Shown one piece after another: positions 1-52,882 of a stretch of 52,882 bases of DNA (positions within the stretch are counted from its first letter, which is position 1; every line of letters begins with the position of its first letter). Source of the DNA: Candidatus Poribacteria bacterium (GTDB lineage Bacteria > Poribacteria > WGA-4E > JAJDTR01); NCBI GenBank assembly GCA_022827055.1, contig JAJDTR010000023.1:1-52882 (forward strand), written 5' to 3'. Made by a program: the position numbers and the translations under genes. The notes below the pieces were generated by a model. That model worked only from the letters and a program-made list of their open reading frames with translations. It had not been told where the DNA came from and ran no database searches.

Positions 1-562
1 TCTGTACAAGAATTACATCAACGCATTTTATCTTTTATTTCTTACTTTAATCAAACGATGGCTAAACCGTTTAAATGGACGTACAAAGGCAGGCCTTTAA
101 CCGTTTAATCCACTAAACTATTTCTGCCAACGTGTACTAGTGAGATTATCACAGGAGCGCTTGTGCGTCAAGACTCTGGAATAGCACTTCCAGGGGAACC
201 GCATCTAATTATAAGGGAGTGTCTCGTGTTGGTAGGAAGTACGATTCATGTTGGGTTTCATTCACATTTTGGCACGTTCAACCGAAGTTGGCACTCGCTT
301 GAGGAATCTCTATGGGAACTCTATCAAGATCTACTATCGCCTTCCTTATCCAGTCAGTTGATCACTCGCCATCCACTCGCTTGAGGGATTTCTATCGCGC
401 TCGTTATCCACTCGCTTGATCCTACAAGATTAGCGATTACTGACGGATTCCCATCAACCCAACCTACGACTTCTAAAATAATTGTCTCAATCTTGCCCCG
501 ATTTTCTTTTTTGTGATTCAGGAATTCAGATGTGTTTCGCTTCAGTGAGCATCCAATAATCC
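1..562. other. Gene-free region with degenerate repeat
   Basis: No convincing gene is seen here. Positions 292-421 hold a degenerate repeat built from two words, CACTCGCTTGA and TCTATCGC, that recurs near 4947, 21666 and 38174. The segment at 437-470 contains a CAACCCAACCTAC end typical of the intergenic palindromes found throughout the window. Confidence 0.5.
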
Positions 563-591
563 TTGACATTGTCGCCGAGGGTCGGTATAAT
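563..591 (+). promoter_or_regulatory. Sigma-70 promoter for tRNA-Leu
   Basis: TTGACA at 563-568 and TATAAT at 586-591 are both exact consensus boxes separated by exactly 17 bases. The predicted start of transcription falls near 598, a few bases before the mature tRNA at 603. Confidence 0.9.
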
Positions 592-602
592 TGATGCTCG
601 AC

Positions 603-685
603 GCCCCTGTGGTGGAATTGGTATACACGGCAGGTTGAGGGCCTGTGCCTTAACGGGCATGCTGGTTCGAGTCCAGTCGGGGGCA
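603..685 (+). tRNA. tRNA-Leu (anticodon GAG)
   Basis: Acceptor arms GCCCCTG (603-609) and CGGGGGC (678-684) pair over seven positions (one G.U), followed by discriminator A. The anticodon loop TTGAGGG gives anticodon GAG, reading CUC/CUU leucine codons. A long variable arm and a CTGG-TTCGAGT-CCAG T arm identify a class II tRNA. CCA is not encoded. The gene lies directly downstream of a consensus promoter and upstream of a strong terminator, so it appears to be a single-gene transcription unit. Confidence 0.96.
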
Positions 686-688
686 TAG

Positions 689-739
689 AAAAGGGAGGAA
701 CTATCACCGGAGATTTGGTGAGAATTCCTCCCTTTTTTG
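689..739 (+). terminator. Rho-independent terminator of tRNA-Leu
   Basis: AAAAGGGAGGAA (689-700) pairs with TTCCTCCCTTTT (725-736), which runs into a T tract. An inner hairpin TCACC (704-708) / GGTGA (717-721) sits inside. It begins four bases after the tRNA. Confidence 0.88.
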
Positions 740-917
740 TTTCTACTGGAGATGGTAGGGTTCGACGCCGAATTGCTACATGTGTGACGTGTCGATTCGT
801 GATCGAAGATCGGAATGAATACGCAATCTCACACACTGAGGATCAAATCACATGGATAGTGTCCGTAGAAGCCCCCACCTCGTTTCGCGTCCGTAGGTCT
901 TCGTGTGCGAAACACGA

Positions 918-1259
<342 letters not shown>

Positions 1260-1304
1260 TTACCCCTCCTTAGCCAACGTCCGCCGATATTCGGACGGAT
1301 TGTC

Positions 1305-1346
1305 CTGCTCTATCTTGCAGCGAACCGAGCCGCAACGATAGAGCAG
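1305..1346 (-). promoter_or_regulatory. Hairpin in glnA-glnB spacer
   Basis: CTGCTCTATC (1305-1314) and GATAGAGCAG (1337-1346) form a perfect 10-bp stem enclosing 22 bases, extended inward by TTGC/GCAA. A second inverted repeat, GTCCG (1279-1283) and CGGAC (1292-1296), lies nearer glnB. There is no T run, so this may be a processing or partial-attenuation structure rather than a full terminator. Confidence 0.5.
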
Positions 1347-1355
1347 AGAGTACGA

Positions 1356-2771
1356 TTAGATGTCGTAGTAGAGATGGAACTCGTGCGGATGCGGACGTAG
1401 ATTAATCGCATCAACCTCGTTTTCGCGTTTGTAGTCTAACCAGGTATCGATTACATCCTGAGTGATTACATCGCCCTTGAGCAGGTATTCGTGATCGTCC
1501 TCCAAGGCGTCAAGCGATTCTGCCAAGGATGCCGGTGTGGAATCGATGGTGTCCAACTCCTCCGGTTCAAGATCATACAAGTCTCTATCCAACGGATCGC
1601 CGGGGTGAATCTTGTTCTGGATACCGTCGAGACCCGCCATGAGCAGTGCGCTGAAGGCGAGATATGGATTACTGGACGGATCCGGAGTGCGGAATTCCAC
1701 CCGCTTCCCTTTTTCACTCTTGGAGTAAACAGGAATACGTACGCAGGCGCTGCGGTTTCTCTGCGAATACGCGATGTTAACAGGGGCTTCGTAACCCGGC
1801 ACCAGCCGCTTGTAGGAGTTGGTGGTGGGTGCGATTATCGCGCAGAGCGACGGTGCGTGTTTCAGCAAACCGCCGATGTAGTATAGCGCGTCCTCGCTCA
1901 GAAGCGCATATCCCTGCGGATCGTAGAAGATATTCTTCCCGTTCTTCCACAAACTCTGGTGTACGTGCATTCCCGACCCGTTGTCTTGGAAGAGGGGTTT
2001 CGGCATGAAGGTAGCCGTCAGATTGTGGGCGCGCGCCACGTTCTTGACGATATACTTATACAGCGCCATCTTGTCTCCGATTCGGGTCATCGTGTCAAAA
2101 CGGAGATCGATCTCAGCCTGCCCGCCGGTGCCTACCTCGTGGTGGTGGACTTCCACATCAACGCCGCTTTCGATCATCTTGAGAATCATTTCGGATCGAA
2201 TATCCTGCATTGAATCCGACGGCGGAACGGGGAAATAACCTTCCTTGTAGCGGGGTTTGTACCCTAGGTTTGGCCCCTCATCGGTACCGGTGTTCCAGCT
2301 GCCCTCCCGCGAATCGACAAAATAGTAGCCCGAATGGTGATCCTGGCCATAACGAACGTCATTGAACATGAAGAATTCGGCTTCAGGTCCCCAGTAACTC
2401 GTATCGGCAATCCCCGTCGAGATTAGGTACGCTTCCGCTTTCTGCGCGATATGCCGCACGTCCCGCGTATAGCTTTCGAGCGTAATCGGGTCCTTGATGT
2501 TGCAGATGATGCTCAACGTAGGAATCTTGCAGACCGGATCGACGATGGCGGTATCGGGGTCCGGGAATAGCAGCATGTCGCTTTCGTTAATCGCTTGGAA
2601 ACCGCGGATACTTGAACCGTCGAAACCGAGTCCTTCGTCAAACATGTCCTCTTCAAGTTCCGTTGCCGGAATGGAGAAGTGCTGCCACATCCCCGGCAAA
2701 TCCATGAACTTGAAGTCGACAATCTGAACGCCTTCCTCCTTGGCAAGTGCAACTACATCACTTGGTGTCAT
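1356..2771 (-). CDS. glnA: Glutamine synthetase type I
   Basis: The 471-residue product makes glutamine from glutamate, ammonia and ATP in the cytosol, the entry point of ammonium assimilation. Length fits the dodecameric GSI-beta class. Visible signatures are DGSSIRGF (51-58), the metal-binding PEAEFF (129-134), the ATP-binding block [11 protein letters not shown] (264-274), NRSACVRIP (339-347) and [14 protein letters not shown] (360-373). Tyr399 in DLYDLEPEE aligns with the adenylylated tyrosine of enteric GlnA, so covalent control by GlnE is possible. A strong GAGGAGG ribosome site lies about 7 bases before the ATG. It is followed by glnB, its likely regulator. No convincing sigma-54 promoter was found upstream. 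Confidence 0.97.
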
Positions 2772-3245
2772 ACATTATCCTCCTCAACATGAATCAAAAT
2801 GAACTGTTACAGTTTGGTGCGATTTGTCTACTTTGAAACGATCTTGAGACAAGTCGTGTGCGTAAACTCAAAAGCGACTCGCGCGAGTCTGTTCGGACAA
2901 AAAAGGGTAAGTCAAGACAAATGAACCCCTTAAGTCGGAATGGGATTTAATCGTAAATTGTGCCAACCTACTTCACAAGAAACCGCGTTAATCGTAATAA
3001 CCTGTCTTTCTACCTCCGTACATCTTGGGGGTTCCAATGGATTTGCGACGGCTCTGTTTTCACTTCTACCGAATCGCAAAGGATATGCCAACAATTCAGT
3101 AACCCTGTTCGCGTCGGCAGAATTGCACCGTCAAACGGCCAATACAGCGCTTTCTGAGGTGAAATCAGATTCTGGCACTGCTTGGCTGCGCGTCGTTTAT
3201 TGCGTCAAAACGCAGTGAACCACGTTATTGCTAAATTATCGGGCA
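2772..3245. other. Intergenic region between glnA and dcd
   Basis: No gene is supported. A 14-bp perfect palindrome GACTCGCGCGAGTC lies at 2876-2889, about 105 bases upstream of the glnA start, where a regulator of glnA could bind. Nothing else was recognised. Confidence 0.4.
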
Positions 3246-3271
3246 CAAAAATGCTGAAGTTTCTAGCATTT
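3246..3271 (-). terminator. Possible terminator after dcd
   Basis: On the minus strand AAATGCT and AGCATTT (3265-3271 and 3249-3255) form a 7-bp stem with a 9-base loop followed by TTGTG. It lies about 55 bases beyond the dcd stop. The stem is A/T-rich and the T tract short. Confidence 0.4.
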
Positions 3272-3324
3272 GCCGGCGGCGCAACCTCTGCGGCTAAGCC
3301 CGTTTTCGCTCCGGTGCAGTCGGT

Positions 3325-3891
3325 TTAGAATCGTTCCACGCGGCTGGTTTCCGGCTCAACTTGCCCCGCGTACTTGTTTCCCGGCTTCACTCGATAAGGC
3401 ACCCTAGCCGGCGACGATAAGGGTTCAAAGGTGAACGCGCATATCCGCATTCCAGGGTACAGTTTGACGGGCATCCGCCCAAGGTTGCCAAGCTCTAAGG
3501 TTGCCGTCCCCACCCAACCCGGATCAAACAGCCCCGCGGTGCTGTGAACGATAATGCCAAGCCGCCCGAGGCTGCTTCGTCCTTCCAGACGCGCCATAAC
3601 ATCGTCCGCCAACTCAAAGTGCTCCAGCGTCGCGGCTAACACAAACTCACCAGGCTGCATCGTGAACGCTTCGCCGTCCGGCACTTCGACCTTGCGCATC
3701 AGATCGCCCATATCGGTGGTCGCGCGTAGGTCTATATGGGGGTGCCTGCTGTGTTCAAATACGCGGAATACGTTGCCCAGCCTGAAATCAATCGAACATG
3801 ATCCAAGCTGTTCTTGGAGATTTGGTTCCGGCGAAATCTTGATCTTGCCCTTCTCCAAGTAGCGTTCGATGTCCTGATCCGATAAAACCAT
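3325..3891 (-). CDS. dcd: dCTP deaminase
   Basis: The 188-residue protein belongs to the dUTPase/dCTP deaminase fold and would convert dCTP to dUTP plus ammonia in the thymidylate supply route. The diagnostic block GRSSLGRLGIIVHSTAGLFD (104-123) and TLELGN with the catalytic Glu133 are intact, as is the PGMRICAFTFE strand (147-157). Length matches Dcd (about 190). Some members with the HSTAGLFDPG-type loop are bifunctional deaminase/diphosphatases yielding dUMP directly; the sequence alone does not settle which this is. It stands alone between glnA and a membrane protein gene. Confidence 0.92.
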   Translation of the reverse strand: MVLSDQDIERYLEKGKIKISPEPNLQEQLGSCSIDFRLGNVFRVFEHSRHPHIDLRATTDMGDLMRKVEVPDGEAFTMQPGEFVLAATLEHFELADDVMARLEGRSSLGRLGIIVHSTAGLFDPGWVGTATLELGNLGRMPVKLYPGMRICAFTFEPLSSPARVPYRVKPGNKYAGQVEPETSRVERF

Positions 3892-4002
3892 TTGTGTTCC
3901 TTATCTTACTGATCGGGCTGTTGGGAAACCGCTTCATCCCGAATAATTGTATCAGATTTTTGAGCAGGTGTCACATATTTTTTGATAGCAGGGAGGGATA
4001 TT

Positions 4003-4022
4003 GCGTAATACGTAATGCGTAA
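4003..4022. repeat. Dispersed 20-bp repeat GCGTAATACG...
   Basis: GCGTAATACGTAATGCGTAA occurs exactly here and at 38046-38065, and in a degenerate form at 6353-6380. Each copy lies near a gene end. Confidence 0.7.
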
Positions 4023-4103
4023 AAGACAATCACGAGAGATGCTCGTGCCGATGGACGACGCGGTAAGGGTTGGTCGTCGGGCTGAAACCTCAGGGTGTTC
4101 GGC

Positions 4104-4796
4104 TTATTTCCGGGTTGACCACCAGCCTGATACTAGGAACGGGGAGAACACCGCGAAGAACATACCCAACGCAACCACATCAAGGATGGGGATATACCAG
4201 GGCCAAGGTGCGAAGAAGAAGGGAGAGGCTGTCTCGGGAGGTACACAGAGGAACATGTAGTTCGAATTCATGACAACGTTGAACGCACCGACAGCAACGG
4301 CAAAGAGGTTAGCGCAGATAAAGGCACGGAAAAGACCTCTGAGAGTCGGGCGCAACCGCAATCCGATGGCCGTGTACAGGACGCCAGCGACGATGCCGGA
4401 ATGCGCGATGAAATACTGGAAGAAACGGTATGACGGGAACCCTTCCCCGTCTCCCAATGGCGGCGTTATGACCGCATTTAAGGTGCCGACCAAACCCCAG
4501 AAGTATGCGATTTCGTAGGCGCGTTCGTTGCGAAAAACGAGTGTGGCGGCTGTCGCGAACACTGCGATGCCGCAGAAGTGGAGGGGAAGGTCATTTCGGA
4601 TGAAATCGGTGAGATCAAAGTCGGCGAACCGATAGCACAAACTGGCGAGCTCGTTGGTCAGGATCACGCCCGCCAAGATATAGCCGATGGTTGCTGCCGC
4701 TCCGCGCCGGGCGATCGCCGCGAGCAGAATAGGCAGCGCGAGTGTCAACCCCATCACGATCAGGTGCGGTGTGCTAAACGTCTGAAAGTTCGGCAT
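4104..4796 (-). CDS. YwaF/TIGR02206-family membrane protein
   Basis: A 230-residue integral membrane protein with about six or seven hydrophobic segments. It matches the YwaF (TIGR02206) family by the conserved stretches DLPLHFC (about 88-94), FWGLVGTLNAVITP (118-131), FQYFIAHSGI (145-154), NYMFL and WPWYI (197-202). The family is found in Bacillus and diverse bacteria and has no established biochemical function. The polar residues in the membrane helices (His92, His151) are family hallmarks. The gene is monocistronic on the minus strand. Confidence 0.85.
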   Translation of the reverse strand: MPNFQTFSTPHLIVMGLTLALPILLAAIARRGAAATIGYILAGVILTNELASLCYRFADFDLTDFIRNDLPLHFCGIAVFATAATLVFRNERAYEIAYFWGLVGTLNAVITPPLGDGEGFPSYRFFQYFIAHSGIVAGVLYTAIGLRLRPTLRGLFRAFICANLFAVAVGAFNVVMNSNYMFLCVPPETASPFFFAPWPWYIPILDVVALGMFFAVFSPFLVSGWWSTRK

Positions 4797-4946
4797 GAGG
4801 CGTTAAGTCGGGTTCGGTGTGTAAATTGGAGATTTGGGTGAGGGGGTGTTGGGAAGGTACTATAGCACGCCTATCGCGAGCGAGTCAATAGAGGTTTCGG
4901 CGGTTGCTTTGCGGGTGATGTGCCGGTGAGGTGAAACGGTGGGCAG

Positions 4947-4985
4947 TGGATCTCTATCGCCTTCGCTAATCGCTCAGTTGATTCC
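4947..4985. repeat. Degenerate TCTATCGC/CAGTTGATT repeat
   Basis: A short copy of the repeat words seen at 292-421, 21666-21765 and 38174-38240: TCTCTATCGCCTTCGCTAAT followed by CGCTCAGTTGATT. Confidence 0.45.
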
Positions 4986-5007
4986 ACCCTACAAGACTGC
5001 AAGTTTG

Positions 5008-5787
5008 TTATTCGTCATCATAATCTTTCAATAACCCCTCCTCCACCAGGCATCGCCTCATTTCGTCCTGCAGTTCCTCGTATGCCGTGCTGCCGAAATA
5101 GATCTTCGCCCGCTTCATCTGGTGGATGGCGGTTTTGTCCAAGTAGCGCATTCCCCCCATGTAAACTCCATCAACGGCGCCTTTGAGCAGTCGGACGAAA
5201 CGCGCTGGCTTGCAGTAGAGCAGCGGGGTTAATGACCCCAATACCGTGATACCTCCCTCTCGAAGGCGTCGCATGGTCTTGAGACGCACTTCAATCCGCG
5301 GGGCGTGCGGTTCAAGTTTGCGCCGCACGCGATCGTCGTCGGTTGGTACAGAGAACCCTACACGCAGGCGATTCCCGAATTCCCTTAACAACTCTAGGTC
5401 GTCCAAGATGACGGGACTACGCGTATGAATCACCACACTTTTCGGGTTGCTTTCCAGTATGACTTTCAAGCAGCGCCGGGTCAAGCGGTACTGTCGTTCG
5501 ATGTACTGATACGGATCGGTGGCGGATCCGATGAAGATTCCGCGTCCCCACATCTTGGCGCGCGCCTTGCCCAAGAGGAAGGGGGCGTTCATCTTGGGTT
5601 GAACCCACGTCCCCCAGGGTCGGGGGTTATCCTGGACATGGGGGTATTTCATGACGTAGCAGTAGCTACATCCCATGCCGCAGCCGGTGTAGGGGTTGAG
5701 CGTGTATCCGGTGACGGGAACGCCACTTTGGGGCATCAGAACCGAGCGCGCCCCAATCTCTTCTATGGTTAGGTGGGAATGTGCCAT
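5008..5787 (-). CDS. Radical SAM protein, SplB-like (COG1533)
   Basis: This 259-residue protein has the radical SAM cluster motif C36-x3-C40-x2-C43 in NPYTGCGMGCSYCYV, so it should bind a 4Fe-4S cluster and cleave S-adenosylmethionine. The GIFIGSATDPYQYIERQYRLTR stretch (86-107), the VIHTRSPVILDDLELL block and FSVPTDDDRVRRKLEP place it in the COG1533 group, distant relatives of spore photoproduct lyase usually annotated only as Rv2578c-type radical SAM proteins. The substrate is unknown. It is a lone gene. Its start codon lies at the predicted transcription start, so the message may be leaderless. The next in-frame Met (Met18) lies after conserved N-terminal sequence, which supports this start. 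Confidence 0.88.
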   Translation of the reverse strand: MAHSHLTIEEIGARSVLMPQSGVPVTGYTLNPYTGCGMGCSYCYVMKYPHVQDNPRPWGTWVQPKMNAPFLLGKARAKMWGRGIFIGSATDPYQYIERQYRLTRRCLKVILESNPKSVVIHTRSPVILDDLELLREFGNRLRVGFSVPTDDDRVRRKLEPHAPRIEVRLKTMRRLREGGITVLGSLTPLLYCKPARFVRLLKGAVDGVYMGGMRYLDKTAIHQMKRAKIYFGSTAYEELQDEMRRCLVEEGLLKDYDDE

Positions 5788-5793
5788 GCCTTA

Positions 5794-5822
5794 ACTATAC
5801 TATACATATGTATAGTTGTCAA
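5794..5822 (-). promoter_or_regulatory. Promoter with embedded operator-like palindrome
   Basis: On the minus strand TTGACA (5822-5817) and TATAGT (5799-5794) are separated by 17 bases. The spacer and edge of the -10 box form a perfect 18-bp palindrome ACTATACATATGTATAGT (5799-5816), whose core TACATATGTA fits the TACA-N2-TGTA pattern used by BlaI/MecI/CopY-type repressors. Transcription would start about at 5787, the A of the radical SAM start codon. Confidence 0.75.
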
Positions 5823-5935
5823 GGCATAAATTGTCCATCGGTGCAATCGCGTCCGATTTTCGGGTGTAGACAACAATCCTTACCCATACGGTGGGTGCGG
5901 TTTCCAACCGCACCTACTCGCGACAATACGCTGGC

Positions 5936-6319
5936 TTATACCTGATAAAGCTGTATCAAGTTGCCGCACGTGTCATCAAAGATTGCGAGGATCACCGGAC
6001 CCGATTCGGTAGGCTCCATTGAGAATTCGACGCCCTGCTCTTTCAGCCGTTCGTATTCTTTGTGGATATCATCCACGGCAAACGCGGCGGCGGGTATCCC
6101 CTGATCGAAGATCGCCTGCTGATAGGTGCTGGCGGCGGGGTTGTTGTTGGGTTCAAGCAGCAGTTCGATATCATCCGGAGCTTCGGGGGAGACAACCGTG
6201 AGCCATTTAAACTCCCCTACCGGGATATCCTCTTTCTTTATGAATCCTAGCACCTCAACATAGAATTTCAGCGCCTTTTCCTGGTCGTCTACAAATACGC
6301 CAGTGAGTTTGATTTTCAT
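5936..6319 (-). CDS. VOC-fold protein (glyoxalase/bleomycin resistance type)
   Basis: A 127-residue single-unit VOC superfamily protein. It starts MKIKLTGVFVDDQEKALKFY, the first beta-alpha of the fold, and shows LGFIKKEDIPVGEFKWLTVV and the second-half strand AAFAVDDIHKEYERLKEQGV. It ends in the typical VILAIFDDTCGNLIQLYQV, with a potential metal-binding Glu replaced by Gln in the last strand (NLIQL). The family covers lyases, dioxygenases and antibiotic-binding proteins, so the reaction cannot be assigned. Its start has GGAAATC just upstream. It is one of eight VOC-type genes in this window. Confidence 0.85.
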   Translation of the reverse strand: MKIKLTGVFVDDQEKALKFYVEVLGFIKKEDIPVGEFKWLTVVSPEAPDDIELLLEPNNNPAASTYQQAIFDQGIPAAAFAVDDIHKEYERLKEQGVEFSMEPTESGPVILAIFDDTCGNLIQLYQV

Positions 6320-6352
6320 GATTTCCTTTCAATTGTACCTTGTGGTGTGTGA

Positions 6353-6380
6353 GTAGTAATACGTGATGCGTAATGTGTAA
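6353..6380. repeat. Degenerate copy of GCGTAATACG repeat
   Basis: TAGTAATACGTGATGCGTAA and the next bases resemble the exact 20-bp repeats at 4003 and 38046, located between the VOC and ankyrin genes. Confidence 0.45.
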
Positions 6381-6386
6381 GTGCGG

Positions 6387-7505
6387 CTAGGCTTGGGCGC
6401 CGGCGGATTCGAGGAAGGCGATGGCTTTCGCGCGGTTCTTCTCGTGCGCCCGTGCGAGCGGCGTCCGTCCCAGTTTGTCCTTCTGGTTAATCTTGGCACC
6501 GTGATCGAGGAGCAACTGCAGCATTTTGTCGCTGGCACCGAAATGCACCGCCACGTGCAGGCAGTTCTCCCCGTCCTCGCTCTTGATTTTGTTGGGATTC
6601 TGCCCCTTCTCAAGCAGCCACTTCGCGCCCTTGATGCTGCGGCACGACACGGCGCAGCCGAGCGGGGTGTATCCGCCGTGGTGCTCCGTGCCGCGTGTGC
6701 CGTCGAGTTTACCTCCGTACTCCAGCAGCATTTCCAAGGCGTCGAATTGGCCGTCGCAGGCGGCATGGTTTATGGTGTCGTCGTCGGCGCAGCTACCGCC
6801 AGCCTTCAGGAGCATTTCGAAGACCTCCATGTTGTTGCTGTAGATGGCTTGGTCGACGCAGCCGGTGATGTCGGCGCCGTGGTCGATTAACGTCCTCGCA
6901 ATCTGTGCGAGACCCTTCCTCTTCTCTTCGTTGTCCCTTCCCACATGAGAGCGTACGCAGTAGTTTAGCGGCGTCCAACCTTCTTCGTCCGTCCAGAGTT
7001 TCGTGCCCTCGTGATGAACCTTCGCCAGGGCTGAATCGCCCTTCAAAATCGCGTTCACGCGCTCGGTGTCGCCGAGCACGGCGGCGTGGAAGATGTCGTG
7101 CTCTTCGGGCGCATTACTCAGCAGTGCCGGCAGAAATTCGGTGGCGTCACCGGTAGCGCAGAGGGCAATGGCGCTGATCAGCCAGTAACTTCCGGGCATC
7201 AACGGGTCGGCGCCGGCATTAAGCAGCAGGTCAACGACTTGGTGATGTCCATCGTGTTTGGGCGCCGTCTTCTTGAATTCCACGGTGCGATGCAGCGGAC
7301 GGTAGTGGTGCGCGGACTTGGATTTGATGTTCGGATCGGCGCCGTTCTCCAGCAGGAGCGCTACGGCATCCGCCTGCCCGACGTAGCAGGCGTCCATGAT
7401 CGGCTGCCAGTGTGCGGCGAGGGATTTGTCTTTGTTGATCATGTCGCGCATGGTGTCGAGGTCACCGCGCGCGGCGGCGGTGGCGAGTGCTTTTTCGGGT
7501 TTCAT
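6387..7505 (-). CDS. Ankyrin-repeat protein
   Basis: This 372-residue protein is made of about nine ankyrin repeats. Clear ones include ADAVALLLENGADPNIKSKS (about 49-68), VVDLLLNAGADPLMPG, EEGWTPLNYCVRSHVG, NMEVFEMLLKAGGSCADDD, GGYTPLGCAVSC and ENCLHVAVHFGASDKMLQLL. No signal peptide or membrane segment is visible, so it is probably cytosolic unless exported by a dedicated secretion system. Ankyrin proteins are protein-binding scaffolds; in sponge symbionts and intracellular bacteria some contact host proteins, but nothing here shows that. An AGGAG site lies 9 bases before the ATG. A second ankyrin protein is encoded at 19991-20971. Confidence 0.93.
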   Translation of the reverse strand: MKPEKALATAAARGDLDTMRDMINKDKSLAAHWQPIMDACYVGQADAVALLLENGADPNIKSKSAHHYRPLHRTVEFKKTAPKHDGHHQVVDLLLNAGADPLMPGSYWLISAIALCATGDATEFLPALLSNAPEEHDIFHAAVLGDTERVNAILKGDSALAKVHHEGTKLWTDEEGWTPLNYCVRSHVGRDNEEKRKGLAQIARTLIDHGADITGCVDQAIYSNNMEVFEMLLKAGGSCADDDTINHAACDGQFDALEMLLEYGGKLDGTRGTEHHGGYTPLGCAVSCRSIKGAKWLLEKGQNPNKIKSEDGENCLHVAVHFGASDKMLQLLLDHGAKINQKDKLGRTPLARAHEKNRAKAIAFLESAGAQA

Positions 7506-7630
7506 TGTTGTTTGCTCCTAGTATTGGCTATGTCTTTCAGTGAGGAACAGTAGGAAATTCTAGATTTGTTATGTGGCGATGAAAATCGGTTGAACTAACG
7601 ATTCGTCTCCGATCTTGCGGGATCGTGATT

Positions 7631-7788
7631 CTAGGTGTCTTCTTTCAGATAACGCAGATCGACGACGTGCTGACCCTCGCGCCGGGCTTGGTTTGGAGAT
7701 AAGCGGCGAGAGCCTCAATATCGTATCCGTGTTCTTGAGCTATATCCTCGTTGATTTGCCAGAGTTCCTTAGTTATTTCGTCAGGCAT
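7631..7788 (-). pseudogene. Frameshifted 52-residue small protein gene
   Basis: The reading frame from the ATG at 7788 encodes MPDEITKELWQINEDIAQEH and continues GYDIEALAAYLQ; it then runs into an unrelated tail stopping at 7645. One base added in the CAAACC context near residue 32 restores NQARREGQHVVDLRYLKEDT and a stop at 7631. The ...G.HVVDLR ending is what I recall from a widespread family of about 50-60-residue bacterial proteins of unknown function that begin EI..I...IA.E.GYD. The ATG lies 7 bases after the SIR2 stop with GGAAGGGAG upstream, so it would be read with the Argonaute/SIR2 operon. The shift may be decay or a sequence error. Confidence 0.7.
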
Positions 7789-7794
7789 GTTCAA

Positions 7795-8913
7795 CTACTC
7801 CCTTCCTTGCGAGATCTCGTCGGAATCGGTTAATTCTGGGAAGAGAGCTTCTTCTGGGGCAAAGAGATTGGCAAGAGAGGATTTGTCCAACCCGCGGCAA
7901 AAAAACTGTTTAGCCTTTTCTAACCTCACTTCAATTTGTTCTTTTGTTGCTTTCAACTTACAGCGTATATCTTTTCTGACGTCCTCGGTTGAGTCGTTAT
8001 GTGACCATAAGACCGCAAGGAGTTTACGTTCGTTATTGTGGCTAAGAGACTGTTGAAGAATTCCGTTTATGTGGGGATCGTTGAAACCGTAACCAACACA
8101 AACGATGAGACGCGACTCCAGACTCCAACGTCTCAATTGGTATGCGAGGTAAAGGAACGGATCGACATACTGCAGTTTGTAGGAAGTTCCGAAGATGATT
8201 GCAGTCTCTTCGTCAACGATACTTGCAGGGTCGTCAAAGTAGGTAACTCTTCCTTGATCAACAAAGGCCCAATCGGTGGATCCATGTAGTTTGTAGAGTA
8301 GTAGTGGGCGTAAATCCTCTGAGGTTTCATCGAATAATCGCCAATCCCAAGTTCTATCAGAGGAAAATCCCCGTTGCACTTGCTCCTCGCCGCATATCCT
8401 CTCGACGCATAGATCGTAGTTCAAAGAAAACACGCGGAGCGGATACTCGTATTGTTGCTGAAATTTTGAAAGACCTTGGTAGTAGGAAGCAGTTTCTTTA
8501 ATCGGCAATGTGACCCAGTGTTTGCGAAGAATTTCTATGATTTTACTACGGAAATTACGAACATTCTCGAATTCAGTCCCAGCAACGTCCATAAGTTTCG
8601 CGTTCCACGCACCGACAAAGGGATACAGCGGATGGCGTTCCTTCTGTTGAAGTTCATCCAAGACATTAACTAGACGTTCAATATTATACGGAACATCGTT
8701 TTCAAATCTGCCTTCTAATCCATCGGCATAGAAGATAGAGCTACGTATGTAGCGATAAAGACTTTCAAATTGGTTCCATTTAGGGTCTTTTCCTGAGACT
8801 AACTCTTCGATCTTATCGACCATTTTGCCGGAGTCAGGAATACTCGCCTCGACACTGGCACCGGCGCCAAGCAGTAGGATTACATCATTGCGTTTGAATA
8901 CTATCTTCGACAT
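7795..8913 (-). CDS. SIR2-domain effector of Argonaute system
   Basis: A 372-residue protein with a SIR2-like fold. With the ATG at 8913 as residue 1, the Rossmann loop LLLGAGASVEA is at about 13-23, NYD with Asn165 at 165-167, LHGS with His210 at 209-212, and VGYGFNDPHING at 273-284. Asn and His match the residues needed for NAD hydrolysis in defence SIR2 proteins such as ThsA and Argonaute-linked SIR2, so it is probably an active NADase that kills or arrests the infected cell. A TTG at 8925 is also in frame, but the ATG overlapping the Argonaute stop (TAATG) is the better start and implies translational coupling. The C-terminal 80 residues contain a charged helical segment (KATKEQIEVRLEKAKQFF). 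Confidence 0.88.
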   Translation of the reverse strand: MSKIVFKRNDVILLLGAGASVEASIPDSGKMVDKIEELVSGKDPKWNQFESLYRYIRSSIFYADGLEGRFENDVPYNIERLVNVLDELQQKERHPLYPFVGAWNAKLMDVAGTEFENVRNFRSKIIEILRKHWVTLPIKETASYYQGLSKFQQQYEYPLRVFSLNYDLCVERICGEEQVQRGFSSDRTWDWRLFDETSEDLRPLLLYKLHGSTDWAFVDQGRVTYFDDPASIVDEETAIIFGTSYKLQYVDPFLYLAYQLRRWSLESRLIVCVGYGFNDPHINGILQQSLSHNNERKLLAVLWSHNDSTEDVRKDIRCKLKATKEQIEVRLEKAKQFFCRGLDKSSLANLFAPEEALFPELTDSDEISQGRE

Positions 8914-10811
8914 TAAAGGAACCAAGGTTTGAGAATGTCAACATTAACGTCCGGTAGCCCGTGATTCTCAAACTCCTTTAAGTATTTAGCGATAAGCTGT
9001 GCGTAGTAAACTGAGACTGGTAGAGATTTCGCATTGAACCCGCGCCAGTTTGCGCCTGATAGATTTATAGCGTCTTGCAGATATGCCTGTTTCTGGTCGG
9101 GAGTTAACTCCTCAAGAGGATACGTGAATTCCACATGCAACGGGCCCCCAACCGTCTTGGGAAGCGTAGATCGTCCGAACTGCAGCCCTTCAAACCAGAC
9201 TAGGAACTCGTTGCGTGATAAAGGAATTACGGAACTTTCGTAGGGTACAAGGCTGTTATGATCTACGGCAAAGCCGAAGAATTTATTGCTGTCGTTGAAT
9301 TTTATTGAGATAAATTCCCCGTGCTGACCCAGTTGAATTTGTTGTTCCTTAAGTACACCAGCTATACTCCTGAGTTCGCGGCGGCTGATTTTAAAAGTGC
9401 TGTGGACCACAAAGTTTGCAAATTGGGGTGAATAGTGGTTGATAATCTCCCTAAGTTTGGTGGAGAATTTTTGAAGGTAGTCATCTTCGTTGTGGGAATC
9501 GGCAAGAACCTGGATATCTTCAAAGACACCACTGGAATCAGTGAGGACAGAATAGGCAAAATAGCGCTCAATTTGTCTCTCAATCCTGCGGTGGGCCTGC
9601 CCAATACCCACAATCATGCAGCGCTCGGTTTGAGGTTGGACCTTCCAAGGAGTTCCGCCTAGCTTTGCAAATATCTGAAGTCCGATACTCGCCGTTGCCC
9701 ACTTGAGCGCCTCCTTGTTGGATACTGTCTTAATGGATACAACCTGAATCGGCATACCCTTTGAAAGAAAGGCATGCTTCAGTGTCCAATATTCCGCGTT
9801 TTGCTCTGGAACATCGTGCCTGCTAAAGGGAGTAAGCACTATAGGAACAACATTTTTGTCGCCCGCATCTGTTACTACTCTATCTCGAATTTGATTAATC
9901 GCATTGGGGCTGAAGTCGGTCAGTGGAGCACCGTTGACATTTTCGTCCGAGATTGAAAGGCGAAACATTTCCTCCATACCGAGAAAGGTACGGAAAGTAT
10001 CTCCACGTAGTGCACGAAACAGGTCATGTGCTAGAGGCCGATCTTCATCCCTGTAAAGGAAGTACAAGTGGGCTTCTTCTGGCTGTTTTAACGGCCCAGA
10101 ATTCTTGACCCCCATGAATTGAGAACGAGATTCTCTTCCTGAAGCGACTATGTAAGTTTTGGGATTCAGGGTTTCTTCGGCTATTGCTAAGAGTTTCGAT
10201 TCAACCGGCAGTATTTGACCACCCGGTATGGTGATCGGAAAGATTTCATTATGAAACTTTTGAAAATATGTTGTTAGATATGAGTACCGGTCTGCATAGT
10301 GATCTAGATTTGGCTGGCCGTCCTCGTCGAACGCGAGACTGAGTTCCAATGCACGTCGCGTACCTCGAAACTCGGGAATGGGATGAAATCGAAAGTTGGC
10401 CAAGATACCAAATTTCCGACGTGAACTCAGAAGATAAGGTTCTAACGAGATTACTTGAACACCTTCAGGGTATGAGTTCATCACAATTTCCACACGTCTG
10501 CGAAAGCCTCCGACGACGCAGAATTGGTCGGCGCGAAGATTGGCAGTGCAACTTTGCACTAGGGCGTATCTTATAGCATCGATGGTGAGGTAGAAATTGT
10601 CAAATGGCTCATACACTTCCTCCGTTCCGCCCCCTGGTTGTTGGAAAAGCGTCCAATAGAGGTCTCTGATACCATTTATCTCAAGGTGCCGATAGACCGC
10701 TTTTTCATTTCCAATCGAAGGACGATCACCCTTCTCATACGGCAAGCGATAAAACGTGATTCTAAATTCATCTGTCGCTAGTGGAAAGAAGTTTAGCGCG
10801 ATTCCGGGCAT
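8913..10811 (-). CDS. Catalytically inactive prokaryotic Argonaute
   Basis: The 632-residue product ends in MID and PIWI domains. MID shows YWTLKHAFLSKGMPIQVV (341-358), giving the Tyr341/Lys345/Gln356 pattern that holds a guide 5' phosphate. Then come KLGGTPWKV (383-391), a PIWI hallmark, and NWRGFNAKSLPVSVYYAQLI (588-607), the usual PIWI end. The catalytic tetrad is missing: the first Asp site reads VGIGQAH (401-407), the third VVHSTFK (468-474) and the last is Asn588 or nearby. It should therefore bind guide and target without cutting. About 310 residues precede MID, more than in short pAgos, and could contain N and a reduced PAZ region. This fits the long-B group known to work with separate toxic effectors, here the coupled SIR2 gene. 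An AGGA site precedes the ATG. Confidence 0.87.
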   Translation of the reverse strand: MPGIALNFFPLATDEFRITFYRLPYEKGDRPSIGNEKAVYRHLEINGIRDLYWTLFQQPGGGTEEVYEPFDNFYLTIDAIRYALVQSCTANLRADQFCVVGGFRRRVEIVMNSYPEGVQVISLEPYLLSSRRKFGILANFRFHPIPEFRGTRRALELSLAFDEDGQPNLDHYADRYSYLTTYFQKFHNEIFPITIPGGQILPVESKLLAIAEETLNPKTYIVASGRESRSQFMGVKNSGPLKQPEEAHLYFLYRDEDRPLAHDLFRALRGDTFRTFLGMEEMFRLSISDENVNGAPLTDFSPNAINQIRDRVVTDAGDKNVVPIVLTPFSRHDVPEQNAEYWTLKHAFLSKGMPIQVVSIKTVSNKEALKWATASIGLQIFAKLGGTPWKVQPQTERCMIVGIGQAHRRIERQIERYFAYSVLTDSSGVFEDIQVLADSHNEDDYLQKFSTKLREIINHYSPQFANFVVHSTFKISRRELRSIAGVLKEQQIQLGQHGEFISIKFNDSNKFFGFAVDHNSLVPYESSVIPLSRNEFLVWFEGLQFGRSTLPKTVGGPLHVEFTYPLEELTPDQKQAYLQDAINLSGANWRGFNAKSLPVSVYYAQLIAKYLKEFENHGLPDVNVDILKPWFL

Positions 10812-10829
10812 TGAGTTATTCCTAGGTGT

Positions 10830-10847
10830 ATTTTCAGTACTGAAAAT
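10830..10847. promoter_or_regulatory. Palindrome upstream of Argonaute gene
   Basis: ATTTTCAGTACTGAAAAT is an 18-bp perfect palindrome 18 bases before the Argonaute start. A second perfect palindrome, GTCAAATTTGAC, lies at 10862-10873 and overlaps a TTGAC sequence on the minus strand. These could be operator sites for the Argonaute/SIR2 operon; no matching regulator gene is adjacent. Confidence 0.5.
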
Positions 10848-10937
10848 TTCTCTGCATGATCGTCAAATTTGACCTTGCATGTTTCCTTCATTAGCGCCTG
10901 AAAGTCGGAATGTTCTCGTGCACAGTCAACGGTTAAG

Positions 10938-11459
10938 TCATTTCAAAGTTGACGACGGATTAATTCGCCGGGCGATGTTCAACGTCACATCCTCCGGCGT
11001 TCCCATATCAACAATATGCAAGATAACTTGAGTTTCATTGATCCGCCGCTGCATTCGCCGTGGCAGGGCGCTATACCTCTTCCCATTTAGTTGGGCGAAA
11101 TATTCGAGTCGGTCTAAGGGAAAATCGCCCGTTACGTAGTTGTATATTGCCGACAGACGCCGCACACCGTCAATCACCGACCAGTTATTATTCTCATCTT
11201 CAGCCACGTAAAACACGGAGATGGGGATTCGCAGGAGCAAAGATTCTATTAGGCAGGATTGGTGTTCTGACCGCCATGCAGCAGATTGCCCAACCGTGGA
11301 TGTCCAGTAGATTTTACCATTCCTGATTTGCAGGACTAGCTGCTCCACGGTGGCATTGGTTGTGCCAATTCTTACGTCCGCAGGATTGAATGAACATCCA
11401 ACCGCGTCAGTACCGTCGATTTTCTGCTTGAAGGTGTTAGTACATTTTTCTTCAGCCAT
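10938..11459 (-). pseudogene. DUF262 (GmrSD-like) N-terminal fragment
   Basis: This 173-residue reading frame matches the start of DUF262 proteins, the ParB-like nucleotidase/nuclease family including the GmrS half of modification-dependent restriction enzymes. Visible are the W..EHQSCLIESLLLRIPISVFYVAEDE block (about 62-90) and the VIDGVRRLSAIYNYVTGDF motif (94-112), where DG.RR corresponds to the family's DGQQR. It stops at ARRINPSS, just where a normal protein continues through FxRINTGG, so hundreds of residues are missing. The remaining 126 bases before the Argonaute gene do not resume the family. It is either a truncated remnant or a stand-alone short variant co-transcribed with Argonaute; decay seems more likely. 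Confidence 0.7.
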
Positions 11460-11556
11460 TTTGAAAGCTGCTATTCAATCAAAATCCTTGGACTTCCTTA
11501 TCACGACGATAGCGAATAGCGCAAAACGGTGGGCAGTGCCCACCCTACAACAAGCC

Positions 11557-11990
11557 TTAGGCGAGAGCGGGGAAGTGAACTCGGCACAGAGTCTTGAGCC
11601 GCACAGCAGGCAGTTTCTTCAGTTGCTGGTTAAGCGGATCGATTTCAATACCGAGGGATTCCAACGCCGTGACGCCGAGAAGCGGCTCCGCCTTTTCGTC
11701 TCCGAAAAGTACGGTGCTCCCAACAATTTCTCCCATCAGTTCGATTCGCGCGACGGCAATATCCATCTGTATTTCACTACCATCCGCCAGTACATAGGTT
11801 CGCTGGGCTTCAGGGCGAACGCCGATGGCTTCCAAGTGTTGCTGTCAGTGGCGCCCGTATCGACCAAGAACTGTCCTTCCCAGCGCCTGTTTCGATCGGC
11901 TGGATTGCTGACAATCACGTTTACTATTTCCGTTTCGATTTCAATCCGTGCTTGAACCACGACCCGAAATTGTGGAGAATGTGTTTCCAT
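11557..11990 (-). pseudogene. Frameshifted retropepsin-like aspartic protease
   Basis: Two overlapping reading frames together describe a clan AA aspartic protease of about 130 residues. The first (from 11990) contains VNVIVSNPADRNRRWEGQ then FLVDTGATDS, carrying the DTGA catalytic motif. The second supplies HLEAIGVRPEAQRTYVLADG and then EPLLGVTALESLGIEIDPLN. The join lies near 11850: about a dozen bases plus a frame change are missing between GATDS and HLEAIG, where family members usually have a short VPR-type link. As written no active protein can be made. Such small retropepsins are often found as accessory genes of unknown role. A palindrome GGTGGGCAGTGCCCACC (11529-11545) follows. Confidence 0.72.
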
Positions 11991-12023
11991 CGTATCGGTC
12001 TTATTATACCATTTCTCTTTCGA

Positions 12024-13007
12024 TCAGTCCACGCGGTACAATGGTTCCAATCCAGCCGCCACCCGATCCACATTCTCAGCCGACGCCTGTGCCCGTCTGC
12101 GCGACGTGCCGTCGGTTGTACCGGAGGTATGGGGCGTCGCAATCACATTTGGCAAGCTGAAAAGCGGCGATGTCACATCGGGCGGCTCCCGGCCGAAGGC
12201 GTCTAACCCGGCTCCGCCGATCCGCCCCTCCACCAATGCCGCCTCCAGCGCGGCTTCGTCCACCAAAGCCCCGCGGGCAACGTTAATCAAGAACGCCGTC
12301 GGCTTCATTAGGCGCAAGCGGAGAGAATCGATAGTGTGCCGCGTCTTATCGTTTAGGTGCAGATGCAGGGACACGACATCGGACTCCGCGAGCACTTTAT
12401 CCAAATCCGCCGATTTCCCGGCAAATTCCACGCCGAACTCGCGCATTTCATCCGCTCCGACATCGCGGATATCGATCGCCGAGATCCGCATCCCGAACGG
12501 CATCGCGCGACGCGCCAACTCCGTCCCGCTAGCGCCGAAACCGACGATCCCCAATCTCAACCCCTCAAGCTCACGTCCCATGGGCACATACATCTCACCG
12601 GCTTTGAGATTTTCCTGCGTAACAGGATACTTCCGCGCGAGCATCAGGATGAACATCATGGCGCATTCCGCCAGAGCGACGGCGCTGTAAAGTCCGGGAG
12701 TGTTCGCCACGGGAATCTTCTTGGCTATCCAGTAATCCAATTCGAAATGGTCGATCCCCGTGCCCAGAATCTGCCATAGACGCACCTTCTCCGCGGCTAT
12801 GTCAGCCATCTCTCTAGTGCCGGCGGAACCGCCTTGGTCAATCACCACTTCAACCCCTTCGAACTGCGGGGCGAGGGGCTGGCTATAATCCAAGATACGC
12901 AGATTGTGGGTGTCGCCCACCGCAGCCACCACGTCCTCCCCCCACGGTTTAAACATTGAGGGACCGAGGGGATGGGGCAAAAACAGTACTGTCAGTTTTT
13001 TGGGCAT
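12024..13007 (-). CDS. D-2-hydroxyacid dehydrogenase family protein
   Basis: A 327-residue NAD(P)-dependent dehydrogenase of the formate/glycerate dehydrogenase family. The dinucleotide fold is marked by GIVGFGASG (153-161). The catalytic triad is Arg245 in NVARGALVDE, Glu274 in AFGREPP and His293 in ATPHTSG, all at family-standard spacing. It would reduce a 2-keto acid or oxidise the 2-hydroxy acid in the cytosol; glycerate or phosphoglycerate-type substrates are possible but not provable. The start MPKKLTVLFLPHPLGPSMFK is preceded by a GGAGGTAGC sequence. It lies upstream of the aspartic protease remnant and downstream of an SDR gene on the same strand, with a repeat-rich gap between. Confidence 0.93.
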   Translation of the reverse strand: MPKKLTVLFLPHPLGPSMFKPWGEDVVAAVGDTHNLRILDYSQPLAPQFEGVEVVIDQGGSAGTREMADIAAEKVRLWQILGTGIDHFELDYWIAKKIPVANTPGLYSAVALAECAMMFILMLARKYPVTQENLKAGEMYVPMGRELEGLRLGIVGFGASGTELARRAMPFGMRISAIDIRDVGADEMREFGVEFAGKSADLDKVLAESDVVSLHLHLNDKTRHTIDSLRLRLMKPTAFLINVARGALVDEAALEAALVEGRIGGAGLDAFGREPPDVTSPLFSLPNVIATPHTSGTTDGTSRRRAQASAENVDRVAAGLEPLYRVD

Positions 13008-13052
13008 CGCTACCTCCGTCGATCATGGAACGCACGGAATTGTCCGCCGGCA

Positions 13053-13176
13053 GTTATAGTCATTTACATTCATTTTTACACACATAGGACCTACGCGGCA
13101 ATGGGAGGGTCGTTTCCGTAGGCAGGGCATCTTGCCCAGCCACGCATAGGCAGTCGCGACCGGGAGGTCGCTCCTA
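13053..13176. repeat. Cluster of intergenic palindromic repeats
   Basis: Three repeat types occur together: an ATAGTCATTTACATTCATTT segment also seen at 19752 and, inverted and degenerate, near 22685; a GTAGGCAGGGCATCTTGCCC palindrome (13118-13137); and a GTCGCGACCGGGAGGTCGCT element (13152-13171) followed by CCTAC and related to 22175-22199. Confidence 0.6.
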
Positions 13177-13186
13177 CTCAGAGGAG

Positions 13187-13933
13187 TTACTTCGTGGTGT
13201 AACCGCCGTCAACGACCATCGCGGAACCGGTCACGTACGACGATTCGTCGCTTGCCAAGAACAGCGCAGCATTGGCGACTTCACTTGGCTCGGCGAAACG
13301 TTCCAACAAGCTTGTCTTTCGATACGGCGCGATGTGTTCCTCGGGGACGCTTGCCACCAGCGGCGTATTCATCACTCCGGGGCAGATGGCGTTGGCTCGG
13401 ATATTCTCTAGCGCGTGATCGTACGCCATGCATTTCACAAGCCCGATGATACCGTGCTTGGAGGCGTTGTAAGCGGCTTGATTCAACTGGCCGATCAAAC
13501 CCGAGATTGACGAGATGCAGATAATGTTCCCGCCGCCTTGCCGGCGCATCTGCGGTATGGCAGCCTTTGAGCAGAGAAAAACCCCCTTTAGATTCACTCC
13601 CAGAATACGATCCCACTCCTCCTCGGTCGTGTTTGCGACGGTCCTATCGACGTGGACTCCCGCATTGTTGACCAAGACATCAACACGGCCGTAGGCATCG
13701 ACAGCAGCATCAATCAAACGGGCAGCGTCGTCCGGGTTCGAGACATCGCCGTGCACGAAAATGGCCTCGCCACCTTGCTCTTGGATCTGCTCCGCCGTTT
13801 CTCGTCCGGCTGGCTCGTCAATGTCAAACACGACGATCTTGGCGCCCTCGCGGCTGAACAGCAGTGCCATCGCTTCACCCAGCCCCTTGCCTGATCCCGT
13901 GATAACGGCAATCTTGTCTTTCAATCGTCCCAT
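13187..13933 (-). CDS. SDR-family oxidoreductase
   Basis: A 248-residue classical short-chain dehydrogenase. It has the cofactor loop GSGKGLG (13-19), NNAG (89-92), ISSISG with the catalytic Ser (about 140-145) and YNASK with Tyr155 and Lys159. The acidic VFDIDEPAG after beta 2 favours NAD(H) over NADP(H). The C-terminal ASDESSYVTGSAMVVDGGYT is typical of FabG-like enzymes. The substrate is not predictable; sugar, polyol or 3-hydroxyacid oxidation are common for this group. A TTG two codons upstream (13939) is in frame, but the ATG at 13933 has AAGGAG ten bases before it and aligns with family starts. Confidence 0.93.
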   Translation of the reverse strand: MGRLKDKIAVITGSGKGLGEAMALLFSREGAKIVVFDIDEPAGRETAEQIQEQGGEAIFVHGDVSNPDDAARLIDAAVDAYGRVDVLVNNAGVHVDRTVANTTEEEWDRILGVNLKGVFLCSKAAIPQMRRQGGGNIICISSISGLIGQLNQAAYNASKHGIIGLVKCMAYDHALENIRANAICPGVMNTPLVASVPEEHIAPYRKTSLLERFAEPSEVANAALFLASDESSYVTGSAMVVDGGYTTK

Positions 13934-14152
13934 TAGCAACTATCTCCTTCATGTGGTAGTGATGTTGTTGAGGTTTTCCTCGGCTGCGTTAACCTTTCGC
14001 TTGCGTGCGGTAAAGTGGGGGTCCGCTATCTTCGGGCGTAGGTCTGTTTTTACACTTGTGAGGTTCTCACTCGAATCTTCCATTTTATGATTCAAGATTA
14101 CTCAAAGAGGACGACGGTAGGGAACGCAGATCTGCGTTCCCTACAAAACCAT

Positions 14153-14388
14153 GTAGGTTGGGTTGAGCGGAAGAAACCAAAAACCTCCAACTTTACACGT
14201 CGAGTTTGGTCATCAATTCCGCTTGAAATCTCACAAGTCTAGTGAAACCCAACAGCCAAGTGTACCGATCCGCGTGTTTCGAAGTGTTGGGTTTCGCTAA
14301 GATTTCGGAGACGAGGAACCTCATCGGTACACGAAGGTTTCCAGCCTAGGAACATGTGATTTTTCAGGTCTCGCTCAACCCAACCTAC
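14153..14388. repeat. Nested inverted-repeat element, copy 1
   Basis: GTAGGTTGGGTTGAGCG (14153-14169) is exactly inverted at 14372-14388. Inside, GAAACCCAACA is inverted as TGTTGGGTTTC around the centre, giving a nested, MITE-like 236-bp structure. No transposase is encoded. Confidence 0.75.
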
Positions 14389-14488
14389 GCGCTGTGAGGA
14401 TTTCACTCCCATCTTAGATTTTGTGATTTAAGGTTATTCAATGAGGACGACGGTGAGGAACGCAGATCTGCGTTCCCTACAAAATCGT

Positions 14489-14724
14489 GTAGGTTTGGTT
14501 GAGCGGAATCAACGGAAACCCACCAACATTATACTTCAATTTTGGTCATCAATTCCGCTTGAAATCTCATAGGTCTAGTGAAACCCAACATCCGAGTGTA
14601 CCAATCCGTGTGTTGTGAAGTGTTGGGTTTCGCTAAGATTTCGGAGACGAGGAACCTCGTCGGTACACGAAGGTTTCCAGCCTAGGAACATGTGATTCTT
14701 CAAATCTCGCTCAACCCAACCTAC
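14489..14724. repeat. Nested inverted-repeat element, copy 2
   Basis: Same 236-bp structure as 14153-14388. The left end reads GTAGGTTTGGTTGAGCG (one change) and the right end CGCTCAACCCAACCTAC is unchanged. Confidence 0.75.
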
Positions 14725-14746
14725 GCACTATGAGGAATAACTCGGT

Positions 14747-15124
14747 TTATGCCGTGGAGTGCAATCCCAACCGATTGCCTTCGGAATCCTCGAAGTAGGC
14801 GTAGAAGCCGTACTCGCCAATGCTTGTCTTAGGGGTAAGGGTTTTTCCGCCGTTGGCGTTGACCTTTGCCAGCGTTCCGTCAATGTCCGGTGCGGTGAAA
14901 TAGATTAGGATGCCCTCGTGTGATGGCGTAAGAGCCTCGGACTTGATGAGCGTCCCGGAGGCGCCGATCCCATCCTCGACCGAGGGAAACCATGCCATTT
15001 CCACTTGCTCCACCGTGGCGGGAGTAAGTTCGACTTCAAACACGGCTTCATAGAATTTCTTAGCTCTGTTCATGTCAGTTGTCGGTATTTCGAACCAACC
15101 GACCGGGTTGTAATCTTTAGCCAC
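14747..15124 (-). CDS. VOC-fold protein
   Basis: A 125-residue VOC protein of the PhnB/YdcJ-like 'predicted enzyme' branch. It begins DYNPVGWFEIPTTDMNRAKK and continues FYEAVFEVEL, the characteristic beta-alpha-beta with acidic residues that bind metal in active relatives, and ends TSIGEYGFYAYFEDSEGNRLGLHS. Strand pairing over two halves is complete, so the protein is full length. Such proteins lacking genomic context cannot be assigned a substrate. It heads the run of small VOC, YciI and SRPBCC genes on the minus strand that continues to 19727. Confidence 0.87.
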   Translation of the reverse strand: MAKDYNPVGWFEIPTTDMNRAKKFYEAVFEVELTPATVEQVEMAWFPSVEDGIGASGTLIKSEALTPSHEGILIYFTAPDIDGTLAKVNANGGKTLTPKTSIGEYGFYAYFEDSEGNRLGLHSTA

Positions 15125-15244
15125 GCTAACTTTCCTTTCGTCGGAGGATGGTAGTTTGGAATCGCACCGTTGCTAACGATTTCAATTATACTACTAATGA
15201 AGAGACCAATAGCGGCCATTGACCTTAACATCAAATTTTGGTGG

Positions 15245-15262
15245 GCGGGGTACTTGCCCCGC
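15245..15262. repeat. GCGGGG...CCCCGC palindrome
   Basis: GCGGGG (15245-15250) and CCCCGC (15257-15262) form a short palindrome of the same family as 17784-17805 and 48477-48495. Confidence 0.55.
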
Positions 15263-15320
15263 ATAGGTAAGATTTGATTGATGCGCTCAATGCGCCGCAA
15301 ACATAAAGCAAGGTTAAAGG

Positions 15321-15719
15321 TCACTCATCGCCTTGGCTCATGTGGAACAGTTGCCACACGTGTCCATCGGGGTCCTCGAACGTCCTGCAGTACATCCACG
15401 GTTGATCCTCGGTTGGCACCGGTTCGCTGCTGCCCGCATTGAGCGCCTTGTCCACTATCGCATCCACTTCCTCTCGGCTGTCGGCGGATAACGCGACGAC
15501 GACCTCAGTGGTCTTTGTCGCGTCGGCAATCTCCTTATTGGTAGACATTTGGAAAAACGACTCGGTCATAAGCATGGAATAGCTTCCTTCGGAAATGACC
15601 AAGCAGGCGCAATTCTCGCCGGTGAAGTCTTCATTAAATTCAAAACCCAGTTGGGAATAAAATTCCTTAGATTTGTCGAGGTCTTTGACGGGTAGGTTGG
15701 TAAAGGTTAATCGACTCAT
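15321..15719 (-). CDS. VOC-fold protein (glyoxalase-like)
   Basis: A 132-residue VOC protein beginning MSRLTFTNLPVKDLDKSKEF and continuing YSQLGFEFNEDF. It ends QPWMYCRTFEDPDGHVWQLF, where DPDGHxWxL is the signature of lactoylglutathione-lyase-like and bleomycin-resistance relatives. No function can be assigned. It ends the group formed with the tandem-SRPBCC gene: only 8 bases separate its start from that stop, so the two are probably co-translated, an association common in VOC/AHSA1 clusters. Confidence 0.88.
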   Translation of the reverse strand: MSRLTFTNLPVKDLDKSKEFYSQLGFEFNEDFTGENCACLVISEGSYSMLMTESFFQMSTNKEIADATKTTEVVVALSADSREEVDAIVDKALNAGSSEPVPTEDQPWMYCRTFEDPDGHVWQLFHMSQGDE

Positions 15720-15727
15720 AGTATCTC

Positions 15728-16630
15728 CTATTTTTCGGATAGTTCTTTAACTGCCTTTAGCGCTTTAGGCCATACGCCTTCAAAGTAGGTTTCGTACGAG
15801 GAAGGTATATCTATGTCAACGGTTAGTTCGGTACTCTCCTCCACTTCGGTGAGGGTGTAATTTTCATAGGCTGGCGTCCACTTTTTCACCTCATCACTCT
15901 CCGTGTCGTCTACGCCCTTGAGTACATGACCGAGGTGCTTGATTGACAGAAACTCATGCTCTCGGTTTTCGGCAATAACTCCCACCATTCCGTCCTTTTC
16001 CGGCGTAAGAAAACGGATGGTGCTGCCGACGTTCCAGTCGCCCTCGAAGTGGGTGCCTTCAGCGAAGACGGTCGTCCACTGTCTGTAGGTCTCATCGTCA
16101 AACAGGACGCGCCACACGCTGGATCGCGGCGCCGCAATCGTGACTGAATAGCTAAATCTCTTCATTTGAGAGTTAGTGCCCACATTGCCGCCTATTTTCT
16201 CCGCTAGTTGCTTGAGTGCCTCCAGTGCTTTGGGCCATACATCTTCCAAGTAGTCCTGGTACGCCGAGGGTACTTCGGCATCAAGAGTTAGCTCGGTGCC
16301 GCCATCAACCGCGGTGAGTGTGTAATTCTCATAAGCTCGCGACCAAGCCTTTGCGTCGTCACTTTCGAAATTGTCGACACCGTCGATAATGCAGCCGCGG
16401 TGCTCGACTGATAAATACTCGTTCTTTCGATTTTCCGCGACCATCCCCACCAATCCTTGCTTTTCTGGCGTGAGGAAGCGGATGGTGCTGCCCACACTCC
16501 AGTCACCCTCAAAGTACGAGCCTTGAGAAAAGACGCTGCTCCACTGTCTGTACGCCTCATCGTCTAGCAGGACGTGCCACACGGCCGATCGTGGCGCTGA
16601 AATCGTGATGGAATAGTGAAATCTCTTCAT
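15728..16630 (-). CDS. Tandem SRPBCC (START-like) domain protein
   Basis: A 300-residue protein made of two copies of a roughly 150-residue SRPBCC domain joined head to tail. Copy 1 starts MKRFHYSITISAPRSAVWHV and copy 2 (about residue 155) MKRFSYSVTIAAPRSSVWRV. Each carries WSVGSTIRFLTPEK or WNVGSTIRFLTPEK, AYENYTLT, and a closing VWPKAL motif. Two such domains would form a pair of hydrophobic pockets. The internal Met at the start of copy 2 shows that a whole gene was duplicated in frame and fused. A TTG 7 codons upstream is open, but the ATG at 16630 matches the second copy's start. It probably forms an operon with the VOC gene just downstream. Ligand unknown. Confidence 0.85.
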   Translation of the reverse strand: MKRFHYSITISAPRSAVWHVLLDDEAYRQWSSVFSQGSYFEGDWSVGSTIRFLTPEKQGLVGMVAENRKNEYLSVEHRGCIIDGVDNFESDDAKAWSRAYENYTLTAVDGGTELTLDAEVPSAYQDYLEDVWPKALEALKQLAEKIGGNVGTNSQMKRFSYSVTIAAPRSSVWRVLFDDETYRQWTTVFAEGTHFEGDWNVGSTIRFLTPEKDGMVGVIAENREHEFLSIKHLGHVLKGVDDTESDEVKKWTPAYENYTLTEVEESTELTVDIDIPSSYETYFEGVWPKALKAVKELSEK

Positions 16631-16738
16631 ATTTGGAGTTCTCTTTTTCAAGAATACGGTTTAGGGCGATTAAGGCGCACGGCCGCGATTCGGATAATGG
16701 ACATCATACCTCATTCTCGCCTGAATCCCGATTGTCGG

Positions 16739-17503
16739 TTAAGGTACGACGTCAATGCGGCCCGACCTGATGATGATGCGCAAGGCTTCGCGTTTGCTGA
16801 GCGCGCTCAACCGGTGGGCATTCTCCGTGACATAGGCGATGACCTCGTCCGGATCGGTCTTGGCGTACTCGCGCAACGCCCAGCCAATGGCTTTGCGCAG
16901 GAAAAACTCGGAATGATCAATGGACGGCTCGATACAGGCACGAAGCAAATCAACGTCCGTGGCATCCTTGAATTTCAGTTGACAGATGATAGAGGTGCGG
17001 CGTTTCCAAATGTCGGATGAGTGCGCCCACTCAAGCATCAACTCTTTCGTCTCTCCCGGATAGCGGGTCAACAGTCCACCCACAAGCCGGGGCGCGATTG
17101 CGTCCACATAGTCCCACCACGCGCCGTCGACGATCATCTCCTCGTAGCAGGGCAGCGCCTCAAGCGTCCGGAAGTCGTCGTAGGCGGAATGTTCGCCGAG
17201 CCTGATGGCGGCGTAGCGCTCCTCCCGGTAGTCGGCATTCCGCCAGATGGCAAGAATGGTATCCAGCCAGCGTTTCTGCGCCTTGAGAGAGTGGGCAGCG
17301 AAGACTTTGCGGCAGACCGCTTTCAGCGCCGGCGTTTGCACGCCGAGATAGGGCATCTCCGACTTCATGTATGCTTGCATCCCCGGCGCTTTTTCGGGGT
17401 TGGCGTTCTCGCGCAGCGCCTCCCTCAGCGCGCGGCAAAGTTCGGTTGACGGATGGAGTCGAGGCCTGCCTTTTCGGGTAGATTCAGGGTTTTCAGAATT
17501 CAT
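16739..17503 (-). CDS. DNA alkylation repair protein, AlkD-like
   Basis: A 254-residue all-helical HEAT-like-repeat protein of the AlkD/AlkC (PF08713) family, DNA glycosylases that excise N3- and N7-alkylated purines without base flipping. Family marks include MQAYMKSEMPYLGVQTPALK (43-62) near the start, ERYAAIRLGEH (97-107), VDGAWWDYVDAIAPRLVGGL (125-144) with the conserved Trp-Asp, WKRRTSIICQL (167-177) and FFLRKAIGWALREYAKTDP (199-217). All are in order and length is typical. It stands alone and is probably expressed on its own. Confidence 0.9.
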   Translation of the reverse strand: MNSENPESTRKGRPRLHPSTELCRALREALRENANPEKAPGMQAYMKSEMPYLGVQTPALKAVCRKVFAAHSLKAQKRWLDTILAIWRNADYREERYAAIRLGEHSAYDDFRTLEALPCYEEMIVDGAWWDYVDAIAPRLVGGLLTRYPGETKELMLEWAHSSDIWKRRTSIICQLKFKDATDVDLLRACIEPSIDHSEFFLRKAIGWALREYAKTDPDEVIAYVTENAHRLSALSKREALRIIIRSGRIDVVP

Positions 17504-17913
17504 CGACTTCTTCCATTTCGCGTGGATAATGCGGCGTAGGATGATTTCAATTATAGCAACTGTTTAGTTCAGCCAAAACGAGTGGCAATATTAGTTTAGC
17601 AGTGTATCGCACCTGACTATCGGTAACGGGGCATTCTTGGATTATATGTGGGAGAGGATCAAGGGAGCGAAAAGCGACCGCGATAGAGATCCCCCTGCCC
17701 CGGTGCAGAAGCGATTCCCTACCGAAAGTGGATTTTCATTGCATAGTTGTTTAGGGAGTTGATTTATCGTGAACGCGGAATATCGGGGCAAGATGCCCCG
17801 CCTACGAAGAAAGTGGATGATATGATCTAGACATCATATGCACTATTATCCAAGCGAAATGGTTTTATTTTCGTCCGCGGAAAGTATGGCGGAGCCCGGC
17901 GCAATGTATGTTT
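17504..17913. other. Gene-free region with repeat fragments
   Basis: No gene is supported. A solo CAACTGTTTAGTTCAGCC segment (about 17557-17575) resembles one end of the MITEs at 22134 and 22483, and AGTTGTTTAGGG occurs near 17745. A CGGGGCAAGATGCCCCG palindrome followed by CCTAC lies at 17784-17805. Confidence 0.5.
17784..17805. repeat. CGGGGCA...TGCCCCG-CCTAC palindrome
   Basis: CGGGGCA (17784-17790) and TGCCCCG (17794-17800) form a perfect stem with a 3-base loop, followed by CCTAC. Sister copies lie at 15245, 13118 and 48477. Confidence 0.6.
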
Positions 17914-18348
17914 CTAACCGCCGAAATCTGCCCAAGGGTCATAAGAACCAAAGTTCCACAAATGGCGCTCAATATCGCGGCAGATATAGAGTCGCCCGCC
18001 GTAATCTTGGTCGGCAGGCTGCATTACGATCTCGGCTCCGGCAGCGCTCGCTCGCTCGTAGTGGGCGTCCACATCATCGACGATCACATAGGGCGATTGT
18101 GTTACCGCACCGGCATTTGCCGGTTGAATGAGCAAGTCGTCGTATTCCCCGTCGCGGGCGGAACCCAGCATAATCATACTGTTTCGAAAGGTGAGTTGGG
18201 CGTGGGCAATCTGGTCGTCCTCACCCGGTACGACCAAGTGCTTCTCGAAGCCGAACGCCGCGCACAGCCATTCGATCGCGGCTGGAGCATCAACGTAGCG
18301 CAGAGCCGGAATGATTGCTGCCCCTTGAAGGCGTGATTCATTCGTCAT
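17914..18348 (-). CDS. VOC-fold protein, PhnB-like
   Basis: A 144-residue VOC protein of the PhnB-like group: IIPALRYVDAPAAIEWLCAA then FGFEKHLVVPG at the start, HAQLTFRNSMIMLGSA in the first half, and SPYVIVDDVDAHYERASAAG with a closing RLYICRDIERHLWNFG in the second. The usual final D-P-x-G-H motif is changed to D-I-E-R-H. No function can be given beyond the fold. It precedes a YciI-type gene by about 35 bases on the other side of a common reading direction (18735 to 17914), and the pair may be co-transcribed, a frequent pairing in such clusters. Confidence 0.86.
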   Translation of the reverse strand: MTNESRLQGAAIIPALRYVDAPAAIEWLCAAFGFEKHLVVPGEDDQIAHAQLTFRNSMIMLGSARDGEYDDLLIQPANAGAVTQSPYVIVDDVDAHYERASAAGAEIVMQPADQDYGGRLYICRDIERHLWNFGSYDPWADFGG

Positions 18349-18384
18349 CGTTATTTTCCGTTCCTTCTTCTCCAGAGTGAATTC

Positions 18385-18735
18385 CTACGCGTAGTCCTCC
18401 GGCTCAAAGACCGGGCGTAACTCAACCGTTCCTTCCTGGAAGGGAGAACGCTTGATCCACTCGATGGCTTCATCAAGCGACTCTACCTGCCAGAGCCAGT
18501 AGCCGGAAACTAGCTCCTTTGTTTCTGTGAACGGCCCTTCAATGACAACTCGTTTCCCACCGGTGCAATCCACGCGGACGCCCTTTGATGTGGGTTTCAA
18601 GCCATCACCGTCCAGCATGACACCTGCCTGGACTATTTCCTGATTGAACTTCCCCATGGCGGCCATGAGTTCCTTCGAGGGCATGGCGCCTGCCTCATAC
18701 CGTTTATTTGCCTTGATGAGTACCATTACTCTCAT
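18385..18735 (-). CDS. YciI-family (DGPF) protein
   Basis: A 116-residue ferredoxin-like alpha/beta protein of the YciI/DGPF family. It starts MRVMVLIKANKRYEAGAMPS and shows GVMLDGDGLKPTSKGVRV, then IEGPFTETKELVSGYWLWQV, the family's strongest motif, and DEAIEWIKRSPF. YciI relatives often lie beside ECF sigma factors and VOC or AHSA1 genes; no sigma factor is present here. Activity is unknown, although some YciI relatives are enzymes with a His-Asp pair that is not obvious here. The start is preceded by GGAGGGATAACGG. Confidence 0.9.
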   Translation of the reverse strand: MRVMVLIKANKRYEAGAMPSKELMAAMGKFNQEIVQAGVMLDGDGLKPTSKGVRVDCTGGKRVVIEGPFTETKELVSGYWLWQVESLDEAIEWIKRSPFQEGTVELRPVFEPEDYA

Positions 18736-18790
18736 CCGTTATCCCTCCGTACGTCAATTACGTTTCCAACGCGAAGAAGACATCGCTGCG

Positions 18791-19261
18791 TTACTCTCCG
18801 TTGAAAGCAGACTCGAGGGCAGCGATGTCTATCTTGTCCATCTTCATCATGGCGTTGTGCGTCCTTTGTGCCGCTGCTTTATCGTCGGAGCTTAGAAGTC
18901 GAGGTAATGCCTCCGGTACAATCTGCCACGAGAGACCGTACTTATCGGTCAGCCATGCGCACTGGCCAGGACTTCCGCCATCGGCGATTAACGCCGCCCA
19001 TAGCTGGTCGGTTTCTTCCTGATCCCTTGTCAACACGGAGATAGACACGGCGGGGTTGAATTTGAAGTGAGGACCTCCGTTTAACACCATGTACGGCGCA
19101 CCCGCAAGCGTAAACTCGACTACAAGCGCAGGGCTATCCGGATCAGGTCGGTAAACCTTTTCAATGCGGCTATCCGGCAAAAGAGAGACGTAGAATCGCG
19201 CCGCTTCTTCGCCTTGGTTGTCAAACCAGAGGCACGTGCGGAGCTTCGATTTTTCGTTCAA
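18791..19261 (-). CDS. VOC-fold protein, PhnB/3-demethylubiquinone-like
   Basis: A 156-residue VOC protein of the '3-demethylubiquinone-9 3-methyltransferase' (PF06983) group, a historical family name that does not imply methyltransfer. Landmarks: LRTCLWFDNQGEEAARFYVS then LLPDSRIEKV, the FTLAGAPYMVLNGGPHFKFN motif typical of the family, and SPGQCAWLTDKYGLSWQIVP near the end. Complete length. It is the third gene of a run of four small VOC/YciI genes in one direction. Confidence 0.9.
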   Translation of the reverse strand: MNEKSKLRTCLWFDNQGEEAARFYVSLLPDSRIEKVYRPDPDSPALVVEFTLAGAPYMVLNGGPHFKFNPAVSISVLTRDQEETDQLWAALIADGGSPGQCAWLTDKYGLSWQIVPEALPRLLSSDDKAAAQRTHNAMMKMDKIDIAALESAFNGE

Positions 19262-19304
19262 TTGGATTGTGGTTTACCTCATGCCAAGTCAGAAGTGCTC
19301 TGAC

Positions 19305-19727
19305 TTATTCGCCCTCACTTGCGGCGAGCACCTGCCAGTTGATGCCGAATTTGTCTATACAGGCGCCGAAGTAGTCGCCCCAGAACGCATCATCCATCGA
19401 CCATTTTACCGAACCGCCGTCCGACAGTTTGGCGAAGATTTCGTCCGCATGTTCTCTGCTGTCTGCCCGGAAAGAGATCGAGAAGTTGTCTCCAACCACG
19501 GGCGGCGGACCGAACGCTGAACAACCGTCGCTGCCCATCAGAACGCTTGACCCGATAGGAAGCGATACGTGCATGATACGGTCAAGCTCTGCCTCCGGGA
19601 TGGTCATGCCTTCCGGACCGTCACGGTATGTCATAAGAGCTAGAAACTCGCCGCCGAAGATGGAACGGTAGAATTCAAACGCTTCACGGCAGTTATCGTC
19701 AAAGGTTAAATAGGTGTTGAGTGACAT
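19305..19727 (-). CDS. VOC-fold protein, PhnB-like, paralogue A
   Basis: A 140-residue PhnB-like VOC protein: MSLNTYLTFDDNCREAFEFY, RIMHVSLPIGSSVLMGSDG, DNFSISFRADSREHADEIF, WGDYFGACIDKFGINWQV. It is a close paralogue of the protein at 23380-23802, with nearly identical blocks throughout, indicating duplication within this region. Function is unknown beyond the fold. GGAGGAATTA lies just before the ATG. Confidence 0.9.
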   Translation of the reverse strand: MSLNTYLTFDDNCREAFEFYRSIFGGEFLALMTYRDGPEGMTIPEAELDRIMHVSLPIGSSVLMGSDGCSAFGPPPVVGDNFSISFRADSREHADEIFAKLSDGGSVKWSMDDAFWGDYFGACIDKFGINWQVLAASEGE

Positions 19728-19748
19728 TAATTCCTCCTGAAAAAAGTG

Positions 19749-19887
19749 CTATAGTCAATTCCATTCATATTTACACATTTTTCGGTAGGTACGGTTAGAA
19801 ACCGAACCTACGAGACTGGATAAATACCGGTTCGGTTAGGAAACCGAACCTACCGCAATGTATAAATAATAATTGGTTTTACTATAG
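19749..19887. mobile_element. MITE-like 139-bp inverted-repeat element
   Basis: CTATAGT (19749-19755) is mirrored by ACTATAG (19881-19887), and imperfect complementarity continues about 30 bases inward (…TATTTACACATT against …TATTTATACATT). Inside are two head-to-head copies of a GTAGGTTCGGTTTC-type palindrome (19791-19807, 19830-19855). There is no coding capacity. A half copy of the left end occurs at about 13056. Confidence 0.55.
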
Positions 19888-19990
19888 AATTTGTAGATTC
19901 AGGTGAGTATACCATACCATCGGTGCGAGGGTCAACGTGGGCGCGGCGCAACGAGTCAACGATGGGTTTAGAGTAAGGCAGGATGACACG

Positions 19991-20971
19991 CTATCCGACC
20001 CGTCGGTTCAATATCTCGACGGCGTCGGATGCACCGTGAAATTCCGCCCATACTTTGGGCGTGCCGTCATGGGCGCCGTCAACGATGGTCGGATCGGCGC
20101 CTCTGTCGAGCAGCAACTTCAAACATCCCAAGCAGTTATATTGCGCCGCGAGGTGCATGGCAACGGCATCGACGCCGTGGTTTTCGCCGCCAAAATCGTG
20201 CCGCAGATCCGGATCCGCGCCGTGGTCGAGCAACCAAGCCGCCGCATCGACTTTGTCGCTGTAGCATGCCCACAGGAGCGGCGTGCCGCGGAAGGGATTT
20301 GCGTTGACGTCCGCGCCGAGAGCCACGAGCGCCGCCATAGAATCGCACTGGCTGTTCCGCGCCGCCCAAGAAAGCGCTTCGTTAAGCACCTCTTGCCGGC
20401 TGCGTGCCCGATCCCAGACGGGGAAAAACTCGGGGGCGTAGAAATCGAGGCCGCGGTATGCATCCGCCGTTAGCTCGCCGCCGTGGACGAATCGGTTGAG
20501 GTCGTTCCCGAGGGCGGCAGCAGCACGCAGATTGTCGGGATAGACGGGCACCAGCACCTCGCCCATATAGGCTTTGGCGTAAAACAGCGCGTACGACAGT
20601 GGGGACGCGCCTTCTTTGCCGTATGCCTCCGACTCGACGGAAGCGCCGGCTGCGACGAGCCGCCGCGCCAAGTCGGTGTGACCCGCCATGCCGGCAGTGT
20701 GCAGCGGCGACCAGTTGTCGCGGTCGGCGGCAGACGGGTCAGCGCCCGCTTTCAAGATTAGGTCAACGGCGGCATGTTGTTCCGGTGTACCCGGTTGAAA
20801 GGGTATGGCGATGTCTCCGGTCGCGGCACAACACGCGAGATTGAGCAGCGTGCGTCCTTCGGAATCCCTCGCCGCGAGAACCGCCGGTGAGGAGGAGAGC
20901 AGGTCTTTTAGCGCTTCGAGGTCGCCCTCGCGCGCAGCGCAGGCGGCTTGTGTCAAGAGGTCTTGTGCCAT
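19991..20971 (-). CDS. Ankyrin-repeat protein
   Basis: A 326-residue protein of about eight ankyrin repeats, for example GDLEALKDLLSSSPAVLAAR (15-34), EGRTLLNLACCAATGD, AAVDLILKAGADPSAADRDN, WSPLHTAGMAGHTDLARRLV, DSMAALVALGADVNANPFRG and YNCLGCLKLLLDRGADPTIV. No signal peptide is evident. Closest visible features elsewhere in the window are those of the ankyrin protein at 6387-7505, with no clear one-to-one alignment. Partner proteins are unknown. It is preceded by the DUF899 gene on the same strand (34-base gap), which may be co-transcribed. Confidence 0.92.
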   Translation of the reverse strand: MAQDLLTQAACAAREGDLEALKDLLSSSPAVLAARDSEGRTLLNLACCAATGDIAIPFQPGTPEQHAAVDLILKAGADPSAADRDNWSPLHTAGMAGHTDLARRLVAAGASVESEAYGKEGASPLSYALFYAKAYMGEVLVPVYPDNLRAAAALGNDLNRFVHGGELTADAYRGLDFYAPEFFPVWDRARSRQEVLNEALSWAARNSQCDSMAALVALGADVNANPFRGTPLLWACYSDKVDAAAWLLDHGADPDLRHDFGGENHGVDAVAMHLAAQYNCLGCLKLLLDRGADPTIVDGAHDGTPKVWAEFHGASDAVEILNRRVG

Positions 20972-21004
20972 TTCGGTAGGCTCCGCAGCGAATTGTTCCC
21001 GCGC

Positions 21005-21607
21005 TCAGTCGAGCACGTTCGAACCACCATCGTCCAATTCGGCGGGGCGTTGCCAATAGGTGTACTGCGGCGTCCAGTCCTCGTCGCTGATTCCAGCCAG
21101 ACCGAGAAGACTCCACATCGCGCAATAAAGGTCGCCGGGACCGAAGGCGCACTCATTCTTGCGCAGGATGGTATCGCCGTCCCGTTCGTAGACCACGGCG
21201 CCCGGGAAATTATCTTCTCCGTTACACACCGACTGCTCGCGCATGTAGGCTCCGCCGCCGTGCGACGCCAGGCGAAACCGCCATCCGCGGGCGTTGGCAA
21301 ATCGGCGCTGAACTTCGGGCGGATCCTTCGAGAGCAGCACGACGGACAGGGCGGATTCCAAATGAGGCAGCAAGCCGTTGAAGCCATCCGCCCACAACGT
21401 GCAATAGCGGCACCCCTGTCCCATGTTGTGGATCGCCAGCAGCTTGTCCTTTCCGCCGAACAGATCGAGAAGCGTCACCTCGCCGGTCAGCGTCTCAAAG
21501 GTGTAATTGGGCACTGGCGTCCCCGGGCTGGTTTTGCGCAGAGCGTTGAGCTCCGCTATCAACTCCCCGATATTTTGTTCGAGTTCGGTAATTCTCTCGG
21601 TTGACAT
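21005..21607 (-). CDS. DUF899-family thioredoxin-like protein
   Basis: A 200-residue protein with a thioredoxin/AhpC-like core: VPNYTFETLTGEVTLLDLFG (32-51), then GQGCRYCTLWADGFNGLLPH carrying a C66-x2-C69 pair in the position of the redox motif, followed by VVLLSKDPPEVQRRFANARG and WRFRLASHGGGAYMRE. The closing YCAMWSLLGLAGISDEDWTP stretch is typical of DUF899. Members are presumed redox or carrier proteins; none I know is fully characterised. The Cys pair is intact, so disulfide chemistry is plausible. GGAGG lies 7 bases upstream of the ATG. Confidence 0.88.
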   Translation of the reverse strand: MSTERITELEQNIGELIAELNALRKTSPGTPVPNYTFETLTGEVTLLDLFGGKDKLLAIHNMGQGCRYCTLWADGFNGLLPHLESALSVVLLSKDPPEVQRRFANARGWRFRLASHGGGAYMREQSVCNGEDNFPGAVVYERDGDTILRKNECAFGPGDLYCAMWSLLGLAGISDEDWTPQYTYWQRPAELDDGGSNVLD

Positions 21608-22133
21608 TTTTACCTCCTGATTTTTCTAACATGACAGCGCATCAATGGAGTGAATTTCGGAGAAGAGCTATCGCGCGAAGGTTTCTATCGGGATCTACTA
21701 TCGCCTTGGAATCTCTATGGCATTTCTATCGCACTCCTTATTCACTCGCTTGATCACTCGCTTAATTATATGCTCAAAAGCCGTCAATGGGATTGACGGA
21801 GCGCGCGACGGCAAGCAGACCCCGGGTCTCGTTTACAGTGACGCTGTCGAAACTAGAGCGGATTTTTCCAACTAGTTCTGAAATTGCGCTTGAAGCCTTA
21901 CCGGACGCGGCTTGAAGCCTCGTGCGACACACTTCGCTAAAGTCCGCTAAAGTCCGCGCACATATTTCACTCCATTTTTTGAGGAACACTTGGATAGCGG
22001 GTTAGATAGTAATGATGCGTCTATAAATTTGCTGTTCTCAATATGTTTCCACATCCGGTCATTTCTTGTCTCAATGAACGCTTGGATCCTCGTTTTTCGG
22101 AGCGTCGATTTAAGCGGCTTGTTAGCATTTTCC
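21608..22133. other. Gene-free region with degenerate repeat
   Basis: No gene is firmly supported. Positions 21666-21765 carry the TCTATCGC / CACTCGCTTGA repeat also found at 292-421. A possible 71-codon minus-strand frame (21774-21989) is discussed among rejected items. Confidence 0.45.
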
Positions 22134-22286
22134 GTAATTGTTTAGTTCAGTCCAGAACTTACGCGCCAACAGGAAATCGCGACCTGGAGATCGCTCCTAC
22201 ATTACGCTCATGGTGTAGGAACAGGGATTAAACTGCAGTACGACGTACCAACATTCCCAAAACAGAATGATAGACTGAACAGTTAC
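22134..22286. mobile_element. IS66-type MITE, 153 bp
   Basis: The left end GTAATTGTTTAGTTCAGTC and the right end, read inverted, GTAACTGTTCAGTCTATC form imperfect terminal repeats beginning GTAA, the IS66 family terminus. They are flanked by CATTTTCC (22126-22133) and CATTTTCT (22287-22294), a 7/8 match to the 8-bp duplications IS66 elements make. No transposase is inside. The interior carries a GATCGCTCCTAC repeat. Confidence 0.72.
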
Positions 22287-22482
22287 CATTTTCTGAAATG
22301 GAGAATTCCTTTGCCGGAGCGGGTTCTCAGGAATCGTAATGCTAACAAGATGCTAACAGAAAAAAAGTTCTGCCGCCATGACAGCGGGCCTTTTACAATA
22401 TACCACACGCATATTAAGTTGTCAATCTAACATTCAAAGAGATATTTTGGAAAGATGTCTAGTACTTGTTTAAACTTCATTC

Positions 22483-22654
22483 GTAATTGTTTAGTCTATT
22501 GGTCTGGATTTGCCAATCCAGACGGAGCGGGGGACAGGGAACGCGCCGAATAGGGAAGTACAATGCTAATTCCAGCTAATCGGGGGCTACATGCCCAGAC
22601 CGGACGTGCGACGAACTGTAATACCACGAACCAAACGATGCACTAAACAGTTCC
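22483..22654. mobile_element. IS66-type MITE, 172 bp
   Basis: The left end GTAATTGTTTAGTCTATTGG and the inverted right end GGAACTGTTTAGTGCATCG match closely. The element is flanked by exact 8-bp direct repeats CTTCATTC (22475-22482 and 22655-22662). The interior contains a TCTGGATT-TGCC-AATCCAGA palindrome (22503-22522). It is related to 22134-22286 by its ends only. Confidence 0.77.
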
Positions 22655-22739
22655 CTTCATTCAATTATTTACCGTCAACAAGTATGCGTAAATGTAAATG
22701 ATTGTAGGTACCAGTGCGTGGAGAACGTTTCGGGGATTC

Positions 22740-23330
22740 TCAAACTATTGGCATCCGCACGATTGTCTTAAGCTTCTCCGGCGCAGTGCGGCGCGGATCG
22801 CTGAGATAAATCTCATGCCCCGGAGGGCCAAGTGTGACATTTTCTGACAGCGCACTACTCTGAAGCTGGTCGTAGATAGCTCCGACTTGGTCGTAAGGAC
22901 CGATGTGGAGAAGCTGGAGACTTTCGCCTTCCTCCCATCTTACTAATTGGACATCGGAGGTGTCAGTTCCCTTCCTCTCCAGGATTGTTTCCTGCGCCTC
23001 TTGCACGTGCTCGGTTTTCACGCTCTCCGGCACACGAATCATCGTCCGCCAGCGCCACTGAGACATGTCGGGAACTTCGACCGGATTATCGTGCCAGAGC
23101 GCCTCCAAAGGAGGGACGACAAAGTCGATTGTCCCTGCCTTTTTCAGAGAGAATTTCAGCGTGTAGGCGACGGGGTAGAGGTTCTGAATCGCCTTTTCAA
23201 ACGCTTCACCGCCGGGAGTGCCCTGCCCATCCACAGCCAGGAAGGTTCCCTCACCCGGCTTGACGCGCGCTACCTTGCTGGTGGCGCGGTACAGCTCCTT
23301 CATCATCTTTTTGAAGTCAATTTTATCCAT
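22740..23330 (-). CDS. GyrI-like small-molecule-binding protein
   Basis: A 196-residue stand-alone GyrI-like domain protein. It begins MDKIDFKKMMKELYRATSKV; the ligand-fold stretches are FLAVDGQGTPGGEAFEKAIQ (30-49), PVAYTLKFSLKKAG (53-66), and EGESLQLLHIGPYDQVGAIY (133-152). It ends GHEIYLSDPRRTAPEKLKTI, matching the family's common ending. Related proteins bind drugs or hydrolyse small electrophiles; here no DNA-binding domain is attached, so it is not a regulator of the BmrR kind. It neighbours a PhnB-like VOC gene on the same strand, 50 bases away. Confidence 0.9.
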   Translation of the reverse strand: MDKIDFKKMMKELYRATSKVARVKPGEGTFLAVDGQGTPGGEAFEKAIQNLYPVAYTLKFSLKKAGTIDFVVPPLEALWHDNPVEVPDMSQWRWRTMIRVPESVKTEHVQEAQETILERKGTDTSDVQLVRWEEGESLQLLHIGPYDQVGAIYDQLQSSALSENVTLGPPGHEIYLSDPRRTAPEKLKTIVRMPIV

Positions 23331-23379
23331 GAAACACTTCCTTTAAACTTACAATCGAGCAAATCAACGGCGCGCCCGT

Positions 23380-23802
23380 TCAGTCTTGTGACAGCCCGGT
23401 GGTGACATGCCAGTTGATGCCGAATTTGTCGATGAATGCGCCAAAATATGCACCCCAGAACATATCGTCCATCGGGCAGGTTACCTCGCCGCCGTCTGAC
23501 AGTTTGGCGAAAATCTCGTCTGCATGCTTTCTGCTCTCCGCCTCGAAGGTTATCGAGAAGTTGTTCCCCGCGACAAGAGGCGGACTGAACGATGAGCTAC
23601 TATCGTTGCCCATCAGAACGCTGGATCCGATCGGAAGGGAAACATGCATGATACGGTCAAGCTCCGCATCCGGGACCTCCAAGCCTTCGGGGCCATCGCG
23701 GAACGTCGAGATAAATGTAAACTCGCCGCCGAAGACGGAGCGGTAAAATTCGAACACTTCGCGGCAGTTGTCTTCAAAAGTTAGGTAGGTGCTGAGTGAC
23801 AT
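23380..23802 (-). CDS. VOC-fold protein, PhnB-like, paralogue B
   Basis: A 140-residue PhnB-like VOC protein: MSLSTYLTFEDNCREVFEFY, RIMHVSLPIGSSVLMGNDS, NNFSITFEAESRKHADEIF, WGAYFGAFIDKFGINWHV. It is colinear and very similar to the protein at 19305-19727. Differences concentrate in the loops around 28-34 and 65-75 and at the C-terminus, as expected for paralogues that have begun to diverge. No substrate can be assigned. Confidence 0.9.
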   Translation of the reverse strand: MSLSTYLTFEDNCREVFEFYRSVFGGEFTFISTFRDGPEGLEVPDAELDRIMHVSLPIGSSVLMGNDSSSSFSPPLVAGNNFSITFEAESRKHADEIFAKLSDGGEVTCPMDDMFWGAYFGAFIDKFGINWHVTTGLSQD

Positions 23803-24057
23803 AGAATTTCTCCTAATTAAGGGGAATGTTTTTGTGAATGTGTATGATACCCAATGGCAGGAGCGTGATGCAAGGCGGTTTGCTCACAGCGGGAATTGGC
23901 GGGCGTGGCACTGCAATGCCGATGAAGGGTTCTTAAGTGCTACCGCCGTTGTTGCGGTCGAATTGAGTCACCCCGAGGAAAGCTCATGTTTCGGAAGTGA
24001 AGAGGTACAGGTAAGGTTTCAAGACTTCAACAATTGGAAACTCGCACATCGGAGGGA

Positions 24058-24451
24058 TCATTGTAACTCCTCCGCCCAACGAATGACAATCTCTGCAATC
24101 TCCACTGCATCTACATACTCACGTTCGTCAACTGGACCTTCCACACCAGGGTAGCGTGTGTCAACTGCATATGGAGTGAGCCTTGCAGCACGGCGAACCG
24201 CATTCGGAGCGGAGATGCCATGTTCTTCAAGTAATGAGAGTAGGAGAGCAAGGTTGTGTACATAAGGAAAATCAATATTACGAGAGATTAAAACTGTCTT
24301 GATAGCTTTTTCCGCTGCCTGTTGGGCTTCGAAAGCACAAGTCTTCAAGGTAGACATCGGAAACGCGGTTTTTCGCCATCGCGAGGCAGCTTCTGGCACG
24401 GTTTAACCACTCTCGCGGATCGTCGGGTGGAAATCGTTCAGGTAGCCTCAT
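24058..24451 (-). pseudogene. Frameshifted HEPN-domain protein
   Basis: Starting at the ATG at 24451, the frame reads MRLPERFPPDDPREWLNRAR and continues SCLAMAKNRVSDVYLEDLCF, the usual HEPN beginning. It then loses frame at TGCTTTCGAAG near 24338. Removing one T gives ...YLEDLCFEAQQAAEKAIK, and the downstream frame follows correctly through FPYVHNLALLLSLLEEHGIS and YPGVEGPVDEREYVDAVEIA to 24058. The intact protein would be about 130 residues. The gene overlaps the nucleotidyltransferase by 14 bases, the typical MNT/HEPN pair, a class in which HEPN is an RNase toxin or accessory subunit. As sequenced it would not be functional. Confidence 0.8.
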
Positions 24452-24764
24452 ATACGACCTTACCATCCTGTAAGGCAGGCTTGATGACCAAAGCGTGGCT
24501 GTCTTTGTATCGCTCAAGATCCGCCGGCGAAACCAAAATCGCATCAACGGCAACGCGCACGCCGTATAGGTTCTCGTAAATCCGCGCCCTGAGATTCTTC
24601 GCGTCGCCCCCTTCTTTGACGATGAGCAGATCGACATCACTGTTCCGTGTCATCGTGCCTTGAGCAGCGGACCCAAAGAGTATGATTCGCTCCGGTTGGG
24701 CAACCTCGACTACGCGCCGGATGATTTCGTCCAACGTGTCCTGGTCGAGTCCTCCTGTCGTCAT
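24438..24764 (-). CDS. MNT-type nucleotidyltransferase domain protein
   Basis: A 108-residue minimal nucleotidyltransferase. The signature GS at 31-32 followed by D43-V44-D45 (GS-x10-DxD) and the downstream VRVAVDAILVSPADLERYKD with a third acidic position (Asp74) are all present. In MntA/HepT-like modules such a protein modifies the HEPN partner and neutralises it, and the HEPN gene overlaps it here. Length and motif are normal. Whether the module still works depends on the HEPN frameshift being real. Confidence 0.9.
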   Translation of the reverse strand: MTTGGLDQDTLDEIIRRVVEVAQPERIILFGSAAQGTMTRNSDVDLLIVKEGGDAKNLRARIYENLYGVRVAVDAILVSPADLERYKDSHALVIKPALQDGKVVYEAT

Positions 24765-24820
24765 AAGCCAACCTTATCTAGCTCAAGATACGGGTACGGC
24801 ATCTTCGATCGACTCTGAGG

Positions 24821-25258
24821 TCAACTCCAGACCGCGATTATCACCGCTTGCGCGAGTAGCGCCACACCGTTATGGCCCAGGTTGAGCCAGAAGAGCCCCG
24901 CCTTGCGTCCCTCAAATGCGACGGATTGGTAGCCGACCGGGAGGATGAAAGCAATCAGCGCTAGGAGCGCCAAGTAGACACCCGCCAGCGCGTCGCCACC
25001 CGTCCCGACGATCGAGAAGACGCGCGCGGCTCCACCCATCCCGGCGAACAATTGCGCCAGGATGAACGCGGTAATCAGCGCCAGCACGAAACTCACGCCG
25101 TACGTCTTCAACGGGTTGAAACCTTCCTGAATCTCCTCCGCTGTGGTTTCCATCAGTTCGAGCCACCGTTTGCCGAATAGAGGTCCATACCAGAGGGCAC
25201 CAATTATCATCGGAACGATTCCGGCAACCAGCACCGCCAGTAGATTGACTTCATGCAT
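24821..25258 (-). CDS. DUF1761-family membrane protein
   Basis: A 145-residue protein with four hydrophobic spans (about 4-24, 54-74, 88-112, 122-143). It matches DUF1761 by the N-terminal VLVAGIVPMIIGALWYGPLF followed by GKRWLE and the last segment NLGHNGVALLAQAVIIAVW. The family is uncharacterised. No neighbour suggests a role; upstream lies a VOC gene and downstream the MNT/HEPN pair. Confidence 0.87.
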   Translation of the reverse strand: MHEVNLLAVLVAGIVPMIIGALWYGPLFGKRWLELMETTAEEIQEGFNPLKTYGVSFVLALITAFILAQLFAGMGGAARVFSIVGTGGDALAGVYLALLALIAFILPVGYQSVAFEGRKAGLFWLNLGHNGVALLAQAVIIAVWS

Positions 25259-25402
25259 GATTGTTTCTCCTTGTGCTTGGTGAGTTGGATAGGGATCATC
25301 GGAACATTATTGTAAGGATAGTGGGCGAAGCGGGGGAGGCGTTTTTTACCTAACAGTTGAAATACGGCTCCGACAGCCCACAATTTCATCGACTGCCGCG
25401 CC

Positions 25403-25774
25403 TCAACCCGTACGTTTTTCGTAATGGGGTTGGTAGAGTTGTACGCGCACCCCGCCCGGCATCTCAAAGTGTACCACCAGACCGAATCCGGCGTCAACCA
25501 CCTCGCCATCAAAGACCACGCCGCGGGCACTCAGATCGGCGACGGTGTCATGGATGTCGTCGCAGTAGAAGGAGATGTCGTGGGTGCCGGCGGGCGCGCC
25601 GTGTTCGCCGTGCGGATCGGCGTCGTGCACCCCCATGTCTGCCTCCGGCAGGTCGAAGATGAGCCAGCCGCCGCCAACGTCCGTATAGGAGTCAAAGCCA
25701 AGTTTGTCGCGCAGGAATTCGCGCAACGCCTCCGGCTCGGAAGAGAAGAACATCGTGTGCACGCCTTTAATCAT
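25403..25774 (-). CDS. VOC-fold protein (extradiol dioxygenase-like)
   Basis: A 123-residue VOC protein. The open frame extends upstream to 25915, but the ATG at 25774 (MIKGVHTMFFSSEPEALREF) is the natural start: GAGG lies about 8 bases before it and the upstream 47 codons look unrelated. Family features are DKLGFDSYTDVGGGWLIFDL, the metal-ligand-like His in GTHDISFYCDDIHDTVADLS, and the C-terminal VVHFEMPGGVRVQLYQPHY with a Gln where many have Glu. Function is unassigned. Confidence 0.87.
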   Translation of the reverse strand: MIKGVHTMFFSSEPEALREFLRDKLGFDSYTDVGGGWLIFDLPEADMGVHDADPHGEHGAPAGTHDISFYCDDIHDTVADLSARGVVFDGEVVDAGFGLVVHFEMPGGVRVQLYQPHYEKRTG

Positions 25775-25859
25775 GATTATACCTCGCGGCGTCATGGACT
25801 GGGAAGAATGCGCGAACCTAACACGCACAATCTCCGTATGACGCTTGGATTTGTTGAGA

Positions 25860-27095
25860 TTATGTGTCTTGAGTTTCCTTCCACAACCGCACGGTAAAGC
25901 GATTTTCGTCCTCAATTAGGTCTGGCTCAGTGCCATTGTGGTCGCGCATAGACCGAATAATTCGGTTTCGTACTCCCATGCCGAGGTGGTCCACGTAGCC
26001 GTAATCACGCAAGATTTCCTTTAGCAATTCGTTTCTAGCTGCTCGCAGCCCTTCTTTCATCTTTTCCACGCTTACGCCGTTTGGCAGCCTACCGGGCGAA
26101 ATGACCTCAAGGCGATCTTGGTACAACGAAATCTCAATGTCCGTCCCGATAAGTGTGTAGTCTCGGTGGGCGACCGCGTTCACAATGCTCTCACGGACGG
26201 CATCCTTTGGAAGCGCTTTTTTCCGCTCCCGCCGCCCGCCTTCAAGCCAAGCGGTTGTGCCCATGTTGCGTTCAACGAAGTCCACTGCCCGGTCAATAAC
26301 GCCTTTGTCCACAGGGCGCTTTTTTGGCGATAAAATCGAGACCAAGGGACCTCTGATGCGTTCCTCGTCAATGGTGTCGTAGTCCTTTTCCGTACGCGGG
26401 AAAGCGGCTGCCGTTATACCGGCTTGAGGGAGTCGGCGGTTTGGGTACTCGCCGAAGATTAACAAACCGGCTACCGTAGCGGCGGTAGTTCCGCCGGACT
26501 CGGAAAGGAGGTCAATGTTGAGTAGAATTTGACGCCAAGCGTCACCATCCTCAACTTCGGGAGCGTTGCGTTGTAGGATGACGCGAAAGTAGTTTTCGAT
26601 TCGATCGAGATCGAGGTTATCCAGCCCCATGTCGGGCACCGGGCTGATGTCGTAGCGCATCAGGCGACCAGCTTGATACAAGCGTCCTTCCTCTCCACGC
26701 GTTGCTTCCCGTGATGTGGATCCTACACGGACGAAGGTCACCCAGGCGTTGCCGCGCTTGGCTTTGTACGGCTTCCCGGGACTATCGGCGGGAAGCCCTA
26801 CCACACCGACCACTTTCCCATCCGCCAAGGTCACGCAGGACCAGTACGGAATGATCTCAGGTTGCAAGTTTCCCCGAGCAACGTTCATCACCCACTGTTC
26901 CACTTCCTCACGCGGATTTGCCAGTCCCTTGATGTGCCCACTATTCTCTACGCCGATCAAAATCTTGCCACCCTCAAAATTGAGCATCGCGGAAAACTCT
27001 TTAGCCAAGTCGTCGGGGTGAATCTCATCACGTTTGAACTCCACGCCCGAGTTCTCTCCGCTGCGGATTAGCTCGATTAGTTCAGCCTTGTTCAT
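25860..27095 (-). CDS. AlbA_2 (Schlafen-like) ATP-binding protein
   Basis: A 411-residue protein of the COG2865 type. The N-terminal AlbA_2 domain is marked by SGVEFKRDEIHPDDLAKEFS, MLNFEGGKILIGVENSGHIK and FVRVGSTSREATRGE. A C-terminal histidine-kinase-like ATPase domain follows (about 270-400) with AVRESIVNAVAHRDYTLIGT, SPGRLPNGVSVEKM and the DHLGMGVRNRIIRSMRDHNG stretch. Members bind nucleic acids or nucleotides and recur in defence islands, often as accessories of restriction loci. Its ATG (27095) lies 8 bases after the TrlF-like stop, so the two are co-translated; a TTG at 27107 is less likely. It is the last gene of the hsd-TrlF cluster. Confidence 0.87.
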   Translation of the reverse strand: MNKAELIELIRSGENSGVEFKRDEIHPDDLAKEFSAMLNFEGGKILIGVENSGHIKGLANPREEVEQWVMNVARGNLQPEIIPYWSCVTLADGKVVGVVGLPADSPGKPYKAKRGNAWVTFVRVGSTSREATRGEEGRLYQAGRLMRYDISPVPDMGLDNLDLDRIENYFRVILQRNAPEVEDGDAWRQILLNIDLLSESGGTTAATVAGLLIFGEYPNRRLPQAGITAAAFPRTEKDYDTIDEERIRGPLVSILSPKKRPVDKGVIDRAVDFVERNMGTTAWLEGGRRERKKALPKDAVRESIVNAVAHRDYTLIGTDIEISLYQDRLEVISPGRLPNGVSVEKMKEGLRAARNELLKEILRDYGYVDHLGMGVRNRIIRSMRDHNGTEPDLIEDENRFTVRLWKETQDT

Positions 27096-27103
27096 GGGGC
27101 ACC

Positions 27104-29827
27104 TCAAAATCCGTACTTTAACCGTCTGGTCTCAAAGGCATCCTTACCACCTTCTAATAGATTCTTGACCAATTCCTGTACCGGTTGCGAATCTATCGAT
27201 CCCATGTGTTGACGTGCGATTTGCGCCTTTCCGAGGCCCGCTTCACCCATCGCCGTGAGTCCGACGATAAGCTCGGCATCACCGAGAACCGGAATATTGG
27301 CGTTGTGGGTTGAAAACAGGAACTGCCGACGGCGTTTCTCCTCGCGCATCTTGGGGACAATGTCCTCGGTGATGAAGCGATTGTCGAGATCGTCCTCCGG
27401 CTGATCGATTATCAGTGGCGCATCGGACTCTAGTAACAAAAGCAGGAGCACAGCGGTTGCCTTCTGGCCCTTTGACAATTCCTCAAGCGCCTGCCAATGG
27501 GGCGGTTTTCCGGCAGGCGCGGTGTTGAGCCGGATTGCTGTTGTCGAGGACAATTCCAACTCTTCTATCTTCATGAAGACGTCGTCCGTTGCGCTCGCGA
27601 GACGTTGCGCTTGTAAGGTTGGGATTGCATAGATCTCTTGGATTTTTTCCACCCCTATGCGCAAAGCGTCAACAAACTGCGGCAATGATAAATCTCGTGC
27701 CTGCTGAAGTCGATCGATAGCCTCGGAGAGGCGGCCCCCAATCTCTTTGCGGAGTGACTCAAACAGCGGTTCCCTATCGCCGGCCGCTGTGACCTCCACT
27801 TGGAGGCGGTCACCGAGTTTCTCACTTACCTCTGCAGCAGCTTGATTGAGAAGCCGAACCTCTTCTGCTTTTAAATCTTCCCACTCAACTAACAACTTGC
27901 GACGATGCGTCACGTACTCTCTTTCCTGCACTTGCAACAAAGATTGGCGCCGCCGTGCCGGTTGAAGTTCTTCAATGTCGCGCCTCAAGCGAATAAACGC
28001 TTCACCGTCCACTGCCGACTGGTTTAGGTTGCGAAGAATCTGCTCGTATTCCTCTTGAACCCCTTGTTTGCGTACCTCCCAGCGATCGACGATCTCGGCA
28101 ATTCCCCCGTTGGCGCGATTTAGAGCATCTCCGAGTTGGTTTGCAATTTGCTCCATGTCAAGATCCAGTTGCTCCAGTACCTCATTGGCATCCGTGAGTA
28201 TTTCCTTACCGGGAAGGCCCTCGAGTGCTTTCGAAGATAGGAATGCACGATCAATGGGAATCCCCTGTCGGAGAAGATCAAGGCATTCTTCAAATGTCTG
28301 CAGCCGCTCAGGAATTGTCTCAAGAACGCGTTCTTCGCGCACCAGCAGGCTCTGTTCACTCAGGCGTTCCTCTAGCCCCGCTTGCCGATAACGTTCGAGA
28401 GTTTCTTCTAGGGTAGGAAGATTTGACAGTTTCTCTTCAATGTCTGCGAGTTCTTTGCGCACATCCACAATTAAACGCCGGTTTTTCTCAAGTTTTCGGA
28501 GCAACTCTACCTTGCGCCGGTCCAGAGATTGATCGTACTCTACAAAACGATTGAGCAACCGCGTCAGTTTTTCGGGACTGCTGGTAAGTTCGGAAATCTC
28601 GTGCTGCCCGTAGACTTCAATTCGGGGAAGAATTTCCTTGGGAAGTAGATTGGAGAGGTGACCGTCTTGATCCCGAACAACCGGAGAGTTTCCGATTAGA
28701 CGTTCAATTATATAATCACGTGGTGCCGGACGCATGCTTCGCACGAGAAGGGAGATTTTCGTCCCGCTGCGCAACACCTGGTGAACGATCCCTTCGTGTG
28801 CTTTACGTGCGTCTTCGGCGATTGGGTCCAGATCAAGCGCGTAGCGTGCGCTTTCGATAATCGTGGACTTCCCGGCACCGCGCCCGCCCAACAGAACGTT
28901 GAGGTTCTGATTGAAGTGCACCGCGCCGCCATCGAGAAATCCGCCCTCCCATGCCATAGCCACCAATTCGGCGTGATCTTCCATTTCCATTTGGTCTAGT
29001 TGCGGGTTAAGACGGATACGTGATCCCGGATCCAAAAAAGCCTGTCTCAAACCCTCAATGCCCACCTCGGACATCTTGATCCAACAGGTTGCGGACGGCA
29101 GCTCTAGACTCTCGGGATCCACAATGTCGTTTGCATTGACAACAGCGATCGCCAGATTCTCGCTCGCAGCATGTTCACGGCGGTAGTCAGGGTTGCTGTT
29201 CTCTACAATTGCGCGGTCACTCTGATGTAGATCATGCACGTCCTGTGATATCTGGATTGCTAGCAAATTCGCGTCACGCCATGCCCTAATCCGCGCCTGT
29301 CCGTCAAGAACTCGGAGTAACCCGTGCCGGCTTGTGACGTGGGCGGCAATGGAAACACCGCCTTGTTCTCGAACCTGACTCAAAATCTCGACGAAATCCT
29401 TGTCCGAAAGATCTGAAGACGGCTCCGGCTTCGTAATCCCGAATGAACCAAGGTACAAGCGGAGTTTCGCTTCTTCGATTTTCGGCGGGTAAATGCACAG
29501 AATGTGAATACCCTCAGTCGACGTGAGCTCGAAACCGGGCAAAATCGTGATTCCTAAGTTCGCGGCAGCGCGCCGAAAAGGTGCGACACCGCTCGCGTCG
29601 TTGTGATTGGTTATTGCGAGGACAGAAACACCGATCTCTGCAGCCTTTTCGACAATCGCCCTTGCGTGCGTCTCGGCATCGGTCGAACCACGCTGTCCAC
29701 GGAACTTGTGCCCGTAAGTAGAGGGGTTAACCTGCAATGCGCAACGATGGAATTCGGCGCCGCGCGGCAACTTGAGCGCTTTAGCAATGGGATCTTTTGT
29801 TTTGGTAGTTGGATTGTTATTGTTCAC
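27104..29827 (-). CDS. TrlF-like PHP-domain/SMC-like ATPase
   Basis: A 907-residue fusion. Residues 22-270 form a PHP phosphoesterase domain with FHRCALQVNP (His27), ITNHND (72-77), GFELTSTEGIHILCIYPP (98-115) and SIAAHV. Then come Walker A GGRGAGKS (314-321), a long central coiled coil (about 420-700), the signature ELSKGQKA, Walker B LIIDQPEDDLDN (805-816) and the D-loop/switch FLFSTHNANIPVLG. It is thus an ABC/SMC-type ATPase like RecN or RloC, with a metal-dependent nuclease or phosphatase head. Proteins of this TrlF class are common in defence islands. GTG is the start. The restriction genes lie upstream in the same direction and an AlbA_2 gene directly downstream. Confidence 0.88.
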   Translation of the reverse strand: MNNNNPTTKTKDPIAKALKLPRGAEFHRCALQVNPSTYGHKFRGQRGSTDAETHARAIVEKAAEIGVSVLAITNHNDASGVAPFRRAAANLGITILPGFELTSTEGIHILCIYPPKIEEAKLRLYLGSFGITKPEPSSDLSDKDFVEILSQVREQGGVSIAAHVTSRHGLLRVLDGQARIRAWRDANLLAIQISQDVHDLHQSDRAIVENSNPDYRREHAASENLAIAVVNANDIVDPESLELPSATCWIKMSEVGIEGLRQAFLDPGSRIRLNPQLDQMEMEDHAELVAMAWEGGFLDGGAVHFNQNLNVLLGGRGAGKSTIIESARYALDLDPIAEDARKAHEGIVHQVLRSGTKISLLVRSMRPAPRDYIIERLIGNSPVVRDQDGHLSNLLPKEILPRIEVYGQHEISELTSSPEKLTRLLNRFVEYDQSLDRRKVELLRKLEKNRRLIVDVRKELADIEEKLSNLPTLEETLERYRQAGLEERLSEQSLLVREERVLETIPERLQTFEECLDLLRQGIPIDRAFLSSKALEGLPGKEILTDANEVLEQLDLDMEQIANQLGDALNRANGGIAEIVDRWEVRKQGVQEEYEQILRNLNQSAVDGEAFIRLRRDIEELQPARRRQSLLQVQEREYVTHRRKLLVEWEDLKAEEVRLLNQAAAEVSEKLGDRLQVEVTAAGDREPLFESLRKEIGGRLSEAIDRLQQARDLSLPQFVDALRIGVEKIQEIYAIPTLQAQRLASATDDVFMKIEELELSSTTAIRLNTAPAGKPPHWQALEELSKGQKATAVLLLLLLESDAPLIIDQPEDDLDNRFITEDIVPKMREEKRRRQFLFSTHNANIPVLGDAELIVGLTAMGEAGLGKAQIARQHMGSIDSQPVQELVKNLLEGGKDAFETRRLKYGF

Positions 29828-29889
29828 GTTAATAAAACATCAGATACGACAAGAACTCGATAGAGTGTTCCCTCAAAATCTTGTAGTAG

Positions 29890-29931
29890 CCAACGGGTTG
29901 CTCACGTTGTTGATCGAAACAGAATATGGCT
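29890..29931. repeat. Direct repeat, left copy (candidate att-like)
   Basis: The 42 bases here begin CCAACGGGTTGCTCACGTTG and end GAATATGGCT. They match 37813-37854 at 37 positions. The two copies enclose hsdM, hsdS, hsdR and the zinc peptidase gene. The first half is itself an imperfect inverted repeat. Confidence 0.6.
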
Positions 29932-30016
29932 ACCCTCGCGCAACCCCGAGGCAGCATGTGCCTGCCTCGCGTTCCAGTCGTGGCCCTGAACTCCATCGTC
30001 GCAATCTGTTCTGGCG

Positions 30017-30796
30017 TTATGACCGCACTCCTTTTTCAAGCGAACACATTGGATCGACGACGCTGTCAAGGCTCACGGTGAGGTCTGCGTGATGGCGGCT
30101 CAGCCATTGCTTGGCTCGCTCCATGTCGGGACAAAGGCTCTGAACGGTCAGCCAGAACTTCGCCGAATGGTCCGGGACGACTAGATGTACAACCTCATGC
30201 GCGACGAGGTAACGAAGCACGAAATCTGGCGCAAGGATGAGGCGCCAGTTGAAGGACAAGTTTCTGCGGGACGAGCAGTTTCCCCACTTCGTGCGCTGAC
30301 CCATCACGTATACCCGTCCGGGTTCCGCCCCAATGCGCTTGGTCACCACAGGTAGGTAGTCCGCAATGGCCGAGCGGGCCTGTCTTCTCAACCAATTCTC
30401 GAGACCACGCACTGCCTCTGTTTGGGTCTCCGGCCCTCGGCGAACGACAATCTTCCCGTCGTTCAACATGACGCGGTTTCCGCGAGCCTTCGTGTCGACG
30501 AAGTCGACGCACACCGGGGTTGGTTTGCCACGATACAAGATCTCGCCGGACTCCTGCCGCACTGGCCGCCTCAGGACACGAAGACTCGCCACGCGGTCGA
30601 GTTGGGCGAGCACCCAGTTCTCGTTCTTGCGCAGGAACGCCGACACGTGCTCGTCATTCACGCCCACCGGTTGAAGGACTTCGACCCCGCCTGGACCGAC
30701 CCGAATGCGAGTCTGCTGAGCGGTCCTGGAGACGACTATATTAAAATCCACGCGTCTGCCGCGCAGCACGATCCGCTGTTGAGTTACGGCCTTCAT
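30017..30796 (-). CDS. YgjP/SprT-like zinc metallopeptidase
   Basis: A 259-residue protein of the M48-related YgjP family (DUF45). The zinc site H200-E-V-V-H204 in LVAHEVVHLVVPDHSAKFW is complete. Preceding blocks VYVMGQRTKWGNCSSRRNLS and FNWRLILAPDFVLRY are the family's signature. It has no signal peptide. Members are frequently encoded directly after hsdR in type I restriction operons, and may process restriction subunits or proteins on DNA; this remains inference. Its ATG overlaps the hsdR stop (TGATG), so it is translationally coupled to the restriction subunit. Confidence 0.9.
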   Translation of the reverse strand: MKAVTQQRIVLRGRRVDFNIVVSRTAQQTRIRVGPGGVEVLQPVGVNDEHVSAFLRKNENWVLAQLDRVASLRVLRRPVRQESGEILYRGKPTPVCVDFVDTKARGNRVMLNDGKIVVRRGPETQTEAVRGLENWLRRQARSAIADYLPVVTKRIGAEPGRVYVMGQRTKWGNCSSRRNLSFNWRLILAPDFVLRYLVAHEVVHLVVPDHSAKFWLTVQSLCPDMERAKQWLSRHHADLTVSLDSVVDPMCSLEKGVRS

Positions 30797-33700
30797 CAGT
30801 CTGATACCCCGTCCGACTTGACCAACTCCTCCACTGCCGGCTTCAGGAACGGAGGGTCTGCGTCGTCCGTATCAAACCCCAGCCGTTCGTAACGTGGATT
30901 CCACGACTCTGCCAACAGCGACTGCTCCACGCGCATGCGCCCACTGACCGAGTTGCTCCACCCCGTCACGAGAAGCTTGTGCTGCCGCAGATGGCGGACC
31001 ATGTTGCGCGCGCACTCCGCGATGTAGGTCTCGTGGGTGACGGAAGTGTGGGCGCGCAGGATTGTGAACATGCCGTATTCGCCAGGTTGCGTGAGGCCCA
31101 GCCGTTCCGGCTCCAGCCTCGCGTTGGAGGCCTGGCTCGCGATGGTTTCCAATTCTTGCAGGCGCTTCGCGGTAGCCTCGTCGCTGGTTTCCTGTCGTTC
31201 CTTAATTTTTCGAAGCCTCTCCCCCAGTAGCCGATAGAGAAAGCCCGGATCGTCCTCCGCCAGTTCGGCGGTCAGCATCGCTTCCAAGGCGGCCGCCTTG
31301 TCGGCGGGCGTCGGGAGTTCGTCCAACTCTCCCGTGTAGTCTTGGTCGATCTTGAGGACCGGCAGCGACTGCGCCATCTCGACAAAGGTCGTGTTCTCCT
31401 CGATCAGCGCTGTCGTCTTCGCGGACAACTCCCCATAGGTATCCCTGCTCCCGCGCTGCCGCCGCCGGTGCGCCACGTAGATTCCGCAAAGCCAGTTGTA
31501 CTGGAGACGGTGCGGGTACAGGCACGGGTCGGGCGACACGGCCTCCCAGAGTCGTTCGAGGCTCCTGAAGTTCTGCTCGAAGCTCTTTGCTGTCTCGGAA
31601 TCGCGGAGCCGCCGCAGGGCGGACAGCAGACACTGTCGCGTATCCTCAATTACGATGCCCTCGAAGGTCTCCATGCACCGAGCGACCTCCCCGGGCACCG
31701 TCTCCCGCAGTTTTTCCCAATCGATAAGGGATTCTTCACGGATGCTCTCGTCAAAGTTGAGCGCCTTCTCCAAATCGGCGAAGACACCGAAGTAATCGAC
31801 AACGATCCCCGTCCGTTTCTTCATTGAGGGCAGGGGCCGGTTGGTTCGGGCAATCGCTTGAAGCAGGTTGTGGTCGCGCAGCGGCTTATCCAAATACATC
31901 ACCTGCTCCACCGGCGCGTCAAACCCGGTGAGAAGGCGGTCGCAGACGATGAGGATCTTGAGCGGAGGTCGCCACTCGGCCCGGTCGTTACCGTGACGTT
32001 CCTGATTCCAGTCCTCCCACTGCGCCGGTGTCAACTTGAAGTAATCGATCAGCTCGTCTTGCTTCGCCTTGGCATACTCAAAGCGCTCGACATCGGGCTC
32101 GCTGTTCTGCGCTGTCGAGATGATCACGTCTGACGTTTCCGGCGGGAGTCCCCGATCGCACAGCCGGCGGTCGAGCAAGTTCTTGTAGACTGCGCACGCC
32201 TTGCGGTCTACAGCGACGATCTGGGCCTTGAAGCCGTTCGGGTTGGGATGGGCCAGAAAGTGGGCTAGCATCTTGTCAAGCACGATGTCCACCCGGTTTG
32301 GATGCCGAACTAGCTCCTTCCACCGGGACCGTTGGCGTTGAACGAAGTCCTTTGCCTCCTCGTCCTGCAGTTCCATTTCCTCGCAAATCTGCTCGAACCC
32401 GATGCTCAGGGGTCCCTCTTCGACTTCAATGGGCACGACATCGCGGACGTAATGCACCTCCAGCGTCGCCCCGTCCTGGATTGAACGGCGGATGCCATAA
32501 TAGCTCAAGTAACGCTCCTGCACGCCGTCCTTCAGTGGTCCGAAATCGCGATGGGTGTTCTGCAGGGTACGGTCGATGGGCGTCCCGGTGAAGCCGAACC
32601 GAAACCCGTTCTGAAGCTTAACGCGCATGGTGAGCGCATGGCTCTCGCGACTTCCCTTGCTCGTGCCCGTCTGCGAGCGGTGGCACTCGTCCACTAGACT
32701 CACTATGTTGTCGCGGCTCAACGGGGCAAGGTCGTCCATCTTCTGGAAGGACTGTAGGGTCGTCACCAAGGTGCCGCGCCAGTCGCTCCTCAGCCTCCGT
32801 TTGAGGTCTTCGACGCCTAGAGCCTTTTCGACGTTGGCGTAGTCGCAGGCATCGAAGTCGTCCGCGAGTTGTGTCTTGAGGTCGCGACGGTCGACGACGA
32901 TGAGTACCGTCGGATTGTCGAGTGCCGGATGCCGGCGCAGCTTCTGGCCCGCAAACAGCATGGTGAGAGACTTGCCGGAGCCCTGGGTGTGCCAGATTAG
33001 GCCGGTACGATCTTGGGCGCTCACCTGCTGACCCACCTGTGCCACCGTGCGGTCTACCAGCTCGTTTACCGCCTCAAACTGTTGATAGCGGGCAATTTTC
33101 TTCGCGGTTGCGCCTCTTTTGGTCTCGAAAACGCTGAAGTGTCGAAGGAAGTCAAGCACGTGCGACGGCTCCAATCGCAGGAGCCCCCTGACAGGCGTCT
33201 CTAGCGGGTCGTCGGGATGCGCGGCCTCGGGCTCGTTCCACCAGCCGCGATGGTCCGGATACAGGCTGAGCCAGCGGCCCCATTGGTCGAGGTGACGGTC
33301 GATGTCTTCCTTGCTGGCGTTGTGAAACAGCACTGTCCCGTAACGGAATTCGTCTTCGTCTGCCGCTACGCAGAAGACGTTGGGAGCCAGCATCAGCGGC
33401 GCTTGCCGCTGGTATCGATGAAGTTGGTGCACCGCCTCGCGCCAGTCCTTGCCGCTGGTCACGTAGCTCTTGTATTCTGCAACCACAAGGGGAATACCGT
33501 TGACCAGCAGCACCGTATCCTCGCGGCACTGCTTGACGCCCTGCACGCGGTATTGATTGGTGGCGGTGAAGTCGTTCAGATGCTGACGCTTCGCCTCGAA
33601 AGCGATGAAGTGTACAGTACGCGCGTCTTCGCCCGGGCGGAGCACGACCTTGACGCCATCACGCAGCAGATCGAGCGTCGCGTGGTTGGCGTTAAGCCGG

Positions 33701-33957
33701 TCCGGCTGTCCCATCGCCTCGCGCAGCGCCTTGACTGCGCTCTGAGCCTGAGTCTCGGTCTCCACTTGCGGGTTGATGCGAACGATGGCCGCCTTCAGCA
33801 GTGTCTCAACGAGCGGGTTTTCCAAGGGCCGACCGAACTCCGCCATTGCCGCCTCGTCACGGTACGTCCAGCCTAAGCCGCCCACATGGTAGGAGACTCT
33901 CGACTCCCCACAAAGCCAGTTCAGTATCGGCTGTTCGACGTAGCCGTATTCGCTCAT
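30796..33957 (-). CDS. hsdR: Type I restriction enzyme, R subunit
   Basis: A 1053-residue HsdR. The N-terminal nuclease motif is D147...E161-Y-K163 (EDTVLLVNGIPLVVAEYK). The translocase has Walker A HTQGSGKS (323-330), LVDECHRSQ (421-429, DECH box), FGFTGTPI and later helicase motifs ILIVCDRLLTGFDAPVEQVM and QAIARTNR. The C-terminal part is helical (about 830-1050), for binding the methylase core. With HsdM and HsdS it forms the ATP-driven complex that translocates and cuts DNA lacking its methylation. All motifs are intact, so it should be active. It overlaps hsdS by ATGA and the peptidase gene by TGATG. Confidence 0.97.
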   Translation of the reverse strand: MSEYGYVEQPILNWLCGESRVSYHVGGLGWTYRDEAAMAEFGRPLENPLVETLLKAAIVRINPQVETETQAQSAVKALREAMGQPDRLNANHATLDLLRDGVKVVLRPGEDARTVHFIAFEAKRQHLNDFTATNQYRVQGVKQCREDTVLLVNGIPLVVAEYKSYVTSGKDWREAVHQLHRYQRQAPLMLAPNVFCVAADEDEFRYGTVLFHNASKEDIDRHLDQWGRWLSLYPDHRGWWNEPEAAHPDDPLETPVRGLLRLEPSHVLDFLRHFSVFETKRGATAKKIARYQQFEAVNELVDRTVAQVGQQVSAQDRTGLIWHTQGSGKSLTMLFAGQKLRRHPALDNPTVLIVVDRRDLKTQLADDFDACDYANVEKALGVEDLKRRLRSDWRGTLVTTLQSFQKMDDLAPLSRDNIVSLVDECHRSQTGTSKGSRESHALTMRVKLQNGFRFGFTGTPIDRTLQNTHRDFGPLKDGVQERYLSYYGIRRSIQDGATLEVHYVRDVVPIEVEEGPLSIGFEQICEEMELQDEEAKDFVQRQRSRWKELVRHPNRVDIVLDKMLAHFLAHPNPNGFKAQIVAVDRKACAVYKNLLDRRLCDRGLPPETSDVIISTAQNSEPDVERFEYAKAKQDELIDYFKLTPAQWEDWNQERHGNDRAEWRPPLKILIVCDRLLTGFDAPVEQVMYLDKPLRDHNLLQAIARTNRPLPSMKKRTGIVVDYFGVFADLEKALNFDESIREESLIDWEKLRETVPGEVARCMETFEGIVIEDTRQCLLSALRRLRDSETAKSFEQNFRSLERLWEAVSPDPCLYPHRLQYNWLCGIYVAHRRRQRGSRDTYGELSAKTTALIEENTTFVEMAQSLPVLKIDQDYTGELDELPTPADKAAALEAMLTAELAEDDPGFLYRLLGERLRKIKERQETSDEATAKRLQELETIASQASNARLEPERLGLTQPGEYGMFTILRAHTSVTHETYIAECARNMVRHLRQHKLLVTGWSNSVSGRMRVEQSLLAESWNPRYERLGFDTDDADPPFLKPAVEELVKSDGVSD

Positions 33958-35255
33958 GGCGCGAGGCCCTCCCTCATATTGCCGACTCGGACCTTACCGG
34001 TGAGGAGGTCGTGCATTAGCGACCGCTTCACCTGTTTCAAGGCCTCGCACTTGGCGATCAAGGTATCCTCCACTCGCTCGGCTGCCGTCACGGTGTTGAT
34101 GATTTCCAATTGCCTGTGGTCTGGCGCAACAAGGAAGTACCGCGGATAAAGGTCCTTGTTGTTGAGTTGTGGAACCCCGGAATCCTCGATGTACCGAGCA
34201 AGGTTTCGCCATTCAAGCTGTAACCGCAGGAATTCAGGGCGCATTCCAAGCTGGGTTTGAAGTGCCATCAGGTTTGGATCGAGCGACACGGGTACGGCTG
34301 TTGTTCGTATCCGATTCTTCATGATGGCCGCGCCCCGCTTTGCAATCACGACGGTACCGATTGGAAGCACCTTAAATCGCTCGTTCTCACGCGCTCGAAA
34401 ACCAAGCTGGGTTCGGACGATCATGCGTCCATTGGCGGGGTCGTTAAAATCGTCCACCTTCATGAACCAAGTGTCTGGGGCGGCGTCATCCTGCGGTAGT
34501 TTCAAGGCGTCAACGCTGCTACACCCGGCCGCAACGATGAAAAAGGCCCGGCGGCCGCGGACCGCATCCCAACTGCATGGAATACGACCGCAGTGCGTGT
34601 CTTTCCAAGGCCCTTGCCATCCCCCAAATCCGAACGACGATTGTAGCAATGCACGTCGCACCGTCCGCGCAGTGTCAGCGGACTTACGAGTGCGTTCCAG
34701 CGCTGTGTCCACGGCGTCAAGAATGCGGGCGATGGCGGCTTGCTCTTCGGACGGAGGAACGGGAATCGACATACTCTTGAAGAAGCTATGGCTGAGGTTA
34801 CTCAGGCCCGTCGTACCTTCTGCGGTGGCGCTCAAGTACGACTGTATTGGTTCAGAGGAGAGCCACCGAAAAAAATAGTCTGGCCTTAGTTCACTGTTGG
34901 ATTTTGGCTTTGCACCGATCAAGAAAGACGCAAACAAAAAACCCGCATGGTTCCGAATTAGCTGAGCGTTTCCTATTCTGTTTTTGTTGCCGTTTGACCC
35001 GACAATTACAGTCCAATCAGCTGATACCTGTGCCTTATCCACCTCACTTGAGCTTAGTCTAGAAAGATAGAGCAGATCGTCCAGTTCCAACCGATCCTGG
35101 ATGTTCTTGATGCCGATGACAGGCATTCGGTTTGGTCCCGGCTCCGAGTGCTCCTGTTCCTTCGACCAAGATACACCACGCGCGAGCTCGACGCTGCGTT
35201 GGACTGTCGTCGTGCACCAACCAGCGGGATGTGGCGTTGCATCAGTCGGACGCAT
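33954..35255 (-). CDS. hsdS: Type I restriction enzyme, specificity subunit
   Basis: A 433-residue HsdS with two target-recognition domains separated by helical spacers. The first ends at SFFKSMSIPVPPSEEQAAIA then RILDAVDTALERTRKSADTA, the central conserved helix. The second ends at PRYFLVAPDHRQLEIINTVT then RVEDTLIAKCEALKQVKRSL and MHDLLTGKVRV. The first TRD is shorter than most (about 140 residues before the spacer), but the reading frame from the ATG that overlaps hsdM by 14 bases covers it. The subunit determines a bipartite recognition sequence that cannot be read from the sequence. Its stop overlaps the hsdR start (ATGA). Confidence 0.94.
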   Translation of the reverse strand: MRPTDATPHPAGWCTTTVQRSVELARGVSWSKEQEHSEPGPNRMPVIGIKNIQDRLELDDLLYLSRLSSSEVDKAQVSADWTVIVGSNGNKNRIGNAQLIRNHAGFLFASFLIGAKPKSNSELRPDYFFRWLSSEPIQSYLSATAEGTTGLSNLSHSFFKSMSIPVPPSEEQAAIARILDAVDTALERTRKSADTARTVRRALLQSSFGFGGWQGPWKDTHCGRIPCSWDAVRGRRAFFIVAAGCSSVDALKLPQDDAAPDTWFMKVDDFNDPANGRMIVRTQLGFRARENERFKVLPIGTVVIAKRGAAIMKNRIRTTAVPVSLDPNLMALQTQLGMRPEFLRLQLEWRNLARYIEDSGVPQLNNKDLYPRYFLVAPDHRQLEIINTVTAAERVEDTLIAKCEALKQVKRSLMHDLLTGKVRVGNMREGLAP

Positions 35256-37281
35256 AACCGGCCTCCCGTAACATTGCAGCTAGAGTCCTCTCCGCTTCCA
35301 TCCTCGCAGTTTCTGCATCACGGAATTTCGAAAGAGATTCCACTACATCCATTCGCGCCTCTGGCTCGAACGTATCCACGTAGCGTGGCACGTTGAGGTT
35401 GAACTCGTTCTCCTCGACTTCGTCCATGTCGACGACGCGGGCGTGCTTGAACAGTTCGTCGGGGTCTGAATAGAGCGCTACAAGTTCCTGGCTTACGGCG
35501 CTGACATCCTTCCGGTCGTCGTCGGCGCTGCGGCGCGCCTCGGCGATGCGCTCGTCGCGCTCCGCTACCTTCTCTCCGATCTTGTCGCGTTGCTTCCGAA
35601 GCTTCGTCAACACCGACGCCGCTTTCGTCTTTTCGCGCTTCGTCGCGGCGGCGCGCTGCTTTTCGTGGGCCTCCTGAAGCGTATTGTTGAGATCGGTCAG
35701 TCTGTCAGCATGCGGCTGATATTCGGCCTCGAGCCGGCCGACCTCGTCCGCCTCCCGCCGGGCGATTTCGCTGTGAATCCTTCCCCTGTGTTCTTCCACG
35801 AGACCAGCCGCCTTAGAGGCATCACCGTAGGCGTGGTAATGCACGAGCATCCGCATAACGTCCTGGGGGCGGAGCTCGTTCTGGGCGGAGATTTCGCGGT
35901 AGTGCCGGGCGGCATAGATCAACAGGACCCGATCCCGGCGCTCCACCGGGCGTTGTCTGCGCAAGATCAACAGGCACGCGGGCACTCCTGCGCCGTAAAA
36001 AACGTTGAGTGGCAGCGAGACGACGGCGTCGATCAACCGGGATTCGAGCAGCGCCCGCCTGATGAGATGCTCGTCATCGGCCTTGCGCCGCTTAACCTTC
36101 GGTTTCCCCTTGGCATCGAAATCGCCTGTCTCTTCCTCGATTTCCGGCTGGCCGCGGAAGAGCACCCCCTGCGGGCAGACGATGCCAGCCCGCCCGTTGT
36201 CGGACAGCGAAGCAAGGATGTGGAGGATGAACGCATAGTCCCCGTAGTTGGCCGGCGGCGCCTGGAAGCCGGTGCCGCGGCCAAAACGACCGTAAGGATC
36301 CTTGTAGCCTTCGCTGCCGAATATCTCCTTCTGCAGCCGTGCCTTTCGGGTCTTGTCGTCGGTCTGCTGCTCCGGCTTCAGCCACCAGTAATCGTCCGAG
36401 AACGGGAAATTGGCGAGCACCAGAGAGAACTTGCGCACTTCTCCGTCTTGGAGAAACAGCGGGTCGGTAATGGTGCTGTTGCCGGCCCGGATGTCGGCTT
36501 CGAGGCCGTGGAGCACGGAGTTAATCTTGCCGATGGCGGCGTTGCCCCAGTTCATCTCCTGCGCGAAATAGCGCGCGTGGGTCGGCAGATGGCCGTGTTC
36601 GCGGAGGTAGTCGGCGGCGTGCACCAGCATCCCGCCGGAGCCCGCGGTCGGATCGTAAATCGTATCGCCGGGGCGCGGCTCTAGGATGCGCACCAGGGTG
36701 TCGACCACCTCCGGCGGAGTGAAGAACTCGCCCGCCTTCGCGCCGGCATCGTCGGCGAACATCTTGATGAGGTATTCGTAGGCCCGTCCCAGCACGTCGG
36801 CCGGCACGTTTCGGTTCGACAGATCGTGCTCATCGAAGTGCTGGACTAGAGCGTGGACCACTTCATTGGCAATCAGTGGTTTGCCCGACCCGTCGGGCGC
36901 TGGCTGATTCCAGTCCACAGTGAACACACCCCGCAACTCGGCGTTGGCGTTGGCCACAGCCCGCATCGCATCTGTCAGGACCTCGCCGATGTTCACCGAT
37001 ACCGCCTTGATGTCTCCCCACCGGGCGCCGTCCGGGATGTCGTAACGATGCTCGCCACGCGCGCGGAAGATGGCCTTTTGCGCCTCGGTAAACGGGCGGT
37101 CCTGCTGCCGTTCCTGCTCAGCGATGGCGTCGTCCGCCTCCCACTCCCACTGGTCGCAGAGCCTCTTGTAGAACATCAGTGACAGGATGTAGTTCTTATA
37201 GTCCTGCCCCGCCGTCTTGCCACGCAGGATCTTCGCCGCACCCCAGAGGTGCGCTTCAAGTTGTTGGAGCGTAAGCTTCAT
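35242..37281 (-). CDS. hsdM: Type I restriction enzyme, M subunit
   Basis: A 679-residue N6-adenine methyltransferase. The N-terminal helical domain (1-160) precedes GEFFTPPEVVDTLVRIL (184-200), the AdoMet motif I DPTAGSGGM (210-218), and the catalytic motif IV as NFPF (291-294), the variant found in one HsdM subgroup in place of NPPY/F. A charged coiled-coil segment of about 70 residues follows (about 520-620: DLNNTLQEAHEKQRAAATKR..., then KLRKQRDKIGEKVAERDERI), longer than in enteric HsdM. It methylates the host target and forms the M2S core with HsdS. It is the first gene of the hsdM-S-R-peptidase operon. Confidence 0.95.
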   Translation of the reverse strand: MKLTLQQLEAHLWGAAKILRGKTAGQDYKNYILSLMFYKRLCDQWEWEADDAIAEQERQQDRPFTEAQKAIFRARGEHRYDIPDGARWGDIKAVSVNIGEVLTDAMRAVANANAELRGVFTVDWNQPAPDGSGKPLIANEVVHALVQHFDEHDLSNRNVPADVLGRAYEYLIKMFADDAGAKAGEFFTPPEVVDTLVRILEPRPGDTIYDPTAGSGGMLVHAADYLREHGHLPTHARYFAQEMNWGNAAIGKINSVLHGLEADIRAGNSTITDPLFLQDGEVRKFSLVLANFPFSDDYWWLKPEQQTDDKTRKARLQKEIFGSEGYKDPYGRFGRGTGFQAPPANYGDYAFILHILASLSDNGRAGIVCPQGVLFRGQPEIEEETGDFDAKGKPKVKRRKADDEHLIRRALLESRLIDAVVSLPLNVFYGAGVPACLLILRRQRPVERRDRVLLIYAARHYREISAQNELRPQDVMRMLVHYHAYGDASKAAGLVEEHRGRIHSEIARREADEVGRLEAEYQPHADRLTDLNNTLQEAHEKQRAAATKREKTKAASVLTKLRKQRDKIGEKVAERDERIAEARRSADDDRKDVSAVSQELVALYSDPDELFKHARVVDMDEVEENEFNLNVPRYVDTFEPEARMDVVESLSKFRDAETARMEAERTLAAMLREAGYASD

Positions 37282-37812
37282 TGTGATCTACGAACCTCGA
37301 ACCCGCAAACCTATCGAATCGATCTAGGGTTCTTCGGTTACGCGCCGCGCGTCATGGGCCCCAGCGAGGGCCGTAGTCGTGGAGCAAAGGCTTTGATTGC
37401 CCACCGCGACCAGTCTGTTACTCCCAAGGACAGGCGTACTTGACACGTAACCGACACCTTAGTAGCCATTTGTCCGACGAGCGGCCTAACACGAGCCCAC
37501 TGTGTTTTGTCCCTGTCTGCGCGACAGTATAGACCTAAGCCGGTTCGCGGGCGTCGGCTGGGAATTTTCGAAACGGGGTGCCTGTGGGGAAACCGGCGGT
37601 TAAACAACGCAGAGCGAAAAATGGAGAATTGGAGAATCCGGAGACGAAATCGCGGGGTCCCCGCACACAACTCCTTTTGGTTGCATGCAGCACCCCGAGT
37701 AGGATTTTTCTAACCGGAGAATGGAGGAGCATATCCGACGCGGCATAACCCCTTGGGAAAGCACCAGATATGACGACGCCCCGATGGGGTATCCCTTCGG
37801 GGCTCGCCTTAA
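37282..37812. other. Gene-free region upstream of hsdM
   Basis: No gene is supported; short frames on both strands lack family features. A palindrome made of CCCCGATGGGG and CCCTTCGGGG lies at 37781-37802. The hsdM promoter should be here, but I could not pick a convincing one. Confidence 0.4.
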
Positions 37813-37854
37813 CCAACGGGTTGCTCCCGTTGTTCATCGGAATAAAATATGGCT
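37813..37854. repeat. Direct repeat, right copy, at tRNA-Asn 3' end
   Basis: These 42 bases begin CCAACGGGTTGCTCCCGTTG and run to GGCT inside the 3' end of the tRNA-Asn gene. They match 29890-29931 at 37 of 42 positions. CAACGGG-TTGCT-CCCGTTG within it is a perfect stem-loop. Confidence 0.6.
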
Positions 37855-37925
37855 CTCCCGGACGGACTCGAACCGCCGACAAAGTGGTTAACAGCCACCT
37901 GCTCTACCAACTGAGCTACGGGAGA
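37850..37925 (-). tRNA. tRNA-Asn (anticodon GTT)
   Basis: Read on the minus strand, acceptor arms TCTCCCG and CGGGAGA pair perfectly, with discriminator G and an encoded CCA (37850-37852). The D arm is GCTC-AGTTGGTA-GAGC, the anticodon loop CTGTTAA (anticodon GTT, asparagine) and the T arm GGCGG-TTCGAGT-CCGTC. It is orphaned from other tRNAs and faces the restriction cluster with its 3' end. Confidence 0.96.
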
Positions 37926-38430
37926 TCATGAAATACTGACAGATGTACCGGGTTTTCGGCTTTCTTGAAAGTTGGCGCTAAATTGTACACGATAGTTTGA
38001 GCGGATGGCAAATGAAAATTGACATTGGGGATGGAGAAAGATGCTGCGTAATACGTAATGCGTAAGAAAACCGGACCAAGAAGAAATCAAAAACGAAAGA
38101 CGGATGTGTAGCAAGAAAAAAGTAAGTGTTTAGTGGTCAGTGGCTAGTGGTCAGCAAAACCCCTGAAACCGGAATTTCTATCAGGATTCTCTATCGCGGT
38201 CGCCGTTTGTTCCCTTGATCTATCCGTTCGTTTGATTCTACTACGAACCGGAAAATTGAGCATCCACACGAGGTGCCCCTGGAAAATAGCAAAAAGACCG
38301 TCTAGATTCATAGCACTCGACTCCAGTAATAAAGAACAAAAACAGTTACAAAAAAAGAAGTCGACGATTGGTGTCAGTTTCGCCGTGCGAGTGCAGACAA
38401 ATGGGTGTCCTTTTCCTGTTATTATGATAT
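37926..38430. other. Gene-free region with repeats
   Basis: No gene is seen. It holds the second exact GCGTAATACGTAATGCGTAA repeat (38046-38065) and a degenerate TCTATCGC / GTTTGATT repeat (38174-38240) of the kind at 292-421. Confidence 0.5.
38046..38065. repeat. Dispersed 20-bp repeat, second exact copy
   Basis: GCGTAATACGTAATGCGTAA, identical to 4003-4022. Confidence 0.7.
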
Positions 38431-38450
38431 TATTCTGCTAGAGCAGAATA
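38431..38450. promoter_or_regulatory. Inverted repeat upstream of coiled-coil gene
   Basis: TATTCTGC-TAGA-GCAGAATA is a perfect 8-bp inverted repeat with a 4-base loop, 42 bases upstream of the GTG start at 38493. It could be an operator or a short hairpin in the leader. Confidence 0.45.
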
Positions 38451-38492
38451 GTTGTATGCGATCATGTGGGAATATCATTGGGAGGAAACCTC

Positions 38493-38825
38493 GTGAATTG
38501 GCAAGATTTCATACCAATTATCACAGCCGGCATTACAATTGTCGTTTTGCTTTGGAAATTTCCTACCAAATCGGATATGAATAGAAGGTTTGCGGAACTG
38601 CGATCGGAGTTTCGTGAGGACGTAAGGGATGTCAGAGAGAACATAAAGGATGTGCGAGCGGAAGTACGAGAAAATATAAAGAACGTACGGGATGAAATTA
38701 AGAACGTACGGGAGGAGATAAAGGACTTACGAGAGGAAATAAGAGATGTGCGCGGGGAATTAAAGGAACTTCGCGTGGCATTTATGAACTACATTCTTCA
38801 TCGCAACACGGAAGAAAAGGATTAA
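38493..38825 (+). CDS. Small membrane-anchored coiled-coil protein
   Basis: A 110-residue protein of unknown family. Residues 4-22 (QDFIPIITAGITIVVLLWKF) make one membrane helix near the N-terminus. The rest is a highly charged coiled coil of seven-residue units such as ENIKNVRDEIKNVREEIKDL, in which Val/Ile/Leu recur every seven residues. The tail is VAFMNYILHRNTEEKD. The GTG at 38493 is chosen because GGGAGG lies 7 bases upstream; an ATG nine codons earlier is also in frame but lacks a site. It would assemble as a membrane-bound oligomer. It is one of few plus-strand genes, lying between tRNA-Asn and the sugar operon. Confidence 0.75.
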   Translation: MNWQDFIPIITAGITIVVLLWKFPTKSDMNRRFAELRSEFREDVRDVRENIKDVRAEVRENIKNVRDEIKNVREEIKDLREEIRDVRGELKELRVAFMNYILHRNTEEKD

Positions 38826-38937
38826 ACAAATACAATTTGGTATCCGGTGATATGTCGCTATCTAACGGAAAGGATAGTCAAACCTGAAGGAATCGCATTG
38901 CACCAACCATAGCAGCATTTGGAATCGACCATAAGAA

Positions 38938-39924
38938 TTACCTCTCCGACTGCTCGACGCCGGCGCTGTAGGTTCCGTCGCTGGCGGCGTCTCCCTCCAT
39001 CAGCCCGCCGGCATCAACCCAATCCTTGATGCTTTGAATGCTATCCGCCACAGTGTAGGCAGGCTCAAAATCGATGAGGTTTTTTGCCTTCGACATGTCG
39101 AAAGAAATCTCCTCGCCTTGCGCCATGCTCCACGGGAAGCCGCACTCCACCTCAATGTCGGGCACGATGGCTTTGATAATCTCGACGAATTCGGAACCTC
39201 GGGTGGGACTGGCGCCGCAACAGTTGAAAATCTCGCCCACGGCGCCTGGGTGCTCCCCGGCAGCGATGTGCATTCGTGCTACATCGCGGTAATCCACGTA
39301 GTGGCAAAGCTCCTCGGTGGAGAAATGCGGGATTTGAACCTTGACCCCTTCAGCCAGTTGAACGGCAAACTCACGCCAGCCGCGGCCGCCGCCCTGTCCG
39401 TGAGGTCCGATAACGGCTGTCAGCCTCAGAACTGTCGTCGGGACGTCGTATTGATGATAATAGGTTAGCGCCAACTCCTCCTGCATCCGTTTGGTGGTCG
39501 AGTAAATGTCTTTGGGTCGGCAGGGGTGGTCCTCGTCCACCGGCATGTAGTCGGGCGGATTGAATTTTGTTCCGGGATACCATTCGTAAGCCGATATACT
39601 GCTGGCTTGCACAAAACGCTTCACCTCGGCGCGGCGGGCGCACTCGAGCAAGTTGTGCAGACCGTTGACATTCAGCTCGACCATCTGCAGCGGATCCCCG
39701 GTATCGCCGGGCAACGAGGCGAGGTGCATGATACAATCGAACGAGCTTCCGTCCAATGCCTTTTCTAATGCTTCCGCATCGGTCAAATCCGCTTGGATGA
39801 ACGGGAGGTCACCTTTGGGTCGGGTACGCCCGAGACCGGTGACCGCTTTCCCCATCTCCAAGAGCTGCCGCACGAGTTCACGTCCGACATATCCGGTGGC
39901 GCCGGTAACTAGCACGTCTTTCAT
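38938..39924 (-). CDS. NAD-dependent epimerase/dehydratase
   Basis: A 328-residue extended short-chain dehydrogenase. It starts MKDVLVTGATGYVGRELVRQ with the NAD loop GATGYVG; SSISAYEWYPGTKFNPPDYM supplies the active Ser/Tyr region and YSTTKRMQEE contains the catalytic Tyr-x3-Lys. It resembles nucleoside-sugar epimerases and dehydratases (GalE/RmlB-like), but with PDYMPVDEDHPCRPKDIYST in place of typical UDP-glucose motifs. The ATG at 39924 has AAGGAGG ten bases upstream; another ATG at 39933 overlaps the preceding stop (ATGA). It is the third gene of the PfkB/Gfo-Idh/epimerase operon and probably acts on the same sugar. Confidence 0.9.
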   Translation of the reverse strand: MKDVLVTGATGYVGRELVRQLLEMGKAVTGLGRTRPKGDLPFIQADLTDAEALEKALDGSSFDCIMHLASLPGDTGDPLQMVELNVNGLHNLLECARRAEVKRFVQASSISAYEWYPGTKFNPPDYMPVDEDHPCRPKDIYSTTKRMQEELALTYYHQYDVPTTVLRLTAVIGPHGQGGGRGWREFAVQLAEGVKVQIPHFSTEELCHYVDYRDVARMHIAAGEHPGAVGEIFNCCGASPTRGSEFVEIIKAIVPDIEVECGFPWSMAQGEEISFDMSKAKNLIDFEPAYTVADSIQSIKDWVDAGGLMEGDAASDGTYSAGVEQSER

Positions 39925-39929
39925 GAGAT

Positions 39930-41105
39930 TCATGCCTCCTTCGGCGGCGGTTCGTAGTACGGCGGCGTTACTTCCTCGGTAAGCGGCAGATCGACCCACG
40001 CGCCGGTTTCCATGCTCTTCCACGTTGCGCACATGACTTCCACGGCGCGCGCGCCATCCTCACCGCTAATCAACGGCGGCTTGTCGTTGATGATGCAGTC
40101 CAAAAAGTGCTCGGTCATGCGCTCGTAGTTGCTCGGTCTGCGCGGCGGACAGATAGGTACCCACCGCTTACGGACGTGCTCGTCTATTATATCCTCCACC
40201 CAGAACAGTTCGGGCCAACGGTAGTCGCTTAGCACCTCGGGGAGGGTGTCTACGGTAAAATCCTTGTTCGTATACACCGCCATGGGCCAGCTCTGGAAGG
40301 GGTTGGTGGCGTCGGTGGCGGTGAAGATAGTGCCTTCCGTGCCGCACAGTTCGGTCATCTGGTTCACGGCGGGAGAGAATCGGTTGCAACTGACCGTGCC
40401 GAAGGCGCCGTTCTCGAACTCGACCATTACCAACGCGGTGTCGTCGCATTGCGTATAGCTTTCGGGCATCGCCAAACGCCGCGCAACGCCGACCGCGCGC
40501 TTGACCTTGCTGTCGTTGAGCCAGGTCAATAAATCTATCACATGGGCGCCGGTATCGTTCAGCGCAGCGCCGCCGGCAACCTTGCAGTCCAGTCGAAACT
40601 CGGTTCGGGCAACGTGATTCTGATAGTTGTACCAATGTTCATGGAGGCTGCCCCGGCTCATCAGCAGATTGCCTATGATTCCCTCCGTGATGAGTTGCTT
40701 CGTCCACTGGTTATGCGTCCAGAATCGGCGGTCACACCCGACCATAAGCTTCACGCCCGCTTCCTTGCAGGCATTGACGATGTCCCAGGCTTCGGTATTT
40801 GTAACGGCGAGAGGTTTTTCAACCACGACGTGTACGCCGGCGCCCGCAGCCGCAATTGCGATGTTGCGGTGCGAGTTGTTTGGAGTCGCAATCACGACAC
40901 CGTCGAGGTTTGCGTTTTCAAACATCGCTCGGTAGTCGGTGAAGTGTCTTTCAGCCCCCCACTTTTCTGCGGTTGCTTTTGCCTGATTGTCATCCAGATC
41001 GCAAACGGCGACCAGTCTCGCCTCTTTGCGCTGAGTGATTGACGGCAGATGCGCAATTTCCGCGATGCTGCCGCAACCGATGACCCCCATTCTAACGTCT
41101 GACAT
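39930..41105 (-). CDS. Gfo/Idh/MocA-family oxidoreductase
   Basis: A 391-residue NAD(P)-dependent dehydrogenase for sugars or inositols. The N-terminal Rossmann fold has GVIGCGSIAEIAHLPSITQR (8-27), ATPNNSHRNIAIAAAGAGVH and EKPLAVTNTEAWD (the Lys of EKP is catalytic). The C-terminal domain has the DTGAHVIDLLTWL motif with His as a catalytic residue. Length is typical. Substrate is unknown; related enzymes oxidise inositols, glucose or other sugars. It starts 12 bases after the PfkB gene and its stop overlaps the epimerase start, forming a tight operon. Confidence 0.93.
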   Translation of the reverse strand: MSDVRMGVIGCGSIAEIAHLPSITQRKEARLVAVCDLDDNQAKATAEKWGAERHFTDYRAMFENANLDGVVIATPNNSHRNIAIAAAGAGVHVVVEKPLAVTNTEAWDIVNACKEAGVKLMVGCDRRFWTHNQWTKQLITEGIIGNLLMSRGSLHEHWYNYQNHVARTEFRLDCKVAGGAALNDTGAHVIDLLTWLNDSKVKRAVGVARRLAMPESYTQCDDTALVMVEFENGAFGTVSCNRFSPAVNQMTELCGTEGTIFTATDATNPFQSWPMAVYTNKDFTVDTLPEVLSDYRWPELFWVEDIIDEHVRKRWVPICPPRRPSNYERMTEHFLDCIINDKPPLISGEDGARAVEVMCATWKSMETGAWVDLPLTEEVTPPYYEPPPKEA

Positions 41106-41117
41106 TCTTTCCCCTTT

Positions 41118-42047
41118 TCAATTACCGGTTTCACCGTGATAACCAAGATTTACGCGCTCTTCAACCCGCTCGTGCTCCGGCATTCGTTCTATAGAGACGC
41201 CACCGCTCTGTTCAATGACACAGATGGCGGTAGCGCACCCCCATTGCGCGGCTTTGAGCGGATCGGCGCTGCGGAGATACTCCGACAAAAAGCCCGCCAT
41301 GAAGGTATCGCCGCCTCCGGTGGTGTCTGTTACGTTTCCCGACAGCGGCGGTATCTCCCATCGGTTCCCTCGTGTGAGGACAAGCGCTCCCTTCGGACCG
41401 AGCGTAATGACTGCGACGCTTGCCCCGCGATCCAGAAACCGCTTCGCCGCCTCGTTCGGATCATCCCATCCGAAGATGGTCGCCGCATCTTCGTCGGAGG
41501 CTTTAACGATATCGAAGTGTTCGGCAACGCCGCAGGCTAGCTCTTCGAGAGAGGGGGTGGCTTCGCGATTGGCGAGGCTCATGTGAACACCGCCGTATCC
41601 ACCGAGATCGACGGCGCTAACTTCCCCCAGCGCGACCACATCCGCCAGGTCTTCCGTGAGTACATCGTTGTCCATCGGACAGACATAAATCAACCGGCAT
41701 CCGTGGTACGGTTTCGGAATATCTTCAACGGTGATTGGCGTAGCCTTAGTCGGATAGCGGATCTCCTTATGCCCCTGTTCATCGTAAATTAGTTCGGTGG
41801 TCGTGGTTCGATCAGTTGTATGTATGCCGGTCACATCCACTCCGGCTTGGATCAGGGGTTGAAGCAACTCTTGCGGCATGTCCGATCCGATTTTTGTGGA
41901 CATCCCCGTCTTGGTGTTCTGGCGCGCGGCCGCCACGGAGCAGTAGGCGGGAGGGCTGCCCAAGAACGGTCCCTTGACGGTGTCCGGGAAATAAATCATC
42001 TCGGAAATGACATGACCGATACAAACCAAATCAGGTGTTGACGTCAT
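41118..42047 (-). CDS. PfkB-family carbohydrate kinase
   Basis: A 309-residue ribokinase-like kinase. The N-terminus LVCIGHVISEMIYFPD opens the fold; ATYPTKATPI-like stretches follow, and the PfkB signature DTTGGGDTFMAGFLSEYLRS near the C-terminus holds the catalytic Asp and the anion hole. GPKGALVLTRGN fits the ATP-binding block. It would phosphorylate a sugar, sugar acid or nucleoside in the cytosol. It leads the operon with a Gfo/Idh/MocA dehydrogenase and an epimerase, suggesting a sugar or polyol degradation route. The ATG has AGAG just before it. Confidence 0.92.
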   Translation of the reverse strand: MTSTPDLVCIGHVISEMIYFPDTVKGPFLGSPPAYCSVAAARQNTKTGMSTKIGSDMPQELLQPLIQAGVDVTGIHTTDRTTTTELIYDEQGHKEIRYPTKATPITVEDIPKPYHGCRLIYVCPMDNDVLTEDLADVVALGEVSAVDLGGYGGVHMSLANREATPSLEELACGVAEHFDIVKASDEDAATIFGWDDPNEAAKRFLDRGASVAVITLGPKGALVLTRGNRWEIPPLSGNVTDTTGGGDTFMAGFLSEYLRSADPLKAAQWGCATAICVIEQSGGVSIERMPEHERVEERVNLGYHGETGN

Positions 42048-42336
42048 CTCTCGGCTCTAAAAACCTTTCGTGAATCCGACCCCGAGAAGACAGCACAACT
42101 GCCGCGTATCGCGGTACGGAAATTTTGCACATTATACGGCATAGGGTGGTTATGTCAAGCGCAAAAAACTGTTGTAATCGGGTGTGGGAGATTGTAAACT
42201 GAGGTCGTTACCCGGGTCATTTCCGAGTTTAGACAACGTCGGACTTGGCAAAGTCAAACCTTGAATCGGTAGTCGAGTCACTGCTGCGTACCAACCTTCA
42301 TCGTGTCGCAGTGGGAACCTATCAAGAGGAGAGATT

Positions 42337-43161
42337 ATGCCCGTTTTAAGTGCGGAAAACCGCGCCTTCTGGGAGGAACACGGTTACGTGGCTGTTCATG
42401 ACGCCGTACCACCGGAGAACACGAAAGCCGCCGAGGATGCGGTTTGGAACTTTCTCGATATGGATGCTGAGAATAGGGAAACTTGGTATCCCGACCCGCC
42501 GCGTTCCAGTATCATGGTGGAGATATACCAGCATCAAACGCTGTGGGACAATCGTCAATCCCCGCGGCTACACCAAGCCTTTGCTGAAATATGGGGAACC
42601 GAGGAGTTGTGGGTTAGCTTTGATCGGGCAAGCATGAGTCCGCCCAATCGTCCGCCGAAATTGAATCGAACGGATGCCGGGCTGCATTGGGACAGAAATC
42701 CCTTCAACCCTCCATCCAATCTCGGCGTGCAAGGCGTGCTGTATCTGACCGACACGGCAGCCAATCAGGGCGCGTTCACCTGCGTACCCGGGTTCCATCA
42801 CAAAATTGAGGCGTGGCTGGAAACTCTCCCGAAGGACGCCGACCCACGGCGGCAAGATTTGGAGAGTTTGGGCGCCGAACCGATTCCGGGGAAAGCGGGG
42901 GACCTGATAATCTGGCACAGCAGTTTGCCTCACGGCGCGGGGCCCAATTTTGCCGACCAACCTCGCGTGGTGCAGTACATCACCATGTTTCCCGCCGGTG
43001 AGGACAGCGAAGAATCCCGCGCAAAACGAATTGACGCGTGGCGAAACCGCGGGGCAGGATTTAGCGGCGAGCGAGAGGAGAAGGAATTTACGGAGGGTAA
43101 GACCGCAAAACTCACGCCGTTGGGGAGGAAACTGCTGGGGTTGGAAAAGTGGAGGAGTTGA
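42337..43161 (+). CDS. Phytanoyl-CoA dioxygenase (PhyH) family protein
   Basis: A 274-residue Fe(II)/2-oxoglutarate dioxygenase. The metal triad is H117-x-D119 in GLHWDRNPF and His199 in SLPHGAGPN; Arg210 in PRVVQYITMFP should bind 2-oxoglutarate. The SIMVEIYQHQTLW and GVQGVLYLTDTAANQGAFTC beta strands match the family. Poribacteria-like genomes carry many PhyH paralogues with unknown substrates; hydroxylation of lipids or secondary metabolites is possible. AGAGGAGAG precedes the ATG. It is a plus-strand gene divergent from the kinase operon. Confidence 0.92.
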   Translation: MPVLSAENRAFWEEHGYVAVHDAVPPENTKAAEDAVWNFLDMDAENRETWYPDPPRSSIMVEIYQHQTLWDNRQSPRLHQAFAEIWGTEELWVSFDRASMSPPNRPPKLNRTDAGLHWDRNPFNPPSNLGVQGVLYLTDTAANQGAFTCVPGFHHKIEAWLETLPKDADPRRQDLESLGAEPIPGKAGDLIIWHSSLPHGAGPNFADQPRVVQYITMFPAGEDSEESRAKRIDAWRNRGAGFSGEREEKEFTEGKTAKLTPLGRKLLGLEKWRS

Positions 43162-43534
43162 ATATTTGGCATCTGGGAACGAACAAATCTGATGATCATT
43201 GACTATGTAACGCAAGTTTCCACCTACAAGATTTTAGACATGCGCCACCGTTTTTAATTGAGAATAGTTCATCAATTGCGGAGATTTCGTAGCGCAAACT
43301 GTTAGTTTGCGCATCACAAACACAATCTAACAGATTGTGTTACAGAGGTGACAACTTGGGTTATGTAAGAATGTCATAAAGTGCATCCGGAATTGTGTAT
43401 ATTTGGAAACACGGTAGGACTTACGAACTTTAGTGGGCTACGCGGATCTGCGTTCCCTACTTGCCTGAATCCTAGAAAGGGACAAAAAACTAGGTAGGGA
43501 ATAACTAGCCAGCCTAACTGCCGAGGAAGAAAGC
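43162..43534. other. Repeat-rich spacer upstream of the Sec array
   Basis: No gene is seen. Two palindromes stand side by side: GCGCAAACTGTTAGTTTGCGC (43292-43312) and ACACAATCT-AAC-AGATTGTGT (43320-43340). A GGATCTGCGTTCCCTAC half-repeat at 43444-43460 belongs with 14117. The promoter of the three-gene array must be here, but no box is convincing. Confidence 0.5.
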
Positions 43535-44614
43535 ATGAAGATTCAGATCGAATTAAACGGACCGGAACCGATTGTAGTCAGCGCATCCATTGCCCCTATT
43601 GAGTTTTCCACGGGGGGATTTCATGTGGACTGGGAGACGCTTGCGACGCTGAGAGAGGTCGAGCCGCAGAAAGCCTATCCGGTTTCAACGTTCCGCGGTT
43701 TCCTCCCGCCAGAGGCAGTTACCGTGGGTGAATATTGGGAAATTGACGACAAATCCGCGCTTGAGTTGCTGAAGCAACTTGCCGAGAATCCAAGTCTTCA
43801 ACTGTGGGTTAATGACGATCCAGGCCAATGGGCGTCACTTCGGGCTTACAACGACGATTACGCGGAGATTGTGTTTCGCATTCATGCCGCGTTTGTGTTG
43901 ACGGATGGATTTTTCACACCCTCACAATTTGCTGGGTGTCTGATTATTGACCGTCACTTGGAGCAATTGGCTAATTTTGAGATGTCTGTTCCGCCGAGCA
44001 CACTGAACTTTGATGTCCACAGGAACTACGATGATGGGCGCAACCTCACTGACTGTGGAATTTGTCAGATTGAGATGAACGCCGGCCAAGTGGCCACGCG
44101 AGAATCGAATTATTCCGAAGAAATCTCTGTGGACGAGGCTCAACTCGGGCTCGCGAGGCAGTTTTACCCCGCACAATCTATTGAATGGGTAAAGTTGGAA
44201 GAAGCGGTAGAGATGGCAAAGGCGCTTAACCGCCCTATCCATGTTGTTTCGGCCGACGGTACCTTTATGGATCAGTCGTGCTGAGGAAGCGGAAAAATTC
44301 TGAGGGCAGGTGCCCTCGCCGATAAGAAGACGATTGAGTATTTAAACTCGAATTTTGTTAATCTCTGGGTTCTCAATCTCGATCTCAAACGACACCGGGA
44401 TGCAAAGGGGATTGATGGTGTGTCGCCGTTGGAGCGTGCCATAATCGGGGGTTGGAATGAGAAATCTCCGGTAGATTGCCAAGTGATTTCCAGCGAGTTG
44501 AAACTGCTCGGGAGTCTACCACTCAATGACTTCATTGACGCTTATCACAGCTACCCTAATCACAGCGAAGAAGCACAAGTTTATCGGGACTTTTTGAAGC
44601 GTTCGTTAGCATAA
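43535..44614 (+). CDS. SelN-like selenoprotein, copy 1 (UGA = Sec250)
   Basis: The protein is 359 residues if the in-frame TGA at 44282-44284 is read as selenocysteine. The N-terminal 210 residues include QWASLRAYNDDYAEIVFRIH, FFTPSQFAGCLIIDR and NFEMSVPPSTLNFD, resembling the region before the Sec domain of animal selenoprotein N. The C-terminal thioredoxin-like part has IEWVKLEEAVEMAKALNRPI then DQSC-U-GSGK, as in SelN's SCUGSG motif. After TGA the same frame is open for 110 codons and conserved in all three copies. A hairpin with a GU loop follows (44302-44317). Without Sec insertion, two broken fragments would result. There is no signal peptide or EF-hand. It would act as a redox protein; partners are unknown. 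Confidence 0.9.
44282..44317 (+). promoter_or_regulatory. Sec codon UGA and SECIS hairpin, copy 1
   Basis: TGA (44282-44284) is followed after 17 bases by GAGGGC (44302-44307), loop AGGT (44308-44311) and GCCCTC (44312-44317): a 6-bp perfect stem whose loop holds the GU needed by bacterial SelB-bound SECIS elements. The distance of 23 bases from UGA to the loop lies in the usual bacterial window. Confidence 0.85.
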
Positions 44615-44693
44615 ATCCGCCCCGAATCGTAGGAATTTTGCAGCGTTCTGGAACATCTATGTCAACTGATTGGTACCCCTAGCGGAGGAAAGG

Positions 44694-45776
44694 ATGAAGA
44701 TACAGCTTGAGTTAAATGGTCCGGAACAAATTGTCGTTAACGCATCTATTCCCCCAATTACGTTTACTACAGCCGGCTTTCATGTGGACTGGGAGCCGCT
44801 TGCGACGCTGAGAGAGGTTGAACCGCAAAGAAACTATCCAATCTCAACATTTCAAGGCTTCCTCCCACGGACGGAGGTTTCTGTCGGCGAACACTGGAAA
44901 ATTGGCCCCGAATCCGCACTCCAGTTACTGAAGCAACTCGCCGAAGAGCCGCAACTAGAACTGCGGAATCGTGAGGACATAGGCCAGTGGGCATCCCTTC
45001 GCGCATACAACGACAATTATGCGGAGACTGTGTTCCGCATACATACGGTGTTCACGTTCAAGGATGGGAGGTTTACACCCTCACAACTTTCTGGAGCCCT
45101 AATTATTGACCGGCGCTCGGAGGAATTGATATATTTCGAGATGTCCGTTCCACCGAGCACGCTGAACTTTGATGCAGTTAGAAACTATGATGAGAATGGC
45201 GGCATCACAGAATGCGGTGTTTGCCGAATTGAGATGGTTGCCGGCAAAAACATCGCTCAACGGTTGGCTTACTCCGAAGAAATCTCTATGGACGAGGCGC
45301 GGCTGGGATTAGCGAGGCAGTTTTATCCGGCGCAATCCATTGAATGGGTAACGCTGGAAGAAGCGGCAGAGATGGCAAAAGCGCTTGACCGCCCCATCCA
45401 TGTTGTGTCTGCGGATGGTACCTTCATGGATGAGTCGTGTTGAGGCAGCGGAAAACACTTGAGGGCAGGTGTCCTCGGCGATAAAGACACGATTGATTAT
45501 TTAAACGCCAATTTTGTCAATCTCCATGTGCTTAATCTCGACCTCAAACGGCGTCGAGATGCAGAGGGGATTGATGGCGTTTCTCCGTTGGAGCGCGTCA
45601 TCATCGGCGGTTGGAATGAGGAATCCCCGGTAGATTGCCAAGTGATTTCCAGCGAGTTGAAACTGCTGGGGAGCCTACCGCTGAATGATTTTCTTGGTGC
45701 GTTTAGTCCCACCAGGCCACAAGACTATCGCGATTATTTGAGACGTTCGTTAGCGGAAGCGCCTCCGGAAGCGTAG
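44694..45776 (+). CDS. SelN-like selenoprotein, copy 2 (UGA = Sec250)
   Basis: The protein is 360 residues with selenocysteine at the TGA of 45441-45443. It shares most blocks with copies 1 and 3: FHVDWEPLATLREVEPQ, AYNDNYAETVFRIH, RFTPSQLSGALIIDR, SVPPSTLNFD, IEWVTLEEAAEMAKALDRPI and DESC-U-GSGK. The part after TGA reads LRAGVLGDKDTIDYLNANFV, then PVDCQVISSELKLLGSLPLN. The ATG at 44694 is chosen by homology and by GGAGGAAAGG in front; an in-frame TTG eight codons earlier was rejected. The 79-base spacer behind copy 1 is similar to the one behind this copy, so whole units were duplicated. Confidence 0.9.
45441..45476 (+). promoter_or_regulatory. Sec codon UGA and SECIS hairpin, copy 2
   Basis: TGA (45441-45443), then GAGGGC (45461-45466), loop AGGT (45467-45470), GTCCTC (45471-45476). 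Compared with copy 1, one G-C pair has become G.U, so pairing is kept. Confidence 0.85.
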
Positions 45777-45846
45777 GACTTGTGCTGAAAACTGGAGACA
45801 TCTGTGCCAACCAATCAATAACCTCAGCGGAGAAGCGGAGAAAATG

Positions 45847-46926
45847 ATGAAGATTCAGCTTGAGTTAAACGGTCCCAATCCGATTGTCGTTAACGCATCT
45901 ATTCCCCCAATTACGTTTACTACAGCCGGCTTTCATGTGGACTGGGAGCCGCTTTCGACGCTTAAAGAGGTCGAACCACGCAGAAATTATCCTGCCTCGA
46001 CATTTCAAGGCTTTCTCCCGCGGAAGGCAGTTTGTGTCGGCGAACACTGGAAAATTAATTCCGAATCCGCACTCCAGCTACTAATGCAACTCGGCGAAGA
46101 GCCGCAATTGGAATTACAGAATGATGAAGGAGGGCAGTGGGCATGCCTTCGCGCCCAAAACGACGTCTACGCTGAGGTTGTGTTCCGCATACATACGGAA
46201 TTTGCGTTCAAGGATGGGATGTTTACACCCTCTCAACTTGCTGGAAGCCTGATTATTGACCGGCACCAGCAGGAGTTAACTTATTTTGAGATGTCCGTTC
46301 CACCGAGCACGCTGAACTTTAATGCCCACAGGAAACTGGAGGACGATCGAGTCGTCACCGAATGCGGTGTTTGCCAGATCGGGATGACTGCCGGAGAGAG
46401 AGTCGCCCAAGAATTGACCTACGCGGAAGAAATCTCTATAGAGGAGGCGCGGCTGAGACTTGCGAGACAGTTTTATCCTGCGCAATTCATCGAATGGGTA
46501 ACGCTGGAAGAAGCGCCGGAGATGGCAAAGTTGCTTGACCGTCCCATCCATGTTGTTTCGGCGGACGGCACTTTCATGGATGAATCGTGCTGAGGGAGCG
46601 GCAAATTTTTGAGGACAGTTGTCCTCGGCGATGAAGACACGATAGGGTATTTAAACGCCAATTTTGTCAATCTCTATGTGCTAAATCTCGACCTCAAACA
46701 ACGCCGCGATGCGAAAGGGATTGAAGGTGTTTCGCCGTTGGAGCGAGTTATTATCGGGGGTTGGAATGAGAAATCGCCCGTAGATTGCCAAGTGATTTCC
46801 AACGAGTTGAAACTGCTCGGAAGCCTACCGCTCAATGATTTTAGTGATGTGCATAGCCGCACTAAAGCACAAGACTATCGTGATTATTTGAGTCGTTCGA
46901 TAGCGGTAACATCCCACGAAGCGTAA
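45847..46926 (+). CDS. SelN-like selenoprotein, copy 3 (UGA = Sec249)
   Basis: The protein is 359 residues with selenocysteine at the TGA of 46591-46593. It shows FHVDWEPLSTLKEVEPR, QWACLRAQNDVYAEVVFRIH, MFTPSQLAGSLIIDR, SVPPSTLNFN, IEWVTLEEAPEMAKLLDRPI and DESC-U-GSGK. After TGA it reads FLRTVVLGDEDTIGYLNANF and continues to LSRSIAVTSHEA. The start could be either of two adjacent ATGs (45844 or 45847); the second has better spacing from GCGGAG and matches copies 1 and 2. Copy 3 has diverged most in its loop (AGTT instead of AGGT). The array ends 96 bases before a convergent glycosidase gene. Confidence 0.9.
46591..46626 (+). promoter_or_regulatory. Sec codon UGA and SECIS hairpin, copy 3
   Basis: TGA (46591-46593), then GAGGAC (46611-46616), loop AGTT (46617-46620), GTCCTC (46621-46626). 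Relative to copy 1 both sides of one pair changed (G-C to A-U), and the loop keeps GU. Confidence 0.85.
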
Positions 46927-47022
46927 GACTAACGCTGAAGGATTCGCTGCCATTTACGGGGGAGTTGAGAAAGCGAGTGGTGGGAAAAACTCGGTTTCGT
47001 TGTTCTGCCAAGCGACTCAACA

Positions 47023-48465
47023 TTATTGAAGCAGTTGCAGGATGATCGGGTAATCTTTTACGAGAAGATTCTGAATCACCAGATCCCCGTTTTGCACGCT
47101 TGACAGAATCTCATGTCCCATCCCGTTTCGGATGTCCACACCCACCACGCTACCGACTGAAAGTCCTCGAAGTAGCAGATTAGCTTGCACGCCAGGGTCT
47201 TCGTCAACGGCGGCGCCGTTAGTCCAGAGCGCAAGGAGTCGATCGCCGTTGGGTAAGGAGAACCCGTAATGCACGATATTGGCGGCGTCACTTTCGATTT
47301 CTATAGGAAGGCTGAGGGGCGCGGCACCAGCCATAACTGTGCATAGCCGCCTAACGAAATGCCGACATTCGCCGGGAAACATGCCGGAGACGCTGGCGGT
47401 AACATCCAACCCGAGATTCGTCAGGATGGCTCTGGCAAGGTATTTCGCGGAGACAATCGCCGATACCGGTTGCTGAGGTTCTTCCGCCCGTCCGGTTCTC
47501 CATAGCATCTCCTCCGCCAGGTATTCTCCTTTAAAGCCCTCGGCGGCAGCCAACGCTTTGAGTTCTCCGACCATCTGCGGATAATTCTGATAATACGGGT
47601 CGTCGGGAGTGTGGCCGTAAAACGGGTGCCACGAAATGACATCTATAAATGGCACAATACCGGATTTGAGGAGGGTTTTCAGGTAATCAAGCTCGAAGGT
47701 GTAGCGTGAGAAGTCACCGTAACCGGGAAACCCGGATACCCAGTGACCTCCGGTGGCACCTACTACTATTTTGGCTTCGGAGTACTCCTCTCGAATGACG
47801 GGGATGACACGCTTCACTAGGCGGGCAAAGTCTTCGACGACGATATTGCCCCAAGGTGTGTTGGTACCCGGCTCGTTCCAGATTTCATAGTATCTGATGA
47901 ACGGTTTAAAATGGCGCACCATAAAACGCGCATAATCGGCGTAGCGGTTGATGTCGTCGTCCGATTTAAACTTTGTTCCATCGGGTCGGTTTTTGCCTGA
48001 TCCGACACTCAGGCAAAGCACAACAGTGACGCCGTTTTCCACCATATCGCGAACAAAGGCATCTCGCTCGGTTGGAACGCTGTATTCCCCCGGACGGGAT
48101 TCAACCTCCTGCCAATTGAGAGCACTGTCCCAAAATCCGATCCGCAACCACTTTAGCCCTAGTCCGTAGATTCCCGACTCGGACCCCGGATGATCGCTCC
48201 CGTAGTCGCCTCCGATGCGATTGTCAGCCAACTCGCCCGAGACGTAAACCTTCATTGGTTTCTGAGAGGTAGTTTCCCCTTCGTCGCTGAAGTCTGAATT
48301 CACAATTTGAATCATGTCAACTCTATTATCCCCTTTTGCAACCTGTGTCATGGGGAACCCAACGGTTAAGAAACAAAATAAGATTTTGAGCAGACCGAGT
48401 TGGATGAAAGGCTTTCTGCTAATTCCGATTCCGTGAATTTTCAGTGAAGTGATTGGTTGAGTCAA
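47023..48465 (-). CDS. Exported clan-A glycoside hydrolase
   Basis: A 480-residue protein with an N-terminal signal-like stretch (RKPFIQLGLLKILFCFLTVG, about 17-36) followed by QVAKG, indicating export. The TIM-barrel core shows LGLKWLRIGFWDSALNWQEV, VTVVLCLSVGSG and YEIWNEPGTNTPWGN, where Glu198 is the expected acid/base, and FKGEYLAEEMLWRTG, where Glu318/319 is the probable nucleophile. This fits GH39/GH5-like enzymes; the exact family is not certain. The only in-frame initiation codon upstream of the signal is a TTG at 48465, so the start is provisional. It lies convergent to the selenoprotein array and downstream of a GH127-like gene. Confidence 0.85.
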   Translation of the reverse strand: MTQPITSLKIHGIGISRKPFIQLGLLKILFCFLTVGFPMTQVAKGDNRVDMIQIVNSDFSDEGETTSQKPMKVYVSGELADNRIGGDYGSDHPGSESGIYGLGLKWLRIGFWDSALNWQEVESRPGEYSVPTERDAFVRDMVENGVTVVLCLSVGSGKNRPDGTKFKSDDDINRYADYARFMVRHFKPFIRYYEIWNEPGTNTPWGNIVVEDFARLVKRVIPVIREEYSEAKIVVGATGGHWVSGFPGYGDFSRYTFELDYLKTLLKSGIVPFIDVISWHPFYGHTPDDPYYQNYPQMVGELKALAAAEGFKGEYLAEEMLWRTGRAEEPQQPVSAIVSAKYLARAILTNLGLDVTASVSGMFPGECRHFVRRLCTVMAGAAPLSLPIEIESDAANIVHYGFSLPNGDRLLALWTNGAAVDEDPGVQANLLLRGLSVGSVVGVDIRNGMGHEILSSVQNGDLVIQNLLVKDYPIILQLLQ

Positions 48466-48476
48466 GATTTTCCAAA

Positions 48477-48495
48477 GCGGGGCAGGATGCCCCGC
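48477..48495. repeat. GCGGGGCA...TGCCCCGC palindrome
   Basis: GCGGGGCA-GGA-TGCCCCGC, followed by CTAC; same family as 17784-17805. Confidence 0.6.
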
Positions 48496-48560
48496 CTACC
48501 TACTTTGGTGTAATGAGTTAATGGTTGGTATAAGTCTTTTCACAATAAAATTTTTGCCTG

Positions 48561-50306
48561 TCATTCGCCTCTTTCCTGATAGAAGGGATAATTTTTACCC
48601 GGCGGCGAAATCGAAACCACGTTATTGCCTTTCAGCCTAAGCGTATAATCGACCTCGCCGATTGTTTCCTCGACCGTTCTCTCCGGGATAGGGAAGTCTA
48701 ATCGGATAGAATTGCCCGGCGATACACCCTCCACCACGACATAACGCCCTGCCCAACCCAAATTGTGCGGTGCGCCGTTGAGGGTGCAGGATATGTCCGA
48801 ATCCCGAGTTTCAATCCATTCGGGAACGCGAATGAGGAGGCGTGCACAATCCTGTTTTAATTTTATATCAACACGCCCCTGATGCGGGATATAACTTGCC
48901 ACCTCCACCCAAGCTGAATCGCGGTTGAGGAGCAGGTGCAGATGAAGTTCGTCCTCTCTAAAATCAATCATGTTATCCCAAAGATAATATAGCGCACGCG
49001 CACCGTTGCCGGTGCAGCAGTGCATGATTCCGTTTCCCGCCCCGACGAAGAAGTCGTTGGCAGACGACCACCCGCCGAAACTTCCTACACATCGATCTGA
49101 ATCGCCAACCGCGACTTCATGCTCCCCTATGGGTTGAAGCGGTCGTTTCTCTGTCATGCGCGTAATCCAGTCGCCTGAGGTCATCTGCATCTCCGCGAAT
49201 TGGTTTCGTAAGTAGCGGTCGATGTCATCCCAATAGTCACCCGCACCCGCCTTGGTTAGCCAGAGCGCGGTCAGCAGCATGTCGACGACACAGCAACCCT
49301 CGCTGTCGACAACTCCGCGCTCGTCGGGCCAGTCTTCAATGTATTCGGGGAAGAAACCAACGAGCGGGGATGAATCCTTGAGCGAGCGGGCGTAGTGATA
49401 ACTCTTCTTAACGAACTCGGTGAATTCGGCGTCGCCCGTTGCCAAAGCATACTCCGCAAGGGCATCCATAGCGTTACCGTTATGATGAAAATGGAGCGCC
49501 GGACCCAGCCGAGATTCGGGGCTTCGCGGAATTGATTCACCGTGGCGCGCGAGAAACCTGCCTTCAGCGTCGAATACCTCGGCGTGGTCTTTCAGGTAAC
49601 GTGCAAGTTTTCCCGCGAGTTCCAATGCGATTTCAGAACCTGTGGCGTTGTAAAACTGCGTCACGCCCTGAAGTGTCCATCCTTGAATGGTTGCCCCCCA
49701 CCCGGTCGGCATGGTAGGCGGATCGTACGGAAAGTAGCAATAGTCGTCTTTGTGCGCCGCGGCGTCAAGCGCGCGCCGAACAGCGTTCTCGCCCAACTCT
49801 TTCCACATGGTATCCTTGGAGATTGTATACCGAATCCCAAGCCATGCGGTCTGTCTGCCGCCTTCGGGACCGAGAAGCACGGGTTTCTCTTCTTTTAATT
49901 TCCGTAGCATCGCCTCCTGCCAGATGCGATCCACATGTTGATTGAAGGTGCTGCCGGTCATCAGCCGTGCCAGAGCTAGTCCTTCGATGAATTTTCCGTA
50001 CAGCGGAATTTGGCGGATCATCGTCGGTGGATTGCGGTAAAGGTTCGTATAGAAATAAACGGCGTGTTCCGCTTCAGGATTGGTGCATCGGGTGATGGCG
50101 TTGATCACGAAGTCGGCGCGTTCTACCAAATCCAATGTGTCGGTGTGAGTTTCGGGTCCGGTGGGCATAATGGGCATCCCCTTTCGTTCTCCATCGCTCG
50201 TGGGCGGGACAGCAATGGCGATGACGCCAGTCCCCGCCATCATCAGGAAACGCCGGCGAGGGATTGAGGGAAACGGTTTTCGGTTGTTTTGTTTGGGTTC
50301 GTCCAT
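48561..50306 (-). CDS. GH127-like glycosidase (DUF1680), Tat-exported
   Basis: A 581-residue protein with a twin-arginine signal: PRRRFLMMAGTGVIAIAVPP (16-35). The catalytic (alpha/alpha)6 barrel shows LEIAL-like helices, YHYARSLKDSSPLVGFFPEY, the SEGCCVVDMLLTALWL stretch and GIMHCCTGNGARALYYLWDN with Cys430-Cys431, the zinc-bound cysteines expected in GH127 (beta-L-arabinofuranosidase type) enzymes. The C-terminal beta domain includes ARLLIRVPEWIE. Substrate within GH127 and relatives is open. Export in folded form fits a zinc enzyme. It forms, with the gene at 47023, a polysaccharide-degrading pair on one strand. Confidence 0.88.
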   Translation of the reverse strand: MDEPKQNNRKPFPSIPRRRFLMMAGTGVIAIAVPPTSDGERKGMPIMPTGPETHTDTLDLVERADFVINAITRCTNPEAEHAVYFYTNLYRNPPTMIRQIPLYGKFIEGLALARLMTGSTFNQHVDRIWQEAMLRKLKEEKPVLLGPEGGRQTAWLGIRYTISKDTMWKELGENAVRRALDAAAHKDDYCYFPYDPPTMPTGWGATIQGWTLQGVTQFYNATGSEIALELAGKLARYLKDHAEVFDAEGRFLARHGESIPRSPESRLGPALHFHHNGNAMDALAEYALATGDAEFTEFVKKSYHYARSLKDSSPLVGFFPEYIEDWPDERGVVDSEGCCVVDMLLTALWLTKAGAGDYWDDIDRYLRNQFAEMQMTSGDWITRMTEKRPLQPIGEHEVAVGDSDRCVGSFGGWSSANDFFVGAGNGIMHCCTGNGARALYYLWDNMIDFREDELHLHLLLNRDSAWVEVASYIPHQGRVDIKLKQDCARLLIRVPEWIETRDSDISCTLNGAPHNLGWAGRYVVVEGVSPGNSIRLDFPIPERTVEETIGEVDYTLRLKGNNVVSISPPGKNYPFYQERGE

Positions 50307-50571
50307 CTATTCGTGTGCCTTGACTGTCGAGGAATTGGTGCAGACAATTGCGGATTATACCAGTTTCCGTGCAGATTGTCAAAATCCATAATGGTCGAAT
50401 AGGGGAGATTGGCGATCTGATGGTTGAGGATTTTTGAGAGATTATGAAATGCTTGGCTCCCAACATGATTGCTTGACATCCGGTTGAAATTGTCATAAAA
50501 TCGTGATTGAGCGAATCGGGAGGCGGAGCCAATAATTCCGCGTCGTTTGAAGAATGAAGAAGGTGTCAAGT

Positions 50572-51516
50572 ATGAAGGTCATGATTACCGGTGGCACAGG
50601 TTTCATCGGTTCAAATTTGGCTAAGGGAATGGTCGCGGGAGGTCACGAAGTTGTCGCCTACGATTTGAACCCGACGCCTGCGAGGGTTGTGGAGATTCAA
50701 GATAGGATAAAAGTTGTCCGTGGAGACATCCGCGACACAGTGAAATTGTTCGAGACGATTGAGACTCACGCAATCAGCCACATTATGCACCTCGCCGCCT
50801 ATTTGCCCGAAGCCGCAATTCGCAAGAATCCGACATTGGCGATTCAGATTAACGGGGAGGGCACGAATAACATCTTTGAAGCCGCTCGGATTATGGGCGT
50901 CGAACGTGTCGTATATGCAAGCACCGATGCAGTCAACCCACTCGGTCCGAAGGAAGATGCGCCGTGTAGCCCAACGACGCTTTATGGCCACCTCAAGCGC
51001 CTCAACGAGGTGATGGGAAACCACTTCCATGACGAATTTGGCCTTGATACCATCGGCCTTCGGTTCGGGATGAACTATGGGGTCAGGGGCCGTCAGATGG
51101 CTGGTGAGTTGGAACGGGAATATGCGTCGGCAGTGGTTCTTGATGTCATCGAAAAGGTCGCCGTGGGCGATTCCGTCGTCATACCCTTCCACGAGTCCAC
51201 CAGTTTTCACTGGGTTTACGCGAACGACAATGTGAGAGCAATGACGCTCGCCCTGTCAGCCTCAAAAACGGAGGGTCGGGTGTTTAACGTCTGCGGCGAG
51301 GAACCGTACACTTTGGGGGACATGGCGACGGTGTTGAGGAACCTATTACCGGCTGCCGATATTAAATTCGGAAATGTGCCGATGCCTTCGACGATGAAGA
51401 CCGCGGAAGCGCTGAAAATGGACTGCTCCGCGGCTTACGAGGAGTTGGGATACCAGCCTGACTATACGCTGGAGCAGGGGCTAAAGGCGCACGTGGACCA
51501 ATGCGCTCCGCGCTAG
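50572..51516 (+). CDS. NAD-dependent epimerase/dehydratase
   Basis: A 314-residue extended short-chain dehydrogenase. MKVMITGGTGFIGSNLAKGM carries the NAD loop GGTGFIG. HIMHLAAYLPEAAIRKNPTL, VVYASTDAVNPLG and TLYGHLKRLNEVMGNHF supply the active-site Ser/Thr and Tyr-x3-Lys. Resemblance is to nucleoside-diphosphate-sugar epimerases. It starts at the ATG at 50572, with AGAAGG about 9 bases in front (an earlier in-frame ATG at 50554 has no site). It lies just upstream of a Gfo/Idh/MocA gene, mirroring the minus-strand pair at 38938-41105, but is not a close copy of the epimerase there. Confidence 0.92.
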   Translation: MKVMITGGTGFIGSNLAKGMVAGGHEVVAYDLNPTPARVVEIQDRIKVVRGDIRDTVKLFETIETHAISHIMHLAAYLPEAAIRKNPTLAIQINGEGTNNIFEAARIMGVERVVYASTDAVNPLGPKEDAPCSPTTLYGHLKRLNEVMGNHFHDEFGLDTIGLRFGMNYGVRGRQMAGELEREYASAVVLDVIEKVAVGDSVVIPFHESTSFHWVYANDNVRAMTLALSASKTEGRVFNVCGEEPYTLGDMATVLRNLLPAADIKFGNVPMPSTMKTAEALKMDCSAAYEELGYQPDYTLEQGLKAHVDQCAPR

Positions 51517-51561
51517 GTGAAGTCGCTGACCACTCAAGACTGGGAGATCAAGGAAAGCCGA

Positions 51562-52713
51562 ATGGGAAGAGTCAGACTAGGCGTTATCGGTTGCGGTTTG
51601 GCGTCCGATATCCTATACGGTCCAGCGTTTGAATACATGCAGAAGGGCGAGCTCACTGCGGTCATGGACACGAACGCGAAGCGAGCGAAAGTCCTTCAAG
51701 AACGCCACGGCGTCAAGCGCGTCTATACGGACTTGGAGGGAATCCTGGAGGACAGGAACGTAGATGCCGTAATGGTGCTCACGCCGCCGCAGCATCATCT
51801 GGCACCGGTCATCGCGGCGGCCAAGGCGGGAAAGCACATCTTTTGCGAGAAACCGATGGCGTCTACGCTGGAGAAAGCGGACCAAATGATCCGCGCGTGC
51901 GAAGCAAGCGGCGTGAAGCTGATGACGGTCTTCATGAAAAGGTTCAACTGGTCGTTTCAGCGAGTGAAGGAGTTGATCAAGGAGGGGCGGCTAGGTGAAG
52001 TTTTCGAGGTAAGGGCACGGTGGGACAATGTCAAGGTCAGCGGACCTAGCGGCGATGCATTTCGCATGACGGTGGAATCCGGCGGGGGCATGATTCAGGA
52101 GGATGGGTCGCACCCGTTTGATGTGTGCCGTTGGTGGTTGGGCGACGTGTCCGAGGTGACTGCACACGCGATGATTGTCGCGCCGGAACATCATCCGACG
52201 GAAGATGTGGGTTGCGTGGTACTGAGGCATGAAAGCGGCGCGATGAGCACGCTTCATGTCACCGGACTCACTCACGCAACGGGCGAGGAGAGTTACGAGG
52301 TCTTCGGGACGCGCGGTACACTCGAAATGCGGTGGTTGTCTCACAGCACCTCGACGCTGGAGCCGGCGTTGATGACGCTATACGAGAATAGTCGCACGGC
52401 GACAGATTTAACGCTTGACGCTCCATGGCATCCCAGTCAAAGAATTCGGGAAGATTGGCAGTATCTTCGCGCGTTGGAACACTTTTGCGAGTGCATTATT
52501 GACGATAAGGAACCGCAGCCTAATAGCGCGGACGGGAGGGCGATTGTCGAGATCGTCAATGCGGCATATCTTTCCGTGATGCGCGGGGCAACCGTCAAGC
52601 TGCCACTGAAAGAATCAGTAGACGCAAAGCCTTTGTTTTCGAAACTTCATCAAGCGTCGCCGTGGTCGCTGGAAGGAAGGATGTGGGATAGCCGATACAG
52701 TCGGCGACGCTAA
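51562..52713 (+). CDS. Gfo/Idh/MocA-family oxidoreductase
   Basis: A 383-residue dehydrogenase. MGRVRLGVIGCGLASDILYG begins the Rossmann fold; VLTPPQHHLAPVIAAAKAGK and EKPMASTLEKADQ (catalytic Lys of EKP) follow; the second domain has QEDGSHPFDVCRWWLGD with the active-site His. A GTG directly after the preceding stop (51517) keeps the frame open for 15 more codons, but AAGGAAAG before the ATG at 51562 and family alignment favour that start. With the upstream epimerase it probably belongs to a sugar-oxidising route. Substrate unknown. Confidence 0.93.
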   Translation: MGRVRLGVIGCGLASDILYGPAFEYMQKGELTAVMDTNAKRAKVLQERHGVKRVYTDLEGILEDRNVDAVMVLTPPQHHLAPVIAAAKAGKHIFCEKPMASTLEKADQMIRACEASGVKLMTVFMKRFNWSFQRVKELIKEGRLGEVFEVRARWDNVKVSGPSGDAFRMTVESGGGMIQEDGSHPFDVCRWWLGDVSEVTAHAMIVAPEHHPTEDVGCVVLRHESGAMSTLHVTGLTHATGEESYEVFGTRGTLEMRWLSHSTSTLEPALMTLYENSRTATDLTLDAPWHPSQRIREDWQYLRALEHFCECIIDDKEPQPNSADGRAIVEIVNAAYLSVMRGATVKLPLKESVDAKPLFSKLHQASPWSLEGRMWDSRYSRRR

Positions 52714-52882
52714 ATCACCCCGAAAGAAGGAGCATAGAATTACGTAATCACAGGATTTAGGCTTACCGCCCTAAACCATGCAATCCCTTTTATTACTTGA
52801 AACCGAATTTACAAGCCAACGATTTATATATTGTCGGGAGCGATGGATAGCAACGAAATGGTGAGCTGAGCCGACTCCACCT

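Follow-up and report, generated by a model that had tools for sequence, protein, structure and literature searches.

The window, by which we mean the whole 52,882-nt stretch analysed here (contig JAJDTR010000023.1 of Candidatus Poribacteria assembly GCA_022827055.1, forward strand), carries three genes arranged head-to-tail, with intergenic gaps of 79 and 67 bases and a purine-rich stretch resembling a ribosome-binding site 5' of each (Table 1). The only stops in each frame are one TGA and the terminal codon. The TGA follows 249 codons (248 in copy 3 if translation starts at 45847), precedes 109, 110 and 110 sense codons in copies 1, 2 and 3, and lies in the shared context D-[QE]-S-C-U-G-S-G-K, where U is the predicted selenocysteine (Sec). 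Over the whole protein the three copies are 70-78% identical.

Table 1. Coordinates of the three-gene array and its predicted decoding features
Feature	Position	Strand	Detail
SelN homologue 1	43535..44614	+	358 sense codons and one in-frame TGA; stop TAA
Copy 1 in-frame TGA, predicted selenocysteine codon	44282..44284	+	context D-Q-S-C-U-G-S-G-K
Copy 1 predicted bacterial SECIS hairpin	44302..44317	+	6-bp stem, loop AGGT
Copy 1 GAGGAA, ribosome-binding-site-like	43523..43528	+	by eye
SelN homologue 2	44694..45776	+	stop TAG
Copy 2 in-frame TGA, predicted selenocysteine codon	45441..45443	+	
Copy 2 predicted SECIS hairpin	45461..45476	+	loop AGGT
Copy 2 GGAGG, ribosome-binding-site-like	44684..44688	+	by eye
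SelN homologue 3	45844..46926	+	start 45844 or 45847 (ATGATG); stop TAA
Copy 3 in-frame TGA, predicted selenocysteine codon	46591..46593	+	
Copy 3 predicted SECIS hairpin	46611..46626	+	loop AGTT; one stem pair is A-T (G-C in copy 1)
Copy 3 GGAG, ribosome-binding-site-like	45837..45840	+	by eye

Elsewhere in the window, a PhyH-family dioxygenase gene (Pfam; 42337-43161) lies directly upstream of the array and is also found in the same-genus genome G001. Large genes at 30796-37281 have, by eye, the appearance of a type I restriction-modification set, and the protein encoded at 7795-8925 begins, by eye, with a SIR2-like NAD-binding domain and is possibly defence-related.

Reading frame through the UGA

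The original prediction held that three tandem genes each stop at a TGA within S-C-TGA-G-S-G-K, that the frame stays open for about 110 codons beyond it, and that the protein is equally conserved on both sides. Checking stop positions frame by frame and counting codons bore out the first two points, and identity among the window copies (67-78% before the TGA, 75-79% after) agreed with the third. The expectation that gene callers would report six fragments was about right, as the ORF list gives pieces of 249, 257 and 249 aa before the TGA and of 64, 105 and 105 aa after it.

Mononucleotide shuffling of the downstream stretch of copy 1 left it free of stops over 103 codons in 48 of 20000 trials, a figure for copy 1 alone that does not yet demand agreement of the three copies. 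Across 21 pairs drawn from the three window copies and four copies in G001, dN/dS ranged from 0.15 to 0.27 on the 5' side of the TGA and from 0.07 to 0.47 on the 3' side, and the codons after the TGA are thus under purifying selection, like those before. We also assembled 109 distinct full-length copies from the window, other loci of the host genome and its relatives. Of these, 108 have a single in-frame TGA, its position identical in all; the remaining copy, a paralogue within a tandem array (L056 10887-12038), has Ser at that codon (DEACSESGK). Cys occupies the Sec position in none of the 109, so the usual argument from Sec/Cys exchange is missing here.

If the UGA were a true stop, each gene would encode a 249-residue protein and the downstream frame would be a separate or dead piece. 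Ordinary gene calling yields just this, and of the 108 database homologues listed for copy 2, 103 are stored in this form, ending exactly at [SAG]-C; in the larger set of matches listed, 222 of 228 database homologues are likewise cut at the UGA. Against termination stand the purifying selection on the downstream frame and the unequal lengths of the downstream ORFs when they are opened from ordinary starts (64, 105 and 105 aa). Together with the hairpin, alignment and fold described below, these make a true stop extremely improbable, and we favor read-through into a single protein.

A candidate SECIS hairpin and the selenocysteine machinery

Bacterial SECIS elements are hairpins placed just 3' of the UGA, and their apical loop has a G near its beginning. 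In most copies, a 6-bp hairpin with an AGGT or AGTT loop occupies nt 20-35, counted from the T of the TGA. Across 118 distinct 60-nt stretches, standard pairs fill 95.2% of pair cells and all six pairs are kept in 83.9%. We compared these values with 500 shuffles in which the protein was kept and synonymous codons were drawn from nearby codons of the same genes; shuffled sequences gave 62.6% of pair cells (maximum 66.2) and all six pairs in 1.8% (maximum 5.9), a contrast whose strength the shuffles overstate because the sequences are related and the 121 contexts were chosen for their TGA. As kin sequences are not independent, we rely on effect size instead of a p-value. Allowing a 6-nt loop register recovers all six pairs in 14 further stretches, such that either register gives six pairs in 113 of 118 stretches and five pairs in the other 5. 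The apical loops are AGGT (71 of the 118), AGTT (42), GGGT (3), AGGC (1) and ACGT (1).

Codon choice within the stem follows the same pattern. The stem Arg codon is AGG or AGA in 121/121 contexts, yet CGN makes up 58 of the 66 Arg codons in the pool, and the Leu codon opposite the stem Arg is CTC in 116/121. The hairpin fits a bacterial-type SECIS conserved beyond coding need, which argues against a true stop, and it is predicted to bind SelB.

The host genome is a draft of 5.57 Mb in 171 contigs, 92% complete. It holds selA (513 bits), selB (352 bits) and tRNA-Sec (76 bits, above the Rfam threshold), which adjoin within 3.3 kb on a single contig (C156). The original prediction had proposed looking for selA, selB, selD and tRNA-Sec; three of the four are present, while for selD the 92%-complete draft yielded only a relative below the cut-off. 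Above the cut-off, selD is found in 81 of the 97 genomes scanned among relatives, including G001. The objection that selB and tRNA-Sec might be absent fails, and selD is the weak point. Among the relatives' selD genes listed above the cut-off, every one except that of G084 carries an in-frame TGA of its own, for example at G001:C22:246651-247577.

Among the 64 genomes of the phylum with matches to this family, selD is present in 58, strong selA in 56, tRNA-Sec in 57 and all three in 48; a single one, a 73%-complete draft, has none of the three. Eight genomes of the same order have no such match, and of these six keep selD, selA and tRNA-Sec and two keep two of them. The family is thus an added client of an existing trait, and by the same token the machinery alone is not proof of Sec in these proteins.

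Frame continuity by itself cannot identify the residue inserted, and the UGA might be read as a standard amino acid through codon reassignment or a suppressor tRNA. We consider this very improbable, given selA, selB and tRNA-Sec in the genome and the SECIS-like hairpin. TGA also terminates 9 of the 24 other long, non-overlapping ORFs in the window, indicating that it is an ordinary stop elsewhere. Insertion of Sec remains our preferred reading.

Homology to selenoprotein N and a predicted redox fold

SelN-like identity was first proposed from the motif. We aligned a profile of 19 bacterial copies with a profile of six named vertebrate SelN proteins (hhalign) and obtained 349 columns (probability 100, E 6.1e-47), covering both domains and running on past the Sec. 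An alignment of this length indicates homology rather than a mere motif, and its continuation past the Sec counts against a true stop. The proposed identity has thereby gained homology through both domains, in addition to the hairpin and the Sec machinery. In single-sequence comparisons with coelacanth SelN, window copy 2 scored E 2e-17, and a further copy in the host genome (contig C106) scored E 4e-44 with 29% identity over 361 columns.

The motif is SCUG in all three window copies; elsewhere it is [SAG]CU followed by G, or by A in some. In animal SelN the Sec sits in an SCUG motif (PMC12839072, in the part available), which also weighs against insertion of a standard residue; we took the animal motif from that source because the vertebrate records used have no clean residue at the Sec position.

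Structure prediction gives a model composed of a beta-barrel and a thioredoxin fold. Its elements comprise strand 235-240, SCU 248-250, helix 254-258/264-273, strand 275-280, helix 281-291, strands 313-318 and 324-329, and helix 341-354. In this predicted model the thioredoxin order beta-alpha-beta-alpha-beta-beta-alpha is present with the active site after the first strand, and structure comparison gave Z up to 11.7. Most of the modelled thioredoxin fold is made up by the part after the UGA, which would be hard to reconcile with a true stop. The beta-barrel domain gave no clear structural match, and a search of solved structures with the bacterial copies returned no credible sequence match.

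We propose that SelB binds the hairpin and that the ribosome inserts Sec at the UGA, as in other bacteria. Ser-Cys-Sec-Gly would then occupy the active-site place of the thioredoxin fold, and Pro312, which is near-invariant and immediately precedes a core strand, would be at the cis-Pro place. Cys249 and Sec250 may alternate between two states, a selenenylsulfide and a thiol/selenolate pair, and in so doing could reduce disulfides or oxidised thiols on proteins with which they interact. Divergence among the copies extends over both domains, and individual copies may act on different partners; as close copies are no more divergent on the 5' side of the TGA than on its 3' side, a role of the barrel in partner choice is a guess. 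Overall, it is very probable that the array comprises three tandem bacterial SelN homologues of ~360 residues, each with one predicted-Sec UGA and likely acting as a cytosolic Cys-Sec redox enzyme. Our confidence is high that these are SelN-homologous selenoprotein genes and moderate that they have a redox role.

A SelN selenoprotein might instead do another job, such as peroxide or selenium handling, or the near-equal copies might serve dosage. The barrel domain without a clear structural match would leave room for another job, and copy numbers of up to 18 could serve dosage. However, in the window array, as in the G001 array, each part of the protein is no more than 66-81% identical between copies, and two of the three window copies pair with a G001 copy in the tree, which argues against recent dosage amplification; one Sec per protein would also make a poor selenium store. 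We think such alternatives unlikely, at perhaps one chance in a few, and retain the Cys-Sec redox enzyme as the working reading.

Arrays across Poribacteria, origin and relation to known systems

SelN matches occur in 64 of 84 genomes of the Poribacteria phylum, with 453 matches in total, some genes being matched twice; a single genome carries as many as 18, and 59 genomes have more than one. The 20 phylum genomes without a match are the eight order-mates mentioned above and all 12 class or phylum genomes outside the order. In the 386-genome sample that includes these 84, the 302 genomes outside the phylum gave no SelN but for one marginal match, and the nearest named records are Candidatus Poribacteria MAGs. 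Twenty regions of relatives, chosen for several matches, carry between two and eight SelN copies; the longest head-to-tail run, in L064, has eight. The window triplet is a modest instance of an extensive expansion, beyond what was first seen in the window.

Two more copies lie in the host genome, at C106:87012-88115 (L023) and C6:3799-4674 (L024), with SCUANG/SCUADG motifs. In regions of family f2, many copies extend in frame for 110-185 or 229-315 residues past the SelN part, lengths that are upper bounds as frames there were read through TGA. By sequence inspection these extensions are built from a segment with a beta-rich look, in one or two repeats; the window copies have none. One copy, at L064 9956-11959, has a two-repeat C-terminal extension after the SelN part that has no Pfam match. 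Truncated or split copies within arrays (L056 6597-7061, L063 14847-15958) are signs of gene turnover.

In the tree, window copy 1 forms a pair with G001 copy 1, and window copy 3 with G001 copy 4. Window copy 2 is closest by identity to G001 copy 3 (79% before the TGA, 92% after), at a fork that the tree leaves unresolved. The four genes upstream of the array, a sugar epimerase, a dehydrogenase and a sugar kinase by eye and the PhyH gene by Pfam, are the same in the host and G001 genomes. The pairing and the shared upstream genes indicate that the array predates the separation of these species. Clade A, a second group with the motif S-C-U-A-N-G, contains the C106 copy and, by motif, the C6 copy; it scores nearer to animal SelN, the C106 copy being closer than the window copies.

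The animal clade sits on a long branch, and the branches that separate animal from bacterial clades measure 1.76 and 0.96 changes per column. These branches suit a family that is old and vertical in Poribacteria, never exchanged with animals, its likeness to SelN being very ancient, and the synteny shows vertical descent within the genus. Against this stand the absence of the family from the 302 sampled genomes outside the phylum, bar the marginal match, and from 12/12 class- or phylum-mates outside the order, a patchy spread that fits exchange. We give vertical descent about an even chance. Poribacteria are a group known as sponge symbionts. A more tentative proposal, which we hold somewhat doubtful, is that a bacterial SelN branch in Poribacteria arrays (up to eight copies) supplies specialised selenium-based redox enzymes as a main Sec client, and that SelN was exchanged between symbiont and animal, the decoding signal being rebuilt between 3'-UTR SECIS and in-gene hairpin. 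The sponge Amphimedon has its own SelN (PMC3473315, in the part available). As our tree is unrooted and contains no sponge or protist sequence, it assigns no direction of transfer, and confidence in any statement on SelN origin is low.

SelN is a human and animal muscle-disease protein, and bacterial homologues that lack the membrane-anchored extension would offer a direct route to its structure and enzymology. SelA and SelB are enriched in sponge symbionts (PMC5649159, in the part available), and SelN arrays would supply a client for this Sec trait. The expansion may, in our judgement and with other families uncounted, be one of the largest of a single selenoprotein family in a prokaryote. 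Among the matches listed, most Poribacteria SelN proteins stop at the UGA in their database records. The family table of a 2026 catalogue, which spans 119 prokaryotic selenoprotein families, does not include SelN (PMC13188914). In the deep-Sep paper, SelO figures as a eukaryotic family with newly recognised bacterial members, and 'SelN' does not occur in its available part (PMC12013277). Among the literature matches listed, a set to which subscription papers and preprints do not belong, none describes a bacterial SelN.

The closest known system is animal SELENON/SEPN1, an ER protein, which shares with the bacterial copies ~350 collinear columns, the Cys-Sec motif, the C-terminal thioredoxin-like part and stretches of which FRIHxEF and P[AS]QFxG are examples. 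Unlike it, the bacterial copies begin ~110 residues later, without the N-terminal extension, and their rows are nearly empty across the first 100 alignment columns. That extension holds the membrane span of animal SelN (PMC12839072, in the part available) and, from record names, an EF-hand (calcium-binding). The bacterial proteins therefore belong to the SelN family by homology and not to the animal ER-anchored SELENON type. They differ further in their many paralogues, in the C-terminal extensions of some relatives and in a hairpin directly after the UGA, whereas the eukaryotic SECIS lies in the 3' UTR (PMC12013277, in the part available). Compared with AGR2/AGR3, the ER protein Rp19 (1sen) and DsbH-like thioredoxin-fold proteins, with which no sequence match was found, bacterial SelN has Cys and Sec adjacent in SCUG and an extra N-terminal beta domain. 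The SAO and Tso multi-selenoprotein operons also place several Sec codons in one gene run, but they hold different families, whereas the Poribacteria arrays repeat one family head to tail (PMC13188914, in the part available).
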